64,000 nt of DNA from Riemerella columbina DSM 16469 (GTDB lineage: Bacteria; Bacteroidota; Bacteroidia; Flavobacteriales; Weeksellaceae). This document shows positions 1-64,000 of the stretch, piece by piece. The stretch is from assembly GCF_000374405.1 (NCBI RefSeq), contig NZ_KB894218.1, forward strand, positions 63,683-127,682. Direction: 5' to 3'. The translations under genes were made by a program, and so were the position numbers. The notes beneath the pieces were generated by a model. The model did not search any database and had not been told where the DNA came from. It saw nothing but the letters and a program-made list of their open reading frames with translations. The first letter of the stretch is position 1; each line of letters starts with the position of its first letter.

Positions 1-1197
1 ATTGTTGTTAATTTAGGGTTTTTAGGATTTTTTAAATATTATAATTTTTTTATCGATAATTTTATTGCCGCATTTACCTTTTTTGGTCATAAACCTAATA
101 TTCATACTTTAAATATTTTACTTCCCGTTGGAATTAGTTTTTATACTTTTCAAACCCTGAGCTACACGATAGATGTTTACAAAAAGAAATTGCAGCCTAC
201 TAAAGATTTTATAGCGTTCTCTGCATTTGTGAGTTTCTTTCCTCAATTAGTAGCAGGTCCTATTGAGCGTGCGAGTCATTTATTACCGCAGTTTTATAAA
301 AAAAGAGAGTTCGATTACAATTTAGCAGTAGATGGATTGCGCCAAATGCTTTGGGGCTTTTTTAAGAAAATGGTAATTGCGGATAATTGTGCTATTTACG
401 CCAATCAAATTTTCGCTCATTATGATACTTCCTCAGGGAGTACATTGCTATTAGGGGCTATATTTTTTACTTTTCAAATATATGGAGACTTTTCTGGGTA
501 TTCAGATATAGCAATTGGTTGCTCTCGTTTATTTGGGTTTGATTTAATGAAAAACTTTGCCTATCCATATTTTTCTAGAGATGTAGCAGAATTTTGGAGA
601 AGGTGGCATATTTCGCTTTCTACTTGGTTTAGAGATTATTTATATATTCCACTTGGAGGAAGTAGAGGGGGCAATTGGATGAGAATTAGAAACACATTTA
701 TTATCTTTATAGTTAGTGGCTTTTGGCATGGTGCTAATTGGACTTTTATAGTTTGGGGATTTCTGAATGCTTTGTTTATTATGCCATCTATAATTCTAAA
801 AACAAATAGGAATAATCTAGAAGTTGTAGCACTAAACCGTTTGATTCCTTCATTAAGAGATACCTTAAATATTCTATTAACTTTTTTTCTCATGGTATTG
901 GCTTGGATCTTCTTCCGTGCGGAAAGCGTTACACAGGCATTTAGCTATATTTTAGGAATATTTAAGCCTTCGCTACTAAGTACTCCCAGCTTAAATAAAG
1001 CAGCTTTGGCAACCTTAATATTAGTTGCTTTCTTATTAGTAATTGAGTGGATTGGTAGGGATAATAATTATGCCTTAGAACATTTTTTGCTTAGAAAAAG
1101 CAGACTCATAAGGTGGAGCTTTTACTCATTTTTAATAATGATCATTATACTTTTTATGCAAACAAATGAAACGCCATTTATTTATTTTCAATTTTAG
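1..1197 (+). CDS. MBOAT-family O-acyltransferase (AlgI-like), 5' truncated by window edge
   Basis: The reading frame is open from base 1, so the N-terminus lies outside the window; 398 codons are visible. The protein is strongly hydrophobic with many membrane segments. It carries the family signatures FWRRWHIS (about 592-615) and FWHG (721-732), whose His is the invariant MBOAT residue. AlgI-like proteins move acyl, usually acetyl, groups across the inner membrane for O-acetylation of exported polysaccharide. The next gene, an SGNH-like protein, fits the usual partner that completes the transfer. The acceptor glycan is not known. An internal TTG at 190 is not the start, because coding similarity continues upstream of it. 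Confidence 0.9.
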   Translation: MVVNLGFLGFFKYYNFFIDNFIAAFTFFGHKPNIHTLNILLPVGISFYTFQTLSYTIDVYKKKLQPTKDFIAFSAFVSFFPQLVAGPIERASHLLPQFYKKREFDYNLAVDGLRQMLWGFFKKMVIADNCAIYANQIFAHYDTSSGSTLLLGAIFFTFQIYGDFSGYSDIAIGCSRLFGFDLMKNFAYPYFSRDVAEFWRRWHISLSTWFRDYLYIPLGGSRGGNWMRIRNTFIIFIVSGFWHGANWTFIVWGFLNALFIMPSIILKTNRNNLEVVALNRLIPSLRDTLNILLTFFLMVLAWIFFRAESVTQAFSYILGIFKPSLLSTPSLNKAALATLILVAFLLVIEWIGRDNNYALEHFLLRKSRLIRWSFYSFLIMIIILFMQTNETPFIYFQF

Positions 1198-1202
1198 ATA
1201 AT

Positions 1203-2138
1203 ATGAAAAATTTTATTAAAAATATTATTTTATTTACTTGCTATATATTATTATTTTATATAATAGTTACTCCTTTATGGTGTTTTGTGATGCCTAACTT
1301 TATGGCTAAAAATGTACGCAATTGTGTAGGCTGCTATGGACATCTCTTTTCAAGAGTTAGAGATGCGGAAAAGGTAAAAAATCCAGATATATTATTTTTA
1401 GGTTCTTCTCATGCATACAGAGGCTTTGATACGCGCGTTTTTTCAAAACATGGAATAACTTCATTTAATTTAGGCTCTAGTGCACAAACGCCAATCAATA
1501 CAAAAGTATTACTGCATCAGTATTTAGATAAGATACAGCCTAAAATGATTGTTTATGAGGTTTATGCAGGAACACTAACTTCAGACGGCGTAGAGTCTTC
1601 ATTAGATTTACTAAGTAATAATAAAATTAATATTAATTCTGTTAAAATGACTTTGGAAATTAATAAAATTACAACTTATAACACCTTATTATACGGTATG
1701 TTTAGACAGGTTTTTAATCTTAACGATGGCTTTTATGAGAACCCCAACCAAGGCGGTAATCATTATGTGTTAGGAGGTGGTTTTGTCCAAAGTGATTTTA
1801 GAAAAAATCCTTTGGAAAGTGAGAAAGTTGAAGAATGGAAGTTAAACCCTAAGCAAATTAATGCATTAAAAGAAAATATTGAATTTATTAAAGAAAGGAA
1901 TATTCCATATATTTTAGTTCAAGCTCCAATTTCTCAGAAATTATATAATGCTAGGACCAATAATAAAGAAGTGGATAGTACTTTAGCCCAACTTGGGACA
2001 TATAAAAATTTTTATGGAGAGATTAAATTAAATGATACTATAGATTTTTATGATAGTAATCATTTAAATCAGAATGCTGTAGTAAAATTTAATGAAAAGT
2101 TTATAACTTACTTAAAAACTATCAACTTTGCAAACTAA
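1203..2138 (+). CDS. membrane-anchored SGNH-hydrolase-like protein, probable O-acetylation partner
   Basis: This 311-residue protein has one N-terminal transmembrane helix (about residues 5-28) and a large soluble part. It shows an SGNH block-I-like motif (LFLGSSHAYRG) and a C-terminal DSNH segment matching the block-V Asp/His pair. It starts 5 nt after the MBOAT gene, so the two are probably co-transcribed. AlgJ/AlgX/DltD-like proteins work this way with MBOAT enzymes, accepting the acyl group and passing it to the glycan. The specific family is inferred, since I recognise motifs and context rather than close homology. Confidence 0.72.
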   Translation: MKNFIKNIILFTCYILLFYIIVTPLWCFVMPNFMAKNVRNCVGCYGHLFSRVRDAEKVKNPDILFLGSSHAYRGFDTRVFSKHGITSFNLGSSAQTPINTKVLLHQYLDKIQPKMIVYEVYAGTLTSDGVESSLDLLSNNKININSVKMTLEINKITTYNTLLYGMFRQVFNLNDGFYENPNQGGNHYVLGGGFVQSDFRKNPLESEKVEEWKLNPKQINALKENIEFIKERNIPYILVQAPISQKLYNARTNNKEVDSTLAQLGTYKNFYGEIKLNDTIDFYDSNHLNQNAVVKFNEKFITYLKTINFAN

Positions 2139-3282
2139 GAAAAAAATACTCATAAGAATTGGTTCTATGCGCCATGGCGGGGCAGAGAAGGTTTTGGCTA
2201 CATTTCTTAAAAGCCTTGACCCCAATCAATATGAGATTGATTTACTATTGAATTTATATTCAGGAAAATATTTAAAGGACATTCCAGAATGGGTCAATAT
2301 ATTATATCTTAATAAAGGGGAAATGATTACCACCAATCGTCCTCAAGATATTCCTAAGAAAGCATTTAGGGTAATCTACCAAGGGATACTTAAAAGGTTT
2401 CCTAAACTGCTGTATAAATTTATTTTAAAGAACAAATCATATGATGTTGAGTTTGCTGCGATACATGGTTTTAGGGATGAAATACTAAACTCTCCAATTA
2501 AATCTTCAAAAAAAATAATTTGGATTCATAACGATTTAAGAAAAACAGAATTTCATAATTATACCGATGAAGAAATTCGGAAGTTTTTTGGTTATGATAA
2601 AATTATGGTGATTTCTCAGCACATCCAAGAAGACTTTGAAAGCCTATGTAAAAATAAAACCGAAAAAAATAAAATTATAAGAATCTATAATCCTTTAGAC
2701 ACAGATGAAATACTCTCAAAAAGTGAAATACCTTTAGACAAAAATAATTCTTATAAAGAACCTACATTCATTTCAGTAGGTACCGTTTTTCCTCAAAAAG
2801 GCTTTGATAGACTTCTACGAGTTCATAAACGCTTACTGGATGAAGGCTTAAAACATCACATTAAAATTATTGGTGATGGCTATGATTTTCATAATATCAA
2901 TCAGTTAAAATCTACATTAGAAGTAGAGGATACCGTAGAGATACTAGGATTTATCCCCAACCCTTATCCGTATTTTAAAAATTCGGACTATTATGTGCTG
3001 AGTTCCCGCTATGAAGGATTCCCTACGGTATTGTTTGAAGCAATTACACTAAAGAAAAACATTATCGCAACAGATGTCTCTGGAGTAAAAGAAATGTTAC
3101 TAGATGGAAAATTAGGGCTAATTGTAGAAAACACAGAAGAAGGTATCTATCATGGAATGAAAAAAGCACTCACAGAACCAGATGCTTTTAAAGCGTATCA
3201 AGAAAAACTAAAAACTTACCATCCACCCTTTAACCTAGAAAACTCGGTGAAGAAAATTACCGATATTATAGACGAATTATAA
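2128..3282 (+). CDS. glycosyltransferase family 4 (GT-B fold)
   Basis: This 384-residue protein has the GT-B layout: an N-terminal glycine-containing loop (SMRHGGAEKV) and a C-terminal nucleotide-sugar site with the E-x7-E signature EGFPTVLFE. It would transfer a sugar in surface-polysaccharide assembly. The proposed start is TTG at 2128, the first possible start after an in-frame stop at 2113-2115. It overlaps the upstream gene by 11 nt. The next ATG (2167) would cut into the conserved first beta-strand. Donor and acceptor cannot be told from the sequence. Confidence 0.88.
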   Translation: MQTKKKILIRIGSMRHGGAEKVLATFLKSLDPNQYEIDLLLNLYSGKYLKDIPEWVNILYLNKGEMITTNRPQDIPKKAFRVIYQGILKRFPKLLYKFILKNKSYDVEFAAIHGFRDEILNSPIKSSKKIIWIHNDLRKTEFHNYTDEEIRKFFGYDKIMVISQHIQEDFESLCKNKTEKNKIIRIYNPLDTDEILSKSEIPLDKNNSYKEPTFISVGTVFPQKGFDRLLRVHKRLLDEGLKHHIKIIGDGYDFHNINQLKSTLEVEDTVEILGFIPNPYPYFKNSDYYVLSSRYEGFPTVLFEAITLKKNIIATDVSGVKEMLLDGKLGLIVENTEEGIYHGMKKALTEPDAFKAYQEKLKTYHPPFNLENSVKKITDIIDEL

Positions 3283-3292
3283 TATAATCCCT

Positions 3293-3844
3293 ATGCCGAC
3301 CATTATACAACAAGATTTTTACAGAGAATGTGGACGCTACCTTTCTTTTTTCCAAATTTGGAAGAAGTGTTTTAGTCCTAATCTACATTTTATTTACTGT
3401 TTTAGAAAAGCCCAACAATATAAAAATACCCTAATATTAGGTGTATTTTGGAAGTTGGTGCTAAGGCATTATCAAATTAAATATGGTTACCAAATTTACC
3501 CAGAAACTAAAATTGGAGCGGGTTTTTACTTAGGACATTGGGGTGCGGTGGTCATTAATCCTAAAACTGTGATTGGTAAAAATTGCAATATCGCCCAAGG
3601 CGTTACAATAGGTCAGCAAAACCGAGGTAAAAAACAAGGCGTGCCTACCATTGGTAATGGCGTATGGATAGGTACGAATGCGGTGATAGTCGGTAATATT
3701 ACCATAGGAGATGATGTTCTTATTGCTCCAAATACTTATCTGAATGCTGATGTGCCCGCCCATTCTGTGGTGATGGGCAACCCTGCTCAAATTATACCAA
3801 GAGACTACGCTACGGAAGGTTATATTAATAATGCCATATCATAA
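3293..3844 (+). CDS. serine O-acetyltransferase-like hexapeptide-repeat acetyltransferase
   Basis: This 183-residue protein has left-handed beta-helix hexapeptide repeats over roughly residues 78-170 (for example TVIGKNCNIAQGVTIG) after a short helical N-terminal part. The layout is that of the CysE/WcaB-type acetyltransferases. It is shorter than housekeeping CysE, and it follows a glycosyltransferase in what looks like one operon. A role in acetylating a glycan or precursor is therefore as likely as cysteine synthesis. It is the last gene of the polysaccharide locus; after it, the promoter region of carbonic anhydrase begins. Confidence 0.82.
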   Translation: MPTIIQQDFYRECGRYLSFFQIWKKCFSPNLHFIYCFRKAQQYKNTLILGVFWKLVLRHYQIKYGYQIYPETKIGAGFYLGHWGAVVINPKTVIGKNCNIAQGVTIGQQNRGKKQGVPTIGNGVWIGTNAVIVGNITIGDDVLIAPNTYLNADVPAHSVVMGNPAQIIPRDYATEGYINNAIS

Positions 3845-3881
3845 AGTTTGTTAATATTTCGTTTTTTTAAGCATAAAAGAT

Positions 3882-3889
3882 TACTTTTG
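3882..3889 (+). promoter_or_regulatory. Bacteroidota -7 box (TACTTTTG) for the carbonic anhydrase gene
   Basis: An exact TAnnTTTG match lies 79 nt before the ATG at 3968, in the AT-rich gap after the glycan operon. It implies a 5' leader of roughly 75 nt. I see no clear -33 TTG at the usual spacing. Confidence 0.55.
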
Positions 3890-3967
3890 TGCAATTCTTG
3901 ATTAGAGAATATTGTCTTATCGAAGATTATAAAGCACGACGAAACTAATTTTTAAATTTTATATATT

Positions 3968-4642
3968 ATGAGTAATTCGTATGACTTAATTTTCGAGAAC
4001 AACAAGAAGTGGGTTGAAAGTAAACTCGGAGAAGATGCAAATTTTTTTGAAAATCTCGCCAAAACTCAAACGCCAGAATTTCTTTACATTGGCTGTGCCG
4101 ACAGTAGAGCCACTGCAGAAGAATTAATGGGTGTGAAACCAGGTGAGGTTTTTGTACACAGAAATGTAGCCAATATTGTGAATGCTTTAGACATGAGTTC
4201 CACCGCGGTTATCCAGTACGCAGTTGAGCATCTTAAAGTAAAACATATTGTGGTATGTGGACACTACAATTGTGGTGGTGTGAAGGCAGCGATGACGGCT
4301 CAAGATTTAGGACTGCTAAACCCTTGGTTGCGTAACATTAGAGATGTGTATAGAATACACCAAGCAGAACTCGATGCTATTGAAGATGAAGGTAAACGCT
4401 ACGATCGTTTAGTAGAACTAAATGTCCAAGAGCAGTGCATCAATGTGATTAAAATGGCTTGTGTGCAAGAACGCTACATTTTAGAAGAATTTCCTATCGT
4501 ACACGGGTGGGTATTTGACCTAAGAACAGGTAAATTGATAGATTTGGAAATCGACTTTGAGAAAATACTTAAAGACATCCAAAAAATCTACAACCTTACC
4601 GACTCCGATTGGGTAATGAGGAGAAAAAAGAACACCCGTTAA
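3968..4642 (+). CDS. can: beta-class carbonic anhydrase
   Basis: This 224-residue enzyme interconverts CO2 and bicarbonate. The zinc ligands of beta carbonic anhydrases are visible: Cys43 in CADSR, His99 and Cys102 in HYNCGG. The catalytic Asp45/Arg47 dyad is present too. Length matches the family. It is followed within 8 nt by a small exported protein and then by a SulP anion transporter. This suggests a joint role in bicarbonate supply for growth in air. The ATG start leaves a complete N-terminal helix. Confidence 0.95.
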   Translation: MSNSYDLIFENNKKWVESKLGEDANFFENLAKTQTPEFLYIGCADSRATAEELMGVKPGEVFVHRNVANIVNALDMSSTAVIQYAVEHLKVKHIVVCGHYNCGGVKAAMTAQDLGLLNPWLRNIRDVYRIHQAELDAIEDEGKRYDRLVELNVQEQCINVIKMACVQERYILEEFPIVHGWVFDLRTGKLIDLEIDFEKILKDIQKIYNLTDSDWVMRRKKNTR

Positions 4643-4649
4643 AAACTTT

Positions 4650-4952
4650 ATGATGAAACTAAGAAGTCTATTGGTATTAATGATATTTCTCAACTTTCTG
4701 GCATTGCCTAGCATTGCTAAGTTGGCGGATTGGGATATCCCTACCATGAATCTCACCGTTTCAGAAGAAGAAACCCATTCGGCTCCGACTTTGTTTTCGG
4801 AAAAAACATTACCAAAGACTTTGGACATAAGAGATTTTCTAAAACTCTTAGAATTAAAATTAAATAAACAGCCTATTATTGTATTTGTTCTACAGTTCCA
4901 TAAGTCTCCAGTACTTAATATTATTTCCCCTCCTCCAGAATTTATTTCTTAA
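4650..4952 (+). CDS. small exported protein of unknown function (100 aa)
   Basis: I do not recognise this gene. It begins with a basic residue pair and a hydrophobic stretch (about residues 5-23) that reads as a signal peptide ending in PSIA. A short polar segment follows, then a C-terminal part with a second hydrophobic patch and a PPPEF end. It lies 8 nt after the carbonic anhydrase gene and before the SulP transporter, so it is probably in the same transcript. A role in the bicarbonate unit is suggested by position only. Confidence 0.6.
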   Translation: MMKLRSLLVLMIFLNFLALPSIAKLADWDIPTMNLTVSEEETHSAPTLFSEKTLPKTLDIRDFLKLLELKLNKQPIIVFVLQFHKSPVLNIISPPPEFIS

Positions 4953-4977
4953 TTTATTCGTATTTATAGAAAATCAT

Positions 4978-5019
4978 TGTCGTATTCAGTCGGAACAATG
5001 ATGAGTTCTGTCGTATTCA
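4978..5019 (+). repeat. two 11-bp direct repeats in the SulP upstream region
   Basis: TGTCGTATTCA occurs at 4978-4988 and again at 5009-5019, 31 bp apart (about three helical turns). The spacing would suit two binding sites on the same DNA face. No function is shown. Confidence 0.45.
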
Positions 5020-5045
5020 ATTTTAACGATTAAAATAATAATGCT

Positions 5046-5062
5046 CTATAACAATGTTATAG
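5046..5062. promoter_or_regulatory. inverted repeat upstream of the SulP transporter gene
   Basis: CTATAAC-AAT-GTTATAG is a perfect 7-bp inverted repeat with a 3-bp centre, 44 bp before the SulP ATG at 5106. It has the size of a dimeric regulator site. It is not followed by a T-run, so it is not a terminator. Confidence 0.45.
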
Positions 5063-5105
5063 AAAACTACTTGTGCATTTTTGTATAAAAAAATTAAATT
5101 AAGAA

Positions 5106-6710
5106 ATGAAAAAAACATCTTTTATAGGAGGGATTAAAGAGAATTTCCCTTCAGGACTTGTCGTATTTTTAGTAGCATTGCCACTCTGTTTAGGTATTGC
5201 TTTAGCCTCTGGGGCGCCACCTTTGTCTGGAGTTATTGCGGGTATTGTAGGTGGTATTGTTATTGGTTCGATGAGTAATTCTCATATCTCGGTATCGGGA
5301 CCTGCCACAGGGCTTGCTGCCATTGTATTGGCTGCCATTACCGATTTAGGTTCTTTTGAATTATTCCTTTGCGCGGGACTTATTGCTGGAGTTATCCAAC
5401 TTATTTTAGGCTTTGTAAAGGCAGGGAGTATTTCCAATTATTTCCCTAATAATGTCATCGAGGGAATGTTGGCAGGGATTGGAGTCATTATTTTCCTTAA
5501 GCAAATTCCTCATGCCTTAGGTTACGATGATGATTATGAGGGAAATCTTACTCTATTTAGTTCAGGGTACAATATGGATTCTATAATGAATTATTTCTCT
5601 AATTTAGAGCAATCTATACATTGGGGGGCCATTATTGTTACTTTAGTATCTTTAGTTATTCTATTGACATGGGAACAAGTGGGCGTTCTAAAAAAGATAA
5701 AAATGTTACCTGGAGCATTAGTGGCTGTAGTAGCGGGGATTTTACTCAATGAGTTTTTTATACAGTCAGGTAGTGCTTTGGCTATTGAGCCAGAACATTT
5801 AGTGAGTTTGCCTGTTCCACAATCACTTAGTGATTTTTCTGCGATGGTAGTATTGCCCGATTTTTCAGGTTTTTTAAATTCTCAGGTTTGGATTCTTGGG
5901 GCAACTATTGCTATAGTGGCTTCTATAGAAACCTTACTTTGTATAGAAGCTGCCGACCGTTTGGATGAGCATAGAAGAATTACAGATACCAATTTAGAGC
6001 TTAAAGCTCAAGGTATAGGAAACTTAATAAGCGCATTTATTGGAGGGCTACCTATGACTTCCGTAGTGGTGCGTTCATCAGCCAACGCCAATGCTGGTGC
6101 TACATCCAAGATTTCGGCAATTATTCATGGGGTATTATTACTCATTAGTGTGCTGAGTATTCCATTTTTATTAAATAAAATTCCATTGGCTACTTTAGCG
6201 GCGGTTTTACTATTGATTGGTTATAAATTAGCAAAACCATCTAAATTTGTCCATTTTTGGAAGAAAGGTAAATTCCAATTTATTCCTTTCGTAGCTACAG
6301 TGGTCGCTATAGTAGCCACAGATTTGCTCACGGGCGTTGGTATTGGTTTGGCTATTGCAGTATTCTACATTTTACAAGGGAATATGAAGCGGGCTTACTA
6401 TTACAGCCGAGAGGAATTAGACGATGCTGATGAGGTAACCATCAAGCTATCCGAAGAGGTTTCATTTTTAAATAAAGCGGCAATTAAAAAAACGCTTAAA
6501 AACATTAAACCTAACTCTAAAGTTACCATTGATGCCCGAGGAACTTCCTATATTACGGTAGATGTAGTGGAATTGATACAAGATTTTGCTAATGTCCGTG
6601 CCAAAGAAGAAGACATTGAAGTGAAGTTACTTGGCTTTAGAACATCTTATAAAGATTATGCAGAAAATCAGCATTCGCATATCGAAATAAAACATAGACG
6701 CGCGATGTAA
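5106..6710 (+). CDS. SulP-family anion transporter with STAS domain, probable bicarbonate importer
   Basis: This 534-residue inner-membrane protein has the SulP core with many transmembrane segments (about residues 15-425). The N-terminal signature FPSGLVVFLVALPLCLGIALASG is followed by SVSGPATGL. A cytoplasmic STAS domain occupies about residues 440-525. SulP members carry sulfate or bicarbonate. The gene is next to carbonic anhydrase, and no sulfur-assimilation genes are nearby, so bicarbonate is the better guess. Substrate cannot be fixed from sequence alone. Confidence 0.9.
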   Translation: MKKTSFIGGIKENFPSGLVVFLVALPLCLGIALASGAPPLSGVIAGIVGGIVIGSMSNSHISVSGPATGLAAIVLAAITDLGSFELFLCAGLIAGVIQLILGFVKAGSISNYFPNNVIEGMLAGIGVIIFLKQIPHALGYDDDYEGNLTLFSSGYNMDSIMNYFSNLEQSIHWGAIIVTLVSLVILLTWEQVGVLKKIKMLPGALVAVVAGILLNEFFIQSGSALAIEPEHLVSLPVPQSLSDFSAMVVLPDFSGFLNSQVWILGATIAIVASIETLLCIEAADRLDEHRRITDTNLELKAQGIGNLISAFIGGLPMTSVVVRSSANANAGATSKISAIIHGVLLLISVLSIPFLLNKIPLATLAAVLLLIGYKLAKPSKFVHFWKKGKFQFIPFVATVVAIVATDLLTGVGIGLAIAVFYILQGNMKRAYYYSREELDDADEVTIKLSEEVSFLNKAAIKKTLKNIKPNSKVTIDARGTSYITVDVVELIQDFANVRAKEEDIEVKLLGFRTSYKDYAENQHSHIEIKHRRAM

Positions 6711-6723
6711 TATTGAAACTAAG

Positions 6724-6757
6724 AAAGCCTAACCTTATGTGTTGGGCTTTTCTTTTA
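6724..6757 (+). terminator. rho-independent terminator after the SulP gene
   Basis: AAAGCCTAAC (6724-6733) pairs with GTTGGGCTTT (6741-6750), with one G-T pair, and a T-rich tail follows. It separates the bicarbonate unit from the rsmI promoter. Confidence 0.7.
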
Positions 6758-6777
6758 AATCTAACCAAAATAATCTC

Positions 6778-6785
6778 TATCTTTG
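6778..6785 (+). promoter_or_regulatory. -7 box (TATCTTTG) for rsmI
   Basis: An exact TAnnTTTG box ends 16 nt before the ATG at 6802, giving a predicted leader of about a dozen nucleotides. Confidence 0.65.
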
Positions 6786-6801
6786 CTAAAAACAAAACCG
6801 A

Positions 6802-7473
6802 ATGTCAGGCACGCTATATTTTGTTCCCACCCCAATTGGTAATTTAGAGGATATGACCTTTAGAGCGGTAAGGATTTTAAAGGGAGTAGATTATATCTTA
6901 TGCGAAGATACCAGAACTTCTGGCGTTTTACTAAAGCATTATGAAATCTCTAAACCGTTGAAATCTTATCATTTGCACAATGAGCATCATACTACGGATA
7001 GAATCGTTGAACATCTAAAAGAGGGTCAAAATATCGCCATTATTACAGATGCGGGAACACCAGGGATATCCGACCCGGGCTATCTTTTGGCTAAAGCCTG
7101 TGCGGACAATAATATAGAAATGATTTGCCTACCAGGGGCTACGGCTTTTGTGCCAGCTTTGGTAGTTTCGGGGTTGCCGAACCATGAGTTCTTGTTTGTG
7201 GGATTTCTCCCTGCTAAAAAAGGGCGACAAACCAAGCTCAAACAATTAGCAGAGGAAAAGAGAACCCTTGTTCTATATGAAAGCCCGCATAAAATCAATA
7301 CAACTTTGGAGCAAATCAAAACTTTTTTTGGAGTGGATACCCAAGTAAGTTTGAGTAGAGAAATTTCCAAAAAATTTGAAGAAACCCAGCGTGGCAGCAT
7401 CGACGAGCTTATCGCTTTTTCAAAAAGTAAAACCATTAAAGGGGAAATTGTGTTGATCATTTCTAAACCTTAA
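6802..7473 (+). CDS. rsmI: 16S rRNA (cytidine-1402 2'-O)-methyltransferase
   Basis: This 223-residue protein is a tetrapyrrole-methylase-fold SAM enzyme that 2'-O-methylates C1402 in the decoding centre of 16S rRNA. Diagnostic segments are the N-terminal YFVPTPIGNLEDMT, the EDTR block, the TDAGTPGISDPG loop and GEIVLII at the end. It lacks the longer C-terminal extension of proteobacterial RsmI. The start is fixed by the -7 box just upstream. It is a single-gene transcript that runs toward the 11-bp repeat array. Confidence 0.93.
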   Translation: MSGTLYFVPTPIGNLEDMTFRAVRILKGVDYILCEDTRTSGVLLKHYEISKPLKSYHLHNEHHTTDRIVEHLKEGQNIAIITDAGTPGISDPGYLLAKACADNNIEMICLPGATAFVPALVVSGLPNHEFLFVGFLPAKKGRQTKLKQLAEEKRTLVLYESPHKINTTLEQIKTFFGVDTQVSLSREISKKFEETQRGSIDELIAFSKSKTIKGEIVLIISKP

Positions 7474-7560
7474 TGATATTAAAAGTAAGGCGTGCGGTCT
7501 AAATTAGGATAATATTTTTCTCTTTATACGAAATATCACTATTTGTTGAGTACCACTTAT

Positions 7561-7802
7561 CTTCTTTTAAAGGGGGTATCATCCATTTCGATAGGGGGTA
7601 TTACCCCCTTAGTTAGTACTTGCTATCCCCTTTAGAACGGGTAAGCGACCCCTTCGGAACGGGTGGTTTACCCCTAGTTTAATACCTATTGACCCCTTCG
7701 GAAGGGGTCGGTAGCCCCTAAATAACGGGTCGATACCCCCTTATTTAATACTTAATAACCCGTTCTCTAGGGGGTGGTTACCCTTTAAGAACAGGTTATC
7801 AT
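7561..7802. repeat. phased 11-bp repeat array A (22 units, also read as 11 x 22 bp)
   Basis: The stretch divides without gaps into 22 degenerate 11-bp units. Examples in a row are CCCCTTCGGAA, GGGGTCGGTAG, CCCCTAAATAA and CGGGTCGATAC. Nearly every unit opens with a run of C or G and ends in A/T-rich bases, so a GC tract recurs once per helical turn in otherwise AT-rich DNA. Some neighbouring units form perfect hairpins (CCCCTTCGGAAGGGGT, 7693-7708). It fills the convergent gap between rsmI and a lipoprotein gene, 27 bp past the latter's stop. There is no open frame through it. A second copy lies at 36821-37040. Function is unknown. Confidence 0.85.
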
Positions 7803-7828
7803 AGCTAAATTGTATTATAAGGTTAGTC

Positions 7829-8263
7829 TTATTTAGTTTTTATCACAATAGTTGTGGTGTGTACCGAATGTTCTTTAATTTTAAACCTTGGTTGCTGGTT
7901 ACTAATTAAGGTATAGGAATCTTCATTATTTTTTCTAAATGCGGCAAAATAATAGGTTTGATTATCATCCACATGATATTTTGATAAATCGAAATACGCT
8001 AAACCATTGGCGTCAGAAGTTGCTTTCATTTCAATATCAGGTAGCATTGAATCTTTTTCTGGATTTACCTCTTTTTTAAACATCATTACCACGATGCCTT
8101 TTTGAGGGATCTGGTTTTTATCAATCACATTAATCTTTACCGAAGTTTTTGTTCTTGTTTCAGAGCTGCTACTCGAAAATTCTTCTGTGCTACTTTCGTT
8201 ACGACTACATGATACAGCTATAAAAAGTAGTGCGAATAGAGAGAATAAAAATATTTTTTTCAT
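7829..8263 (-). CDS. small lipoprotein with Ser/Thr-rich linker and beta-sandwich-like domain
   Basis: This 144-residue protein has a lipoprotein signal peptide with the lipid-acceptor Cys at residue 19 (AVSC). A Ser/Glu-rich linker follows (to about residue 40). The remainder is a short domain with the pattern of bacterial Ig-like or transthyretin-like folds (KINVIDKNQIPQKGIVVMMF, then SDANGLAYFDL). Such domains often sit on the outer membrane. I do not recognise a named family. Its 3' end abuts the phased repeat array, and a second lipoprotein gene lies 53 bp upstream in the same direction. Confidence 0.78.
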   Translation of the reverse strand: MKKIFLFSLFALLFIAVSCSRNESSTEEFSSSSSETRTKTSVKINVIDKNQIPQKGIVVMMFKKEVNPEKDSMLPDIEMKATSDANGLAYFDLSKYHVDDNQTYYFAAFRKNNEDSYTLISNQQPRFKIKEHSVHTTTIVIKTK

Positions 8264-8316
8264 AGTAAAATTATTTATTAGGTTGAAGGGTTTTAGTTAC
8301 TTGGTCAAATCTTAGT

Positions 8317-8778
8317 TCAATGCGTTTTTTTGCGTCTACCGTATTCTACAATTAGTTTGTTGTCATTGATTCCGATGATAGTTCCATCAATAATTTTACT
8401 ACCATCTCGGAAGGCTACGGTATCTCCTACTTTTATTTCAATATTAGCATTGGCTGTTGTAGTAATATTCGTGGCTACACTTTGAAGTCCCCACACATCA
8501 TCAATTACTTTTACTTGTTTGCCATCATCTTTTACATAGATTTTCACATTGCGTACAAATTCTCCTTGGTATTTTCTGGTTAAGTTATCTACCGCTTGTT
8601 CCATAGCATCGGAATCTGCTTTGGCAATCGCTTCTACATCTCTGCTAATAAGTGTATATTTTTTACTATCGTCAATATTGCGGTTGCTTACTGCGGTTAG
8701 GTCGCCAATTCTTACCCAAGAGCTACAAGAACTAAGTGTGAGAGTTACAATGGGAACTAATAATAGAGATTTTTTCAT
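8317..8778 (-). CDS. lipoprotein of unknown function (153 aa)
   Basis: The signal peptide ends in a lipobox with Cys18 (LSSC). The mature part has an alpha/beta-looking N-terminal half (residues about 40-90, with a run of Asp and Ala and YQGEFVRNVKIYV). The C-terminal half has a small-barrel pattern (KVGDTVAFRDGSKIIDGTII) ending in basic RRKKTH. I do not recognise the family. It is probably co-transcribed with the downstream lipoprotein gene, and it is divergent from the regulator gene that starts near 8895. Confidence 0.75.
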   Translation of the reverse strand: MKKSLLLVPIVTLTLSSCSSWVRIGDLTAVSNRNIDDSKKYTLISRDVEAIAKADSDAMEQAVDNLTRKYQGEFVRNVKIYVKDDGKQVKVIDDVWGLQSVATNITTTANANIEIKVGDTVAFRDGSKIIDGTIIGINDNKLIVEYGRRKKTH

Positions 8779-8894
8779 CGTAATTTGTTTTTATTGAAAC
8801 CAAAATTAACATAAACTAGATTGAAAGATAAAACTTTTACTAAATTAATTTTACTATAAGTATGGAATTTTATGCTTTTGGTAAAAAATTAGTT

Positions 8895-9266
8895 ATGGAA
8901 ATGGAAAAGATTGTGGATAAAATAGCACAATACCGCAATAAAAAAGGCTACACTTACGAGAATATGGCACACGAGCTAGAACTATCTCCCGCCGCATATA
9001 GAAAAATAGAAACAGGGGAAACCAAATTAACCGTAGAGCGGTTGTTTAGAATTTCAAATATTTTAGAAGCGCCAATTGATGAGCTATTAGACTTGGATAA
9101 AAACCATTTTGTACAAAATAATTATAGTAACGAGAGTGCCTTTTCCCAAAGAATTGAAAATTTTTATCAAGAAAATAAGGAAATTACCGAGCAACTTATC
9201 AAAGCAAAAGATGATTTGATTGCACATCTAGAAAAGGAAATCGCCTTTCTAAAGCAAGGTAAATAA
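8895..9266 (+). CDS. XRE-family transcriptional regulator with C-terminal coiled coil
   Basis: The protein has an N-terminal helix-turn-helix of the XRE/Cro type (residues about 8-60: YRNKKGYTYENMAHELELS through LTVERLFRISNIL). A Lys/Glu-rich helical tail follows, likely a dimerising coiled coil. An earlier in-frame ATG exists at 8862. I prefer 8895 because the added N-terminus is unlike XRE proteins and a promoter-like TGCTTTTG lies at 8873-8880. It is divergent from the lipoprotein gene that ends at 8778, which could be a target; this is a guess. Confidence 0.82.
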   Translation: MEMEKIVDKIAQYRNKKGYTYENMAHELELSPAAYRKIETGETKLTVERLFRISNILEAPIDELLDLDKNHFVQNNYSNESAFSQRIENFYQENKEITEQLIKAKDDLIAHLEKEIAFLKQGK

Positions 9267-9308
9267 GGTTATTACAAGTACAACAGCGGAAGACTGAAAA
9301 AAAATCCT

Positions 9309-9316
9309 TATTTTTG
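9309..9316 (+). promoter_or_regulatory. -7 box (TATTTTTG) for fabG
   Basis: An exact TAnnTTTG box lies 23 bp before the fabG ATG at 9339, downstream of the regulator gene's stop. fabG therefore appears to have its own promoter. Confidence 0.65.
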
Positions 9317-9338
9317 AAACACTAAAAAATAATAGACT

Positions 9339-10082
9339 ATGAAATTATTAGAAGGAAAAGTGGTACTCATTACAGGGGCTACGCGTGGTATTGGAAAAGG
9401 AATTGCAGAGACTTTTGCCGCTCAAGGTGCAGAGGTTGCTTTTACTTATGCAGGTTCCGTAGACAAAGCCAAAGCCTTAGAAACAGAATTGAATAAAACA
9501 ACCAAAGCCAAAGCCTACCAAAGTGATGCTTCGGATTTTGAAGCCTCCCAAAAACTGGTAGAGGAAGTACTGGAAGAATTTGGAAAAATAGATGTCCTTA
9601 TCAATAATGCAGGGATTACCAAAGATAATTTAATGCTTAGGATGTCTAAAGAAGATTGGGACACCATTATTAAAGTCAATTTAGATTCGGTATTCAACTT
9701 AACGAAAGCGGTCATCAAACCTATGATGAAAGCCCGAGGTGGCTCTATCATCAATATGACTTCGGTGGTAGGGATTAAAGGTAATGCAGGACAAGCCAAC
9801 TATGCGGCATCAAAAGCTGGTGTGATTGGATTTACCAAGTCGATTGCTTTAGAGTTGGGTTCTAGAAATATCCGTTGCAATGCTATTGCACCAGGGTTTA
9901 TAGAAACAGAAATGACGGCAGCCTTAGATGAAAAAACCGTACAAGGCTGGAGGGAAGCCATTCCTTTAAAGCGTGGTGGACAGCCAGAAGATGTGGCGAA
10001 CGCATGCGTCTTTTTAGGTTCGGAATTATCAAGTTATGTTACGGGACAAGTCCTTAATGTAGATGGCGGGATGCTCACTTAA
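9339..10082 (+). CDS. fabG: 3-oxoacyl-[acyl-carrier-protein] reductase
   Basis: This 247-residue short-chain dehydrogenase reduces 3-oxoacyl-ACP with NADPH in fatty-acid elongation. It has the nucleotide-binding TGATRGIG (residues 12-19), the NNAG motif (89-92) and the catalytic Ser142, Tyr155 and Lys159. The C-terminal SYVTGQVLNVDGGM is the typical FabG end. Length matches the family. It stands alone between its own promoter and a bidirectional terminator, away from other fab genes. The FabG assignment within the SDR family rests on overall motif likeness. Confidence 0.93.
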   Translation: MKLLEGKVVLITGATRGIGKGIAETFAAQGAEVAFTYAGSVDKAKALETELNKTTKAKAYQSDASDFEASQKLVEEVLEEFGKIDVLINNAGITKDNLMLRMSKEDWDTIIKVNLDSVFNLTKAVIKPMMKARGGSIINMTSVVGIKGNAGQANYAASKAGVIGFTKSIALELGSRNIRCNAIAPGFIETEMTAALDEKTVQGWREAIPLKRGGQPEDVANACVFLGSELSSYVTGQVLNVDGGMLT

Positions 10083-10106
10083 AAAAATAGATTGACACAA
10101 TAGACA

Positions 10107-10145
10107 AAAGGCTGATTTCTTATGGAAACCAGCCTTTGTTTTCTT
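10107..10145. terminator. bidirectional terminator between fabG and surE
   Basis: AAAGGCTG (10107-10114) pairs with CAGCCTTT (10130-10137). A-rich and T-rich flanks on the two sides would serve both converging genes. Confidence 0.72.
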
Positions 10146-10914
10146 AAGCTTGATTATACAAATCCCCCAAGGTCTTAATATGTTCGTGGGCGGTAAGGTC
10201 AAATTTTACGGGGACTATGGTGATGTAGCCATCGGCAAGGGCGTTTTCATCGGCGTCAGGGGAAGTGTCCATATTATTAAAATAGCCTGTTAGCCAATAG
10301 TATTTTTTGCCATGGGGGTTGGTACGCTCATCAAAATTTTCTTCCCATTTGGCATTGGCTTGTTTGCAAACTTTAATCCCTTTTATATCTTGATGTTTAA
10401 GTTTAGGAATATTGACATTCAGTACCATGCCTTTAGGTAAAGGGTTTTCTAATGTGGTTCTCACAATCGTTTGGATATAATCTTTGGCTTGAGAAAAATC
10501 GGCGTCCCAACTAAAATCTAATAATGAAAAGCCGATAGCGTTTAGACCCTCTACACCTGCTTCTACGGCGGCAGACATTGTCCCAGAATAAATCACATTA
10601 ATAGAAGAATTAGCGCCGTGATTAATCCCAGAGACTACAATATCAGGGCGGCGGGTCAATATTTTATCTAAAGCAAATTTTACACAATCTACGGGCGTTC
10701 CACTAAGGGCATAGTCCTTTTGAGGACCGTCCATAGAAATTTCTTCATAGGTCAAAGTAGAATTAATGGTGATGGCATGACCTTTGCCAGATTGTGGCGA
10801 ATTGGGCGCTACAACAACTACATCGCCAAGGTCATTCATAAAAGAAACTAAGTTTCTGATGCCTGGGGCGGTGATGCTATCGTCATTGGTTACGAGTATC
10901 AGTGGGCGTTCCAT
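10144..10914 (-). CDS. surE: 5'/3'-nucleotidase SurE
   Basis: This 256-residue metal-dependent nucleoside monophosphatase has the N-terminal metal-binding LVTNDDS (Asp11, Asp12). It also has the PNSPQSGKGHAIT loop, SGTPVDCVK and VSGINHGAN, all hallmark SurE blocks. I place the start at ATG 10914. The longer frame back to a TTG at 10932 would overlap the -7 box at 10930-10937. In other bacteria SurE contributes to stationary-phase survival. It is transcribed divergently from the Prc-like protease gene. Confidence 0.94.
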   Translation of the reverse strand: MERPLILVTNDDSITAPGIRNLVSFMNDLGDVVVVAPNSPQSGKGHAITINSTLTYEEISMDGPQKDYALSGTPVDCVKFALDKILTRRPDIVVSGINHGANSSINVIYSGTMSAAVEAGVEGLNAIGFSLLDFSWDADFSQAKDYIQTIVRTTLENPLPKGMVLNVNIPKLKHQDIKGIKVCKQANAKWEENFDERTNPHGKKYYWLTGYFNNMDTSPDADENALADGYITIVPVKFDLTAHEHIKTLGDLYNQA

Positions 10915-10929
10915 AAATTTTAATTTGTA

Positions 10930-10937
10930 CAAAAATA
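10930..10937 (-). promoter_or_regulatory. -7 box for surE (minus strand TATTTTTG)
   Basis: The plus strand reads CAAAAATA. The box ends 16 nt before the surE ATG, so the leader is short and the upstream TTG is ruled out as the start. Confidence 0.65.
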
Positions 10938-10998
10938 GTCAAAAAAAATAGAGCGATAAGAAATAAATGTTAAATTTGTCGTTTGTAAAAAATATCAT

Positions 10999-11006
10999 TA
11001 CTTTTG
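10999..11006 (+). promoter_or_regulatory. -7 box (TACTTTTG) for the Prc/CtpA protease gene
   Basis: An exact TAnnTTTG box lies 21 nt before the ATG at 11028. It decides the start, because an in-frame TTG at 11004 lies inside the box. Confidence 0.65.
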
Positions 11007-11027
11007 AAACTAACTAATTATATTCTA

Positions 11028-13151
11028 ATGTTCAAGAAATTAAAACTATCTAAACTGTTACTTTTCATACCGCTTACTATGCTGATTTTTTGTTTTAATT
11101 CGCCAAAGAATGACGACGAAAAAATGCAGACGATTATGATTAGTATAAAAAATACATTATCCTATCTTCATTATAGCCCAAAACCTATCAATGATGCCTA
11201 TTCTAGAGAGGTTTATGCAAAATATATGGAGAAAATAGATCCTATTAAAAGGTATTTTTTGAAGTCGGATATTCAGGAGTTTGAAAAGCATAAAGACCAG
11301 CTCGATAACTATCTAACGCAAGGGGATCTAACATTTTATAAACTGACTATCGACCGCTTGTACGACCGTGTGGCAGATATAGATAAAATTACCCAAGATA
11401 TTTTGAGCAAGCCTATTAACTTAGAAGAAAATGAAGAGTTAATTTTAGAACCTAAACTTAAAGACTACCCTGCCGATAAAAAAGAACTCTATAACGAGTG
11501 GAAAAAGTATATTAAATACAATATTCTACAAGAAATAGAGACTATGAAGAGCCGAGAGGAAAGGCGTAAAGAAATGAAGGATTCTTTAATCGCTAATAAA
11601 TTACCTGATACCATTCAGCTCAAAATTACATCGCCAGAACAAAAGAAAATAGAAGCTACCCAAGAGGTAAAAGATTTAATGAAAAATATGTTCCGCCGTT
11701 TTCAAAAAAGAAAGAAAATGGATTGGTTCACGGTGTATATGAATGCTTATACCGAAGTCTTCGACCCTCATACCAATTATTATTCGCCTAAGAATAAGGA
11801 AGATTTTGACGCCCAATTCAAAGGAAAATTTATTGGGATTGGTGCTGTGATTCAAGAGAAAAAAGGAAGTATCTACCTTGGGGATTTAACGGTGGGAGCT
11901 CCAGCTTGGAAATCTAAGCAGCTTAACCCTGGGGATAAAATTTTAAAAGTAAAACCTTCGCCAAAAGAGGAACCCATTAATGCCAGTGGCATGCTGGTAG
12001 ACGAAATTGTAAGATACATCCGTGGTAAAAAAGGCGTGCCTGTAGTCCTTACCGTAATGAAACGCGATGGTACGATAAAAGATGTCACTTTAATACGAGA
12101 TGAGGTGCAGATAGAAGATACCTTCGCCCGAAGTTTGATGATTAATAATGAAAAAGGCGAAAAAGTAGGTTATATCTATTTGCCAGGGTTTAATGTAGAC
12201 TTTAACGATTCTAAAGGTAGAAATGCGTCGGATGACATTAAAGCAGAAATCATTAAACTTAAAAAAGAAGGGGCACAAAGATTGATTTTAGACATTAGAA
12301 ATAATGGTGGTGGTGCTTTGTCCGAAGTGGTAGATATTATGGGATTGTTTATGAACAATGGTCCTGTGGTACAAGTAAAGGATGGAAATGGCAAAACCGA
12401 AACTTACAGAAATAAAACCAATGCCCCAATTTGGGACGGTCCTTTATTGATTATGCAAAATGAGACTTCGGCATCGGCATCGGAAATTTTAGCGGCAGCG
12501 ATGAAAGCCTATGGTAGAGCCGTAATTTTTGGAGCGCCACAGTCTTATGGAAAAGGTACTGTGCAAGTGATGGTAGACCTCAACAGATTCCTTAATACAA
12601 CGGATGATTTTGGGGCGTTGAAACTGACAGTTCAGAAATTTTATGGGATTGACGGGTCTTCTAATCAATTGAAAGGCGTACCGTCGGATATTGTATTCAA
12701 AGACTTTTTCTCTTATGCAGAAGTTGGTGAGCGCTATCAAGACTATGCGTTGCCATGGGATAAAATTGGAACCACAGACTTTAAGCCCGTACAATTATTT
12801 AACCTTGAAAATCTAATCCAAAGAAGTCGTGAGCGTATGTCCCAAAATAAGGCTTACAAATTACTATTGGAGTCCGCAGAATGGAAAGAAAAACTGGATA
12901 AGGAAGAAAAAATTACATTAAATAAAACCAAGTTTGATGATTTAATGGCGCGTCGTAAAAAGGAAATTGAAACTTTTAAACCTATTGAAAAATACAATAA
13001 TGGCTTGAAGTTTACGCTACATCCAGATGAGCAACAGCGTATAAAATCTGATACGATTTTCGAAAAGAAAAGCAAAATGTGGCTTAAAAATTTAAAGCGT
13101 GACCTCTATCTTCAAGAAAGTGTAAATGTAGTGTCGGATATTAAGTTATAA
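11028..13151 (+). CDS. carboxy-terminal processing protease (Prc/Tsp type, S41)
   Basis: This protein of about 707 residues opens with a hydrophobic signal/anchor and acts in the periplasm. A helical N-terminal domain is followed by a PDZ domain (about residues 260-345) and the S41 catalytic core. The Ser-Lys dyad is Ser483 in SASASE and Lys509 in SYGKG, spaced as in E. coli Tsp. The C-terminal Lys-rich helical region matches the Tsp C-terminal domain. It degrades or trims proteins from their C-termini. It lies 14 nt before the MscS-like gene, so the two are probably one operon. Confidence 0.92.
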   Translation: MFKKLKLSKLLLFIPLTMLIFCFNSPKNDDEKMQTIMISIKNTLSYLHYSPKPINDAYSREVYAKYMEKIDPIKRYFLKSDIQEFEKHKDQLDNYLTQGDLTFYKLTIDRLYDRVADIDKITQDILSKPINLEENEELILEPKLKDYPADKKELYNEWKKYIKYNILQEIETMKSREERRKEMKDSLIANKLPDTIQLKITSPEQKKIEATQEVKDLMKNMFRRFQKRKKMDWFTVYMNAYTEVFDPHTNYYSPKNKEDFDAQFKGKFIGIGAVIQEKKGSIYLGDLTVGAPAWKSKQLNPGDKILKVKPSPKEEPINASGMLVDEIVRYIRGKKGVPVVLTVMKRDGTIKDVTLIRDEVQIEDTFARSLMINNEKGEKVGYIYLPGFNVDFNDSKGRNASDDIKAEIIKLKKEGAQRLILDIRNNGGGALSEVVDIMGLFMNNGPVVQVKDGNGKTETYRNKTNAPIWDGPLLIMQNETSASASEILAAAMKAYGRAVIFGAPQSYGKGTVQVMVDLNRFLNTTDDFGALKLTVQKFYGIDGSSNQLKGVPSDIVFKDFFSYAEVGERYQDYALPWDKIGTTDFKPVQLFNLENLIQRSRERMSQNKAYKLLLESAEWKEKLDKEEKITLNKTKFDDLMARRKKEIETFKPIEKYNNGLKFTLHPDEQQRIKSDTIFEKKSKMWLKNLKRDLYLQESVNVVSDIKL

Positions 13152-13165
13152 AACTAAACTTCTAA

Positions 13166-14041
13166 ATGAAAGAAAATGTAAATAAATTATCTGGAGATGT
13201 GAGGCTACCACTAAAGAATATATTGGAATATGAGATTTTTTCAATTGGGAAATATAGCCTTAATGTTTATGAGATTGTTATTGCTATCATTATTATTGCA
13301 ATTGGGCTATTAGTGGCTAAAACAGCAAAAAAGCTGATCTATAAAACAGAGCGGTTAGATTTAGGAAAAAAGTTTGCTTTTTCTCAAATTCTTCAATATG
13401 TAGTTTTTATCATTACATTTTTTATTGTAATGAAGTCTTTAGGCATTAATATTTCGCCTCTGTTGGTCGGTTCTGGAGCCATCTTAGTTGGGGTGGGTTT
13501 AGGACTTCAGAATTTATTTTTAGACTTTATTTCTGGGGTTATCATTCTGGTAGATAGAACCATAAAAGTAGGTGATATAGTAGAAGTAGGGGGTATTGTG
13601 GGGCGTGTGGAACAAATCCATATGAGAACCACTTCAGTGTTAACACGCGACCAAAAAAGTATGATTTTTCCCAATTCCTTACTAACAAAGGAAAAGCTTA
13701 TCAACTTTTCTCACGATAATAATATTGTTCGTTTTGAAATCAGTGTTGGAGTTCACTATAGTACGGATATCGATTTGGCGACCGACCTTCTGGTGCAAGC
13801 GGCGCTTTCTAACGATTATGTCCAAAAAAATAAACCCTATGCTCCATTTGTAAGGCTCGAAGATTTTGGATCTAGTTCATTAGATTTAAAATTATTCTAT
13901 TTCTCTACTCACCTTTTTAGAGCACCCCAGACAAAAAATGAAATCAGGCGAGAATTACTAAGAAAGTTTAGAGAGCACCATATTAACATTCCATATCCTA
14001 TCCGAACTTTGGAATGGGGACAAGGTCAGGCTATCGAATAA
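13166..14041 (+). CDS. mechanosensitive ion channel, MscS family
   Basis: This 291-residue membrane protein has three transmembrane segments (about residues 30-50, 70-90 and 95-120). The pore helix is Gly/Ala-rich (GSGAILVGVGLGLQNLFLDF), followed by the MscS beta-domain (VKVGDIVEV-like segment and VGRVEQIHMRTT) and an alpha/beta C-terminus. It releases solutes upon hypo-osmotic shock. It follows the Prc-like protease gene closely and ends at a bidirectional terminator shared with lon. Confidence 0.92.
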   Translation: MKENVNKLSGDVRLPLKNILEYEIFSIGKYSLNVYEIVIAIIIIAIGLLVAKTAKKLIYKTERLDLGKKFAFSQILQYVVFIITFFIVMKSLGINISPLLVGSGAILVGVGLGLQNLFLDFISGVIILVDRTIKVGDIVEVGGIVGRVEQIHMRTTSVLTRDQKSMIFPNSLLTKEKLINFSHDNNIVRFEISVGVHYSTDIDLATDLLVQAALSNDYVQKNKPYAPFVRLEDFGSSSLDLKLFYFSTHLFRAPQTKNEIRRELLRKFREHHINIPYPIRTLEWGQGQAIE

Positions 14042-14058
14042 TCATTATTCTAAATCAT

Positions 14059-14098
14059 AAAAAAGACACGATATTCATTTGATACCGTGCCTTTTTTA
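14059..14098. terminator. bidirectional terminator between the mscS-like gene and lon
   Basis: AAAAAAGACACGATAT pairs with ATACCGTGCCTTTTTT around a short loop. A and T runs on the two sides give termination for both strands. Confidence 0.75.
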
Positions 14099-14114
14099 GT
14101 TAAGAAAATATTTT

Positions 14115-16502
14115 TTATAGCAATGCTAAATCAATCACCTCTTTCATTTTTGTAACATAATGGATGTTTAGTTTTTTAAGGTAATCGCCTTGGATATCCA
14201 ATACATCTCTGCGGTTATCTTCACAAAGAATCACTTCTTTGATACCAGCCCTTACCGCAGCCAATAATTTTTCTTTGATTCCACCTACGGGTAATACTTT
14301 TCCTCTTAAGGTAATTTCCCCCGTCATAGCCAAGTGAGGCTTCACTTTTTTATTGGTAAAGCTTGATACCATAGAAGTCAGCATTGTAATCCCTGCGGAA
14401 GGTCCATCTTTCGGAGTAGCCCCTTCAGGAATATGGAGGTGTACATTGTTTTTAGTTATCGCCTCTTCATCTATGCCTAGCTCCTCATGCTTGGCTTTTA
14501 TGTATTCCAAAGCAATGGTAGCGGATTCTTTCATCACATTTCCAAGGTTTCCTGTCATCGTTAATTGTCCTTTACCTTTAGATAAAATACTTTCAATAAA
14601 GAGAATATCGCCCCCAACACTTGTCCATGCTAAGCCCGTTACGATACCTGGAACATCCATCATTTCGGAAAGATTTTTTTTAATCGGCACACCTAAAATC
14701 TCATCAATAGTATCAATGGAAATTTTAGGTTGATATTCTTTTTCCATCGTGATTTGTAGGGCTACCCAGCGGGCAATTTTAGCAATACATTTTTCCAGAT
14801 TTCTTACTCCGCTTTCTCGGGTATGTGCTTCTATGATATGTTTTAGTTCTCTGGTGCTGAGTTTAAGTTGGGAAACTTTTAGACCATTTTCTTTCAATTG
14901 TTTTTTTATAAGATGCTGTTTTGCAATTTCTACTTTTTCCTCTAGCGTATAGCCAGAAAGCTGAATCACTTCCATACGGTCGAGCAAAGGTTTTTGAATG
15001 GTGCTAAGGGTGTTTGCCGTTGCTATAAACATCACTTTGGATAAATCATAACCGATTTCTAAGAAGTTGTCGTAGAACGAATTATTTTGCTCAGGGTCAA
15101 GGACTTCTAACAGAGCCGAGGATGGGTCGCCATGAGCCCCTTGGGCAATTTTATCTATCTCGTCTAAAACAATTACGGGGTTAGATGTACCCGCTTTTTT
15201 TATGGATTGAAGGATACGCCCTGCCATAGAACCAATATAGGTTTTTCGGTGTCCGCGGATTTCGCTTTCGTCGTGCAATCCTCCTAGAGATAGGCGAATG
15301 TATTTTCTACCCAAAGCCTCAGCGATGGATTTACCCAATGAAGTTTTCCCAACCCCTGGTGGGCCTACCAAACATAATATCGGCGATTTCATATCGTTTT
15401 TGAGTTTCAATACCGCCATATGCTCTAAGATTCTCTTTTTAATGTCTTCCATACCAAAGTGGGCTTTATTAAGCACGGTTTCGGCTTTTGGAATATTAAA
15501 TATATCTTTAGAGTAGCGCTCCCAAGGTAAGTCGGTAAAGAAATCCAAATAATTTCTTTGTACATTATAATCTGGAGAATGCGGATTTTGTCGGTTCAGT
15601 CGGTTGATTTCCTTTTGGAAATGCTGTTCCACCTCATCATTCCATTTTATTTTCTTTGCCTTTTCTTGGAGTTCTGCCGCATCGTTTTCAGGACCACCGC
15701 CGAGCTCCTCTTGTATGGTTTTTATTTGTTGGTTAAGGAAATATTCACGCTGGTGCTTATCCATTTCCTTAGAAGTTTTTTGGTGGATATGATTTCTAAG
15801 TTCCAGTTTTCTAAATTCATCGTGCATGATTTCATAGCACTTTTTGGCTCTAGATAGAAAACTTTTGGTTTCCAATAAACTTTGCTTATCGGCTACTGCA
15901 AATCGACCATTAGCACAAATAAAATTCAGCAATTCTTCTTGGGTGTCGATATTATTAATTGCAAACCTTGCAGAATTAGGAATCTGAGGGTCTAGCTCAA
16001 TGATTTTTAGGGCTAAGGTTTTAATATTTTCTATTAATGCTTCGTACTCCTCTTTATTTCTTGCCGAGGTGTCTTTTAATTTTTCAATTTCCGCTAATAG
16101 ATAAGGCTCAGAACTTTCGATATGTTTAAGTTTAAAACGCCCAGTTCCTCTCATAATTGCAGTGATGTTTCCATCGGGCAACTTTACAATTTTCAAGATT
16201 TGGGCCGTAGTTCCAATACGGTATAAATCTTTTTCCGTAGGGTTTTGGGCTTTACTATTTTTCTGAGATATTACCCCTATGGTTTCATTATTTTGCTGGG
16301 CTTCCTGCAATAGTTTTATCGATTGTGCTCTACCCGCAGTAATCGGCATAATAATCAGGGGAAACATCACCATTTCCCTTACGGGTAGGATAGGGAAAAG
16401 TTTTTGATTTTCTTTTTCGGATTTGGGTTGTATTTCTTCAGTTACAAAACTAAAGTTATCATCTAATAAACTTTCAAGCGACATTTCGTCAAAATCCATC
16501 AT
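14115..16502 (-). CDS. lon: ATP-dependent protease Lon
   Basis: This protein of about 795 residues has the N-terminal substrate domain (FPILPVREMVMFPL onward) and a coiled-coil linker. The AAA+ module has Walker A GPPGVGKT and Walker B VIVLDEIDK. The C-terminal protease domain has the catalytic-Ser motif PKDGPSAG and the Lys in GGIKEK. It degrades misfolded and regulatory proteins in the cytoplasm. A longer frame reaches 16547, but two adjacent ATGs at 16502 and 16499 fit the family N-terminus better. It is a single-gene transcript. Confidence 0.95.
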   Translation of the reverse strand: MMDFDEMSLESLLDDNFSFVTEEIQPKSEKENQKLFPILPVREMVMFPLIIMPITAGRAQSIKLLQEAQQNNETIGVISQKNSKAQNPTEKDLYRIGTTAQILKIVKLPDGNITAIMRGTGRFKLKHIESSEPYLLAEIEKLKDTSARNKEEYEALIENIKTLALKIIELDPQIPNSARFAINNIDTQEELLNFICANGRFAVADKQSLLETKSFLSRAKKCYEIMHDEFRKLELRNHIHQKTSKEMDKHQREYFLNQQIKTIQEELGGGPENDAAELQEKAKKIKWNDEVEQHFQKEINRLNRQNPHSPDYNVQRNYLDFFTDLPWERYSKDIFNIPKAETVLNKAHFGMEDIKKRILEHMAVLKLKNDMKSPILCLVGPPGVGKTSLGKSIAEALGRKYIRLSLGGLHDESEIRGHRKTYIGSMAGRILQSIKKAGTSNPVIVLDEIDKIAQGAHGDPSSALLEVLDPEQNNSFYDNFLEIGYDLSKVMFIATANTLSTIQKPLLDRMEVIQLSGYTLEEKVEIAKQHLIKKQLKENGLKVSQLKLSTRELKHIIEAHTRESGVRNLEKCIAKIARWVALQITMEKEYQPKISIDTIDEILGVPIKKNLSEMMDVPGIVTGLAWTSVGGDILFIESILSKGKGQLTMTGNLGNVMKESATIALEYIKAKHEELGIDEEAITKNNVHLHIPEGATPKDGPSAGITMLTSMVSSFTNKKVKPHLAMTGEITLRGKVLPVGGIKEKLLAAVRAGIKEVILCEDNRRDVLDIQGDYLKKLNIHYVTKMKEVIDLALL

Positions 16503-16644
16503 AATAAAATTTCTATAATAATTATCAATAAAGCGACAATATGTCACCTAATCTTTACCGAAAAGGGGAAAAATTGTCTACAACTGCTATGGCAGCTAAG
16601 GCTTTTTAATTGAGTCGTATATGTCCCAACTCTTATGCCAATGT

Positions 16645-16974
16645 TTAGCGTCTTAAACTTTTGGAGCTTCTAAAACTAGCCAATAGAAAATAGGCGACAA
16701 AAACAGTAGAAAATCTAAGGATAGAAGGCACAGCGATTTCGAAGTTGAAACAAGCAAAACCAATCACTAAAAGTAAAAGAATACCCAAAAAAGAAACTCC
16801 TAATTTTTTTGGTAAACTATAATCTGGACGGTCTAAAAAATACGCCATTCCCCAAGCTAAGCCAAAGGCAAACGCATAATAAAGTGCCACTTCCCAAATT
16901 TGAGTGGTCAAAAAATAATTGCCTAAAAAACTTAAAATGCCTACTCCTAGCCCGTACAATACCGTTTTGTTCAT
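16645..16974 (-). CDS. small integral membrane protein (about 109 aa)
   Basis: I do not recognise a named family. The protein has three to four hydrophobic segments (about residues 3-22, 28-46, 58-77 and 82-100), so it is an inner-membrane protein. The start is ATG at 16974: the longer frame to 16998 runs into the TATCTTTG box on the minus strand. It lies 45 bp after the lepA stop in the same direction but has its own promoter. Confidence 0.72.
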   Translation of the reverse strand: MNKTVLYGLGVGILSFLGNYFLTTQIWEVALYYAFAFGLAWGMAYFLDRPDYSLPKKLGVSFLGILLLLVIGFACFNFEIAVPSILRFSTVFVAYFLLASFRSSKSLRR

Positions 16975-16995
16975 AATTCTAATTTTGAAAAGATG

Positions 16996-17003
16996 CAAAG
17001 ATA
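16996..17003 (-). promoter_or_regulatory. -7 box for the small membrane protein gene (minus strand TATCTTTG)
   Basis: The plus strand reads CAAAGATA. The box falls between the lepA stop codon and the ATG at 16974, with a leader of about 17 nt. Confidence 0.62.
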
Positions 17004-17018
17004 AGGCTGATACGATGA

Positions 17019-18815
17019 TTAATCGTTCAGTTTTAGCACCGCCATAAAGGCAGATTGTGGCACTTCTACACGCCCAATTTGTTTCATTTTCTTTTTCCCC
17101 TCTTTTTGTTTTTCTAAGAGCTTTCGTTTACGCGAGATATCCCCACCGTAACATTTTGCTGTTACATCTTTTCTAAGGGCTTTTATGGTTTCTCTAGCGA
17201 TAACTTTAGTTCCTAATGCAGCTTGTACTGCTATATCAAACTGCTGTCTTGGGATCAGCTCACGCAGTTTTTCACACATCTTTTTACCGATGCTATATGC
17301 ATTGTCTTGGTGGATTAATGAGGATAAAGCATCCACCATATCACCATTAATCAAAATATCCATTTTTACCAATTTAGAAGCACGGAAACCAATGGGATGG
17401 TAGTCAAATGAAGCGTAACCTTTGGAAATTGATTTTAATCTATCATAGAAATCAAATACCACTTCGGCTAACGGCATATTGAATATCAATTCCACACGCT
17501 CGGCAGTAAGGTAACTTTGGTTTACAATTTCCCCTCTTTTCTCGATACATAGCGTCATTACAGGACCTACAAAATCAGATTTGGTAATGATGGAGGCTTT
17601 GATATAAGGCTCTTCCACACGATCCATCACCGTAGGATCCATCATTTCTGAAGGGTTGTTAATCAAAATCGGTAATTCTGGCTCCTTTTTGCTGTAACCA
17701 TGGTAAGATACATTGGGAACGGTGGTAATCACATTCATTCCGAATTCTCTATCCAAACGCTCTTGTACAATTTCCATATGGAGCATACCGAGGAAACCGC
17801 ATCGGAAACCGAAACCTAATGCCGCAGAACTTTCGGGTTCAAAAACTAATGAAGCGTCATTCAGTCTTAATTTTTCTAATGAAGTTCTTAGTTCCTCAAA
17901 ATCTTCACTCACAACGGGATAGATTCCTGCAAATACCATTGGTTTTACCTCTTCAAAACCTTCAATGGGTTCTGGTGCAGGGTTTTGTACGCTGGTAATG
18001 GTATCGCCTACTTTTACCTCTCTTGCATCTTTAATACCAGAAATAATATAGCCTACATCGCCACATTTAATATCTTGCTTCGGCTGTTGTTTTAGTTTTA
18101 AAGTCCCTACTTCATCGGCATCGTAAGTTTTATCGGTTGCCATAAACTTAACCTTTTCTCCTTTGGAAATTTTTCCATTCACGACTTTAAAGTACGCTTC
18201 AATCCCTCTAAAAGGATTATAAACGGAATCAAAAATTAGAGCTTGCAATGGACCATTGGGGTCGCCTTGTGGCGCTGGAATACGCTTTACAATTTGTTCT
18301 AAAAGTTCGTGTACGCCTTCGCCTGTTTTCCCAGAAACACGCAAAACATCATCATAATCACACCCGATGAGGTTCATAATTTCGTCGGTTACTTCTTCTG
18401 GATTTGCAGAAGGTAAATCAATTTTATTAAGAACGGGGATGATTTCTAAATCATTTTCCAACGCCAAATAAAGGTTGGAAATCGTTTGTGCCTGAACACT
18501 TTGTGCGGCATCTACAATCAGTAATGCGCCTTCACACGCCGCGATAGAGCGAGATACTTCGTAAGAAAAATCCACATGCCCTGGCGTATCGATAAGGTTG
18601 AGTACATATTTTTCACCATTGTACTCGTAGTCCATTTGAATGGCGTGTGATTTAATGGTAATGCCTCGCTCTTTTTCCAAATCCATATCGTCCAAAGTTT
18701 GCGATTGGAGTTCGCGCTGGGTAACGGTATTGGTATACTCTAGCAAACGATCTGCAAGCGTCGATTTGCCGTGGTCAATATGAGCAATAATGCAAAAGTT
18801 TCGTATATTCTTCAT
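17019..18815 (-). CDS. lepA: elongation factor 4 (LepA), translational GTPase
   Basis: This 598-residue protein has the GTPase G1 motif HIDHGKST, G2/G3 blocks ([16 protein letters not shown]) and G4 NKIDLP. The LepA-specific C-terminal domain ends in the basic [16 protein letters not shown] region. It binds the ribosome and assists stalled or backtracked translation. The start is ATG at 18815. A longer frame to 18881 would cross the TATCTTTG promoter box at 18837-18844. It is divergent from rpiB. Confidence 0.95.
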
Positions 18816-18836
18816 AGATAAATTCTCGGTAAAGTG

Positions 18837-18844
18837 CAAAGATA
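18837..18844 (-). promoter_or_regulatory. -7 box for lepA (minus strand TATCTTTG)
   Basis: The plus strand reads CAAAGATA. It supports the lepA start at 18815 with a leader of under 20 nt. Confidence 0.65.
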
Positions 18845-18949
18845 ATGTTTTTTTAGTTTGATTTTCTATAAAATGTACCAATGTAATAATATACCAATGT
18901 AATTAAAGGCTATACTTCTTTCATTTATAATTTTTAATCTTATTTTTCT

Positions 18950-18957
18950 TATTTTTG
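18950..18957 (+). promoter_or_regulatory. -7 box (TATTTTTG) for rpiB
   Basis: An exact TAnnTTTG box lies 27 bp before the rpiB ATG at 18984, in the divergent lepA-rpiB gap. Confidence 0.62.
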
Positions 18958-18983
18958 TACAAAAGTCAAATAAAGATTAAATC

Positions 18984-19415
18984 ATGAAAAAATTAGCCAT
19001 CGCTTGCGACCATGCAGGCTACGAGTACAAAGAATATTTAAAAGCCCAATTATCGGCAGAATATGATATTACAGATTATGGTACACACACGACGGAGTCC
19101 GTAGATTATCCAGATTTTGTACATCCCGCAGCAGCCTCGGTAGAGCAAGGCGAAAATGAAATGGGGATTTTAGTTTGTGGGAGTGGGCAAGGCGTTCAAT
19201 TAACGGCTAATAAACATAAAGGAATTCGTTGTGCACTGTGCTGGATGCCAGAGCTAGGAGCTTTAGCCAGACAGCATAACAATTGTAATATGGTGGCGAT
19301 TCCAGCAAGGTTTATCGCTAAAGAACTGGCGTTAGAAATTGTAAAAACCTTTCTTGATACGGAATTTGAAGGCGGTAGACATCTAAAAAGAGTAGAAAAA
19401 ATAGCGACTTGCTAA
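18984..19415 (+). CDS. rpiB: ribose-5-phosphate isomerase B
   Basis: This 143-residue RpiB/LacAB-family enzyme interconverts ribulose-5-phosphate and ribose-5-phosphate in the pentose phosphate pathway. Visible blocks are the N-terminal IACDHAGYEYK, the phosphate-binding CGSGQGV loop, and HNNCNMVAIPARFI near the C-terminus. Length matches the family. It lies 23 nt before the SpmA/SpmB-like gene and may be co-transcribed with it. The start follows the -7 box by about 27 nt. Confidence 0.94.
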   Translation: MKKLAIACDHAGYEYKEYLKAQLSAEYDITDYGTHTTESVDYPDFVHPAAASVEQGENEMGILVCGSGQGVQLTANKHKGIRCALCWMPELGALARQHNNCNMVAIPARFIAKELALEIVKTFLDTEFEGGRHLKRVEKIATC

Positions 19416-19438
19416 TGTTTTAAAACTAAATCAATCGT

Positions 19439-20842
19439 ATGGTTCTAAGTAGAATTTGGAGTGCTTTTATTATTGTTGCCATTTTGGTAGCCAGTGGAAA
19501 ATATTTGTTTTCGGATAATTATAAAGCGATTTATAATGATATGGTGGTAGGAAAAGGAGGCGATACCATTGCTATTGCCACTAAATCTATCAATGATTTC
19601 CATCCTAATGCTATTGAAAACTTTCAGGAAAACCCTGTATACATTCAAAATAATATCCACTACCAATACGAACCCACTACGCAAGAAGTAAAGGTTTATA
19701 GGCTCCAAGAAACTGATGGCGTAATTGGGACCAGCCAGACTGCGGTAGAGATCTGTTTAGGATTGATTGGAATCATGACTTTATTTATGGGGTTTATGAG
19801 TATTGCTGAAAAAGCAGGTGGCATCAACCTTTTAAGCCGAATGATACAACCGTTCTTTTCTAAACTCTTCCCAGAAGTACCCAAAAACCATCCCGCATTT
19901 GGGCATATGATGTTGAATTTCTCGGCGAACCTTCTAGGGTTAGATAATGCAGCGACTCCTTTTGGGCTTAAAGCCATGGAAAGTTTACAAACCCTTAACC
20001 CAGATAAAGACCGTGCCAGCAATGCACAAATAATGTTTCTCTGTTTGCATGCCAGTGGGCTTACCCTTATCCCAGTATCTATCATTGCTATTAGAGCGTC
20101 TATGGGGTCGCAAACCCCTACGGATATTTTCCTGCCTTGTATGATTGCTACTTTTTGTGCGACTATGGCAGCAATGATTATGGTGTCCATTAAACAAAAA
20201 ATTAATTTACTTCAACCGATTGTACTTGCTTATATTGGAGGAATTTCAACCATTATAGCAGGGTTGGTTTTATTTTTAGTCCAATTGAGCAAAGAGGAAT
20301 TGGACAGTTTTAGTAAAGTATTGAGCAATGGAATTATTTTATTGATTTTCTTTGCGATTATTTTAGGCGGTTTATACAAGAAACTGAATATCTTCGAGGC
20401 GTTTATAGATGGCGCGAAGGAAGGCTTTAAAGTCTGTGTTAAAATTATTCCTTACCTCGTTGGGATGTTAATTGCCATTTCTTTATTAAGAACTTCCGGC
20501 GTATTTGATTTGATTATCAATGGAATGAAATGGACAGCAGATGCACTAAGTCTAGACACAAGATTTGTTGATGGACTTCCAACGGCATTGATAAAACCAC
20601 TTTCTGGCTCTGGGGCTAGAGGGATGATGGTGGATACTATGGCAACCTTTGGGGCAGATTCTTTCCCTTCTAGATTGGCTGGGGTTTTACAAGGGAGTTC
20701 AGATACAACTTTTTATGTCATTGCTGTTTATTTTGGTGCAGTAGGCGTTAAAAACACCCGTTATACGGTGGGAACGATGCTTTTGGCCGATTTGGTAGGC
20801 ATTATCACTTCTATTGTTTTAGCGTATTTATTTTTTGGATAA
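19439..20842 (+). CDS. fused SpmA/SpmB-like nucleoside-recognition (Gate) domain membrane protein
   Basis: This 467-residue membrane protein has two copies of the Gate-type region. One is in the first half (GLIGIMTLFMGFMSIAEKAG to NLLGLDNAATPFGLKAM), the other in the second half (KIIPYLVGMLIAISLLRTSG to SGARGMMVDTM, then GSSDTTFYVIAVYFG). The pattern matches SpmA joined to SpmB, which are separate genes in spore formers. Function in non-sporulating Bacteroidota is not known; a transport role is suggested by the Gate domains. Confidence 0.85.
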   Translation: MVLSRIWSAFIIVAILVASGKYLFSDNYKAIYNDMVVGKGGDTIAIATKSINDFHPNAIENFQENPVYIQNNIHYQYEPTTQEVKVYRLQETDGVIGTSQTAVEICLGLIGIMTLFMGFMSIAEKAGGINLLSRMIQPFFSKLFPEVPKNHPAFGHMMLNFSANLLGLDNAATPFGLKAMESLQTLNPDKDRASNAQIMFLCLHASGLTLIPVSIIAIRASMGSQTPTDIFLPCMIATFCATMAAMIMVSIKQKINLLQPIVLAYIGGISTIIAGLVLFLVQLSKEELDSFSKVLSNGIILLIFFAIILGGLYKKLNIFEAFIDGAKEGFKVCVKIIPYLVGMLIAISLLRTSGVFDLIINGMKWTADALSLDTRFVDGLPTALIKPLSGSGARGMMVDTMATFGADSFPSRLAGVLQGSSDTTFYVIAVYFGAVGVKNTRYTVGTMLLADLVGIITSIVLAYLFFG

Positions 20843-20856
20843 TTTTATTTAAGTTA

Positions 20857-21555
20857 ATGATACAACAAATTCCCATAGAACGCATCATGTTTTTGGATAT
20901 TGAAACCGTCCCTTTAGTTTCAGATTGGAACGAACTTTCTGAAACGGAACAACGGCTATGGGAAAAGAAGACGGCGTATCAAAGAAAAGAGGATATTTCT
21001 GCGGAAGACTTCTATCCACAGCGGGCTGGCGTGATGGCAGAATTTGGGAAAATTATTTGTCTCTCTATCGGAATGTTGGGTAAGAATGAAAAACTCAAAA
21101 TTAAAAGTTTTGCAGGGGATGATGAAGCCGCGTTATTAGCCCAATTTGGTGAGTTGTTCAATAGTCCAAGGCTGCAACAAGTCATTCTTTGTGCACATAA
21201 TGGTAAGGAATTTGATTTTCCATGGATTGCCCGCCGATTTTTGGTTAATGGAATGATGCCTCCGAGTCCGTTTCAAATGTTTGGGAAAAAACCTTGGGAA
21301 ATTCCTCATTTGGATACGATGGAGCTATGGAAATTTGGCGATTATAAAAGTTTTATTTCTTTAGAACTGATGGCGCATCTCTTTGGAGTTCCCACCCCAA
21401 AAGACGATATTGATGGTTCTATGGTCGCCGAAGTATATTATAAAGACAAAGATTTACCTCGAATTGTCAACTATTGTGAAAAAGATGTTTTAACTTTGGC
21501 AAATGTTTTTAGAAGGCTAAGACAAGAAGAATTACTGGAGCGAGAAGAGGAGTGA
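20857..21555 (+). CDS. predicted 3'-5' exonuclease, DEDD superfamily (PolB-proofreading-like)
   Basis: This 232-residue RNase H-like nuclease has the ExoI motif FLDIET (Asp14, Glu16), ExoII AHNGKEFDFPWI and ExoIII YCEKDVLTLANV. These are the three metal-binding blocks of DEDD exonucleases. It resembles the stand-alone exonuclease of the PolB family seen across Bacteroidota. It starts 14 nt after the SpmAB-like gene, so it is likely in the same operon. The natural substrate is not known. Confidence 0.85.
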   Translation: MIQQIPIERIMFLDIETVPLVSDWNELSETEQRLWEKKTAYQRKEDISAEDFYPQRAGVMAEFGKIICLSIGMLGKNEKLKIKSFAGDDEAALLAQFGELFNSPRLQQVILCAHNGKEFDFPWIARRFLVNGMMPPSPFQMFGKKPWEIPHLDTMELWKFGDYKSFISLELMAHLFGVPTPKDDIDGSMVAEVYYKDKDLPRIVNYCEKDVLTLANVFRRLRQEELLEREEE

Positions 21556-21642
21556 TGTAAGAAGTATTATTGTAAAATGTATGTACGCCACAACAATCCA
21601 AAGTCTAACATCTAAGCTCTAACATCTATCAAAATTAAAAAA

Positions 21643-21969
21643 ATGAAATATACAGACAAACAAATTGCCGATATAGGCGAAGAAATCATAAAAACTTTAA
21701 AAACAGTTTACGACCCAGAAATCCCAGTAGATATCTACGAGCTAGGATTGGTCTACGATGTACAAATTTCAGACGAAGGCGCTGTAAAAGTGGTAATGAC
21801 GCTTACTACGCCCAACTGTCCTGTGGCAGAATCCTTGCCGCAAGAAGTAAAGGATAAAGTGGCAGAAGTAGAAGGCGTAAAAGAAGTGGATTTAGAACTG
21901 ACTTTTGAACCCACTTGGACGAAAGACATGATGAGCGAAGAAGCCCGTTTTGAATTGGGAATGCTTTAG
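21643..21969 (+). CDS. DUF59/MIP18-family iron-sulfur cluster assembly factor (SufT-like)
   Basis: This 108-residue protein is a single DUF59 domain. It has DPEIPVDIYELGLVYDV near the N-terminus and TTPNCPVAESLP, whose Cys is the conserved reactive residue. It ends in a short acidic tail. Members help mature Fe-S proteins in the SUF pathway. Only the single gene is present here, with no suf operon in the window. Its stop is 2 nt from the stop of the convergent lyase gene. Confidence 0.88.
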   Translation: MKYTDKQIADIGEEIIKTLKTVYDPEIPVDIYELGLVYDVQISDEGAVKVVMTLTTPNCPVAESLPQEVKDKVAEVEGVKEVDLELTFEPTWTKDMMSEEARFELGML

Positions 21970-21971
21970 TT

Positions 21972-22820
21972 TTAAAAATGAAAAATGGACTTGGCTCGGT
22001 TCCAAGCGCTTTCAAAATTAAGCATATGCTGCTGAATAGGAATTTTTTCCATATTCATAAAATTAAAGACTTGTTCCGTAGGCATATTTCCGACTAAATC
22101 ATCTTTAGCCATAGGGCAACCTCCAATGCCTTTTATTGCAGAATCAAATCTTCTACAGCCGCTATCATAGGCGGCTTTTAGTTTTTTATACGCATCTTCA
22201 TAGCGATTGTGAAAATGAGCCCCAAAACTAATTTTTGGGTACTGGCGCGGGATTTTATCAAACAACAAGGCGATAGATTCTGGTGTAGCTACGCCCGTAG
22301 TATCAGAAAGCAGGATGTTTTTAATTCCAATATCCGAAAATCGTTTTGCCCAATGGTCTACATCTTCCCATTTCCAAGCTTCGCCATAAGGATTGCCAAA
22401 TGCCATAGAGAAATAAACATTCAAGGTTTTTTGCTCGGCATCGGTCATGGATAAAATTTCCTTGATTTGATTAAAGGCTTCCTCCTGATTTTTATTGGTA
22501 TTCCTAAATTGAAAAGTTTCAGAAATAGAAAATGGAAACCCCAAAATATCCACACTCTTATGTTTTAATGCCCGTTCTGCTCCCTTGATATTAGCGACGA
22601 TAACGGATAATTGTGTATCAGAAATAGATTTATCAATTGCATCTACCACTTCGCCAGAGTCTGCCATTTGAGGAATGGCTTTGGGCGATACAAAACTACC
22701 ACAATCTAGGACATCAAATCCTACCGCCATAAGGCTATTCAGATAGTCGATTTTGACTTCCGTGGGGATAAATTCACTCCAGCCTTGCATGGCATCTCTT
22801 GGGCATTCTGTTAGAAACAT
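21972..22820 (-). CDS. hydroxymethylglutaryl-CoA lyase-like enzyme (HMGL TIM barrel)
   Basis: This 282-residue DRE-TIM metallolyase cleaves HMG-CoA to acetoacetate and acetyl-CoA in leucine degradation, if the assignment holds. It begins with the substrate/metal block CPRDAMQG. It also has LLSDTTGVATPESI, the metal-binding His pair in AHFHNRYEDA, and the flexible loop GIGGCPMAKDDLVGN with the catalytic Cys. Other HMGL-like aldolases share these motifs, so the exact substrate is less sure. It is convergent with the DUF59 gene with almost no gap. Confidence 0.87.
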   Translation of the reverse strand: MFLTECPRDAMQGWSEFIPTEVKIDYLNSLMAVGFDVLDCGSFVSPKAIPQMADSGEVVDAIDKSISDTQLSVIVANIKGAERALKHKSVDILGFPFSISETFQFRNTNKNQEEAFNQIKEILSMTDAEQKTLNVYFSMAFGNPYGEAWKWEDVDHWAKRFSDIGIKNILLSDTTGVATPESIALLFDKIPRQYPKISFGAHFHNRYEDAYKKLKAAYDSGCRRFDSAIKGIGGCPMAKDDLVGNMPTEQVFNFMNMEKIPIQQHMLNFESAWNRAKSIFHF

Positions 22821-22900
22821 TTTTACATTTTTAGATTGGTTTCAAATATAATAAAAATATTGAAATAAAAACATCAATTGGGAAAACCATAGCCATTCCC

Positions 22901-22918
22901 TTTATACTTCGGTATAAA
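22901..22918. promoter_or_regulatory. TTCG-tetraloop inverted repeat upstream of pepT
   Basis: TTTATAC-TTCG-GTATAAA is a perfect 7-bp inverted repeat ending 5 bp before the -7 box. It would lie in promoter DNA rather than in the transcript, so a protein-binding site is the likeliest role. Confidence 0.4.
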
Positions 22919-22923
22919 AGCCC

Positions 22924-22931
22924 TAACTTTG
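22924..22931 (+). promoter_or_regulatory. -7 box (TAACTTTG) for pepT
   Basis: An exact TAnnTTTG box lies 18 bp before the ATG at 22950. Confidence 0.62.
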
Positions 22932-22949
22932 TAGAAAAATTAAACTAAA

Positions 22950-24209
22950 ATGACAACAATAGATTTTAATCAAGAGTGGAAAACCAAACTACTCAACCGT
23001 TTTATATCGTATGTGAAGATTTATTCTACCAGCGACCCAGAAAGTGAATCCACCCCTTCTACCCCTCAGCAGTGGGATATGGCGAATCTTTTATTTGAAG
23101 AGTTAAAATCTTTAGGCTTAGAAGATGTTTCCATAGATGAGCATGGCTATGTATTTGGATTTATTCCATCTAATTTAGAAGGTAAAGAAGTGTCTCAAGT
23201 AGGGTTTATTGCCCATTATGATAGTACGCCTGATTTTAATGGCAAAGGCGTTAACCCTCAAATTTGGGAAAATTATGATGGTCAGGATTTGGTTTTAAAT
23301 AAAGACACGGGCTTTACTTTATCCCCGAAAAAATTTGAAACTTTAAAAGATTATGTTGGACAAACGCTTATCACTACCGATGGGACTACTTTACTATCCG
23401 CAGATGATAAGGCTGGTATTGCCGAAATTGTAACCGCTGCGGAATACCTTTTGGCACACCCAGAAATAAAGCACGGAAGAATCTCTGTAGGTTTTAATCC
23501 AGATGAGGAAATCGGAAGAGGGGCACATTTATTTAATGTTGAAAAATTCGGCGCGGAATGGGCGTACACGATGGACGGAGGCGAAGTGGGCGAATTAGAA
23601 TACGAAAACTTTAATGCGGCTGGTGCGGTGGTAAAAATACATGGATTGAGCGTACACCCAGGCTATTCTTATGGGAAAATGGTAAATGCAGGATTACTCG
23701 CTGCGGATTTTATTAAACGACTTCCTGAAAATGAAACCCCAGCCACCACTAGAGGTTTTGAAGGGTTTTATCACCTATTGGATGTGACGGCTGATGTTTC
23801 TGAAGCAAAACTTCAATACATTATCCGTGACCATGATGCCGAAAAATTTGAAGAAAGAAAACGCGTGATGGAAAATACCGTAAAAGCCTTCAATGAAACC
23901 TATGGCGAAGGCGTAGCAGAAGTAGAAATAAAAGAGCAATACCGCAATATGAAGCAACAGTTTGAAGGCAAAATGCACATCATCGACTTTGCTGAAGAAG
24001 CCATGAAAGCCGCAGGGATAGAGCCTAATATAAAAGCCATTCGCGGAGGGACAGATGGGGCTCAGTTGTCTTATATGGGGTTGCCGTGTCCTAATATTTT
24101 TGCAGGTGGGCTAAACTTCCACGGACCTTATGAATATGTTCCATTAGAAAGTATGGAAAAAGCAACGAAAGTGATTTTAAATATTGCTCAGCTAGTTGCT
24201 GAAAAATAG
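22950..24209 (+). CDS. pepT: peptidase T (tripeptide aminopeptidase, M20)
   Basis: This 419-residue zinc enzyme removes N-terminal residues from tripeptides in the cytoplasm. Visible M20 blocks are IAHYDSTPDFNGKGV (first metal His), LLSADDKAGIAEI (bridging Asp) and FNPDEEIGRGAHLF (catalytic Glu). The lid-domain segment is VHPGYSYGKMVNA, and a C-terminal IRGGTDGAQLS loop follows. Length matches PepT. It is a single-gene unit with its own promoter and a strong terminator. Confidence 0.95.
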   Translation: MTTIDFNQEWKTKLLNRFISYVKIYSTSDPESESTPSTPQQWDMANLLFEELKSLGLEDVSIDEHGYVFGFIPSNLEGKEVSQVGFIAHYDSTPDFNGKGVNPQIWENYDGQDLVLNKDTGFTLSPKKFETLKDYVGQTLITTDGTTLLSADDKAGIAEIVTAAEYLLAHPEIKHGRISVGFNPDEEIGRGAHLFNVEKFGAEWAYTMDGGEVGELEYENFNAAGAVVKIHGLSVHPGYSYGKMVNAGLLAADFIKRLPENETPATTRGFEGFYHLLDVTADVSEAKLQYIIRDHDAEKFEERKRVMENTVKAFNETYGEGVAEVEIKEQYRNMKQQFEGKMHIIDFAEEAMKAAGIEPNIKAIRGGTDGAQLSYMGLPCPNIFAGGLNFHGPYEYVPLESMEKATKVILNIAQLVAEK

Positions 24210-24212
24210 AAT

Positions 24213-24244
24213 AAAAAACAGCCTCATAATTGAGGCTGTTTTTT
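24213..24244 (+). terminator. rho-independent terminator after pepT
   Basis: A perfect 14-bp stem, AAAAAACAGCCTCA with TGAGGCTGTTTTTT, encloses the loop TAAT. It includes its own T-run. Confidence 0.85.
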
Positions 24245-24340
24245 ATTCGTTAATTAATTTATAATCAATATAAAATGTTTTTTTGATATTAAAAATTTAA
24301 TTACATTTACATTATCATTAACAATAAAATTTTTACCATT

Positions 24341-24595
24341 ATGAAAAAATTATTTTTTATGGCTACACTTTTGGTAGCAGGATTTATGAGTGCCAATGAG
24401 TTTTCCTCAGTTAAACCAAATCTTTCAGTAGATTCAAAAATTGAATATGTGCGAGGTGTATGTAAAATGACATTCACAGCATATAATAGTCAAGGAGAAG
24501 CAATGTATTCTTGGACTGAAACTAGATATGCTGATAGTTATAACCAGTGTTTACAGATGGGACTTTCGAGACTTGCAGAGTTAAATAACCCATAA
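24341..24595 (+). CDS. small exported protein of unknown function (84 aa)
   Basis: The protein has a signal peptide (about residues 1-18, ending FMSA). A short mature part holds two Cys residues (in RGVCKMTF and NQCLQM) that could form a disulfide. I do not recognise the family. It is the first gene of the exported-protein cluster and lies 75 bp before a GLPGLI-family gene in the same direction. The ATG start gives a complete signal peptide. Confidence 0.65.
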   Translation: MKKLFFMATLLVAGFMSANEFSSVKPNLSVDSKIEYVRGVCKMTFTAYNSQGEAMYSWTETRYADSYNQCLQMGLSRLAELNNP

Positions 24596-24670
24596 TTATT
24601 GAATTTGACAATATAAAGAGTGGATTTGATATTAAATCCATTTTTTTAATCCTTAAATACAAATAATAAA

Positions 24671-25420
24671 ATGAAACATTTTGCTTTATACCTATTTTTA
24701 TTGTTCTTTTATAGCGTTGTAACAGGACAAGAGATTCATGTTGAGTACTTGAACCACTATACAAAGTTTTCGGATTTTAAAGAAGATTTGTATATATACA
24801 ATGATGTTAGTGTTAGTATTAGAGATTCGGTTAATCTTAAAAATATGGATAAAAGTCCAAAATTTGATTCGCCAGATGAAGCAATATTCTTTACTAATAA
24901 TAAGATACACTCTGTAATCATAAAAAAAAGGAATAATAAAGTTATTATCAAGCAGTATTTAGATGATATTCCTTATGTTATCTCAGATAGACTCCCAAAA
25001 ATAAATTGGGAAATTAAATTTTCTGATAAAAAAAATATTTTAGGCTATGAATGTATTAAAGCAACAGGAACTTTTCGTGGCTCAGATATCATTGCCTATT
25101 TTACGCCTAAAATAAAATATTCTACTGGACCCTATAAGTTTTATGGTTTGGATGGATTAATTTTAGAAGTTTATGAAGCTGACAACAATTTTAACCATTG
25201 GGTAGCAACTAAATTACAATTTAATCCTGAAAAGAAAAGATTAGATGATTTTAATTATACCCAACAGGCAGTTACATTAAAAACATTTTTAGATATCGAA
25301 CAAGCTAAAAAAGATGAGGATTTTAAAAAGATGACGAAGAATATTCCTAAAGATGTAAAAGTTACAAGAAATAAAATAGAAAGGACATCAATTGAGAAAA
25401 AATATGAGTGGGAACAGTAG
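24671..25420 (+). CDS. GLPGLI-family exported protein, divergent (GLDGLI variant)
   Basis: This 249-residue protein has an N-terminal signal peptide (about residues 1-18, ending VTGQ). It carries the family's core in changed form: SDIIAYFTPKIKYSTGPYKFYGLDGLILEVYE, where the signature GLPGLI reads GLDGLI and the usual GGRNWTAWFT block is degraded. GLPGLI proteins are Bacteroidota exported proteins of unknown role. The stop overlaps the next GLPGLI gene by 17 nt, so they are translated from one message. Confidence 0.8.
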   Translation: MKHFALYLFLLFFYSVVTGQEIHVEYLNHYTKFSDFKEDLYIYNDVSVSIRDSVNLKNMDKSPKFDSPDEAIFFTNNKIHSVIIKKRNNKVIIKQYLDDIPYVISDRLPKINWEIKFSDKKNILGYECIKATGTFRGSDIIAYFTPKIKYSTGPYKFYGLDGLILEVYEADNNFNHWVATKLQFNPEKKRLDDFNYTQQAVTLKTFLDIEQAKKDEDFKKMTKNIPKDVKVTRNKIERTSIEKKYEWEQ

Positions 25421-26243
25421 ATTTCAATGGTTTATTATATGTTTTTTAATAAGTATTCAATTGTTCTCACAGAATTATAGGGTAATTTACAATTATAAGT
25501 TTGTAATGGACTCTACCAATCTCAAAGAACAAAATCACGAGGCTATGGTTTTAGATATTGATAGTAAAGGTTCTGTGTTTTATAGTTTTCCCAAGTTTTA
25601 TCGTGATTCTATAAATACCAAGAAAAACATGCTACCTCCAAGTGGTATTATTGCAAATCAAATTGATTTTTTTGTAACTAAAGAATATCCAAGTTTTAAA
25701 ACTACACTTTACAATAATATTAGTATTAACAAGTTTGCTGTAAAAGATTCGGTTCCATTAAATTGGAAAATACTAAATGAAATTGATACCCTCAGTGGTT
25801 TTACAATTCAAAAAGCAGAAACGGAATTTGGTGGTAGAAATTGGACAGCATGGTTTACATCTGATATCAGTATATTTGATGGTCCTTATAAATTCCATGG
25901 ATTGCCGGGTCTAATCTTAAAAATTGAAGATAAAAAACATCAGCATCAATTTACTTTTATGAGTATTAAAAAAATGATTGGGGGCAAGCAAAACTTTATT
26001 AATACCCAGAACCTAAAAGTAAAGTCTATTTCAAATAAAGAGTTTAAAACCTACTGGAAAGAATACCTTAAAGATCCTGCAAAAGATACTAATTTTTTAC
26101 TTTTAAATTCTGGAAAAGGCTTTAGTATTAATTGGGAAGGAAAGACCTACGATACCAGAGAAATGATGAAAAATGCTGAGAAACTTGAGAATGAAAGAAT
26201 AAAAAAATATAATAATTTTATTGAACTGAATTTGTACAAGTAA
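25404..26243 (+). CDS. GLPGLI-family exported protein
   Basis: The protein has about 279 residues, with a signal peptide in its first 25 or so (ending FSQN). The family core is complete: the block GGRNWTAWFTSDI is followed by DGPYKFHGLPGLILKIED. The role of the family is unknown. I place the start at ATG 25404; an upstream TTG at 25392 would add four residues. It overlaps the preceding paralogue by 17 nt and ends at a converging terminator. Confidence 0.9.
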   Translation: MSGNSRFQWFIICFLISIQLFSQNYRVIYNYKFVMDSTNLKEQNHEAMVLDIDSKGSVFYSFPKFYRDSINTKKNMLPPSGIIANQIDFFVTKEYPSFKTTLYNNISINKFAVKDSVPLNWKILNEIDTLSGFTIQKAETEFGGRNWTAWFTSDISIFDGPYKFHGLPGLILKIEDKKHQHQFTFMSIKKMIGGKQNFINTQNLKVKSISNKEFKTYWKEYLKDPAKDTNFLLLNSGKGFSINWEGKTYDTREMMKNAEKLENERIKKYNNFIELNLYK

Positions 26244-26266
26244 TTCTAAAAAATAATTCTTATAAA

Positions 26267-26297
26267 AATCCCTCGTCTAAATTTTAGGCGAAGGATT
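26267..26297. terminator. terminator between converging GLPGLI genes
   Basis: An imperfect stem pairs AATCCCTCGTCTAA with TAGGCGAAGGATT around a short AT loop, between two convergent stops. Confidence 0.55.
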
Positions 26298-26302
26298 TGC
26301 GG

Positions 26303-27166
26303 TTATTTAAGCTCAATAGGGTTGTTATTCTCGTTAAGGAATTTTTTCAACTTCTCTTCACCTTCTTTCATTTTTTCTAAAAAAGATGAGCCATCGGGTA
26401 GTTTATAATTCTTTAAAGCAGGGTTGCTAAATTGTGTTCTAAGCGATGCGAATGGATCTTTTTTATAATCTGCATAAGCTTTTTCAAACTTCGCTTTAGA
26501 AATTTCTATGGCTTGGTTAGCGCCAAAATCTTTCATCATCTTATCTATATAAGGCGTGGCTTCTTGCTCCGTTAAGGTTTTATTACCTTTTAGAGTCCAT
26601 TGGTAGTGGTTTTGGTCATCTACCAGTTTTACAATTAAGCCAGGTAGTCCATGGAATTTATAAGGGCCATCTGCAAAAGGCAGTTCTGTGGTAAACCATG
26701 CCGTCCAATTTCTACCACCAAATGTAGTCGTAGCTTTTTGCACGGGGTAGTTTTCCATAGTATCCGTTTCGGGTTGTACTTTCCAATCTAGTTTTACCTC
26801 TTCATCGTAAACAAATTTTTTATTTAAAATAAAATCTTCGTATTTAATTTTATCCGTGATAGGATAAGGCTTTTTAATGGTATAGGTAAACTTACCCTGC
26901 TTAAGCCCAAATTTTTCTTGGTCGAACATATTACCAGTTCTTTGGACTTGTTTCATAAAGGCTTCCATCAGGGAATCTTGGGATACAGAAAGATAATCTC
27001 TATAAATGGATTGGTCTTTCCAAATATCTAGTACAGTCATAGCGGTTTCTGTATTGGCAGAATCTTTATTCTTTTGATAAGTCATCTCGTAGAAAAAACG
27101 ATTGACATTTTGTGCTGAAATCAATCCCGCGATAAGTAATAGGGTAAAAGCAAATAATTTTTTCAT
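26303..27166 (-). CDS. GLPGLI-family exported protein
   Basis: This 287-residue protein has a signal peptide (about residues 1-18, ending LISAQ) and a complete core: TTFGGRNWTAWFTTELPF then ADGPYKFHGLPGLIVKLVD. The C-terminal part is helical and Lys/Glu-rich. Its function is unknown. It lies downstream of rpmA on the same strand but is separated from it by a strong hairpin terminator, so it is probably transcribed on its own. It converges with the paralogue that ends at 26243. Confidence 0.9.
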   Translation of the reverse strand: MKKLFAFTLLLIAGLISAQNVNRFFYEMTYQKNKDSANTETAMTVLDIWKDQSIYRDYLSVSQDSLMEAFMKQVQRTGNMFDQEKFGLKQGKFTYTIKKPYPITDKIKYEDFILNKKFVYDEEVKLDWKVQPETDTMENYPVQKATTTFGGRNWTAWFTTELPFADGPYKFHGLPGLIVKLVDDQNHYQWTLKGNKTLTEQEATPYIDKMMKDFGANQAIEISKAKFEKAYADYKKDPFASLRTQFSNPALKNYKLPDGSSFLEKMKEGEEKLKKFLNENNNPIELK

Positions 27167-27213
27167 AGGTGTTTTTATTTATTAGTATATCAATTCATAA
27201 AAATGTTACAAAA

Positions 27214-27243
27214 AAAATACCACATTTCAGATGTGGTATTTTT
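27214..27243 (-). terminator. terminator after rpmA
   Basis: AAAATACCACAT pairs perfectly with ATGTGGTATTTT around TTCAG, with a T-run on the minus strand past the hairpin. It closes the rplU-rpmA operon. Confidence 0.8.
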
Positions 27244-27264
27244 ATCATTGAATAAATGATATGT

Positions 27265-27522
27265 TTATGCGTTTGGTTCTACAGAAACATAAGATCTATT
27301 ATCGGCTTTTTTTCTGAAGACTACTTTACCGTCTACCAAAGCAAATAAAGTATGGTCTTTACCCATTCCTACATTGTTTCCTGGGTGGTGTTTTGTACCT
27401 CTTTGTCTTACGATGATATTACCTGCGATAACTTCCTGTCCTCCGAAAATTTTAACGCCTAATCTTTTGGATAGAGAATCTCTACCGTTCTTGGAACTAC
27501 CAACTCCTTTTTTGTGTGCCAT
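27265..27522 (-). CDS. rpmA: 50S ribosomal protein L27
   Basis: This 85-residue protein has the L27 signature ([13 protein letters not shown], then [21 protein letters not shown]). Its N-terminal tail reaches the peptidyl-transferase centre. It begins MAHKKGVG with no cleavable extension. It is the second gene of the usual rplU-rpmA pair, 31 nt after rplU, and is flanked by GLPGLI genes on both sides. Confidence 0.97.
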
Positions 27523-27553
27523 TTTATTTTAGGTTTTAAAAGGTTAAAAATTA

Positions 27554-28198
27554 TTAGGCTTTTCCGCCTTTAAGTTGTCCTTTAAGAGTTTCTAACTCAT
27601 CAAACTTGCCATCTGCAGCCAATTGTGCTTGCTGAGGCCAAGTTGTAGGATCCATAGCTGCATAAACTGCACCATTAGGATCTAAAATTGCTTCTAGCTC
27701 TTCTTTAGTTTTCTTAGCCAAATCAGCGTATGATTTGATTCCTGCTTCTGCAAATAATTCAGCTACTTTTGGTCCGATACCTTCAATTACTGTAAGGTCA
27801 TCTCCTTTTTTAGTGGCTTTTTTTGCAGTAGTTTTTGGTTTCGCAGTTTCTGCTTTCTCAGACTTTTCCGCTTTTTTCTTAGCGCCATCAAATCCTGTAA
27901 TAGATACGATTTGAATTTGAGTTAAAGATTGTCTGTGTCCGTTTTTCTTAGCATAGCCTTTTCTTCTTTTCTTTTTGAAAACGATGACTTTATCCGCTTT
28001 TACATGCTCAAGAATTTCCGCTTCTACAGCGATACCACTTACAGCCGGGGCGCCAACTGTTGTTGCACCGTTTACGGTAAGAAGAACTTTATCAAAAGAT
28101 ACTTTGTCCCCTTTCTCACCAGAAAGACGGTTTACAAACAATTTTTGGTCTTGCTCAACTTTGTATTGAAGCCCTGCTATCTCTACGATTGCAAACAT
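27554..28198 (-). CDS. rplU: 50S ribosomal protein L21 with C-terminal helix-hairpin-helix extension
   Basis: The first 105 residues or so are L21 (MFAIVEIAGLQYKVEQ through KKNGHRQSLTQIQI), which binds 23S rRNA. A Lys/Ala/Glu-rich linker follows (about 106-130). Then comes a helix-hairpin-helix-like domain (about 131-214) with DLTVIEGIGPKVAELFAEAG. L21 is normally about 103 residues, so this one is twice the usual length. The same extension is known in other Bacteroidota. What the domain binds is unknown. Confidence 0.95.
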   Translation of the reverse strand: MFAIVEIAGLQYKVEQDQKLFVNRLSGEKGDKVSFDKVLLTVNGATTVGAPAVSGIAVEAEILEHVKADKVIVFKKKRRKGYAKKNGHRQSLTQIQIVSITGFDGAKKKAEKSEKAETAKPKTTAKKATKKGDDLTVIEGIGPKVAELFAEAGIKSYADLAKKTKEELEAILDPNGAVYAAMDPTTWPQQAQLAADGKFDELETLKGQLKGGKA

Positions 28199-28229
28199 TG
28201 TTATAAATATTTATGGTTAATTAAGACCG

Positions 28230-28237
28230 CAAAAATA
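28230..28237 (-). promoter_or_regulatory. promoter of rplU-rpmA (minus strand TATTTTTG with TTG upstream)
   Basis: The minus strand carries TATTTTTG preceded by TTG at an 18-bp spacing. This fits the Bacteroidota -33/-7 layout and gives a leader of about 30 nt. Confidence 0.68.
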
Positions 28238-28274
28238 AGGATTTTTTTTGAATTACAAATATTTATCCCTAAAT

Positions 28275-29168
28275 TTATTTTTCTAACCCTACCAAATCCA
28301 GTTCTATAGGATTGTTTTTGCGTTTGATTTCTTCTTCGGCTCTTTCTCTATAAAATTTAATGATAGCCATTTTATCGGTAATTTTTTTACCGTTCATATT
28401 TACGGTCATGTTGTAATTAGGATTCATCAAATCTTTTTTCAGTTCTTTTATTGGATCTTGTAAATAATCCTGCCAGAGTTTTTTAAATTGTTTTCTGTTG
28501 ACAGAAATTCTATCGCCAGATAAATTATAGCCTTCTTTCTCTTGCTGGATGATATAATTCCAAGATAAATCTTCGGGTGTCAATTTTTTAGAACCTTTTA
28601 ATAAAAATTGATGAGTTCGATTCTCATTTTCAAGTTTTACAATTAACCCTGGTAAACCATGGAATTTGTAAGGGCCTTCTGGAAATGGAATATCCATAGT
28701 AAACCAAGCTGTCCAATTTCTTCCTCCAAACTTGGTTGTTGCTTTTTGACAAGGATATCCCTCAATAGTTTTAGTATCAGGCAAAAGATTCCATTTAAAA
28801 TCAGAGTTTTCTTCAACCATTAAGAGAGTTTGTTCTATTGTTGTAAACCAATGGATTTTAAAATCTGAATATGATTTTCTCACTATATCACTAATGATTT
28901 TAGCTGAAACATTAATTACAATATCCGTCAACCCCGCTCTTTTTTGCCTAATGACACTTTCAATATTAGTAGAGTCTTGTTTAAACTTCTTTATATCATA
29001 ATAATAAGAACTTTCATTTGGGGTAATATCCAAAATCATAAAGGCTTTATTGAGCGTGTCGGTTTTCGTAGAATCCAAAGTATATTGGTATTCGTAAGTA
29101 AAGCGATGTCTTTGTGCCCATAGTATTTGAGAAAGAACTAATGTTAAAAATAAAATGATGTGTCTCAT
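28275..29168 (-). CDS. GLPGLI-family exported protein
   Basis: This 297-residue protein has a signal peptide (about residues 1-19, ending ILWAQ) and the full core: TKFGGRNWTAWFTMDIPF followed by EGPYKFHGLPGLIVKLEN. The C-terminal region is Lys-rich. It is the fourth GLPGLI gene within 5 kb. It is divergent from hemA, with a 210-bp shared upstream region holding palindromic sites. Its function is unknown. Confidence 0.9.
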   Translation of the reverse strand: MRHIILFLTLVLSQILWAQRHRFTYEYQYTLDSTKTDTLNKAFMILDITPNESSYYYDIKKFKQDSTNIESVIRQKRAGLTDIVINVSAKIISDIVRKSYSDFKIHWFTTIEQTLLMVEENSDFKWNLLPDTKTIEGYPCQKATTKFGGRNWTAWFTMDIPFPEGPYKFHGLPGLIVKLENENRTHQFLLKGSKKLTPEDLSWNYIIQQEKEGYNLSGDRISVNRKQFKKLWQDYLQDPIKELKKDLMNPNYNMTVNMNGKKITDKMAIIKFYRERAEEEIKRKNNPIELDLVGLEK

Positions 29169-29307
29169 AGGCTTTAAATTTTAATCACTAGCCAAATATA
29201 TAAAAAATATTTATATAACTATAAAAACAGTAATTGTTTTTTTATTTAATAACCAAAGTGTTGGGATGGCAAATTCCAATATCGGGTTGGGTGATCTGGT
29301 ATTATAA

Positions 29308-29344
29308 TTGATGCCATCAATGATGTTGATGAAATTTTCATCAA
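29308..29344. promoter_or_regulatory. two TTGATG/CATCAA palindromes upstream of hemA
   Basis: TTGATGCCATCAA (29308-29320) and TTGATGAAATTTTCATCAA (29326-29344) are both perfect palindromes with the same hexamer arms. Their centres are 21 bp apart, two helical turns. The second ends 14 bp before the hemA -7 box. They have the form of an operator for a dimeric regulator and could serve hemA, the divergent GLPGLI gene, or both. Confidence 0.62.
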
Positions 29345-29358
29345 ACCAAAAAAAAACG

Positions 29359-29366
29359 TAAATTTG
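29359..29366 (+). promoter_or_regulatory. -7 box (TAAATTTG) for the heme operon
   Basis: An exact TAnnTTTG box ends 14 nt before the ATG at 29381. It argues for that ATG over the upstream TTG at 29372. Confidence 0.66.
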
Positions 29367-29380
29367 CCCTCTTGAACCTT

Positions 29381-30655
29381 ATGCATAAAGATAGCCCATA
29401 CCAAACTTCCAATTTTACGGTATTAAGTATCAGTTTTGAAAAAGCCGATGCCGATACGCGTGGGAAATTCACTTTTTTTGATGAACACATCAAAGACTTT
29501 GTTAATCATATTCACGAAAGAAATATGGGGGATGCTTTTGTGGTTTCTACCTGCAACCGTACAGAAATCTATACCACCACACATAATTATATGTTTGTGG
29601 CTCAGTTATTTTGCAATACGGTGGGCGTTAGCTTAGTGGATTTTATTAAATATTGTGAAGTTAAGAAAGCCGAAGACGCGCTCAATCACTTGTTTAGAGT
29701 AGCTGCAGGATTAGAAAGTCAGATTTTAGGGGATTTTGAAATTATCTCTCAGATTAAAAAAGCCTTTGCGAGATTTAAAACTTATAAAAGAAAAACCAAT
29801 ACTTATTTAGAAAGAGCCATCAATTCGGCAATACAAATTTCTAAAAAGATAAAAACCGAAACGGGCATTAGTAATGGGGCGGCTTCGGTATCTTATGCGG
29901 CGGTTCATTACATTCTCAATCATCAAAGTCATCTTCAAGATAAGAATATTTTGCTATTTGGTGTGGGGGAAATTGGGCAAAACACGGTGGAGAATTTAAT
30001 GAAGCACCTCTACAAGCCTAACATCAAAATTATCAATAGAACCTTAAGCACCGCTCAAGAAGTGGCGGAAAAATTCCAACTTCCTTATGGCGATTATGCC
30101 GATTTTAAAAATGAATTGACAGAAGCTGATATCCTGATTGTGGCGACTGGGGCATCTCAACCGATTATCAATAAAGAAGATTTACCCCGAGATAAAGCCA
30201 TTTTGGTGATTGACTTATCTATTCCACACAATGTAGATAAAAATGTTGCCGACTTACCAAATGCGACTTTAATTGATGTAGACGAACTTTCACAACAAAT
30301 CCAAGCAACTATTAATGAACGCCGCAAAGAAATTCCAAAGGCAGAAGCTATCATCAAAGAAATGAGCAAGGAATTTATAGACTGGGAAAAGAAGAGAAAG
30401 TTTGTCCCAAAAATCCATCAATTCAAATCTTCATTACAAAGAATAGAGGAACACGAAATGCATAATTTCTACCGTAAGCACCGCTATATCGGTATTGAAG
30501 ATATGGAACTGAGCAACAAACTCATCCAAAAAATCACCAATAGATTTGCCAAATACATTATCGACCATCCAAGGAAAGCCGAAGAAATAGCCAAACTGAT
30601 GGAAGATATTTTTGTAAAACAACCGATAGAAGAATTTAATGAAAAACATAGTTAG
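29381..30655 (+). CDS. hemA: glutamyl-tRNA reductase
   Basis: This protein of about 424 residues reduces glutamyl-tRNA to glutamate-1-semialdehyde, the first step of C5 heme synthesis. The catalytic Cys58 is in STCNRTEIY. The substrate block LFRVAAGLESQILGDFEI and the NADPH-binding segment LLFGVGEIGQNTVENL are clear, and a C-terminal dimerisation helix is present. It heads the hemA-hemC-hemD-hemE operon and overlaps hemC by 17 nt. Two palindromes upstream suggest regulated expression. Confidence 0.95.
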   Translation: MHKDSPYQTSNFTVLSISFEKADADTRGKFTFFDEHIKDFVNHIHERNMGDAFVVSTCNRTEIYTTTHNYMFVAQLFCNTVGVSLVDFIKYCEVKKAEDALNHLFRVAAGLESQILGDFEIISQIKKAFARFKTYKRKTNTYLERAINSAIQISKKIKTETGISNGAASVSYAAVHYILNHQSHLQDKNILLFGVGEIGQNTVENLMKHLYKPNIKIINRTLSTAQEVAEKFQLPYGDYADFKNELTEADILIVATGASQPIINKEDLPRDKAILVIDLSIPHNVDKNVADLPNATLIDVDELSQQIQATINERRKEIPKAEAIIKEMSKEFIDWEKKRKFVPKIHQFKSSLQRIEEHEMHNFYRKHRYIGIEDMELSNKLIQKITNRFAKYIIDHPRKAEEIAKLMEDIFVKQPIEEFNEKHS

Positions 30656-31553
30656 AATTGGCACACGAAATTCACCATTAGCCTTATGGCAAGCCGAAGC
30701 CGTAGCTAGTGCCCTTCAGCAGCAACAATACGAAACCGAAATAATTCCTATTGTATCTTCTGGAGATAAAAACCTTAGCCAACCGCTTTACGCCATGGGG
30801 ATTACGGGTGTCTTTACTAAGGATTTGGATATCGCTTTATTAAATAATGAAATAGATATCGCCGTACATTCTTTAAAAGATGTTCCTACAAAATTGCCAG
30901 AAAACATAAGCCTTTTAGCATATCTGGAAAGAGATTACCCTCAAGATGTTTTGGTAAGAAATAGCCAATCTAAAGACAAACCATTAAAAGACTTAAAGGT
31001 TGCTACCAGTAGCCTAAGACGCCGTGCCTTTTGGTTAAAAGAATTTGAAAATACCGAATTTTCTGATATCAGAGGAAATGTACAAACCCGATTGCAAAAG
31101 TTAGAAAATGGTATAGCTGATGCTACACTATTTTCTTTAGCAGGAATTAAGCGTATGGACTTAGATATTGCTTATGAAATGCTTCCGTTTATGCTTTCCG
31201 CACCTTCACAAGGTGTGGTTGCCGTAGCGGGAAGGAGTGATGATGAACGCATTGGTCTGATTATGGACAAAATTAACCATAAAGCCACGCAAATTTGTGT
31301 AGAAATAGAACGACAGTTTTTGCAAACTTTAGAAGGAGGGTGTACTGCTCCAATTGGCGCTTATGCTCAGTTCGTTAGTGATAATCAAATTAGTTTTAGT
31401 GGGCGACTGACTTCATTAGATGGAAAAGAGAGTTTAGAAGTAGAAGAAACCTTTATATACAAGAACGGCGAAGATTATGGTGTTGCCTTTGCCCATCAGT
31501 TGCTCGATAATGGAGGGGCAGAACTTATGGAAAGTATAAAAGAACAACTCTAA
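30639..31553 (+). CDS. hemC: hydroxymethylbilane synthase (porphobilinogen deaminase)
   Basis: This 304-residue enzyme polymerises four porphobilinogens to hydroxymethylbilane. It has the N-terminal RIGTRNSPLALWQAE, HSLKDVPT, and the cofactor-attachment Cys235 in EGGCTAPIGAYA. It starts inside the end of hemA (17-nt overlap), and its stop overlaps the hemD start by one base, so translation is likely coupled. Confidence 0.96.
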   Translation: MKNIVRIGTRNSPLALWQAEAVASALQQQQYETEIIPIVSSGDKNLSQPLYAMGITGVFTKDLDIALLNNEIDIAVHSLKDVPTKLPENISLLAYLERDYPQDVLVRNSQSKDKPLKDLKVATSSLRRRAFWLKEFENTEFSDIRGNVQTRLQKLENGIADATLFSLAGIKRMDLDIAYEMLPFMLSAPSQGVVAVAGRSDDERIGLIMDKINHKATQICVEIERQFLQTLEGGCTAPIGAYAQFVSDNQISFSGRLTSLDGKESLEVEETFIYKNGEDYGVAFAHQLLDNGGAELMESIKEQL

Positions 31554-32227
31554 TGAATCCAGAGGTGCGTATTCTTTTTACCAAAATGGGAATTGAGCAA
31601 GAGGTTAAGACCGTATTACCTTCAACCCTGCTTTGCGATTTTCAGCCAATGATAAAGGTTAATATTCTTGCTATGCAACCGATTGATTTAAAGAATAGCC
31701 TATTGATTTTTACCAGTATTAATGGAGCAAAAGGTTTTATTCAAAATCACTTTAATGTTGGTGGCAATCCTATCCTTTGTGTAGGTTCTAAGACAGAACA
31801 GTTGCTTTCTCAGAACGGATTTAAGGTAAACCATACCGCCAAAAATGCTGAAGCATTGGCTGAGTATATTATAAACAATCTATCTCAATCGGATAATCTG
31901 ATTCACTTTTGTGGTAATAAAGTCTTACCGACTTTGGAAGAAAAATTGTCGGCGAAAGGTTATCATTACCATAAGACTACAGTTTACGAAACAGAATTGC
32001 TTAAACCTCAATTGACAAAAACTTATGATGCCATCGCATTTTTTAGTCCTAGTGGCGTAGAGAGTTTTATGGCGAATAATACTTTGGATAATGCCAGATT
32101 GTTTGCTATTGGAACCACTACTGCAGCGGCTTTGAAACAATATACTGACCAGCCTATTATCACAAGTTCGCAACAGACTTTGGAATCTATGCTAATGGAT
32201 ATTCAAGACTATATCAATACAAACTAA
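31553..32227 (+). CDS. hemD: uroporphyrinogen-III synthase
   Basis: This 224-residue protein closes hydroxymethylbilane to uroporphyrinogen III. HemD is poorly conserved. The recognisable parts are [12 protein letters not shown], a two-domain alpha/beta layout, and the C-terminal [13 protein letters not shown] and [12 protein letters not shown]. Position between hemC and hemE makes the call firm. The ATG shares its A with the hemC stop codon. Confidence 0.9.
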
Positions 32228-32247
32228 CAAAAGAAAAACACAAGATT

Positions 32248-33273
32248 ATGATAAAGAATGATTTATACCTAAAAGCCTTAAGAGGGGAAACCGTAGAGCG
32301 TCCACCCGTATGGATGATGCGCCAAGCGGGGCGTTTTCTTCCTGAATTTAGAGCTTTAAGGGAACAATACGACTTTTTTACGCGTTGCCAAACGCCAGAA
32401 TTAGCCTCAGATATTACTTTGATGCCGATTAAACGCTTTCCTTTAGATGCCGCAATTTTGTTTTCTGATATTTTGGTCTTACCACAAGCGATGGGTATTA
32501 ACTTTGAAATGAAAGAAGGCGTAGGACCTTGGCTGGAAACACCTATCCGTACTAAAGAACAAGTAGAAGCCATAGAAGTTCCCAATGTAGACGATACTTT
32601 AGGTTATGTATTTGATGCCATAGAGTTGACCCTTCAAAAGTTAGATAATGAAATTCCTTTGATTGGTTTTGCGGGAAGTCCATGGACTATTTTCTGTTAT
32701 TGTATTGAAGGTAAGGGTAGCAAGTCTTTTGATATGGCAAAATCATTTTGTTTCCAGCAAACAGAGGCTGCTCATCTATTGCTTCAAAAAATTACCGATA
32801 CTACCATTGCTTACCTTAAAAGAAAAGTGGAAAAAGGTGTTTCTGCAGTTCAAATATTTGATTCTTGGGGCGGTATGTTATCACCCGAAGATTATCAAGA
32901 GTTTTCTTGGCAGTACATTAAGCAAATTATAGATGCTATTAGCCCATTAACGCATGTGGTGGTTTTTGGTAAAGGCTGTTGGTTTGCTTTAGAAGACATG
33001 GCAAAAGCCCCTGTATCTGCGCTAGGGGTAGACTGGACGATAAAGCCTGAATTAGCCCGAAGCCTCACCAACAATGCGGTAACTTTACAAGGTAACTTTG
33101 ACCCTGCTCGACTGCATTCTACCCCTGAAACCATAAAAAAAATGGTAGATACAATGATTAGAAGATTTGGGAAAGACCGCTATATCGTGAATTTAGGACA
33201 TGGTATTCTACCCAATATCCCCGTAGAAAACGCCGAAGCCTTTATTCGTGCGGTGGTAGAGTGGAAAGCGTAA
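32248..33273 (+). CDS. hemE: uroporphyrinogen decarboxylase
   Basis: This 341-residue TIM-barrel enzyme converts uroporphyrinogen III to coproporphyrinogen III. It has [22 protein letters not shown], with the conserved Arg/Asp substrate contacts, then [24 protein letters not shown] and [10 protein letters not shown]. It is the last gene of the heme operon, 20 nt after hemD. A hairpin at 33298-33319 ends the transcript. Confidence 0.96.
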
Positions 33274-33297
33274 GTTTTATAATTTTTTATAATAAAA

Positions 33298-33319
33298 AAG
33301 CCCAGCCGAAACTGGGCTT
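33298..33319. terminator. hairpin AAGCCCAG-CCGAAA-CTGGGCTT, copy 1 (bidirectional)
   Basis: A perfect 8-bp stem with A-rich left and T-rich right flanks sits between the stops of hemE (+) and the first small exported gene (-). The same hairpin recurs at 33780, 34265 and 34742. Confidence 0.75.
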
Positions 33320-33328
33320 GCTACTATT

Positions 33329-33763
33329 TTAGTTTTTTCCAAAAACTTCAATATTATAGATAATTAAATTTCCTAAATTTTTTTCATCCTTCTTTGTCCA
33401 TTCAAAACAATCTGGGTCTTCACTTACAATACACCGTTTTCCATGTAAATCCCAATTTTGATTAAATGTAACGCAAATTTGAGTAGGTCGATTATTTATA
33501 TCCTTACCTAAAGTTTTTCCAAACTCTTTTTCCTCAAGATACCTAAGGCAAATTCTATTAACTTCTAAAGAATTTTTATTGGGTATTGGTAAAACAGACT
33601 TTATAGGAACTTTAATACTTGATAAGAGCTGATTTAAGGGTTTCCCTATAAAATCTTTCTTATTGACTTCTATTTTTCTTGTTTCAGAAGGTGTATTTAT
33701 TTTCAATTGTTGTGCACAAGAAAAGTGCATCATTAAACCTAAAGTAAGAACTATATATTTCAT
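33329..33763 (-). CDS. small exported protein, tandem paralogue 3 of 3
   Basis: This 144-residue protein has a signal peptide (about 1-18, ending HFSCAQ). The mature domain is shared with the next two genes: EVNKKDFIGKPLNQLLSSIKVPIKSV near the start, FNQNWD in the middle, and DEKNLGNLIIYNI-x-V-x-GKN at the end. Cys16 could be a lipidation site, but SCA-Q also fits ordinary cleavage. I do not recognise the family. It is the most diverged copy and the last of the array. Confidence 0.78.
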   Translation of the reverse strand: MKYIVLTLGLMMHFSCAQQLKINTPSETRKIEVNKKDFIGKPLNQLLSSIKVPIKSVLPIPNKNSLEVNRICLRYLEEKEFGKTLGKDINNRPTQICVTFNQNWDLHGKRCIVSEDPDCFEWTKKDEKNLGNLIIYNIEVFGKN

Positions 33764-33779
33764 ATTATTTTTTTATTAA

Positions 33780-33801
33780 AAGCCCAGCCGAAACTGGGCT
33801 T
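33780..33801 (-). terminator. hairpin AAGCCCAG-CCGAAA-CTGGGCTT, copy 2
   Basis: The sequence is identical to copy 1 and lies 10 bp past the stop of the middle paralogue. It was duplicated together with the gene. Confidence 0.68.
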
Positions 33802-33810
33802 GCTACTATT

Positions 33811-34248
33811 TTAGTTTTTTCCTAGTACTACTATATCATAAATAATTAAATCTCCTAAGTTTTTCTCATCTTCTGGTAACCATTCTGCACATTGGGGATT
33901 TTCTTTAGGTCTACATAAATTACCTGATGTATTCCAATTTTGATTAAATTTAACAACTAATTGAGTGGGACCTTCTTCAATACTATTTTTAATCCATACT
34001 CTATGATATTCATCATAAGTGATGTATCTAAAAGTTAATGTATTAATTTCACTTCTATTTTTATTAGGTATGGCTTGTATTGATTTTATAGGTACTTTAA
34101 TAGTAGCTAATAAGTAACTCAAAGGTTTTCCTATGAACTTATCTTTATTAATTTCAATTTTTTTAACATCAGATAATCTATCTATTGTGACTATTTGTGC
34201 ATAGGAAAAGTTTATTATTAAACCTAAAATAAGAATTATATATTTCAT
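33811..34248 (-). CDS. small exported protein, tandem paralogue 2 of 3
   Basis: This 145-residue protein belongs to the same family as its neighbours. The signal peptide ends INFSYAQ, so the Cys of the other two copies is Tyr here and lipidation is excluded for this copy. The C-terminal part (CAEWLPEDEKNLGDLIIYDI) is nearly the same as in paralogue 1. Two Cys residues in LCRPKENPQCAEW may form a disulfide. The function is unknown. Confidence 0.78.
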   Translation of the reverse strand: MKYIILILGLIINFSYAQIVTIDRLSDVKKIEINKDKFIGKPLSYLLATIKVPIKSIQAIPNKNRSEINTLTFRYITYDEYHRVWIKNSIEEGPTQLVVKFNQNWNTSGNLCRPKENPQCAEWLPEDEKNLGDLIIYDIVVLGKN

Positions 34249-34264
34249 ATTATTTTTTTATTAA

Positions 34265-34286
34265 AAGCCCAGCCTAAACTGGGCTT
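34265..34286 (-). terminator. hairpin AAGCCCAG-CCTAAA-CTGGGCTT, copy 3
   Basis: The stem matches the other copies; one loop base differs (CCTAAA). It lies 10 bp past the stop of paralogue 1. Confidence 0.68.
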
Positions 34287-34295
34287 AGTAGTGTT

Positions 34296-34730
34296 TTAGT
34301 TTTTTCCTAATACTGCTATATCATAAATGATTAAATCTCCCAGATTTTTCTCATCTTCAGGTAGCCATTCTGCACACTGGGGATTTTCTTTGGGCGAACA
34401 TAAGTTGCCTAACTTATCCCAATTTTGATTAAATTCTATTCTTAATTGAATTGGTCTATCATCTATTTTTTTATCCCATGTTTTACGGTATTCACTATAA
34501 GTAGTATACCTAATGGTTAGACTATTGATTTCATTTTTATTTTTATTAGGGAAGGCTTGTATTGACTTAATAGGCACTTTAATAGTAGATAATAAATACT
34601 TTAAAGGTTTACCTATGAACTCTTTTTTGTTTAATTCTATTTTTTTAGCATCAGATAGTTTATTCATTGTAACTGATTGCGCACAAGAAAAGTGCATCAT
34701 TAAACCTAAAGTAAGAACTATATATTTCAT
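34296..34730 (-). CDS. small exported protein, tandem paralogue 1 of 3
   Basis: This 144-residue protein has a signal peptide identical to that of paralogue 3 in its first 18 residues (MKYIVLTLGLMMHFSCAQ). The mature part is the shared domain with IGKPLKYLLSTIKVPIKSIQ, FNQNWDKLGNLC and CAEWLPEDEKNLGDL. Starts of the three genes are 482-485 bp apart, which points to tandem duplication of gene plus hairpin. The function is unknown; the array follows a JAMM-like lipoprotein gene and a DUF6705-like gene. Confidence 0.78.
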   Translation of the reverse strand: MKYIVLTLGLMMHFSCAQSVTMNKLSDAKKIELNKKEFIGKPLKYLLSTIKVPIKSIQAFPNKNKNEINSLTIRYTTYSEYRKTWDKKIDDRPIQLRIEFNQNWDKLGNLCSPKENPQCAEWLPEDEKNLGDLIIYDIAVLGKN

Positions 34731-34741
34731 ATTATTTTTCT

Positions 34742-34763
34742 AAGCCCAGCCGAAACTGGGCTT
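34742..34763 (-). terminator. hairpin AAGCCCAG-CCGAAA-CTGGGCTT, copy 4
   Basis: The stem and loop match copy 1. It lies 10 bp past the stop of the DUF6705-like gene, upstream of the paralogue array. Confidence 0.68.
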
Positions 34764-34772
34764 AGTAGTATG

Positions 34773-35339
34773 TTATTGTCTAGTAAAAACAATATTCTCT
34801 CCTTCAGGTAAATAGATTTCCCCACTACATTTATTTTCATTTTCTTTTGTAACAAGAATAGCTTGCGGATAATAACTCCACAACAATTGATTATTACCTT
34901 GTTTCTTTAAATATACAAAGCCATTTCCTAAACTACATTGTTTACCGTAATAAACACAAATTAGTCTGCCTGTATCTTCTTCTATTGTAAATCCAGATAT
35001 AAGAGATCTTTTATTTTCTATGGGATTATTTAAAGTGGTTTCTAATAAATTACCATTTTTATCTTTAATTTCATATTGAATTACTATCATATCTTGATAG
35101 TAATTTTTACTTAAAAATTCAATAGGTGCTTTATATCGTTTGAATATTTTTATCATGATTAATTTATTCCCAATAGCTGTTTTCCATTTACCTATATAGG
35201 GATTTAGTTCATTATTTATATCTTTAAAATACGAACCCTGTGGCTTATTAAGGGCAGAAGTATTTAGTGGATAAATATTCTGTGCTGTACAATTTGTATG
35301 TAATAATAGTGCTATTATTAATAAAAATATTTTTTTCAT
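34773..35339 (-). CDS. DUF6705-like exported protein
   Basis: This 188-residue protein has a signal peptide ending LHTNCTAQ. The mature part opens with YPLNTSALNKPQGSYFKDIN, followed by the IGKWKTAIGNKLIMI strand pattern and ending in IVFTRQ. That outline matches the DUF6705 proteins I know from Chryseobacterium and relatives, whose role is not known. It sits between the JAMM-like lipoprotein gene (18 bp away) and the paralogue array, on the same strand. Cys17 could be lipidated. Confidence 0.75.
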   Translation of the reverse strand: MKKIFLLIIALLLHTNCTAQNIYPLNTSALNKPQGSYFKDINNELNPYIGKWKTAIGNKLIMIKIFKRYKAPIEFLSKNYYQDMIVIQYEIKDKNGNLLETTLNNPIENKRSLISGFTIEEDTGRLICVYYGKQCSLGNGFVYLKKQGNNQLLWSYYPQAILVTKENENKCSGEIYLPEGENIVFTRQ

Positions 35340-35357
35340 TTTTAGTTATTTTTTAAT

Positions 35358-36734
35358 TTAACATGGGGTAACATTTATTGTGCCATTTTGGTTTTGGGAT
35401 ATTGTAGATACATTGTTATTCTTATCTATCCTCTGTAAGGTTACTTTATTTTCTAATCCCATTTTACTTAAAGTATTAAATAAAATTATTTCTAACCTTT
35501 GCTCTTTTGTTAATGATTTATCCACTATTAGCCTCTGATAGTCAGACCATTGTTCACTCTTGAGTTTTTCAAGCATTTCGGTAGAATAACTATCTAAAGC
35601 GGGAAGTTCATCATCTGTACCTGTAAAGCGTATTAAATAGTGGATGTTTCCTGGTGCTACTACTCCCATAAAGGCATCTTCTCTATTGCCTATCCCTCTA
35701 TATCTAGCTATCTCTATAAGAGTGGCTACATCTGTGGCGGAAAATATATCAACACCGCTACCTGTATGGTTATGATATGCTCCTATAATTTCATTTGGCA
35801 TGCCTATTTTTACACTATGGGCACTAGTTTCACCAGCAGGTTTTATAGAGCCTCCATCCTTAGGAAATAGCCATCCCTTTTCACCACCTACACCACTTTT
35901 GATATGCTCTTTTAGATTTTTAACAGCTTTTTGAGCTTCTGGATTACCTGTAATTTGAGTTTTAGCTTTTCCACATGGGTCTGTAGGAGGATTTATAGGA
36001 TTTCTAGGCATGGAGCCTCCATAAAAAGGAGGGATACAGTCGACGTAAGTTCCACATTCTGGAAATCCACCGCCATAATCAGGAGGGAAAAATCCCATAG
36101 GAGGAAATGGCTTAGAAGGCGGAGGTACAATAATGATTACCTCATCTATATCACATTCATCTCCTGGTTGTCCACATATTTTCATAGGGGTTAGGAAAAA
36201 TTGATTTTTTTTGGAAAGGCTTTTGTAATGTTGATTATAAGCTTTCCGAAAAGCATCAATATTATCCATGTATAGCTTAGAATTGGAATCAAGTATATAA
36301 ATTCCAAACCTTGTTTCATTTTCAGTAAGAATCGCTACGGCTAAATCAACAACTTCTTTATTGACGATTTTTGGAAACAATATCCACTTGTTTCCATTTT
36401 CGTGAGTTATAAGTTGAGACCGAATGTTAAAATCAATATACGATGTTTGAGCTAAAGTACCAGTATTCAATTCCGAAAGTGTTGTATTTTTTAATAATTT
36501 ATCAATAGGCTCTCTACCAGATATATTGGTCTGATAGAGGCTATCGTATCTCAGAGTTAAATACCTGAAACCTTCTGCATAATTAACTTCTTGGTTATCG
36601 GTATTTTTAAAAAAGACTTTAAACTTCTTTGCCATTTCGTCTTTTTGCTGGGCTTGGTTTAGCATTTCATCGGCTCTACAACCTAGTAGTACTAATAGAC
36701 AACCTAGGGATAACCATTTTAAAATTTTCTTTAT
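35358..36734 (-). CDS. lipoprotein with C-terminal JAMM/MPN-type metal-site signature; ATA start codon
   Basis: From the codon at 36732-36734 the product is 458 residues. It has a typical lipoprotein signal (KKILKWLSLG, then VLLGC with Cys19). An N-terminal beta-rich domain runs to about residue 175, followed by a Pro/Gly-rich linker (about 185-250) with paired Cys. The C-terminal domain carries HNHT-x7-S-x2-D (HNHTGSGVDIFSATD), the JAMM isopeptidase/protease metal signature, with a Glu upstream in PNEIIGAYHNH. No ATG, GTG or TTG lies between the upstream stop and the signal peptide. The codon at the expected start is ATA. The first ATG (36665) would lack any export signal. It heads the four small exported-protein genes. 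Confidence 0.72.
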   Translation of the reverse strand: MKKILKWLSLGCLLVLLGCRADEMLNQAQQKDEMAKKFKVFFKNTDNQEVNYAEGFRYLTLRYDSLYQTNISGREPIDKLLKNTTLSELNTGTLAQTSYIDFNIRSQLITHENGNKWILFPKIVNKEVVDLAVAILTENETRFGIYILDSNSKLYMDNIDAFRKAYNQHYKSLSKKNQFFLTPMKICGQPGDECDIDEVIIIVPPPSKPFPPMGFFPPDYGGGFPECGTYVDCIPPFYGGSMPRNPINPPTDPCGKAKTQITGNPEAQKAVKNLKEHIKSGVGGEKGWLFPKDGGSIKPAGETSAHSVKIGMPNEIIGAYHNHTGSGVDIFSATDVATLIEIARYRGIGNREDAFMGVVAPGNIHYLIRFTGTDDELPALDSYSTEMLEKLKSEQWSDYQRLIVDKSLTKEQRLEIILFNTLSKMGLENKVTLQRIDKNNNVSTISQNQNGTINVTPC

Positions 36735-36820
36735 AAGCGTTTTAGTTTTATTAAATTGTAATTAAATCATCTCCCTTCGGATAGAGATGGAGTTTTTATT
36801 TTCTATTTAACAAGCAGTAA

Positions 36821-37040
36821 CCCCTTTATTAGTGTCACCTTACCCCTTTGTAAGGGGCTGATGCCCCCTCGTTTAGTGGGTAGTAATCCGTTCCGAAGGG
36901 GTAGTTGCCCCCTAATGAAGCCCTTACTAATCCCTTCGCTACGGGTCGATACCCCCTTTAGAAGGGCTTATTAACCCCTTCGGAAGGGGTTGGTGGGGTG
37001 TTTAGAACAGGGTTGTTACCCCTTAGTTACTGGTTGTCTG
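36821..37040. repeat. phased 11-bp repeat array B (20 units)
   Basis: It has the same build as the array at 7561-7802: units such as CCCCTTTGTAA, GGGGCTGATGC, CCCCTTCGGAA and CAGGGTTGTTA follow one another without gaps for 20 x 11 bp. Its last units run over the stop codon of the gene at 37027-37518. It shares ACGGGTCGATACCCCCTT (18 bp; 36941-36958 and 7725-7742) and CCCCTTCGGAAGGGGT with array A. Weaker units may extend left to about 36788. It lies between two minus-strand genes, upstream of the JAMM-like lipoprotein gene. Confidence 0.85.
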
Positions 37041-37518
37041 GTGCTGGAGGTGTGGTTCTTTTAGCTCTACTACCAGGGTATTGCTGTTTTAGGTCGGCAT
37101 AGATGGTATTAGAGCCAGGGTCGTTGTTATTAGCTGCTACTTTTATAGCACGGTAGAACATTAGGGCGGTACCGTCTAAATCATAACCTAGAAGCAGGTT
37201 GGTGTCCTTCATTTGTTGGAGTTGCTGGTCTAAAAGGCTAATGAGTTCATTAAGTTGCTTGTGAGCGGTATAGTCTTTATCAAACTCAGTTTTATCCACA
37301 TAACTTGGGATTTTAGTAGGGTTGGCGTCCATTTGTATTTTCACACGGTCTATCCAAACTTCCTTTTCGTACTTCACTCTCCCGAAACCTTTTCGTTCGG
37401 TGGGTGTTAAGCTTTTTACTTTTCCATTGAGGATACCTGCAATAGTATTGATTGCAGTTTTCATTTGTTGAACTTCTTCTGTGCTGAAATTGACAGAAAT
37501 CATGTTTTCATTTGCCAT
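37027..37518 (-). CDS. protein of unknown function (163 aa), cytoplasmic
   Basis: There is no signal peptide or membrane segment. The protein looks mostly helical, with Gln/Lys/Asp-rich stretches (NELISLLDQQLQQMKDT). The C-terminal tail is basic and Pro-rich (KRTTPPAPDNQ). I do not recognise the family. It is the most upstream gene of the accessory stretch on the minus strand. Its last codons and stop lie inside the phased repeat array, so the array may have grown into or trimmed its 3' end. Confidence 0.72.
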   Translation of the reverse strand: MANENMISVNFSTEEVQQMKTAINTIAGILNGKVKSLTPTERKGFGRVKYEKEVWIDRVKIQMDANPTKIPSYVDKTEFDKDYTAHKQLNELISLLDQQLQQMKDTNLLLGYDLDGTALMFYRAIKVAANNNDPGSNTIYADLKQQYPGSRAKRTTPPAPDNQ

Positions 37519-37682
37519 TGTTTTACTTTTTAAAAAATTAGAATTATGTTAATTGGTCTGTATTGATGAGGGTTTGTTAATGTTTTAGGGGATTAACTAA
37601 CATACATTTTACAGACGGTTTGAAATTATAAATAATTTATAATATGGGCAATAGCTAAATGAAAAAAAATAATAGATAGAGG

Positions 37683-37741
37683 AATAGTCCTCTTTTGATA
37701 ATGGAAATTATTTGTTATCAGTTGATGATGAGGGGACTATT
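37683..37741 (-). terminator. possible long-loop terminator at the end of the GH3 gene
   Basis: AATAGTCCTC pairs with GAGGGGACTATT (two-base bulge) across a loop that has its own weak inverted repeat. The minus strand continues into a T-rich run. The hairpin overlaps the stop codon. Confidence 0.4.
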
Positions 37742-39254
37742 GTTGATTCATCTCCAACAGCGGGTCTAGAAACTCGCGGTTGTTGCTTAGTCTAGGGACT
37801 TTATTTTGCCCACCGAGTTTTCCTCTGGTTGCCATCCATCGGTAGAAGAGCTGAGGTTGGGCTTGGTGGACTACGGGTGTTTTTAGCGTCATATCATTGT
37901 AGCGTTTGGCTTCGTAGTCGGAGTTGATGCTTTTAAGATGGTCATCAAAAATACGGATAAAAGTTTCCATATCATGGGGCGTTTGGTTAAACTCAATGAG
38001 CCACTCGTGGGCACCGCTTTCGTTACCTGTCATGTAGATAGGGGCGGCGGTGTAGTCGGCGATTTTGGCGTGGGTAGCCATGCAGGCTTTTTCAAGTGCC
38101 GCTTCAGCATTGTCAATCATCAGTTCTTCGCCAAAGGAATTGATATAATGTTTCGTACGCCCAGATATTTTGATGCGGAACGGATCTTTACTTGTAAATC
38201 TTACAGTGTCGCCAATTAAATAGCGCCATAGTCCGCCATTGGTAGTAATGACTACCGCATAGTTTTTACCAATTTCTACTTCTTCTAGCGGGATTGCATT
38301 CATTTTATTTTCGTTAAAATCCTCCATAGAAATAAATTCATAGAAAATACCATAATCAAGCATCAGTAGCATTTCATCACTATCCGAACGATCTTGGATA
38401 CCGAAAAAGCCTTCCGAAGCATTATAAATTTCATAATAGTTAATGTTTTTTCCGATGAGGTTTTGGTATTGCTCACGATAAGGTTTAAAGCTAATACCGC
38501 CATGGAAAAAGACTTCTAAATTAGGCCAAAGTTCCGAAATGCAGGCGTGTCCCGTGTCTTTTAAGATTCTTTGTAGAAGTACCATCATCCAACTTGGGAC
38601 ACCCGTTAAACTACTGACATCTTCTTGGGTAACTTCTGCTACAATGGCCTTAAGTTTTGTTTCCCATTCGGACATCAGTGAGGTTTTTTTACTCGGTGTA
38701 GTGGTGATTTCAACCCAAAAAGGGAGGTTTTCAATCAAAATCGCAGAAAGGTCGCCAAACTTAGTGTTGAAATCTTCATAGAGTTCGGAACTGCCCCCCA
38801 GTCTAAGGTTTTTATATTGAAATAAAGAGTTGTCTGGGTGATTATTGGTGTAGATAGACACTAAATCTTTACCTGCTTTATAATGGCAGTCCTCTAAACT
38901 TTCGTCAGAGATGGGGATAAATTTGCTTTTAGCATTGGTCGTTCCAGAGGATTTGGCAAATTTTCGAATTGCCCCTCGCCAGATGATATCTTTTTCGCCG
39001 CGTCTGGCGCGTTCAATATAAGGTTCAAAATCTTCATAGGTAACGATAGGGACTTGATTGCAAAAATCCCGATAGTTGGAAATGTCTTTAAACCCGTACT
39101 GCTTACCATATAAAGTATGTTCGGAAGCGTACAATTGAGAAAATAAAATACCTTTCTGGGTTTCGATGGGATGTTTGATGAAATTCTGAATTTGGTCTAT
39201 CCGCTGACGAATAAACCAATTAACCACTGTATTGAAAAGCATTTTTGTTGCCAT
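37737..39254 (-). CDS. GH3-family (auxin-responsive-promoter type) acyl-acid-amido synthetase-like protein
   Basis: This 505-residue member of the adenylate-forming GH3 family has the P-loop-like KSSGTTNAKSKFIPIS, the mid-domain YNASEGFFGIQ and the TNGGLWRYLIGDTVRF block. Plant GH3 enzymes join amino acids to jasmonate or auxin. Bacterial homologues, common in Bacteroidota, have no settled substrate. It stands alone with its own promoter (39262-39269) and is divergent from uvrC. Nothing in the neighbourhood hints at the substrate. Confidence 0.9.
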   Translation of the reverse strand: MATKMLFNTVVNWFIRQRIDQIQNFIKHPIETQKGILFSQLYASEHTLYGKQYGFKDISNYRDFCNQVPIVTYEDFEPYIERARRGEKDIIWRGAIRKFAKSSGTTNAKSKFIPISDESLEDCHYKAGKDLVSIYTNNHPDNSLFQYKNLRLGGSSELYEDFNTKFGDLSAILIENLPFWVEITTTPSKKTSLMSEWETKLKAIVAEVTQEDVSSLTGVPSWMMVLLQRILKDTGHACISELWPNLEVFFHGGISFKPYREQYQNLIGKNINYYEIYNASEGFFGIQDRSDSDEMLLMLDYGIFYEFISMEDFNENKMNAIPLEEVEIGKNYAVVITTNGGLWRYLIGDTVRFTSKDPFRIKISGRTKHYINSFGEELMIDNAEAALEKACMATHAKIADYTAAPIYMTGNESGAHEWLIEFNQTPHDMETFIRIFDDHLKSINSDYEAKRYNDMTLKTPVVHQAQPQLFYRWMATRGKLGGQNKVPRLSNNREFLDPLLEMNQQ

Positions 39255-39261
39255 AATTGAG

Positions 39262-39269
39262 CAAATATA
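39262..39269 (-). promoter_or_regulatory. -7 box for the GH3 gene (minus strand TATATTTG)
   Basis: The plus strand reads CAAATATA. It lies 8 bp before the ATG at 39254, so the leader would be only a few nucleotides. Confidence 0.6.
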
Positions 39270-39360
39270 ATCATTTTTTTATCTTATAGAGGTCTTTTTT
39301 CTAAAAAATATTCGTCCTTTTTATAGTTATAGAAAATCTGCCTAAGTAGTGTTTTATTTG

Positions 39361-39368
39361 TATTTTTG
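39361..39368 (+). promoter_or_regulatory. -7 box (TATTTTTG) for uvrC
   Basis: An exact box ends 5 nt before the GTG start at 39373, so the mRNA is predicted to be leaderless or nearly so. Confidence 0.6.
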
Positions 39369-39372
39369 CGGG

Positions 39373-41169
39373 GTGAATACCAATCTAGAACTTCAACTTA
39401 AAACATTACCCTCTGAGCCTGGGGTCTATCGTTATTATGATAAGGACGATAATTTGCTCTATGTAGGCAAGGCTAAAAACCTGAAACATCGGGTGATGTC
39501 TTATTTTAATAAAAATCTATCGGGCTACCGAACACGGATTATGATAAGGAAAATCCATCGTTTGGAAACTACCGTAGTGCCGAGTGAATATGATGCGCTA
39601 TTGCTGGAAAACAACCTCATTAAAGAACATCAGCCGTTCTATAATGTGATGATGAAAGATGATAAATCTTTCCCATGGATTTGTATTAAAAATGAAGACT
39701 TTCCAAGGGTGTTTTTAACGCGAAAGCGGATAGAAGATGGCTCGGAATATTATGGACCTTATGCCAAAGTGCGTCCTGCTAGGGTACTGTTGGAGACCAT
39801 TAAAAATATTTATAAAATCAGGACTTGTGCCTTGGATTTATCCCCTCAGAAGATAGAAAAAGGCAAGTATAAAGTCTGCTTAGAATATCATATCAAAAAC
39901 TGTGATGGTCCTTGCGAAGGTTTAGAAACACAAGAAGCATACGATAAAAAAATTGAAGCGGTACGCGCCATGATAAAAGGTGATTTCCGTATCGCACGCG
40001 AGCATCTAGAACACGAAATGATGCGTTTTGCTTCAAACTTGGAGTTTGAAAATGCCCAAACCATGAAGGAGCGCTTGGATTATCTAGAAGATTACCAAGT
40101 AAAGCATACGGTGGTGAACCCCAAAATAGATGATGTAGATGTGTTTGGTATGACCAGTGATGAGTCGGCGGCGTATGTGAATTATTTTAAAATCCGAAAT
40201 GGGAATATCGTCCAAAGTTATACTTCGGAGTTTAGAAAAAAACTAGAGGAAAGCGATGAGGAAATTTTGGAAGAAGCGGTAGTAGAGATGCGTCGCCGAT
40301 TTGAATCGTCTTCCAAGGAAGTGCTGTTGCCTTTTCACTTGCCCGTAGATATCCCAGAGGTCAAGCTCATCGTTCCAAAGGTAGGGGATAAAAAGCGCAT
40401 TGTAGAATTATCCGAAAAGAATGCAAAAGAGTACCGTCTGGAAAAATTAAAGCAAATCCAAATTGTAGACCCCGACCGCCATACCAATCGTATTATGGCA
40501 GAGATGAAGAAAAACCTCAGGATGCCCGTAGAACCTAGACACATCGAAGGGTTTGATAATTCTAATATCCAAGGAACAAATCCGGTGTCGGCTTGCGTGG
40601 TCTTTAAAGATGGGAAACCGAGTAAAAAGGACTATCGTATTTTTCATGTAAAAACAGTGGAAGGACCAAACGATTTTGCATCGATGGAGGAAGTGATTTA
40701 TCGCCGCTATCGTAGGCTTTTAGATGAAGGGGAACCATTGCCTCAATTGATTTTGATAGATGGAGGAAAAGGGCAGTTGAGTTCGGCGGTTAAGAGTTTA
40801 AAAACCTTAGGCTTATATGGTAAAATTACGATTATAGGGATTGCGAAAAGGCTAGAAGAATTATTTTTCCCAGAAGACCCTATTCCTTTGTATTTAGATA
40901 AATCTTCCGAAACTTTAAAAGTCTTGCAGCGCGTTCGAGATGAGTCGCACCGCTTTGGCGTAAAACACCATCGTATTCGTAGGAAAAATACCACCATTAA
41001 GTCGGAATTGGAAGAAATTCCTGGGGTGGGACCAAAAACCGTAGAGGAATTATTGAAGCATCTAAAATCGGTAAAGCGGGTAAAAGAGGCTTCCCGAGAA
41101 ACCTTAGAGGAAATATTAGGCGTTTCTAAAGGGTCTACCGTTTGGGAGTATTTCCATAATGAATCTTAA
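39373..41169 (+). CDS. uvrC: excinuclease ABC subunit C
   Basis: This 598-residue protein makes the two incisions of nucleotide-excision repair. The GIY-YIG nuclease domain begins LPSEPGVYRYYDKDDNLLYV. A Cys-rich region (YHIKNCDGPCEG) and a UVR segment (SNLEFENAQTMKERLDYLE) follow. The RNase H-like nuclease domain has GFDNSNIQGTNPVS, and the protein ends in a double helix-hairpin-helix (EEIPGVGPKTVEELL). The start is GTG at 39373; frames opening further upstream would include the -7 box. Confidence 0.94.
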   Translation: MNTNLELQLKTLPSEPGVYRYYDKDDNLLYVGKAKNLKHRVMSYFNKNLSGYRTRIMIRKIHRLETTVVPSEYDALLLENNLIKEHQPFYNVMMKDDKSFPWICIKNEDFPRVFLTRKRIEDGSEYYGPYAKVRPARVLLETIKNIYKIRTCALDLSPQKIEKGKYKVCLEYHIKNCDGPCEGLETQEAYDKKIEAVRAMIKGDFRIAREHLEHEMMRFASNLEFENAQTMKERLDYLEDYQVKHTVVNPKIDDVDVFGMTSDESAAYVNYFKIRNGNIVQSYTSEFRKKLEESDEEILEEAVVEMRRRFESSSKEVLLPFHLPVDIPEVKLIVPKVGDKKRIVELSEKNAKEYRLEKLKQIQIVDPDRHTNRIMAEMKKNLRMPVEPRHIEGFDNSNIQGTNPVSACVVFKDGKPSKKDYRIFHVKTVEGPNDFASMEEVIYRRYRRLLDEGEPLPQLILIDGGKGQLSSAVKSLKTLGLYGKITIIGIAKRLEELFFPEDPIPLYLDKSSETLKVLQRVRDESHRFGVKHHRIRRKNTTIKSELEEIPGVGPKTVEELLKHLKSVKRVKEASRETLEEILGVSKGSTVWEYFHNES

Positions 41170-41269
41170 TGGTAACAGATTTTTGCAATAAATTTTTAAA
41201 AATAAAATTTAAAATTTCATATTAATCTAAAAATGTGTATTTTCGCAAATTGATAAAAATAATTTATAA

Positions 41270-43393
41270 ATGGCAATTTTAGGAGAAATTAGAAAACGAC
41301 CATGGATTTTAATAGGGGGCATCGCTATTGCATTATTGGCATTTTTGGTGAATCCAGATAGTTTGGACAAAGTATTTGGGAAAGACCCTAATATCCTTGG
41401 TAAAGTGAATGGCGAAGAAATTACACGCGACGAGTTCAACGAGCAATTGTTGATTATGCGTAACCAAGCCGAAGGTCAAGGACAGCCTACCGCAGGTTTG
41501 GAAGAGCAGGCGTGGCAAACTTTAGTACAGTCAAAACTCATCAAACAACAGTTTGAAAAAATGGGACTAGAAATGACCGATGAGTTTTTCTGGAACCAAT
41601 TACAGTACGACCCAATGTTCGCCCAAGACCCAAATAATTTTGATGCGAAAGGCAATTTTAAAGCCAACGAAATCAGAAAGAAAATTGAAGGACTTAGAGA
41701 AAGTGGACAAGCAGAGCAATACAACCAGTGGCTCAATATTAAAAAGACCATTGAATACAGAATGATGGCACGCCAAGTATTTGGAAGTTTTACTAATGGA
41801 TTGACGGTTAATAAAAAAGAGGTGGCGGAACTCATGAAAAATAGAGACCAAGTTGCCGATATTGATTTTGTGAAAATTGATTATAACGAGTATGCTAAGA
41901 AAAATCCTATTAAAGTAACCACTCAGGATTTAGCCGACTTTATCAAAAAACATCCCGTAGCTTTTAAATCGCCAGCGACTAGAAATATTGGAGTGGTATA
42001 TTTCCCTGCGGCACCTAGTGCGATGGATGATAGTTTAGCCTTAAAAGAACTAAACAAATTGTATAAGGACAATGCAGAGAACTTCTTAAATACTCAGAAC
42101 GACTCTATGTATGTGGAAATCAATTCTGAGTCTCCAGTGAAATATGGTTATGTGTCTGAGCAGGAAGTGCCTCAAGAGGCTAGAGAGTTTGTAAAATCAG
42201 CAGGTGCGAATGCCGTATTTGGACCTTATAAGTCTGAGGGGAAATACTATGTTACCAAACTAAAAGGAAAAACGGAAGCGACATTGCCTAAGCATATTTT
42301 AATTTCTTATGTAGGTACAGATGTGGCGAAGCAAGACCCAACCATTAAAAGAACTAAAGAGCAAGCGAAGAAATTAGCAGATAGCATCGCTACACAAGTA
42401 AGAGCTAACGCGGCAAATTTCAATCAATATGTTAACCTATCTTCTGATCCAGGTTCAGCGCAACAAGGCGGTATGCTTCAGTGGGTATTGCCAGGGCAAA
42501 GTGGATTTGTAAAGCCCTTTGCAGACTGGGTAGAGAACAATCCTAAAGGTGCTGTGGGCGTGGTGGAAACACCATTTGGCTATCATGTGATTGTAAATGA
42601 AAACAAAATGCCAGTATATAAAATTGCAAACCTGGCGAAAGACATTAGAGCGTCTAAAGAAACTCAAAGTAAAGTCTATACCCAAGCCAATACCTTTATC
42701 CAAAATGTTCAAGGAAAATCGTTTAATGATTTTGCTAACTTGGCTAAAAAAGGAGGCTATCAATTCTATAATCCTAAAACAGTTGGGCGTTTCCAAGGTC
42801 AAATCCAAGGTCTAGGAACGGATAAAGATGAAGAGGTACTTGCATGGGCATTTGGTAAGAAAACAGAAAAAGGTGAAACCAATATTTTTACCACTAGTAA
42901 CGGCGACTATATTGTGGCTTACTTAAATGGTAAACAAGATAAAGGTTTAGCCGACCCAGAATCGGTAAGAGAGCAAATTGAAATGATTGTTAGAAATGAA
43001 TTGTTAGGCAAAAAAATTGCTGAAAAAATTAAATCTAACGCGAGCCTAGACCAAGTGGCGAAACAATTTGGTACGACTAAACAATCAGGGCAAGTAAATT
43101 TACTGAATCCTAATATTGACATGGCAATGGAACCAAAAGTGGCTGGTGCGGCATTTGGTATCAAGGCTAATAAAGTATCTCAGCCGATAGAAGGTAATAC
43201 AGGAGTTTATGTTTTAGTGAAGAAGAAAGTGGTGGAAAATAAACAACCTGGAGATGCTGCCCAAATTACCCAAATGCTAGAACAGCAAAACAAACAACAG
43301 TTCAGTCAAAGTTTGATGCGTAGTTTGGAAGACAATGCAGACATACAAGATTATAGAATTGAAGTATATAATAAAACTCAAACCCAAGACTAA
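41270..43393 (+). CDS. membrane-anchored peptidyl-prolyl isomerase (PpiD/SurA-like foldase)
   Basis: This 707-residue protein has one N-terminal transmembrane anchor (about residues 12-27) and a periplasmic body. A SurA-N-like helical domain starts at LGKVNGEEITRDEFNEQL. A parvulin-type PPIase domain lies near residues 340-450 (KHILISYVG through QGGMLQWVLPGQ and ETPFGYHVIV). It should help fold envelope and outer-membrane proteins. It is a single-gene unit closed by a hairpin. PpiD is the nearest named relative by layout. Confidence 0.88.
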   Translation: MAILGEIRKRPWILIGGIAIALLAFLVNPDSLDKVFGKDPNILGKVNGEEITRDEFNEQLLIMRNQAEGQGQPTAGLEEQAWQTLVQSKLIKQQFEKMGLEMTDEFFWNQLQYDPMFAQDPNNFDAKGNFKANEIRKKIEGLRESGQAEQYNQWLNIKKTIEYRMMARQVFGSFTNGLTVNKKEVAELMKNRDQVADIDFVKIDYNEYAKKNPIKVTTQDLADFIKKHPVAFKSPATRNIGVVYFPAAPSAMDDSLALKELNKLYKDNAENFLNTQNDSMYVEINSESPVKYGYVSEQEVPQEAREFVKSAGANAVFGPYKSEGKYYVTKLKGKTEATLPKHILISYVGTDVAKQDPTIKRTKEQAKKLADSIATQVRANAANFNQYVNLSSDPGSAQQGGMLQWVLPGQSGFVKPFADWVENNPKGAVGVVETPFGYHVIVNENKMPVYKIANLAKDIRASKETQSKVYTQANTFIQNVQGKSFNDFANLAKKGGYQFYNPKTVGRFQGQIQGLGTDKDEEVLAWAFGKKTEKGETNIFTTSNGDYIVAYLNGKQDKGLADPESVREQIEMIVRNELLGKKIAEKIKSNASLDQVAKQFGTTKQSGQVNLLNPNIDMAMEPKVAGAAFGIKANKVSQPIEGNTGVYVLVKKKVVENKQPGDAAQITQMLEQQNKQQFSQSLMRSLEDNADIQDYRIEVYNKTQTQD

Positions 43394-43421
43394 TAATTTA
43401 GAATTAGTATAAATTTTATTG

Positions 43422-43447
43422 AAAAGCGACTTTATGGTCGCTTTTTT
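43422..43447 (+). terminator. terminator after the ppiD-like gene
   Basis: AAAAGCGAC and GTCGCTTTT form a perfect stem around TTTATG, with T residues following. Confidence 0.8.
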
Positions 43448-43468
43448 GATGTTAAAAATTAAAAATAC

Positions 43469-43476
43469 TATCTTTG
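43469..43476 (+). promoter_or_regulatory. -7 box (TATCTTTG) for the MCE gene
   Basis: An exact TAnnTTTG box lies 20 bp before the ATG at 43496. Confidence 0.62.
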
Positions 43477-43495
43477 CTATCACTAATTAATTAAA

Positions 43496-44434
43496 ATGAA
43501 GTTTTCAAAAGAATTAAAAGCGGGACTTATCGCCATATTAGCCATTGTAGGATTTGTATTTCTCTATCAATTTATGAAAGGGAAAAATATATTTTCTACG
43601 GACAATGTTTACTATGTAAAATACGATAATGTACAAGGTTTAGCAGCTTCGAGTCCAGTATCTATCAACGGGCTTAAAGTAGGTCAGGTAGAAAAAATAG
43701 AACCCTTAAAAGCTAAAGATGGGCGTCTTCACTTTTTAGTAAAAATTACAGTGGACGATGAGTTTGAATTTTCCAAAAAAACCACAGTAGAGATATTTGA
43801 ACCTGGATTGATGTCTGGAAAAGAGGCGAAACTTAATCTAGTATATGACGGTAGTCTTGCTAAAAATGGTGATACATTGGAGGGATCTTTGGAGCCTTCT
43901 CTATTTAATACATTGTCGTCCGAGGCTAGACCAGTAAAAGATAAACTGTCTGTTGTGCTTAGCCGATTGGATTCTACTTTAGTGAGTACTAACAAAATTG
44001 TGGATGAGCAAAATCGTAGAGAAATAAAATTGCTACTGGCCAATTTAAATTCTACCGTGAGTGCATTTAAAGAAACCTCTGCCCAAACCAACCGATTGTT
44101 GGCAAATAATGACCCAAAAATTCAACAAATGTTGGATAATGCGAATCTTGCGACAATAAGTGCCAGAACTACTTTGGATAAATATGGTAATGTGGCAGAT
44201 CGTGTAGATGTAGACGAACTCAATCGTACGATTAATAAATTGGGGGCAACCTCGGATAAATTGAATCATATCATTTCTGGTATCGAAAGAGGGGAAGGTT
44301 CGTTAGGTAAAATTACTAAAGACGAGCAGCTTTATAAAAACCTTAACCAGACTTCTGAAAACTTGAATAGTTTGATTGAAGATATAAAACATAATCCTAA
44401 AAAATACCTTAACATTTCTGTGTTCGGTAAGTAA
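43496..44434 (+). CDS. MCE/MlaD-family lipid-transport protein
   Basis: This 312-residue protein has one N-terminal membrane helix (about residues 8-26). An MCE domain follows (about 36-113; YDNVQGLAASSPVSINGLKVGQV). A long helical C-terminal part is rich in Asn, Thr and Leu and is predicted coiled coil. MlaD-like proteins form hexamers that carry phospholipid between inner and outer membrane. The usual MlaE permease and MlaF ATPase genes are not in the window. It is followed within 4 nt by an Fe-S oxidoreductase gene. Confidence 0.9.
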   Translation: MKFSKELKAGLIAILAIVGFVFLYQFMKGKNIFSTDNVYYVKYDNVQGLAASSPVSINGLKVGQVEKIEPLKAKDGRLHFLVKITVDDEFEFSKKTTVEIFEPGLMSGKEAKLNLVYDGSLAKNGDTLEGSLEPSLFNTLSSEARPVKDKLSVVLSRLDSTLVSTNKIVDEQNRREIKLLLANLNSTVSAFKETSAQTNRLLANNDPKIQQMLDNANLATISARTTLDKYGNVADRVDVDELNRTINKLGATSDKLNHIISGIERGEGSLGKITKDEQLYKNLNQTSENLNSLIEDIKHNPKKYLNISVFGK

Positions 44435-44437
44435 AAA

Positions 44438-45778
44438 ATGATGCAATATTTAGATAACATTTTTTTTCTGATATGTCTTATTATAGGCTTTGGGCTATTT
44501 GCCAAAAGTTTAAAAGAGATTTATAGAAACATTAAATTAGGGCAACCTATTGATAGAACGGATCATCCAAAGCAGCGTTGGGCAACCATGGCTCAAGTGG
44601 CATTAGGACAAAGCAAAATGACGAAGCGTCCTATTGCAGGGTTTCTTCATATATTGGTGTATGTAGGGTTTGTCATCATCAATCTAGAAATGATAGAAAT
44701 TGTAGTGGATGGTTTGTTTGGAACGCATCGTTTTCTAGCAAGTATAATAGGTGAAACTTTATACCAAGGTTTTACAGCTACGCTAGAGGTTATGGCACTA
44801 TTGGTAGTCTTCGCCGTAGTGGCCTTTTTTATCCGTAGAAATGCGATGCATATCCGCAGATTTGATATGAAGGAAATGTTTGGCTGGCCGAAAGAAGATG
44901 CCAATTGGATTCTCGTGATAGAATTTGTATTAATGTTGGCATTTTTTACCATGAATGCTTCGGATTTTATTTTACAAACTCGAGGGGCGGAAGGCTATCA
45001 CCATCATGGTTATTTCCCAATCAGCGAAAATTTTATAGCACCTTTCTTTGAAGTGTTTAGTTTTAATAATGGTTTCCTTGTTTTTATGGAAAGAGGGGCA
45101 TGGTGGTTCCACATTATCGGGGTTTTATTCTTTATGAATTACCTTTATTATTCTAAGCACTTGCATATTTTATTAGCCTTCCCAAATACATGGTTTGCAA
45201 ATCTTAAACCTAAAGGAGAGTTTAATAATTTACAAGCAGTAACCAACGAAATCAAGTTGATGATGGATCCTAATGCTGACCCTTATGCCGTACCTGCGGA
45301 AGGAACGGAGCCACCAGCAAAATTTGGTGCAGAAGATGTTTTTGACTTAAACCAAGTTCAGTTGCTGAATGCTTATACTTGTACCGAGTGTGGGCGTTGT
45401 ACCGCTAACTGCCCAGCAAATATTACAGGGAAAAAATTATCACCGCGTAGAATTATGATGGCAACGCGTGACAGGCTAGAGGAAGTGGGAAGAAACATCA
45501 ATAAAAATGGAAAATTTGTAGATGATGGCAAAAAATTGCTAGATGACCATATTTCCCGAGAAGAAATTTGGGCGTGTACTACTTGTAATGCGTGTGTGGA
45601 AGCTTGTCCAGTATTGATAGACCCACTGTCCATTATTTTTGAGATGAGAAGATTCTTAGTGATGGAGCAATCGGCGGCACCGCAAGAATTAAACTTGATG
45701 ATGACCAATGTAGAAAATAATGCCGCACCTTGGCAGTATAATCAGGCAGATAGGTTGAACTGGGCATCAGAATCGTAA
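44438..45778 (+). CDS. membrane-bound Fe-S oxidoreductase subunit (HdrC/NarI-like fusion)
   Basis: This 446-residue protein has an N-terminal membrane part with about six helices (residues 5-255). A soluble domain with two [4Fe-4S] motifs follows: CTECGRCTANCP starting near residue 315 and CTTCNACVEACP starting near residue 380. The layout suits electron transfer between quinone and a soluble partner. The next gene, a CCG-domain protein, is the likely partner. The actual donor and acceptor are unknown. It starts 4 nt after the MCE gene. Confidence 0.88.
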   Translation: MMQYLDNIFFLICLIIGFGLFAKSLKEIYRNIKLGQPIDRTDHPKQRWATMAQVALGQSKMTKRPIAGFLHILVYVGFVIINLEMIEIVVDGLFGTHRFLASIIGETLYQGFTATLEVMALLVVFAVVAFFIRRNAMHIRRFDMKEMFGWPKEDANWILVIEFVLMLAFFTMNASDFILQTRGAEGYHHHGYFPISENFIAPFFEVFSFNNGFLVFMERGAWWFHIIGVLFFMNYLYYSKHLHILLAFPNTWFANLKPKGEFNNLQAVTNEIKLMMDPNADPYAVPAEGTEPPAKFGAEDVFDLNQVQLLNAYTCTECGRCTANCPANITGKKLSPRRIMMATRDRLEEVGRNINKNGKFVDDGKKLLDDHISREEIWACTTCNACVEACPVLIDPLSIIFEMRRFLVMEQSAAPQELNLMMTNVENNAAPWQYNQADRLNWASES

Positions 45779-45834
45779 TTTATGGATAGGCTTTTCAGAA
45801 GCCATCAACACTAAATTCTTTAAAAAAGAACATT

Positions 45835-46620
45835 ATGGATTTCACTATAAAAACAATGGCAGACTATGCCGCAGAAGGTAAAGCCCCCGAAGTTTTATTT
45901 TGGGTGGGCTGTGCGGGGAGTTTCGACGATAGAGCAAAAAAAATTACCCGAGCTTTTTGTAAAATTTTAAACCATATTGGGGTAGAGTTTGCCGTATTAG
46001 GTCAGGAGGAAAGTTGTACTGGCGACCCTGCAAAGCGAGCAGGCAATGAGTTCGTGTTCCAAATGATGGCCATGACCAATATTGAAATATTAAATGCTTA
46101 CGAGGTAAAAAAAATTGTAACGGCATGTCCACATTGTTTTAATACGCTTAAAAACGAATATCCAAATCTTGGAGGACATTATGAAGTGCTACACCATACC
46201 CAGTTTTTACACCAGCTGATGGAAAGTGGTAAACTTAAAGTAGAAGGAGGGAAGTTTTTAGGTAAAAAAATCACATTCCACGACCCTTGCTATCTTGGTA
46301 GAGCCAATGATGAATATGAAGCGCCAAGAGAATTATTAGAAAAGTTAGACGCTGAGTTGGTAGAAATGAAGCGTTGTAAACAAAATGGCTTATGCTGTGG
46401 TGCAGGTGGGGCACAAATGTTTAAAGAACCAGAGAAAGGCAAGAAAGATATTAACATCGAAAGAACCGAAGAAGCGTTGGCTAAAAATCCGGAAATTATC
46501 GCTACGGGTTGTCCATTTTGTAATACGATGATGACCGATGGGGTAAAATATTTTAATAAAAATACCGAAGTTGCGGTAAAAGATATTGTAGAACTTTTAG
46601 CAGAAGCAGAAGATTTATAA
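45835..46620 (+). CDS. CCG-domain Fe-S oxidoreductase subunit (HdrB/LutA-like)
   Basis: This 261-residue protein has two cysteine-rich CCG-type domains: a VGCAGSFD opening with TACPHCFNTLKNEYP, and HDPCYLGRAND with GLCCGAGGAQMF and TGCPFCNTMM. Such domains hold unusual Fe-S clusters in heterodisulfide reductase B and in glycolate or lactate oxidase subunits. It is paired with the membrane Fe-S protein before it. The pair is widespread in Bacteroidota but its substrate is not settled. The start is ATG at 45835. Confidence 0.9.
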   Translation: MDFTIKTMADYAAEGKAPEVLFWVGCAGSFDDRAKKITRAFCKILNHIGVEFAVLGQEESCTGDPAKRAGNEFVFQMMAMTNIEILNAYEVKKIVTACPHCFNTLKNEYPNLGGHYEVLHHTQFLHQLMESGKLKVEGGKFLGKKITFHDPCYLGRANDEYEAPRELLEKLDAELVEMKRCKQNGLCCGAGGAQMFKEPEKGKKDINIERTEEALAKNPEIIATGCPFCNTMMTDGVKYFNKNTEVAVKDIVELLAEAEDL

Positions 46621-46636
46621 CCTAAAAATTAATCCA

Positions 46637-47131
46637 ATGAAAATAGAATCCTCAGAGGTAGTGGAAACCAATGATTATAGAGTGTTGATATATCCAGCCT
46701 CTAGACCATTTACCCCAAAAGAAAGTAAGGCGATTACCGAAAAATTATTTGATTTTTTATCCACTTGGGCTGCCCATGGGAAACCATTGTCTTCATCTTT
46801 TAAAATTGATAAAAACCAGTTTATTGTCATTACTATTGATGAGGAAAAAGAGGTGGCTTCGGGATGTTCTATTGATGCACTAAACGCAGTAATGAGAGAG
46901 ATAGATGCGGAATATAATCTGGGTTTATTTGACAGGATGAAAGCGTGTTTTATAGAACAAGGGGAGCTAAAAACAATGACCTTGCAAGATTTCCGCTCTG
47001 CTTTAAAAGAAGGAAGATTATCTCACGATATTGAAGTATTTGATTTTTCTAAATCTACTTATGTTGCGTATCTTTCTGATTTTTTACTGCCACTAAAGAG
47101 AAGTTGGGCTGGCATCTATGTGGATGCCTAG
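46637..47131 (+). CDS. conserved protein of unknown function (164 aa), often mislabelled ABC transporter ATPase
   Basis: This soluble alpha/beta protein begins MKIESSEVVETNDYRVLIYPASRPF. There is no Walker A (GxxGxGKS/T), no Walker B and no ABC signature. The database label often seen for its family therefore lacks sequence support here. It lies 16 nt after the Fe-S pair in the same direction, which suggests a link with that complex. Its last 39 nt overlap the convergent membrane-protein gene. Confidence 0.75.
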   Translation: MKIESSEVVETNDYRVLIYPASRPFTPKESKAITEKLFDFLSTWAAHGKPLSSSFKIDKNQFIVITIDEEKEVASGCSIDALNAVMREIDAEYNLGLFDRMKACFIEQGELKTMTLQDFRSALKEGRLSHDIEVFDFSKSTYVAYLSDFLLPLKRSWAGIYVDA

Positions 47132-47983
47132 TCTCTTGGCGAAGCGTTTCCACTGTCTTGCAGAAATAAATAATAAGGCGAGTACCCAAATTTCTACAAA
47201 TAGCGTATCTGAGAAAAAATATAACAATAAATGTAATCCTACGATGCCCCAACCTAAAAAGGCATCGTATTTTTTTGTTAAAAATCCTATAAAGTATAAA
47301 CCTTCAAATAAAAACACCAGTTTATCACCGATATTTAAAATCCAAGGATGGTCTATAAAGAAAAGATAGCATTGCGTTAAAACACTATCAGGATTAGTAT
47401 AAATAAACCAAGATTGGTTGTCTTTAAATACCATTTCCCCAAACCTTGGCATAAACATAGAGCGGTGAAAAATTTTCCATAGAAAGGCGGAAAAGTAAAC
47501 CCAGCATGCGTAATATCTTAGCCCTTCCCACATAAGGTTGAAATTGATTGGTTTCTTAACAAAAAAGATAAATCCTACAATAATAAGTCCTTTTAAATAG
47601 CTTGAAGGGAAACCAATATTAGAATTAAACCCAATCGCATATACACAAAATAAAAGGTAAAAAATGACCGAAAAAACTCTCTTTTTAACCCAAATAAAAC
47701 TTAATACTAAAAACAGAAATAAAAGAACATTAAAAATAATGCTATAAGTGTAATTTTCGAATACAATGGTATTAAGCCCTAATTGGTTATAAAGTTCAAG
47801 AACGATATCATTAGCAGAGATTTGAAAACTAGGGTTCATCATCTGGAAACTCAAAGTAGAAGAGTAAAATCTAAATAATAAAGATCCTAGAAAAAACAAT
47901 AATACCGTTCTTTTGATAAAAGATTGGTAAAGTGCTAAATTTCGAATAGGATTACTTTGAGACGGAAAATATTTTTTTAACAT
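47093..47983 (-). CDS. polytopic membrane protein of unknown function (296 aa)
   Basis: The protein has seven or eight hydrophobic segments. It has aromatic-rich loops (RYYACWVYFSAFLWKIFHRS) and the loop NQSWFIYTNP. The outline is like the HTTM (vitamin-K-carboxylase-like) membrane family, but I see no decisive motif. It overlaps the convergent gene by 39 nt at the 3' end. Its 5' end overlaps the upstream gene by 32 nt, so the two minus-strand genes are translated together. Confidence 0.75.
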   Translation of the reverse strand: MLKKYFPSQSNPIRNLALYQSFIKRTVLLFFLGSLLFRFYSSTLSFQMMNPSFQISANDIVLELYNQLGLNTIVFENYTYSIIFNVLLFLFLVLSFIWVKKRVFSVIFYLLFCVYAIGFNSNIGFPSSYLKGLIIVGFIFFVKKPINFNLMWEGLRYYACWVYFSAFLWKIFHRSMFMPRFGEMVFKDNQSWFIYTNPDSVLTQCYLFFIDHPWILNIGDKLVFLFEGLYFIGFLTKKYDAFLGWGIVGLHLLLYFFSDTLFVEIWVLALLFISARQWKRFAKRLGIHIDASPTSL

Positions 47984-48461
47984 GTTTTAAAGTCATTTGG
48001 TTATGTTCGTTGTAATGAACGGTTACTTTATAAAAACTAATGCTATCCAGAGGCTGGTGCTCTATTTGTTCTACATATCTCAATAGCCATTTAGGATATT
48101 CCGTGATGAAATGATTAGAATTAAGAGGGTAAATTTTACCATAAAAACTGGTGTTTTCTACCGAATGCGAGCGGTGGAGTTGTTCTGAAAATACTTCTCT
48201 GGCTCTGCTTGAATAAAAAATACCAATTCTTTTATGATGATTCCATAGTTCAGGATGATTAAACAATTGATTATCGTTTTTCTTGATGATGTAAAATGAA
48301 AAATCATCTTGGATAGGGACTTTTGCCGAGTACATGGTATATATAAAAAATGGCGTACTAGCTACTCTAAATACATGCGTGAGTAATGTAATGACGATGA
48401 AAACGCAAAAGAATACAAATAACTTAGGCGATTTTCGCTGGGTTTTTTGTAGAAAGTTCAT
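47952..48461 (-). CDS. membrane-anchored protein of unknown function (169 aa)
   Basis: The protein has one hydrophobic segment (about residues 15-38) after a basic N-terminus, then a soluble part probably outside the cytoplasm. I do not recognise the family. It overlaps the polytopic membrane-protein gene by 32 nt and is likely its partner. It is divergent from the flippase gene, with which it shares a 39-bp upstream region. Confidence 0.7.
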   Translation of the reverse strand: MNFLQKTQRKSPKLFVFFCVFIVITLLTHVFRVASTPFFIYTMYSAKVPIQDDFSFYIIKKNDNQLFNHPELWNHHKRIGIFYSSRAREVFSEQLHRSHSVENTSFYGKIYPLNSNHFITEYPKWLLRYVEQIEHQPLDSISFYKVTVHYNEHNQMTLKHVKKIFSVSK

Positions 48462-48500
48462 AGAAAAACTTAAATTTGTCTTTGTAAAAGTAAATAAAAT

Positions 48501-49763
48501 TTGCCAATAAAGAAACTATACCGTGAGAATTTTCAATTTCTCTACTCATTTTTCCAAAATCAAGGGTTTTGGATGGCTCTTGCACTTGCAATTTCTAAAT
48601 TGAGTTTTTTTGCCATTAATATTTTTATCGCTCGTTTTTTAAGCAAAGAAGATTTAGGGCTTATTTTTAGGGCTCAGAATGTTATTGGCTTTTTTATTCC
48701 TTTTGTGGGATTGGGAACTTATCAGGGCTTACTCAAGTTTGGGAGTGCATTATCCGATAAAAAAGCATTTGAAAATTTAGAAGATTACTCATTTTACAGA
48801 GGTATTCTGGGACAATTTTTTATTAATATAGTATTGTTTTTATTTTCATTTGCGTTATTCCGTCATGAGATGGCTTTATTTCAAATGATTGCTTGGTTTT
48901 CAATACGGCTGTTTGGGTTGTATTTAGTAGAAATTTATAAGGCATCTTCAAGAGCGAGGTTTCAAAATAAATCCTTTGCCATACAGGATATTGTCGTAAG
49001 TTTAGCCAGCCTTATTTTAGTCTTGATATTTGTTAATATTTGGGGTGTATCGGGATATATTGCGGCGATGTGCATAGCACCATTTAGTATTTTGTTTTTT
49101 GGGATAAAGACGATTAACCCTCAAATAAAATTAACCGCCTTGCCCTTAAAGCAGTTATGGAAGTTTAATATACCAACAGCTGCGGCTAGTTTACTTCACC
49201 AATTGTTTGTTTTAACAGATATTTTTTTAATCAGTATTTTATTTTCCGAAAATCAATTGGCAGAATATAAAACTGCATCGTTGATTCCTTTTAATATGAT
49301 TTTTTTATCTATTTTATTTATCCAAACAGACTATGCACAGTTATGTAAAAATCATCATAATCGAAAGTATATAACCCAATATATTAAACGCTTTTTAATG
49401 CTTTTTATTCCGATTGCTATTGTCATTCTGTTGGGGGGGATTTATTTTTCGGATTATATTATGAGCATTTTTGGTGATAAATATAGAAATGCGACGCCTT
49501 TATTTAATATTTTCTTAGTATCTGCTATTGTAGGAATGCTCATTAGAACGCCATTTAGCAATTTTTTATTTGCTATTGCTAAAACCAAAGCCCACTTATT
49601 GATATCATTATTATCGGTACTATTGCTTGGGGTGTTAATATGGATTATTGCACCTAAATATGGACTAGAAGGTGGCGCCTATGCACAAGCATTAGCCACT
49701 TTAGTATCAGGGATTCTACACGCTTCTATATTTTTATATTATCTTTTTAAAATGAAAAAATAA
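48501..49763 (+). CDS. polysaccharide flippase-like membrane protein (MATE/Wzx superfamily)
   Basis: This 420-residue protein has about twelve to fourteen transmembrane segments. The N-terminal pattern (FWMALALAISKLSFFAINIFIARFLSKEDLGLIFRAQN) is that of the polysaccharide-synthesis flippase family, which moves lipid-linked glycans across the inner membrane. No glycan genes lie next to it here. The start proposed is TTG at 48501; the first ATG (48573) would lose the cytosolic N-terminus and part of helix 1. Confidence 0.85.
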   Translation: MPIKKLYRENFQFLYSFFQNQGFWMALALAISKLSFFAINIFIARFLSKEDLGLIFRAQNVIGFFIPFVGLGTYQGLLKFGSALSDKKAFENLEDYSFYRGILGQFFINIVLFLFSFALFRHEMALFQMIAWFSIRLFGLYLVEIYKASSRARFQNKSFAIQDIVVSLASLILVLIFVNIWGVSGYIAAMCIAPFSILFFGIKTINPQIKLTALPLKQLWKFNIPTAAASLLHQLFVLTDIFLISILFSENQLAEYKTASLIPFNMIFLSILFIQTDYAQLCKNHHNRKYITQYIKRFLMLFIPIAIVILLGGIYFSDYIMSIFGDKYRNATPLFNIFLVSAIVGMLIRTPFSNFLFAIAKTKAHLLISLLSVLLLGVLIWIIAPKYGLEGGAYAQALATLVSGILHASIFLYYLFKMKK

Positions 49764-49825
49764 GATAGATTATTGATGGACAACTTCCGTTTGAAATTTG
49801 GTATCAACACTATATTGAAAATTCG

Positions 49826-49833
49826 TAAATTTG
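49826..49833 (+). promoter_or_regulatory. -7 box (TAAATTTG) for the lipoprotein gene at 49838
   Basis: The box ends 4 nt before the ATG. The transcript is predicted to begin at or within a few bases of the start codon. Confidence 0.58.
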
Positions 49834-49837
49834 TAGA

Positions 49838-50341
49838 ATGAAACAATGGATTGCCTTACTTTTAATTTTATGTCTGTGTGCTTGCCGAGGTAATGAGGAT
49901 ACGATACAGGAAATAGACCAAACGCTTCAGATTTTTGTAAAAAATTCTGCGGGCGAAGATTTACTCCACCCTAAAACATCCAATTATTTCTTTAGTTATA
50001 CCATTGATGACTTGGGTGGGCAATACAGCAAAGTGCCAATCCGTTCGGGATATACCACGATGGTGAATAAGGATTCTATCTATTATATTCAGTACATTGC
50101 CGGAGCTACTAGAAACCTTAAAGATTCCATCAGTCCAGATTTAAAATATTATACCTCTGATATCTCTATCACTTGGAATAAAAAGGTAAATGATAGTGTA
50201 ACCCAAAGTACTACGGATACGCTGAATATCTTATACCAATGGAAACCAGAACGCTTTGCAATACAAGAGGTTTTTGTAAATAAAACGAAAGTATTTGAAA
50301 AACAACAAGGTAAAGATAATACTGTTACAATCGTAAAATAA
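49838..50341 (+). CDS. lipoprotein of unknown function (167 aa)
   Basis: The signal peptide ends in a lipobox with Cys16 (CLCAC). The mature domain (about 140 residues) is predicted mostly beta, with pieces such as LQIFVKNSAGEDLLHP and DISITWNKKVNDSV. I do not recognise a named family. It may sit in the outer membrane. It has its own promoter with an almost absent leader and lies just before serS, which also has its own promoter. Confidence 0.78.
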   Translation: MKQWIALLLILCLCACRGNEDTIQEIDQTLQIFVKNSAGEDLLHPKTSNYFFSYTIDDLGGQYSKVPIRSGYTTMVNKDSIYYIQYIAGATRNLKDSISPDLKYYTSDISITWNKKVNDSVTQSTTDTLNILYQWKPERFAIQEVFVNKTKVFEKQQGKDNTVTIVK

Positions 50342-50345
50342 TCAC

Positions 50346-50353
50346 TAACTTTG
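50346..50353 (+). promoter_or_regulatory. -7 box (TAACTTTG) for serS
   Basis: An exact TAnnTTTG box lies 27 bp before the ATG at 50381. Confidence 0.62.
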
Positions 50354-50380
50354 TAAAAATAAAATTAATCAACGCTACTT

Positions 50381-51652
50381 ATGTTACAAGTTCAATTTTT
50401 AAGAGACCAAAAACAGCGTGTGCTGGAAGGGCTCGCCAAAAGAAATTTTAAAGAGAGCCACCTCGTGGAAGAAGCCATCACCGCCGATGACGAACGCAAG
50501 AAAATTCAGTATGAACTGGATGAGAATTTGGCACAGATGAATAAAATTTCCAAGGAAATTGGACAGTTGATGAAGCAAGGTAAAAAAGAAGAAGCCGAGC
50601 AAGCAAAAGCTCAAACTGGGACTTATAAGCAAAAATCTCAAGAGCTTCAGCAACAATTAAAGGATAAAGAGGAGCAACTGGCTCAGATATTATATCAAAT
50701 TCCTAATATCCCTTGCGATTTGGTAAAAGCTGGTGTTGCTGCGGAAGATAATGAAGTGGTGTACCAGTCTCAAGAGGAGTTTGCGATGGATGACTCAGCA
50801 AAGCCACACTGGGAATTGGCAAAAGACTACAACCTCATTGATTTTGAATTAGGTGTAAAGATTGCAGGTGCTGGTTTCCCAGTTTATTTGGGTAAGGGAG
50901 CAAGATTGCAGCGTGCGTTGGTTCAGTTTTTCTTAGATAAAAATACCGATGCAGGTTACTTAGAAGTAAATCCACCTCATGTGGTTAATGAAGCATCAGG
51001 ATATGGTACGGGACAATTGCCAGATAAGGAGGGACAAATGTATTTTATTAATGAAGATAATTTGTATCTAATTCCTACGGCGGAGGTGCCTGTGACTAAT
51101 ATTTATAGAGGTACCATTTTAGAAGATAAAGATTTACCAATTAAAAACACGGCGTTTTCTCAGTGCTATCGTAGAGAAGCAGGGAGCTATGGCGCACATG
51201 TAAGAGGTTTAAATAGATTGCATCAATTTGAAAAGGTGGAAATTGTACGCCTAGAAAAACCAGAGCATTCTTATGCGGCATTAGATGAAATGGTAGCACA
51301 TGTAAAGTCTATTCTAGAAGATTTAGAATTGCCGTTTAGAATTCTTCGTTTGTGTGGTGGTGATATGGGCTTTACTTCGGCATTAACTTACGATTTTGAA
51401 GTTTGGAGTGCAGCACAGCAAAAGTGGCTAGAAGTTTCTTCAGTTTCTAATTTTGAAAATTTCCAAGCCAATCGTTTGAAATGTCGATATAAATCTGGTG
51501 ACCAAAAACCTCAGTTGGTACATACGCTAAACGGTTCTGCCATGGCATTGCCAAGAATTATGGCTGCATTGCTAGAAAACAATCAAACCGAAAATAGCAT
51601 CCGTATTCCAGAAAAATTAAGGGCTTACACTCGATTTGATGAGATTAAATAA
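50381..51652 (+). CDS. serS: seryl-tRNA synthetase
   Basis: This 423-residue class II synthetase charges tRNA-Ser and tRNA-Sec. Residues 1-105 form the antiparallel coiled-coil tRNA arm (rich in Lys, Glu and Gln). The catalytic core has TAEVPVTNIYRG, motif 2 (FSQCYRREAGSYGAHVRGLNRLHQFEKVE) and motif 3 (HTLNGSAMALPRIMAALLENNQ). Length matches the family. It is a single-gene transcript ending in a strong hairpin. Confidence 0.97.
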   Translation: MLQVQFLRDQKQRVLEGLAKRNFKESHLVEEAITADDERKKIQYELDENLAQMNKISKEIGQLMKQGKKEEAEQAKAQTGTYKQKSQELQQQLKDKEEQLAQILYQIPNIPCDLVKAGVAAEDNEVVYQSQEEFAMDDSAKPHWELAKDYNLIDFELGVKIAGAGFPVYLGKGARLQRALVQFFLDKNTDAGYLEVNPPHVVNEASGYGTGQLPDKEGQMYFINEDNLYLIPTAEVPVTNIYRGTILEDKDLPIKNTAFSQCYRREAGSYGAHVRGLNRLHQFEKVEIVRLEKPEHSYAALDEMVAHVKSILEDLELPFRILRLCGGDMGFTSALTYDFEVWSAAQQKWLEVSSVSNFENFQANRLKCRYKSGDQKPQLVHTLNGSAMALPRIMAALLENNQTENSIRIPEKLRAYTRFDEIK

Positions 51653-51672
51653 GACTTCAATAATAATTATAT

Positions 51673-51710
51673 AATAAAGTGCCTACATAATGAGGCACTT
51701 TATTTTTTTA
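51673..51710 (+). terminator. terminator after serS
   Basis: AATAAAGTGCCT pairs perfectly with AGGCACTTTATT around ACATAATG, followed by a T-run. Confidence 0.85.
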
Positions 51711-51757
51711 TCCAAATCAAAAAATATTTCATTCTGCCATTTTGACATTAATTTTAG

Positions 51758-51765
51758 TATATTTG
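51758..51765 (+). promoter_or_regulatory. -7 box (TATATTTG) for miaB
   Basis: An exact TAnnTTTG box sits between the serS terminator and miaB. It would give a leader of about 57 nt to the preferred GTG start. Confidence 0.6.
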
Positions 51766-51826
51766 CATATTAAAACCTATACTTAAGGTGTGGGATTTTA
51801 GATTTATCTTAAAGAATATCAGTACT

Positions 51827-53269
51827 GTGCAAGAAAAATATATAGACGAAACTAAGCAGGGCGAAGCGTATGCTATTGCCGAAAGACCCGGAAATGATAA
51901 AAAACTTTTTCTAGAAAGTTACGGCTGTCAGATGAATTTTTCTGATAGCGAAATCGTAGCGTCCATTCTTAATGAACAAGGTTACAACACTACGCTAAAT
52001 GTAGAGGAGGCAGATTTAATTTTGCTCAACACTTGTTCTATTAGAGAAAAGGCAGAGCAAACGGTGCGTATGCGTTTGTCTCAGTTTAAAAATCTTAAAA
52101 ATGAAAAGCCAAACCTTACCGTAGGGGTATTGGGTTGTATGGCAGAGCGTCTAAAGACTAAATTTTTAGAGGAAGAACATTTGGTAGATTTAGTGGTGGG
52201 TCCGGATGCCTATCGAGATTTACCTAATTTGCTTAAAGAAACCGAAGGCGGTAAAGATGCGATTAATGTGATTCTTTCTAAGGAAGAAACCTATGCCGAT
52301 ATTAGTCCCGTGCGATTGGGCGGTAATGGCGTCACAGCGTTTGTTACCATTACCAGAGGTTGCGATAATATGTGTACTTTCTGTGTTGTGCCTTTTACTA
52401 GAGGGCGTGAGCGTAGCCGAGATCCACATTCGATTATAGAAGAGTGCAAGGAACTTTGGAATAATGGCTATAAAGAAATTACACTTTTGGGGCAGAATGT
52501 AGATTCGTATCTTTGGTATGGCGGTGGTCCCAAGAAGGATTTCCATAAAGCGACAGAAATGCAAAAAGCCACTGCGGTTCACTTTGCTCAGTTATTGGGA
52601 ATGGTAGCGCGTGAATTGCCAAAAATGAGAATTCGCTTTGCGACTTCAAACCCTCAAGATATGAGTTTAGATGTCTTTAGAATGATGGCGAAATACCCTA
52701 ATATTTGCAAATATGTACACTTGCCAGTTCAGAGTGGAAGTAATGCGATGCTAAAAGCGATGAACCGACAGCACACGCGTGAAGAGTATTTGGAGTTGAT
52801 ACGAGAAGCCAAAAAGATAGTGCCAGAAATTGCGTTTTCTCAAGATATGATAGCAGGTTTCTGTGGGGAAACGGAGCAAGACCATCAAGATACTTTATCG
52901 CTGATGAAAGAAGTGGAGTACGACTATGGCTATATGTTTGCCTATTCCGAAAGACCTGGAACGCCAGCTCACAAAAAAATGGCAGATGATGTGCCCGCAG
53001 AGGTTAAAAAACGCCGTTTGCAAGAAATTATAGATTTACAAGGAGAGTTATCTCGTAAGCGTATGAAGTCTTATGTTGGTAACACTTACGAAGTCCTCAT
53101 AGAGGGCGAATCCAAGAAAAATAAAAACCAATGGAAAGGGAGAAATTCACAAAATGCCGTTTGTGTTTTTGATAAAAAAGAAGGGCAAAAAGTGGGTGAT
53201 TTTGTGAATGTTTTTGTAGAAGATTGTACGCAAGGGACGCTTTTGGGTAGGACGGTAAGTCAGCAGTAA
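51827..53269 (+). CDS. miaB: tRNA-2-methylthio-N6-dimethylallyladenosine synthase
   Basis: This 480-residue radical-SAM methylthiotransferase modifies A37 in tRNAs reading UNN codons. The UPF0004 domain has Cys residues in ESYGCQMN, NTCSIRE and GCMAER for the auxiliary cluster. The radical-SAM motif is RGCDNMCTFCVVP, and a C-terminal TRAM domain follows. I favour GTG at 51827, giving VQEKYIDETKQ, as in relatives. A further GTG at 51788 would add 13 residues that look unlike the family. Confidence 0.94.
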   Translation: MQEKYIDETKQGEAYAIAERPGNDKKLFLESYGCQMNFSDSEIVASILNEQGYNTTLNVEEADLILLNTCSIREKAEQTVRMRLSQFKNLKNEKPNLTVGVLGCMAERLKTKFLEEEHLVDLVVGPDAYRDLPNLLKETEGGKDAINVILSKEETYADISPVRLGGNGVTAFVTITRGCDNMCTFCVVPFTRGRERSRDPHSIIEECKELWNNGYKEITLLGQNVDSYLWYGGGPKKDFHKATEMQKATAVHFAQLLGMVARELPKMRIRFATSNPQDMSLDVFRMMAKYPNICKYVHLPVQSGSNAMLKAMNRQHTREEYLELIREAKKIVPEIAFSQDMIAGFCGETEQDHQDTLSLMKEVEYDYGYMFAYSERPGTPAHKKMADDVPAEVKKRRLQEIIDLQGELSRKRMKSYVGNTYEVLIEGESKKNKNQWKGRNSQNAVCVFDKKEGQKVGDFVNVFVEDCTQGTLLGRTVSQQ

Positions 53270-53289
53270 TAATATAGAATTTTTTAATA

Positions 53290-54096
53290 ATGGCGAAAAT
53301 AAAAGTAGTGCATCAAGAAGTAAATATAATTTCTTTTCAACAAGAGGATTATATTTCACTAACCGATATGGCTAACGCAAAGGAAAGTGAAAGCCGTGCT
53401 GCTGATATTATTAAAAATTGGTTACGAACGAGATTTACACTTGAATACCTTAGTGTTTGGGAACAAATTCACAATCCTGATTTTAAAGTGGTCGAATCTG
53501 ACTACTTTAAAATGCAAGCAGGTCTCCCGAGTTTTACTGTAAGCGTTTCTGAGTGGATTGAAAAAACAAATGCCATAGGAATTATTGTTAAAAAAGGAAG
53601 GTATGGAGGTACTTATGCACATAAGGATATAGCTTTTGAATTTGGTTCTGCTATCAGTGTATCATTTAAAATTTACTTGATTAATGAATATCAAAGGCTA
53701 AAGAAAAAGGAAACCGATCAATTAGGTTGGAGTGCAAAGAGAGAATTAACAAAAATAAATTATCAAATTCATACAAATTCTATAAAGGAAAACCTTATTC
53801 CAAAAACTTTAACAACAAAGCAGATTTCAAATATCTATGCTAAAGAGGCTGATATTTTAAATATGGCTTTATTTGGAATGACAGCAAAAGAATGGAGAAA
53901 TTTAAACTCTAATTTAAAAGGTAATATTAGAGATTATGCGTCTGTAAATCAATTAATATGTTTAAGTAACTTAGAAAATTTGAATGCATTGTTCATCAAA
54001 GAAGGTTTATCACAAACTGAAAGGTTAATCAAATTAAATCATATCGCAATTGAACAGATGAAAATACTTAGCAATATTGGGAATAGATTAAAATAA
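53290..54096 (+). CDS. KilA-N domain protein
   Basis: This 268-residue protein has an N-terminal KilA-N DNA-binding domain (residues about 15-115: DYISLTDMANAKESE, KNWLRTRFTLEYLSVWE, TNAIGIIVKKGRYGGTYAHKDIAFEFGSAIS). The C-terminal half is helical and unassigned. KilA-N proteins come from phages and large DNA viruses and are scattered in bacterial chromosomes. It stands between miaB and the sigma-54 activator gene with 1-2 dozen bases on each side. No integrase or other phage gene is nearby. Confidence 0.85.
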   Translation: MAKIKVVHQEVNIISFQQEDYISLTDMANAKESESRAADIIKNWLRTRFTLEYLSVWEQIHNPDFKVVESDYFKMQAGLPSFTVSVSEWIEKTNAIGIIVKKGRYGGTYAHKDIAFEFGSAISVSFKIYLINEYQRLKKKETDQLGWSAKRELTKINYQIHTNSIKENLIPKTLTTKQISNIYAKEADILNMALFGMTAKEWRNLNSNLKGNIRDYASVNQLICLSNLENLNALFIKEGLSQTERLIKLNHIAIEQMKILSNIGNRLK

Positions 54097-54097
54097 T

Positions 54098-55369
54098 ATG
54101 ACAGAATTACAAAATATAAAAAATCGTTTCGGGATTATCGGGAATTATCCAGCCCTTAACCGTGCTATTGAAAAGGCAATTCAGGTGGCACCTACGGATA
54201 TTTCTGTACTGGTCATTGGCGAAAGTGGGGTTGGGAAAGAGCATATTCCAAAAATTATCCATGCTGAATCTAGAAGAAAACATCAGCCTTATATTGTGGT
54301 TAATTGTGGAGCGATTCCAGAAGGCACCATAGATTCTGAATTGTTCGGGCACGAAAAAGGTGCGTTTACAGGAGCTACCTCTACGCGAAAAGGCTATTTT
54401 GAAGTAGCAGATGGCGGAACTATATTTTTAGATGAGGTAGGGGAGTTACCATTACAAACCCAAGTCCGACTATTAAGGGTATTGGAAAGTGGGGAATTTA
54501 TGAAAGTGGGGTCTTCTCAAATCCAAAAAACTAATGTAAGAATTGTAGCGGCAACCAATGTCAATATGCTAAATGCCATCCAAGACGGTCGATTTAGAGA
54601 AGATTTGTATTATCGTTTGAATACGGTACAAATTGATATGCCCCCATTGCGAGAGCGAAAAGGCGACATCCATCTATTATTTAGAAAATTTGCTATTGAT
54701 TTTGCAGAAAAATACCGAATGCCAGAAATCCATCTAACAGAAGATGGCGTAAAATATTTAGAGAGCTATTCTTTCCCAGGGAATGTGCGTCAATTGAGAA
54801 ATTTAGTGGAGCAACTAACGGTAGTGGAACAGAAGCGAGAAATCAATGCCACCAGACTGGCGGAGTACATTCCTATACAGCCGAATTTGCCTGCGGTAGT
54901 GGCTCACAAAGGTGGTGGTGTAAGCAATACCGAATTTAATACCGAGCGAGAAATCATGTACAAAATACTTTTTGACATGAGAAACGATATAAATGATTTA
55001 AAATCCTTAACTTCGGAACTGATAAAAAATAGGGGTAATCATGATTTTAGCAATCAAGAAAAAAACTTAATTAATAGAATCTATACTGAAAGTGTTCCGA
55101 GTAATCCCAACTCGCTATTATATTTTGAAAATCCTAGCCATCCTGTGGAGCCCAGCCATGTAGAACCGGTAAATGAGGAGGTAGAAGCAGAAGATATAGA
55201 AGCAGAAGAAGCTGAACCAGAATCGCTATCTCTGCAAGATAATGAAAAGGATTTAATCATTAAAGCGTTGGATAAATATAAAGGCAGACGGAATAAAGCG
55301 GCAGACGCTTTAGGGATTTCACAGAGAACTTTATATAGAAAAATAAAACAATATAATCTAGAAGATTGA
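54098..55369 (+). CDS. sigma-54-dependent transcriptional activator without receiver domain
   Basis: The 423-residue protein begins directly with the AAA+ domain. It has Walker A GESGVGKE, the sigma-54 contact loop GAFTGA, Walker B GTIFLDEVGEL and an Arg-finger region GRFREDLYYRLN. A variable acidic linker (about residues 345-380) and a C-terminal Fis-type HTH (RRNKAADALGISQRTLYRKIKQ) follow. With no receiver, PAS or GAF domain, control is probably by expression or a partner. It starts 1 nt after the KilA-N gene's stop and precedes membrane and lipoprotein genes including an lptE-like gene. Confidence 0.93.
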   Translation: MTELQNIKNRFGIIGNYPALNRAIEKAIQVAPTDISVLVIGESGVGKEHIPKIIHAESRRKHQPYIVVNCGAIPEGTIDSELFGHEKGAFTGATSTRKGYFEVADGGTIFLDEVGELPLQTQVRLLRVLESGEFMKVGSSQIQKTNVRIVAATNVNMLNAIQDGRFREDLYYRLNTVQIDMPPLRERKGDIHLLFRKFAIDFAEKYRMPEIHLTEDGVKYLESYSFPGNVRQLRNLVEQLTVVEQKREINATRLAEYIPIQPNLPAVVAHKGGGVSNTEFNTEREIMYKILFDMRNDINDLKSLTSELIKNRGNHDFSNQEKNLINRIYTESVPSNPNSLLYFENPSHPVEPSHVEPVNEEVEAEDIEAEEAEPESLSLQDNEKDLIIKALDKYKGRRNKAADALGISQRTLYRKIKQYNLED

Positions 55370-55404
55370 CTTTAGATATTTTTTAACTTAAAACAATTTT
55401 AATT

Positions 55405-56064
55405 ATGAAAACCTATCGATTAACACCAAAACCAGTAGAGTTCAACCTTTCAGAATACATTAGCAAAGGTTATGAATTATTTAAGGCTAATATGGGAACA
55501 TTTATCCTGTCTTTTTTAGCTGTTATGGTATTTTCTATTATTCCAATTTTTGCTTATTTAGCAATAGGTAATTTTTTAAAAATTTGCCGCAAGCTAAATC
55601 GTGGAGAGCAAGCCAGCGCAGGAGATGTTTTTGATTTTACCGACTTTAAAAAATTCTTCAAATTGCTTTTAATTGTATTTTTAGGAGTATTAGTTTTAGA
55701 AATACCATATTTCGCTTTGGTAGGAGGTATGCGTGAAAATGATAGTACTATTTTGCCGATGTTTGCAATGCTGTATTTGATTTTTATTACAGTTCCTATA
55801 ATTTACTTTACTATAAAAATGTATTATATGATTCCATTAATGGCGTTAGAAGGAGTTGATTCCATTAAAGAGGCTTGGAATATGTCTAAAGTCATGACTA
55901 AGGGAAATATGTTGGTAATCATAGGTTTTTCAATAGTTGTTGGTATAATAGGACAACTTGGATTTATAGCGTGTTTAGTAGGTATTCTCTTTACATTGCC
56001 ATTGGCGTATGTTATCCAATATGTTGCTTATGAACATGGTTTAGACCAAATCCAAACAAAATAA
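55405..56064 (+). CDS. integral membrane protein of unknown function (219 aa)
   Basis: The protein has about five to six hydrophobic segments (near residues 30-55, 85-110, 120-145, 170-190 and 190-210). A middle motif, SIKEAWNMSKVMTKGNM, resembles the repeat seen in glycerophosphodiester-phosphodiesterase-type and DUF975-like membrane domains. I cannot assign a firm family. It lies 36 nt after the sigma-54 activator gene and before the LptE-like lipoprotein gene, likely in the same transcript. Confidence 0.75.
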   Translation: MKTYRLTPKPVEFNLSEYISKGYELFKANMGTFILSFLAVMVFSIIPIFAYLAIGNFLKICRKLNRGEQASAGDVFDFTDFKKFFKLLLIVFLGVLVLEIPYFALVGGMRENDSTILPMFAMLYLIFITVPIIYFTIKMYYMIPLMALEGVDSIKEAWNMSKVMTKGNMLVIIGFSIVVGIIGQLGFIACLVGILFTLPLAYVIQYVAYEHGLDQIQTK

Positions 56065-56098
56065 TACACCAGAGATAGAAAGTCTTTAATCACTAAGT

Positions 56099-56623
56099 AT
56101 GAAAACAGTATTGGGGTATATTTTTTCGTTGGTCGCATTGTGTACACTAGGCGGATGTTATAGTTTTACGGGAAATTCTTTGACACCAGAAATGAAAACT
56201 ATTCAAATCAAAAATTTTCCTAATAATGCCGCATTGGTCAATCCAGATTTAAGTCAGCAATTTACCATAGAACTGCAAAATAGATTTTTGCAGCGTACCA
56301 CGCTTAAGGGCTCTAACCAAAATCCAGATTTATTAATAGAGGGCGAAATTGTAGATTACCGCTTAAATGAACCCACCACAATTTCTAGTGGGGTAGAGGC
56401 TCAGGATGGCGTAATACAAGCGGCTCAAAATAAATTGGTTATCAGTGTTAAAGTCCACTACGAAAATGCGATAGACCCCAAACTAAGTTTTGACCGTACT
56501 TATACTGACGAGGCAACTTACAGCAGCGATTTGGATATTACACAAATAGAAGCCTCGCAAGTGAAATTGGTTAATGAAAGAATCATCAATAAAATTTTTA
56601 ACGATATTGTCGCTAATTGGTAG
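56099..56623 (+). CDS. lptE: LptE-like outer-membrane lipoprotein (LPS assembly)
   Basis: This 174-residue protein has a lipoprotein signal with the acceptor Cys at residue 21 (LGGCYSF). The mature domain pattern IQIKNFPNNAALVNPDLSQ, then a LLIEGEIVDY strand and a C-terminal helix, matches Bacteroidota LptE. LptE plugs the LptD barrel and helps deliver LPS to the outer leaflet. It lies 4 nt before the acidic-protein gene. LptD is not in the window. Confidence 0.85.
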   Translation: MKTVLGYIFSLVALCTLGGCYSFTGNSLTPEMKTIQIKNFPNNAALVNPDLSQQFTIELQNRFLQRTTLKGSNQNPDLLIEGEIVDYRLNEPTTISSGVEAQDGVIQAAQNKLVISVKVHYENAIDPKLSFDRTYTDEATYSSDLDITQIEASQVKLVNERIINKIFNDIVANW

Positions 56624-56626
56624 ATT

Positions 56627-58129
56627 ATGAATGCACGAATATTAGAATTGATAAAGCAACCACAGCAAATGCTTCCTGAGGATTTGGAGGTCATCACAAA
56701 AGCTCTAAATAGTCAGCCTTATCTTCAATCTTTAAGGGCTTTAAAACTAATGGGTGTTCATCAATACCAACCAGAATTATACCCAACTATACTTTCCGAA
56801 ACAGCCGCCTATACTACGGACAAAAAGATTCTGTATCAATTAATTTTTGGAACATCCAAGTCTGGAAATCAGATAAAGGCTCAAGAAAGTTTAGAGGAAA
56901 CTATTGAAGTGGAAAAAGAAACTATCGATATAGAGGAAAAGCCAAGCGATAGACTATTAAATGAAACGAAAGATACTGTTGAAGATTCTAATCTGCCAAT
57001 TTTTGAAGCCACAGAGGTTAAAGAAGCACCACAAGATTCTATGGGCATTGTGCTAGAGGAGGAAGAACTGAATGTTAGTAATTTTGATGAGGTGGTAGAG
57101 TCTTATCATGAAGACTTAAATGAACTTTCGACATCTGAAATAGAATCCAATCCTATTGAAAGCCCTTTAGAAAAAGAAACTAAACCCATAGAGGAGGAAC
57201 AGCCAGAAATAGAAGCTTCTTATGAGGATACTATTGTGGTAGAGGATGCTACGGATACTGAAATCGAAGAGAAAGAAGAGGTTTCGGAAGGTTTGAGTTT
57301 CCAACAGATGGAAGCTTTTTTACCTCAGGTTAAATTTAAAATACCGAAAGATGAAGCCTCGGCGACTCAGCAAGAAGTACAGCCTATGGTTACTGAACCT
57401 CAATCGGATTTAAGTTTAGAACCTGAAGTGGAAGTAGTGCAAGAGGAATCTGTTGTAAATGAAGAGGTAGCGTGGCAACCAATGCAACTCGAAGCCAGAA
57501 CGCCAGATGCTTTAATTGGGAAGCCAACGCCTGTGGTAGAGCCGAAGGTTATAGTTAAAAAAGAGGAACCGCCTAAGACAACAGATGCACCAAAGCCTTT
57601 AGTTGAAGAACCAATAGCAGAAGTGAAGTCTACAACGATAGAGCCGAAAGTAGATATCTTACCAGAAACTAAAGTGTCTAAAGAAGAGGTTTCTGAGGTA
57701 GAACCATCGGGTAATGATGGGGAAAGCAATGTGCAAACCTTTATCAACACTTGGCAAAACTGGCTTAAAGTCGATAGAGCTGAGCCGATTGAAAAGGAAA
57801 GCCAAACAACACCCGTAGAGGAAGAAGTACAAGAGGATAATAAATCTCAAATTATTGAGAAGTTTATCGAAACCAGTCCATCCATTAGCAAAGTTGAGAA
57901 ACATAGCCCTATTATAAAAGAAGAAAAAGAATTTTCAGTAAAAGATAAGGGCGATGATATTTCCCACTTGATGACGGAAACATTGGCAAACCTCTATGTG
58001 GAGCAACATTTATTTGCTAAAGGGATAGAAGCCTACGAAATTCTTAAAGGAAAATATCCAGAAAAAGCATCTTATTTTGAAGAGAAGATAGAAGAAGTAA
58101 AAGCCTTAAAGGCAGGGAAGAGCTATTAA
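56627..58129 (+). CDS. acidic, largely disordered protein with TPR-like C-terminal segment (500 aa)
   Basis: Residues 1-80 look like a folded helical head (ILELIKQPQQMLPEDLEVI). About residues 85-430 are Glu/Val/Pro-rich, highly acidic and low-complexity, with a conserved-looking patch FINTWQNWLKVDRA. The last 50 residues form a helical pair (LANLYVEQHLFAKGIEAYEILKGKYPEKA) that reads as one TPR. I do not recognise the function. It follows lptE by 4 nt, and its stop overlaps rnpA by 4 nt. Confidence 0.78.
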   Translation: MNARILELIKQPQQMLPEDLEVITKALNSQPYLQSLRALKLMGVHQYQPELYPTILSETAAYTTDKKILYQLIFGTSKSGNQIKAQESLEETIEVEKETIDIEEKPSDRLLNETKDTVEDSNLPIFEATEVKEAPQDSMGIVLEEEELNVSNFDEVVESYHEDLNELSTSEIESNPIESPLEKETKPIEEEQPEIEASYEDTIVVEDATDTEIEEKEEVSEGLSFQQMEAFLPQVKFKIPKDEASATQQEVQPMVTEPQSDLSLEPEVEVVQEESVVNEEVAWQPMQLEARTPDALIGKPTPVVEPKVIVKKEEPPKTTDAPKPLVEEPIAEVKSTTIEPKVDILPETKVSKEEVSEVEPSGNDGESNVQTFINTWQNWLKVDRAEPIEKESQTTPVEEEVQEDNKSQIIEKFIETSPSISKVEKHSPIIKEEKEFSVKDKGDDISHLMTETLANLYVEQHLFAKGIEAYEILKGKYPEKASYFEEKIEEVKALKAGKSY

Positions 58130-58476
58130 TGTTCGCAGAGTTTTAGGAAATCTTTTTCTACTTCGTTTAAATTTTCCGGTAGCGATTTAGAGACCCAAAA
58201 AAACATAGTATAAGAGCCTGCTTCAAATTTATTGAGGTAGGCTTTTTTATTAAGACGATAGCATTCTCGCAATAGCCTTTTGATGCGGTTTCTATCCGTA
58301 GCGTGTTTAAAATATTTCTTTGATACCGAAACGCCAACTTGAGGAATTTCTGTATCTGCTTTTACGGTAATGGCTCTTAGGTTACCACACGACTGCCACT
58401 TACCTTTTTCAAAAAGTAAACCGATATTTTTTTTAGATTTTAGGCGTTCTTGCTTCGTGTATTTTTGATTGGTCAT
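58126..58476 (-). CDS. rnpA: ribonuclease P protein component
   Basis: This 116-residue basic protein assists the RNase P RNA in 5' maturation of tRNA precursors. The family signature is RNRIKRLLRECYRLNK (RNR motif). The N-terminal part has GLLFEKGKWQS and VSVSKKYFKHATDRN. It is in a tight cluster, with its start overlapping the tcdA stop by 4 nt. It is not next to rpmH or dnaA, which is its usual place in many bacteria. Confidence 0.95.
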   Translation of the reverse strand: MTNQKYTKQERLKSKKNIGLLFEKGKWQSCGNLRAITVKADTEIPQVGVSVSKKYFKHATDRNRIKRLLRECYRLNKKAYLNKFEAGSYTMFFWVSKSLPENLNEVEKDFLKLCEH

Positions 58477-59195
58477 TTTTGTTTAGATAAATAGTTGATG
58501 ACTTCCGCAGCGGCATACAGCCCAAATAAAGCAGGCATAAAGCTTACCGTACCATAGAAAGAGCGTTTGTAGCCTGTGCCGTCGGTTAGTTTTAGGCTAT
58601 CTTCTTGTTGCAGTTCGGTGGAAAATACACACTTTACCCCTTTGTTGATGCGTTCTTTTCGCAATCGTTTTCGCACTTGCTTTGCCAAAAAACAATTAAT
58701 GGTTTTGCTAAGGTCTTTTACCACCACCTGCTTTGGGTCGGTTTTGCCTCCAGCCCCCATGGCACTAATGATTTTAATCTTTTTCCTTTTAGCGGCCTTT
58801 ATCAGTTCAATTTTTGGCGTTACGCTATCTATACAATCCAAAATATAATGGATAGGCTCAGCAGTAATGACTTCTGCCATTCTATCGGGGGTTAGAAACT
58901 CATGGATGGGCTTTAGATTGAGTTGGGGATTAATATCCAATAAGCGTTCGGCAACGACTTCTACTTTAGCCTTTCCGATGGTGGAATGTAGGGCAGGCAA
59001 CTGACGATTGATATTGGTGGTGTCTACCGTATCACCATCTACAATAATCATGGTTCCCACACCAGCACGGGCGAGAAACTCTGCCGCAAAAGAACCCACA
59101 CCACCTAAGCCAACCACCAAAACCGTTGCTTGTTTAAGTCGTTCTATGCCTTTTTCCTTTAATAATAATTCCGTACGCTCTTGCCAATGTTCCAT
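58473..59195 (-). CDS. tcdA: tRNA threonylcarbamoyladenosine dehydratase
   Basis: This 240-residue E1-like enzyme forms the cyclic ct6A from t6A37 of tRNA using ATP. The nucleotide-binding motif is VVGLGGVGSFAAEFLARAG, followed by the VDGDTVDTTNINRQ block and DCIDSVTPKIELI. A catalytic Cys is expected after the middle of the protein. Its end overlaps rnpA, and a TatD gene precedes it by 2 nt, so all three form an operon. Other ThiF-family members were less likely, because the start MEHWQERTELLL and length suit TcdA. Confidence 0.9.
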   Translation of the reverse strand: MEHWQERTELLLKEKGIERLKQATVLVVGLGGVGSFAAEFLARAGVGTMIIVDGDTVDTTNINRQLPALHSTIGKAKVEVVAERLLDINPQLNLKPIHEFLTPDRMAEVITAEPIHYILDCIDSVTPKIELIKAAKRKKIKIISAMGAGGKTDPKQVVVKDLSKTINCFLAKQVRKRLRKERINKGVKCVFSTELQQEDSLKLTDGTGYKRSFYGTVSFMPALFGLYAAAEVINYLSKQK

Positions 59196-59197
59196 AC

Positions 59198-59821
59198 TTA
59201 TTTCATCTTAAAAATCCTGCGACTATTGTCTATAATTTGCTGTGTCAGTAGTTCTAAACTCATTGCTTTAAGAGTTGCCGCTTTTTGATATATAGTTTTA
59301 ATGTCGATATCTGCATCGTCGGTTTCTAGCAATAATCTATCTAAATGCAAATTTTTGAATACCGCTTGCAAAGATACACGATTCAGGAGTGCGTGTCCAA
59401 ATGAAAGATAAAATCCTTTCTCGATGAGCATTTTGGCAATCGTTTCATTTTTATTATACCCATGGAATATAACAGGAATTGAAACTTTTTCACAAAGTTT
59501 AGCAATTTCATAATATCGCCTCACACAATGGATTATCAAAGGTTTGTTTAGTTCTTCTGCTAATTTGATTTGAGCCTTAAATGCTTCTGTTTGTAAAGTT
59601 TCATCTACGGAGATCAACCCATCTAAACCACACTCGCCAATGGCAAGGCATAAAGGATTTTGTGCTAAGGATTGGAGTGCTGCTAAATCCTTTTGGAAAT
59701 TGGGGGTTACTTCCGCTGGGTGTAAACCGACCGAAAAGTAGGAGTTAGGCGTACCTTCTTTTAACTCTAAATTATAAATTCCCCAAAATGATGTCTGATG
59801 ATGGTGGGCATTAAAATACAC
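59198..59821 (-). CDS. TatD-family metal-dependent hydrolase
   Basis: This 207-residue TIM-barrel protein has the first metal motif as HHH (NAHHHQTSFWG). It also has SVGLHPAEV, AIGECGLDG (conserved Glu), LIIHCVRRYYEI, IFHGYN and LETDDADID near the end. It is shorter than the 260 residues usual for TatD. TatD proteins act as nucleases or hydrolases; the exact substrate is open. The start is GTG at 59821, because the frame lacks a suitable ATG. Confidence 0.88.
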   Translation of the reverse strand: MYFNAHHHQTSFWGIYNLELKEGTPNSYFSVGLHPAEVTPNFQKDLAALQSLAQNPLCLAIGECGLDGLISVDETLQTEAFKAQIKLAEELNKPLIIHCVRRYYEIAKLCEKVSIPVIFHGYNKNETIAKMLIEKGFYLSFGHALLNRVSLQAVFKNLHLDRLLLETDDADIDIKTIYQKAATLKAMSLELLTQQIIDNSRRIFKMK

Positions 59822-59823
59822 AG

Positions 59824-60960
59824 TTATTTATATTTCTCTAAAACAAAAGGTTTAATAATTTTTCCACTTTTAGAATCTTTTTTCTTTTCATTCGTCCCAA
59901 TATGATAAGAAAATCCTATCCCGAGGGTTTGTTTCATTTGCAATTTATCAATTTGGTCGTGGTCGTATAAAAGATTGACATTAACATTAGTTGAAATAAA
60001 CTTGTTGAGTTTAAAATTTAGTGCACCATTGTAGTTAAAATCAATCCATTTAAAACGATTTAAATAACTGCTAAATAAACTTAATTGATTGATAAACTGT
60101 ACATTTTTAATGATATTAAAACGATAGAGTAGGCTTCCCATAGCACCAAGCTCTGCTCTTACGCTTTGCCCATCACGCTCCAAACCATATCTACCCGCTT
60201 TTTGAAGTTGTTCGTCTAAAACAATGGTCACTTTAGCATTTAAGGGGCGAAAGACGGCTTGGAAGTTTTCATTGGGATTATATGAAATACCAATACCAGC
60301 ATTAAAATAACCCGGTGCCATAAATCGAGATACTCTATCCTCAATGGTTGGGTCTGGCGTGGCTTTATAATTATAGCCTGGCATAAATTGGGTTAATAGC
60401 TGTACGCCAATAGAGAGGTAATAATTTTTGCCAATATCATAGCCGTAGTTACTAGTAATGTTAAGGTAATCTTCGGTTTTTCTCGTTGATTGTCCTTCCG
60501 AGGAAACCAGTCCATAGCCCATTCTGATGACATTTTCCCAAAAGTGTCTGTCTTTTTTATAGCTGATATTATAATTGACTTTGGTAATTACCCCAATACT
60601 ATTATTGCCCCCTGCATTCCAATTAGAAAAGCTAGATTGGTTAAATACCAATTCATTCTGTCCCCAGAAAAACCATTTTTTAGGGGAGTTCATTTTTAGG
60701 AAATGATAAGGTGTTACGGGTGTGTCCTCTTGATTTACTTCTACGGTCAGGAGGCTAGGTGACAAAATAGTGTCTACGGGATAAGTATTGAGCGCCTTTA
60801 AATTGAGATGGTCTAGACTATCTACTGTAAGGGTATGTTGCTGCCATTGTTGCTGCATAGTGGAATCAATCACTTTTTTAGATTGAATGTTTTGAGCGTT
60901 TATCATGGTGCTTATCAGCAGAGATAGACCAATTAATATATAGTGTTTCATCAGGTTCAT
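59824..60960 (-). CDS. DUF3078 outer-membrane beta-barrel protein
   Basis: This 378-residue protein has a signal peptide (about residues 1-22, ending INAQ). The family block KKWFFWGQNELVFNQSSFSNWNAGGNNS is followed by alternating beta strands ending in GFSYHIG, consistent with an outer-membrane barrel. DUF3078 is a Bacteroidota family without a known function. It lies 2 nt upstream of the TatD gene, so it heads the tatD-tcdA-rnpA operon. Confidence 0.9.
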   Translation of the reverse strand: MNLMKHYILIGLSLLISTMINAQNIQSKKVIDSTMQQQWQQHTLTVDSLDHLNLKALNTYPVDTILSPSLLTVEVNQEDTPVTPYHFLKMNSPKKWFFWGQNELVFNQSSFSNWNAGGNNSIGVITKVNYNISYKKDRHFWENVIRMGYGLVSSEGQSTRKTEDYLNITSNYGYDIGKNYYLSIGVQLLTQFMPGYNYKATPDPTIEDRVSRFMAPGYFNAGIGISYNPNENFQAVFRPLNAKVTIVLDEQLQKAGRYGLERDGQSVRAELGAMGSLLYRFNIIKNVQFINQLSLFSSYLNRFKWIDFNYNGALNFKLNKFISTNVNVNLLYDHDQIDKLQMKQTLGIGFSYHIGTNEKKKDSKSGKIIKPFVLEKYK

Positions 60961-61071
60961 AATTATATAATCAATTGCAAAAATAGGACAGAATTTCTAC
61001 TTTTGAAAATGAATTGCCATAAATTACCTTATCGATGATAATGGCAGAACATTTGTGAGAATAAAAGAGTT

Positions 61072-61839
61072 ATGTTAAAACAATTATCTTTTCGCCCTTT
61101 GGTGCCACCTCTACTGATGCTCAGTGCGATGTGGAGTGTCTTTATGTTACAATCGTGGGGCATCATCCAGCATTGCCAGTTGGCATTAATTCCTTTAGCT
61201 CCCGAGGGACTTAAAGGGATTTTCTTTTCGCCTTTATTACATAGTGGGCTGGAGCATATTTGGAGCAATTCTGTTCCTATGGGTGTATTATTATTTTTAC
61301 TGTATCAGTTTTATCCTAAAATTGCGCATGTTATTTTTGGTTTGGGATGGTTGTCCACGGGACTTTTGGTATGGCTGATGCCTCAGATTGATTTAATGAC
61401 TGGTGCCACGGTATACACTTGTATTGTGGGAGCTAGTGGCGTGGTTTATATGCTGGCATTTTTTCTGTTTTTTAGCGGCGTTTTTAGGTGGGATATGAAA
61501 TTGCTAACCGTTTCTCTTGTCGTAGCGTTATACTATGGCAGTTTGATATGGGGCATTTTCCCAGAGGAATTTTTTAGTCAGTTGGAACAGCCGAGTCGTG
61601 TATCGTGGCAATCCCATTTGGTAGGAGCTGTGGTGGGTGTGATTTTGGCATTTATGTATAGGGAACAAGGTAATGAAAATAAACGAAAATTCATCTGGCA
61701 ATACCCCAACTATTATAGTGAGAAAGACGATAAACTCTGGCAACAATACAAAGCTGAACATCCCGAAGACTTTGAAGAACTCCCTCAACTTAAAAAGCCC
61801 AGTGTTTGGGATTATTTAGATGAGTTAAGGGATAAATAG
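61072..61839 (+). CDS. rhomboid-family intramembrane serine protease
   Basis: This 255-residue membrane protein has about six helices. The catalytic Ser is in the VGASGVVY motif (near residue 124), and the partner His is in WQSHLVGAVVGVILAF (near residue 184). An early loop HSGLEHIWSNSVPMG matches the rhomboid HxxxN region. It cleaves membrane proteins within or near the bilayer. The C-terminal 50 residues are cytoplasmic and charged. Confidence 0.92.
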   Translation: MLKQLSFRPLVPPLLMLSAMWSVFMLQSWGIIQHCQLALIPLAPEGLKGIFFSPLLHSGLEHIWSNSVPMGVLLFLLYQFYPKIAHVIFGLGWLSTGLLVWLMPQIDLMTGATVYTCIVGASGVVYMLAFFLFFSGVFRWDMKLLTVSLVVALYYGSLIWGIFPEEFFSQLEQPSRVSWQSHLVGAVVGVILAFMYREQGNENKRKFIWQYPNYYSEKDDKLWQQYKAEHPEDFEELPQLKKPSVWDYLDELRDK

Positions 61840-61969
61840 GCTACAAACCATAAGCAAAAGGTATCATTCCTCACCACTCAAAACTTTTTAAATTGCTAAA
61901 GGAATAGGCTTTAAGTAGTGAGTCACTCATCCCTCAAAATTTGCCGTAGGCGACACGCTCAATGCTGTC

Positions 61970-62095
61970 ATGCTGAATTTATTTACTCATTTGATTTTAT
62001 TATATAACTATGGATTCGTGAATTTTCAATTTCAGCATCTCACGAATTAGGTTTTATGTTTGCCCAATCTGAAGACCCTGAAACAAGTTCAGGGT
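61970..62095. repeat. REP-like intergenic element with three inverted repeats
   Basis: ATGCTGAA (61970-61977) pairs with TTCAGCAT (62031-62038); ATTCGTGA (62014-62021) with TCACGAAT (62040-62047); ACCCTGAA (62075-62082) with TTCAGGGT (62088-62095). The wording, with TGTCATGCTGAA at one end and TTCAGGGTGACA at the other, resembles a dispersed repeat I know from many Bacteroidota genomes. It lies in the gene-free stretch 61840-62207; the rest of that stretch shows nothing else I can name. Confidence 0.6.
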
Positions 62096-62207
62096 GACAT
62101 CATCATAATCTATAATTTAGCATTTTAAATTGCATAGGTAGAGTAGGATATAAGCAGTAAGCCACTCAACCCTCTTAACTCAGCTCTTTAAACTTCATTT
62201 ATAATTT

Positions 62208-63422
62208 CTAAGCTTCTTCATCCTCATAATATTGAAATAAGAAATCATTGTAAGGGAATCTAGAGATATGGATATCGTGAACCACATCGTAGATGAGTTT
62301 CTTCATTTCTGGGAAATTTTCTTTGGTTAGGGCAGAAATAAATACCGTTGGGTTTTTAGATTTTGCCATCCAAGTGTTTTTCCATTCTTCGAGAGAAATA
62401 TTCTTTTTAGAACTTGGGGTAAGGTCGTCCTCTGCTTTTTTCTCGTATGAAAAATCATCAATTTTGTTGAATACCATAATGGTTGGCTTCTGATGTGCAT
62501 CAATTTCTTGTAAAATCTGATTGACTGATTCTATATGGTCTTCAAAACTTTCATGAGAAATATCTACCACATGGATCAGTAGGTCGGCTTCACGCACTTC
62601 ATCAAGAGTGGACTTAAAACTTTCTACCAATTGAGTGGGTAATTTTCGGATAAACCCTACGGTGTCGGTCAAAAGGAATGGCAAGTTTCCAATCACCACT
62701 TTTCTTACGGTAGTATCTAAAGTCGCAAATAATTTATTTTCCGCGAACACATCCGATTTAGAAATGGCATTCATCAGTGTAGATTTCCCCACATTGGTGT
62801 AGCCCACTAAAGCGGTACGCACCATCTTTCCACGGTTATTTCTTTGGGTCGCCATCTGTTTGTCTATGGTTTTCAGTTTCTCTTTTAATGAGGAAATTCT
62901 ATCACGGATGATTCTTCGGTCGGTTTCAATTTCAGTTTCCCCAGGTCCACGCATCCCGATCCCCCCACGCTGACGCTCTAAGTGGGTCCACATTCGGGTA
63001 AGTCTTGGAAGTAGGTATTCGTATTGAGCCAATTCTACTTGGGTTCTTGCATAGGAAGTCTGTGCTCGCTGTGCAAAAATATCCAAGATGAGGTTGGTAC
63101 GGTCTAAGATTTTAACCTCTTTCATTTCGCGTTCCAAATTTTTCAATTGAGAAGGCGAAAGTTCATCATCAAAAATCACTGTGTTGATGTCGTGTTCCTT
63201 TACAAAATCTCTTATCTCTTCCATTTTACCTTTCCCTACAAAAGTTCTAGAGTCGGGTTGAGATAGTTTTTGGGTAAAGCGTTGCTCTGTGGTTGCCCCT
63301 GCAGTATAGGCGAGAAATTCTAACTCGTCTAGGTATTCCGTGAGTTTGTCTTCATCTTGGTCTTTGGTGATTAAGCCCACTAAAACGGCTTTTTCATATA
63401 AATGGTCTTTTTTTTCTAACAT
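62208..63422 (-). CDS. hflX: ribosome-associated GTPase HflX
   Basis: This 404-residue protein has the glycine-rich HflX N-terminal domain (FVGKGKMEEI, FDDELSPSQLKNLE, DRTNLILDIFAQRA) and a coiled coil (RRIIRDRISSLKEKL). The G domain has Walker A GYTNVGKST, DTVGFIRKLP and NKIDDFSYE. HflX splits stalled or stressed ribosomes. Length matches the family. It is a single gene transcribed toward the REP-like element. Confidence 0.95.
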   Translation of the reverse strand: MLEKKDHLYEKAVLVGLITKDQDEDKLTEYLDELEFLAYTAGATTEQRFTQKLSQPDSRTFVGKGKMEEIRDFVKEHDINTVIFDDELSPSQLKNLEREMKEVKILDRTNLILDIFAQRAQTSYARTQVELAQYEYLLPRLTRMWTHLERQRGGIGMRGPGETEIETDRRIIRDRISSLKEKLKTIDKQMATQRNNRGKMVRTALVGYTNVGKSTLMNAISKSDVFAENKLFATLDTTVRKVVIGNLPFLLTDTVGFIRKLPTQLVESFKSTLDEVREADLLIHVVDISHESFEDHIESVNQILQEIDAHQKPTIMVFNKIDDFSYEKKAEDDLTPSSKKNISLEEWKNTWMAKSKNPTVFISALTKENFPEMKKLIYDVVHDIHISRFPYNDFLFQYYEDEEA

Positions 63423-63532
63423 AAGTGCGATTATAAGCGTTACAAAAATACAAAACTCCGAGAGAATGCACTTATCTCTCGGAGTATAATTATTACTTAC
63501 ATAGCATCTATTTCTTTAGCATCTTCTTACTC

Positions 63533-63727
63533 TTACTTAAGAGGGGGGGGTAAAATACTTAGCGACAATGCCATATTTATGAATAGACTACCAATATATA
63601 GAGCAAGAAATTTATCCCCTTGATTGAGCTTTGCTTTAATATATAAGGTGTGATAAATCCAATAGTTAAATACTAAAAATGCGATAGTGTAAATCCACAA
63701 AATTAATACTTTATAATAATGTTTCAT
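63533..63727 (-). CDS. small membrane protein (64 aa) ending in a C8 homopolymer
   Basis: The protein has two hydrophobic segments (about residues 6-28 and 40-57) and no known family. The last codons run through eight consecutive C (G on the plus strand, 63543-63550), reading PPPLK and then the stop. Loss or gain of one base would change the tail. It follows the short lipoprotein-like ORF by 12 nt on the same strand. Confidence 0.55.
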   Translation of the reverse strand: MKHYYKVLILWIYTIAFLVFNYWIYHTLYIKAKLNQGDKFLALYIGSLFINMALSLSILPPPLK

Positions 63728-63739
63728 TATTTATTCAAT

Positions 63740-63835
63740 TTAACAATTTTCATTACTTTTCACATTATTCATATCACTTCTACAACTACTGAGACTTAGA
63801 GCTAAAATGCTACATAAAAGGAATTTTTTCGTAAT
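63740..63835 (-). CDS. very short lipoprotein-like ORF with possible ATT start (31 aa)
   Basis: A complete lipoprotein signal peptide is encoded (TKKFLLCSILALSLSSC, then a short polar tail to a stop). No ATG, GTG or TTG precedes it in a fitting place; the codon where Met is expected is ATT (63833-63835). It is either a small peptide with a rare start or the remnant of a decayed lipoprotein gene. Confidence 0.4.
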   Translation of the reverse strand: MTKKFLLCSILALSLSSCRSDMNNVKSNENC

Positions 63836-63893
63836 ATTAGTTTATTTATATTTTTACTTCGCGAGTATATACATATATTTATTAATGTCCAAA

Positions 63894-64000
63894 TCAACCA
63901 ATAACGCCACTGCCTATCAGTTCATCACCGATATACCAAGCGGCAAATTGCCCTTCGGCTACGGCAGACTGTGGGTGTTGAAATTCGAGATACAAGCCAT
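63894..64000 (-). CDS. mnmA: C-terminal fragment of tRNA 2-thiouridylase MnmA
   Basis: Only the last 34 residues and the stop are in the window; the gene runs past the right edge. The tail ([20 protein letters not shown], then a [10 protein letters not shown] end) matches the MnmA C-terminal beta-barrel, where AVAEGQ and GSGVI are typical. MnmA thiolates U34 of Lys, Glu and Gln tRNAs. Confidence 0.78.

Follow-up and report, generated by a model that had tools for sequence, protein, structure and literature searches.

Why should a stretch of DNA keep a helical phase more faithfully than its letters? This question is raised by the array A1, which in Riemerella columbina lies between the convergent rsmI and a lipoprotein gene within the 64,000 nucleotides that were analysed as a whole (the window; Table 1). 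An earlier note had divided this array into 22 gap-free 11-mers, and both the coordinates and the phase hold, the 22 11-mers corresponding to eleven 22-bp units. Of the explanations offered there, the protein-coating array is the one that we prefer. A1 and its relatives would then be the protein-bound, non-coding half of a two-part system, composed of a helical protein of about 160 residues and an array of 21-22-bp palindromes. Judged from sequence, we give this reading a probability of about 0.45.

Table 1. Positions of A1, its cognate locus, neighbouring genes and paralogues (window coordinates unless another contig is named).
Feature	Position	Strand	Description
rsmI (16S rRNA methyltransferase)	6802..7473	+	PF00590; left neighbour of A1
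Array A1, orphan	7561..7802	.	eleven 22-bp palindromic units without gaps (CCCCTTnnnAAGGGGTnnnnnn); in part, super-units of 66 bp
Putative lipoprotein gene	7829..8263	-	right neighbour of A1; within the insertion between rsmI and fabG
Putative lipoprotein gene	35358..36665	-	far side of A2; accompanies gene 1 and array in congeners
Cognate array A2	36818..37036	.	ten 22-bp units, 44-bp super-period
Gene 1	37027..37518	-	163 aa, no signal peptide, all-helical model; unclassified family with downstream phased arrays
Gene 2 (L066)	contig C2, 128909-129382		just beyond the window; paralogue with its own array spelling
L070			same genome; further gene 1 paralogue with its own array spelling

At lags of 11, 22, and 66, the GC autocorrelation of A1 reaches 0.31, 0.33, and 0.49, respectively, and each of these values, including those at the 11 and 22 bp where peaks had been expected, exceeds every one of 2000 dinucleotide shuffles. 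The shuffled maxima are 0.22 and 0.26 at lags 11 and 22, and over all lags from 2 to 79 no shuffle gives more than 0.31. The 11-bp GC phase is thus real. However, 11 bp is not the repeating unit. Shifted by 11 bp, the array matches itself at 0.32 of its letters, compared to 0.50 when shifted by 22 bp and 0.62 by 66 bp, and because this identity peaks at 22, 44, and 66 the repeat unit is 22 bp with a super-unit of 66 bp. This unit is an imperfect palindrome, CCCCTTnnnAAGGGGTnnnnnn, partly arranged as 66-bp super-units. The best units consist of CCCCTTCGGAAGGGGT followed by six bases and are palindromic, with a C-run and a G-run half a unit apart. Therefore, it is the dyad inside each unit that generates the 11-bp phase. 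At least four stop codons are found in each of the six frames, and A1 is therefore non-coding; a protein-coding repeat is ruled out by these stops and by the 22-bp units, which change the frame every time. The arrays of 21-bp units frequently leave one frame free of stops, which a period of seven codons permits, but they start after the stop codon of the gene. A plain tandem repeat or chance is ruled out by the shuffle test together with the period survey described below. A known RNA family was rejected because Rfam gave no match to a curated family at E-values up to 1 (window positions 7000-8400), and a tRNA was rejected as none was found.

The earlier note knew of no family of this kind, but A1 is not unique. 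A second array, A2, is present in the window directly downstream of gene 1, overlapping its last codons (GC autocorrelation of up to 0.66 at lag 44), and a third, A3 (L009), is located near coaE on another contig of the same genome. A2 and A3 share the spelling of A1, and relatives within the genus carry more arrays with super-units of 44 or 66 bp. When compared to the codes of the single genes, A1 matches gene 1 with a z-score of 19.6 (1.4 and 2.5 for genes 2 and 3), and A3 also matches gene 1. The orphan L180 matches gene 2 (z 31.3), the Ferruginibacter orphans L025 and L031 match their resident gene (z 50 and 64), and the orphan L188 is 79% identical to the array of the gene of its own genome, G382. 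Orphans with the spelling of one gene are thus dispersed in the genomes (A1, A3, L180, L188, L025, and L031). The array L016 of genome G004 is ambiguous (z 7.7 and 6.0), and a search for an orphan of gene 3 detected none. A remnant of an ancestral gene beside the orphans was considered and not found at E<0.1. From these spellings, A1 is best explained as an orphan that uses the code of gene 1. The site of A1 is empty in five congeners, four of which have rsmI directly followed by fabG while the fifth carries other sequence. Compared to these congeners, the insertion between rsmI and fabG contains, besides A1, two genes for lipoproteins and one for an XRE-type regulator (7829-9266). Near gene 1 and A2, a 485-bp tandem duplication (33710-34775, 2.2 copies, 81% matches) extends over small lipoprotein genes.

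Pfam, NCBIfam, and PADLOC contain no match to the family of gene 1, and the PDB contains no relative. PHROGs returned one marginal match (E 0.0016, 28 residues, function unknown), and the weak Pfam matches LTXXQ, DUF3600, and DFF-C were set aside as they are below the curated cut-offs. AlphaFold models the gene 1 protein with confidence as a helical fold (mean pLDDT 89, pTM 0.69) including a single long helix of 55 residues (76-130); a fold search with this model found nothing in the PDB or among viral models. Neither profile nor fold searches recognised a DNA-binding domain in the family, and most of its proteins are slightly acidic, with a net charge of -3.5 on average. Within the bacterium's own family, 77 of 198 genomes encode homologues, often several per genome, and homologues were also found in 31 of 395 sampled Bacteroidota and 5 of 289 sampled Verrucomicrobiota genomes. 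Nearly all of them are absent from the plasmid collection. The single plasmid homologue (L202, 2501-2968) is located on a megaplasmid of Thiodictyon (Gammaproteobacteria), is 32% identical, and has no array; a plasmid partition system was rejected on this ground. A phage or defence gene was rejected as well, given the lack of phage and PADLOC matches. Gene 1 has different neighbours in its congeners, and no gene neighbour is conserved among the loci of the family. The gene and the array thus constitute the whole module.

The association of gene and array is not restricted to Riemerella. In the 330 bp downstream of the homologues (88 loci), the autocorrelation peaks at lags 21, 42, 63, 43, and 22, and there are no such peaks upstream. 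The mean GC autocorrelation downstream is 0.167 at lag 21 (11.8 standard errors), 0.13 at lag 42, and 0.10 at lag 63, compared to at most 0.03 in the upstream control. A letter-based survey of periods from 15 to 30 covered 119 regions with arrays. Most of these lie downstream of homologues, a few are orphans, and for six loci the search region was moved by hand onto the array. The best period is 21 in 66 and 22 in 35 of these regions (101 of 119), and never 20 or 23. The upstream control is flat; 90 of the 119 regions are above its 95th percentile, and all but four of these 90 (86) have a period of 21 or 22. The association spans the Bacteroidota and includes the Verrucomicrobiota loci L160, L164, L190, and L191 (21 or 22 bp). 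The homologues L134, L137, and L151, like the Thiodictyon copy, lack an array. Between genes the spelling is wholly different (e.g. CCAAAAATGACGTTCCGAACC, TTCAATCAAGTAAGTCTATTGG, and TTCGGAAGGTACCCGGGTAGG), whereas the phase and the strand symmetry persist. The suggested selection for spacing rather than for letters is supported by this recurrence of the 21/22-bp period in unrelated spellings across two phyla. Of 65 loci, 16 have a terminator ahead of the array (1 of 88 in the control). Scanning named genomes with a degenerate pattern resulted in 13 matches, of which those in Chryseobacterium, Ferruginibacter, and Verrucomicrobiaceae are phased arrays and several others look like chance. The Chryseobacterium arrays, like A2, are close to homologues of gene 1. 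A literature search found no description of such arrays.

Orthologous arrays also bear out that phase is kept better than sequence. All 16 length shifts inside them are of 1-2 bp or 21-41 bp, the latter about one or two whole units, and the arrays have diverged by 0.096 compared to 0.199 at fourfold sites, figures that refer to pairs picked for alignable arrays, in which the events are not independent because pairs share genomes. These data bear on the very improbable case that the arrays have no function and arose by slippage and template switching at the terminator hairpin, with a period imposed by the wrapping of DNA during replication. The more diverged units at the edges of the arrays, the super-units of 42-66 bp, which look like slippage, and the resemblance of some arrays to the terminator stem of their own gene (L111) would agree with such an origin. 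However, neutral slippage offers no reason why the period should be fixed at 21-22 bp downstream of a single gene family in two phyla or be kept through a complete turnover of the letters, and the arrays are under constraint. In the array of L111 (1975-2160) the units are similar to a single arm of the terminator hairpin of its own gene, which is a possible origin of that array.

The dispersed orphans could also be the product of a selfish mobile unit, whose protein copies or moves arrays and whose non-autonomous offspring would be orphans such as A1. The model for this is REP/BIME, palindromic repeats that occur near a cognate RAYT gene and as scattered copies, as single palindromes. Palindromes near a cognate gene and dispersed copies of the same spelling are found here as well, and the absence of A1 from its site in five congeners, the changing neighbours of gene 1, and the patchy distribution (31 of 395 genomes) fit such a unit. 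In contrast to REP/RAYT, the arrays are tandem and of fixed helical phase, and the gene 1 family has no match to a Y1 transposase in Pfam or NCBIfam, nor any other match or fold of a nuclease or transposase. An unsystematic search found neither target duplications nor fixed ends, and the rate at which the aligned arrays change is half that of synonymous sites, unlike decaying selfish repeats. Thus, we regard a mobile unit as improbable.

The array could act as DNA or as RNA. For 58 of the 72 arrays, the periodic profile agrees with its reverse complement more closely than chance would allow (p<0.05), as would be expected for the sites of a dimer. It would also be expected of a transcribed chain of hairpins bound by the neighbouring protein, for example an RNA antitoxin or scaffold, and the support for the stacked RNA hairpins suggested by the earlier note is mixed. 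The arrays are self-complementary and fold less well once their letters are shuffled within columns (the real arrays have a mean z of -1.43 on the gene strand, 49% being below -1.64), A1 itself reaches z-scores of -4.2 and -5.4 on its two strands, and 22 nt are two turns of A-form helix. Such folding counts against the protein sites because plain arrays of sites do not need it. However, the two strands fold about equally well, and compensatory changes between orthologues are in no convincing excess (22 compared to 20 expected, and 27 compared to 21), although broken pairs are fewer. In addition, the commonest period is 21 and not the 22 of the A-form, the terminator precedes the array in a quarter of the loci, so that these arrays lie beyond it, and Rfam does not contain a match. 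An RNA is therefore rather unlikely. The array downstream of the gene at L078 forms an unusually long, near-perfect hairpin, which suggests that some arrays are being converted to long inverted repeats.

An RNA partner would be reminiscent of type III toxin-antitoxin systems (ToxIN), in which the repeats are upstream of the toxin gene and encode near-identical RNA units of about 36 nt. The likeness consists in a protein of about 165 residues beside a tandem-repeat element, a terminator between them, and matched pairs. Here, in contrast, the arrays are downstream, degenerate, and composed of 21-22 bp, the phase signal is found only downstream and never upstream of the gene, and neither Pfam, NCBIfam, nor PADLOC relates the gene 1 family to ToxN, TenpN, or CptN.

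If the arrays are the sites of a protein, the following mechanism could be envisaged. The array is usually located just behind its cognate gene, and orphans that share its spelling are present at other sites of the genome; the protein, probably as a dimer, would bind each palindrome. With one site every two helical turns, the dimers would be aligned along one face of the DNA and could cooperatively coat or wrap it, forming a compact nucleoprotein complex. A paralogue would read only its own spelling, so that several systems could coexist in one cell, and arrays of one spelling in cis and in trans might be bridged. Cooperative dimers on one face are proposed because they fit the spacing of two B-form turns, the strand symmetry, the private spelling, and the constraint. 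The probability given to the protein-bound array is not higher because we infer binding from sequence and the protein has no recognisable DNA-binding domain. The slight acidity of the proteins, the arrayless homologues, and the selection of alignable pairs behind the conservation figures were also counted against it.

Among known systems, ParR-parC, the plasmid centromere of ParMRC partition systems, also pairs a small protein with short repeats arrayed nearby, which measure 10, 11, 17, or 20 bp depending on the plasmid. The spelling of these repeats varies between families, and a given ParR binds no array but its cognate one (PMC9426499). The small protein, the adjacent repeat array, and the family-specific spelling are common to both, the pairing resting here on matched spelling with putative binding. 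However, the gene 1 protein is modelled as all-helical without a match to ribbon-helix-helix proteins in Pfam, NCBIfam, or the PDB, and a ParM-like actin ATPase does not recur among the neighbours. The array is palindromic and downstream of the gene, orphan arrays exist, and homologues are nearly absent from the plasmid collection. Because the protein family differs and ParM is missing, the system does not belong to ParMRC; it may be functionally similar to ParR-parC while being unrelated to it by any test run. The iterons of plasmid replication, direct repeats of conserved sequence upstream of rep, are similar in being arrays of helically phased sites of about 20-22 bp to which the product of a nearby gene binds, a binding that is putative for the arrays described here. 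In contrast to iterons, there is no homology to Rep, and several systems are present per genome.

In general, gene and array look like an undescribed system of a protein and its binding array. It is an even question whether they represent an undescribed class of nucleoprotein, in which a family of novel fold, with several members per genome, is paired with private palindrome arrays in strict two-turn phase, the letters changing completely from one system to the next under a lasting phase and symmetry, and with arrays in trans by which one protein could bridge distant sites of the chromosome. The gene family occurs in two phyla and is nameless in the curated libraries searched, and its DNA signature keeps the geometry and not the sequence. 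Homology searches miss such arrays because the letters turn over. If the array were an RNA or a selfish element, it would be equally undescribed. If the protein reads the array, these bacteria would possess a set of protein-DNA codes that are orthogonal to one another and include a rule for spacing, which, if true, could be used to study the evolution of specificity and for synthetic chromosome organisation.
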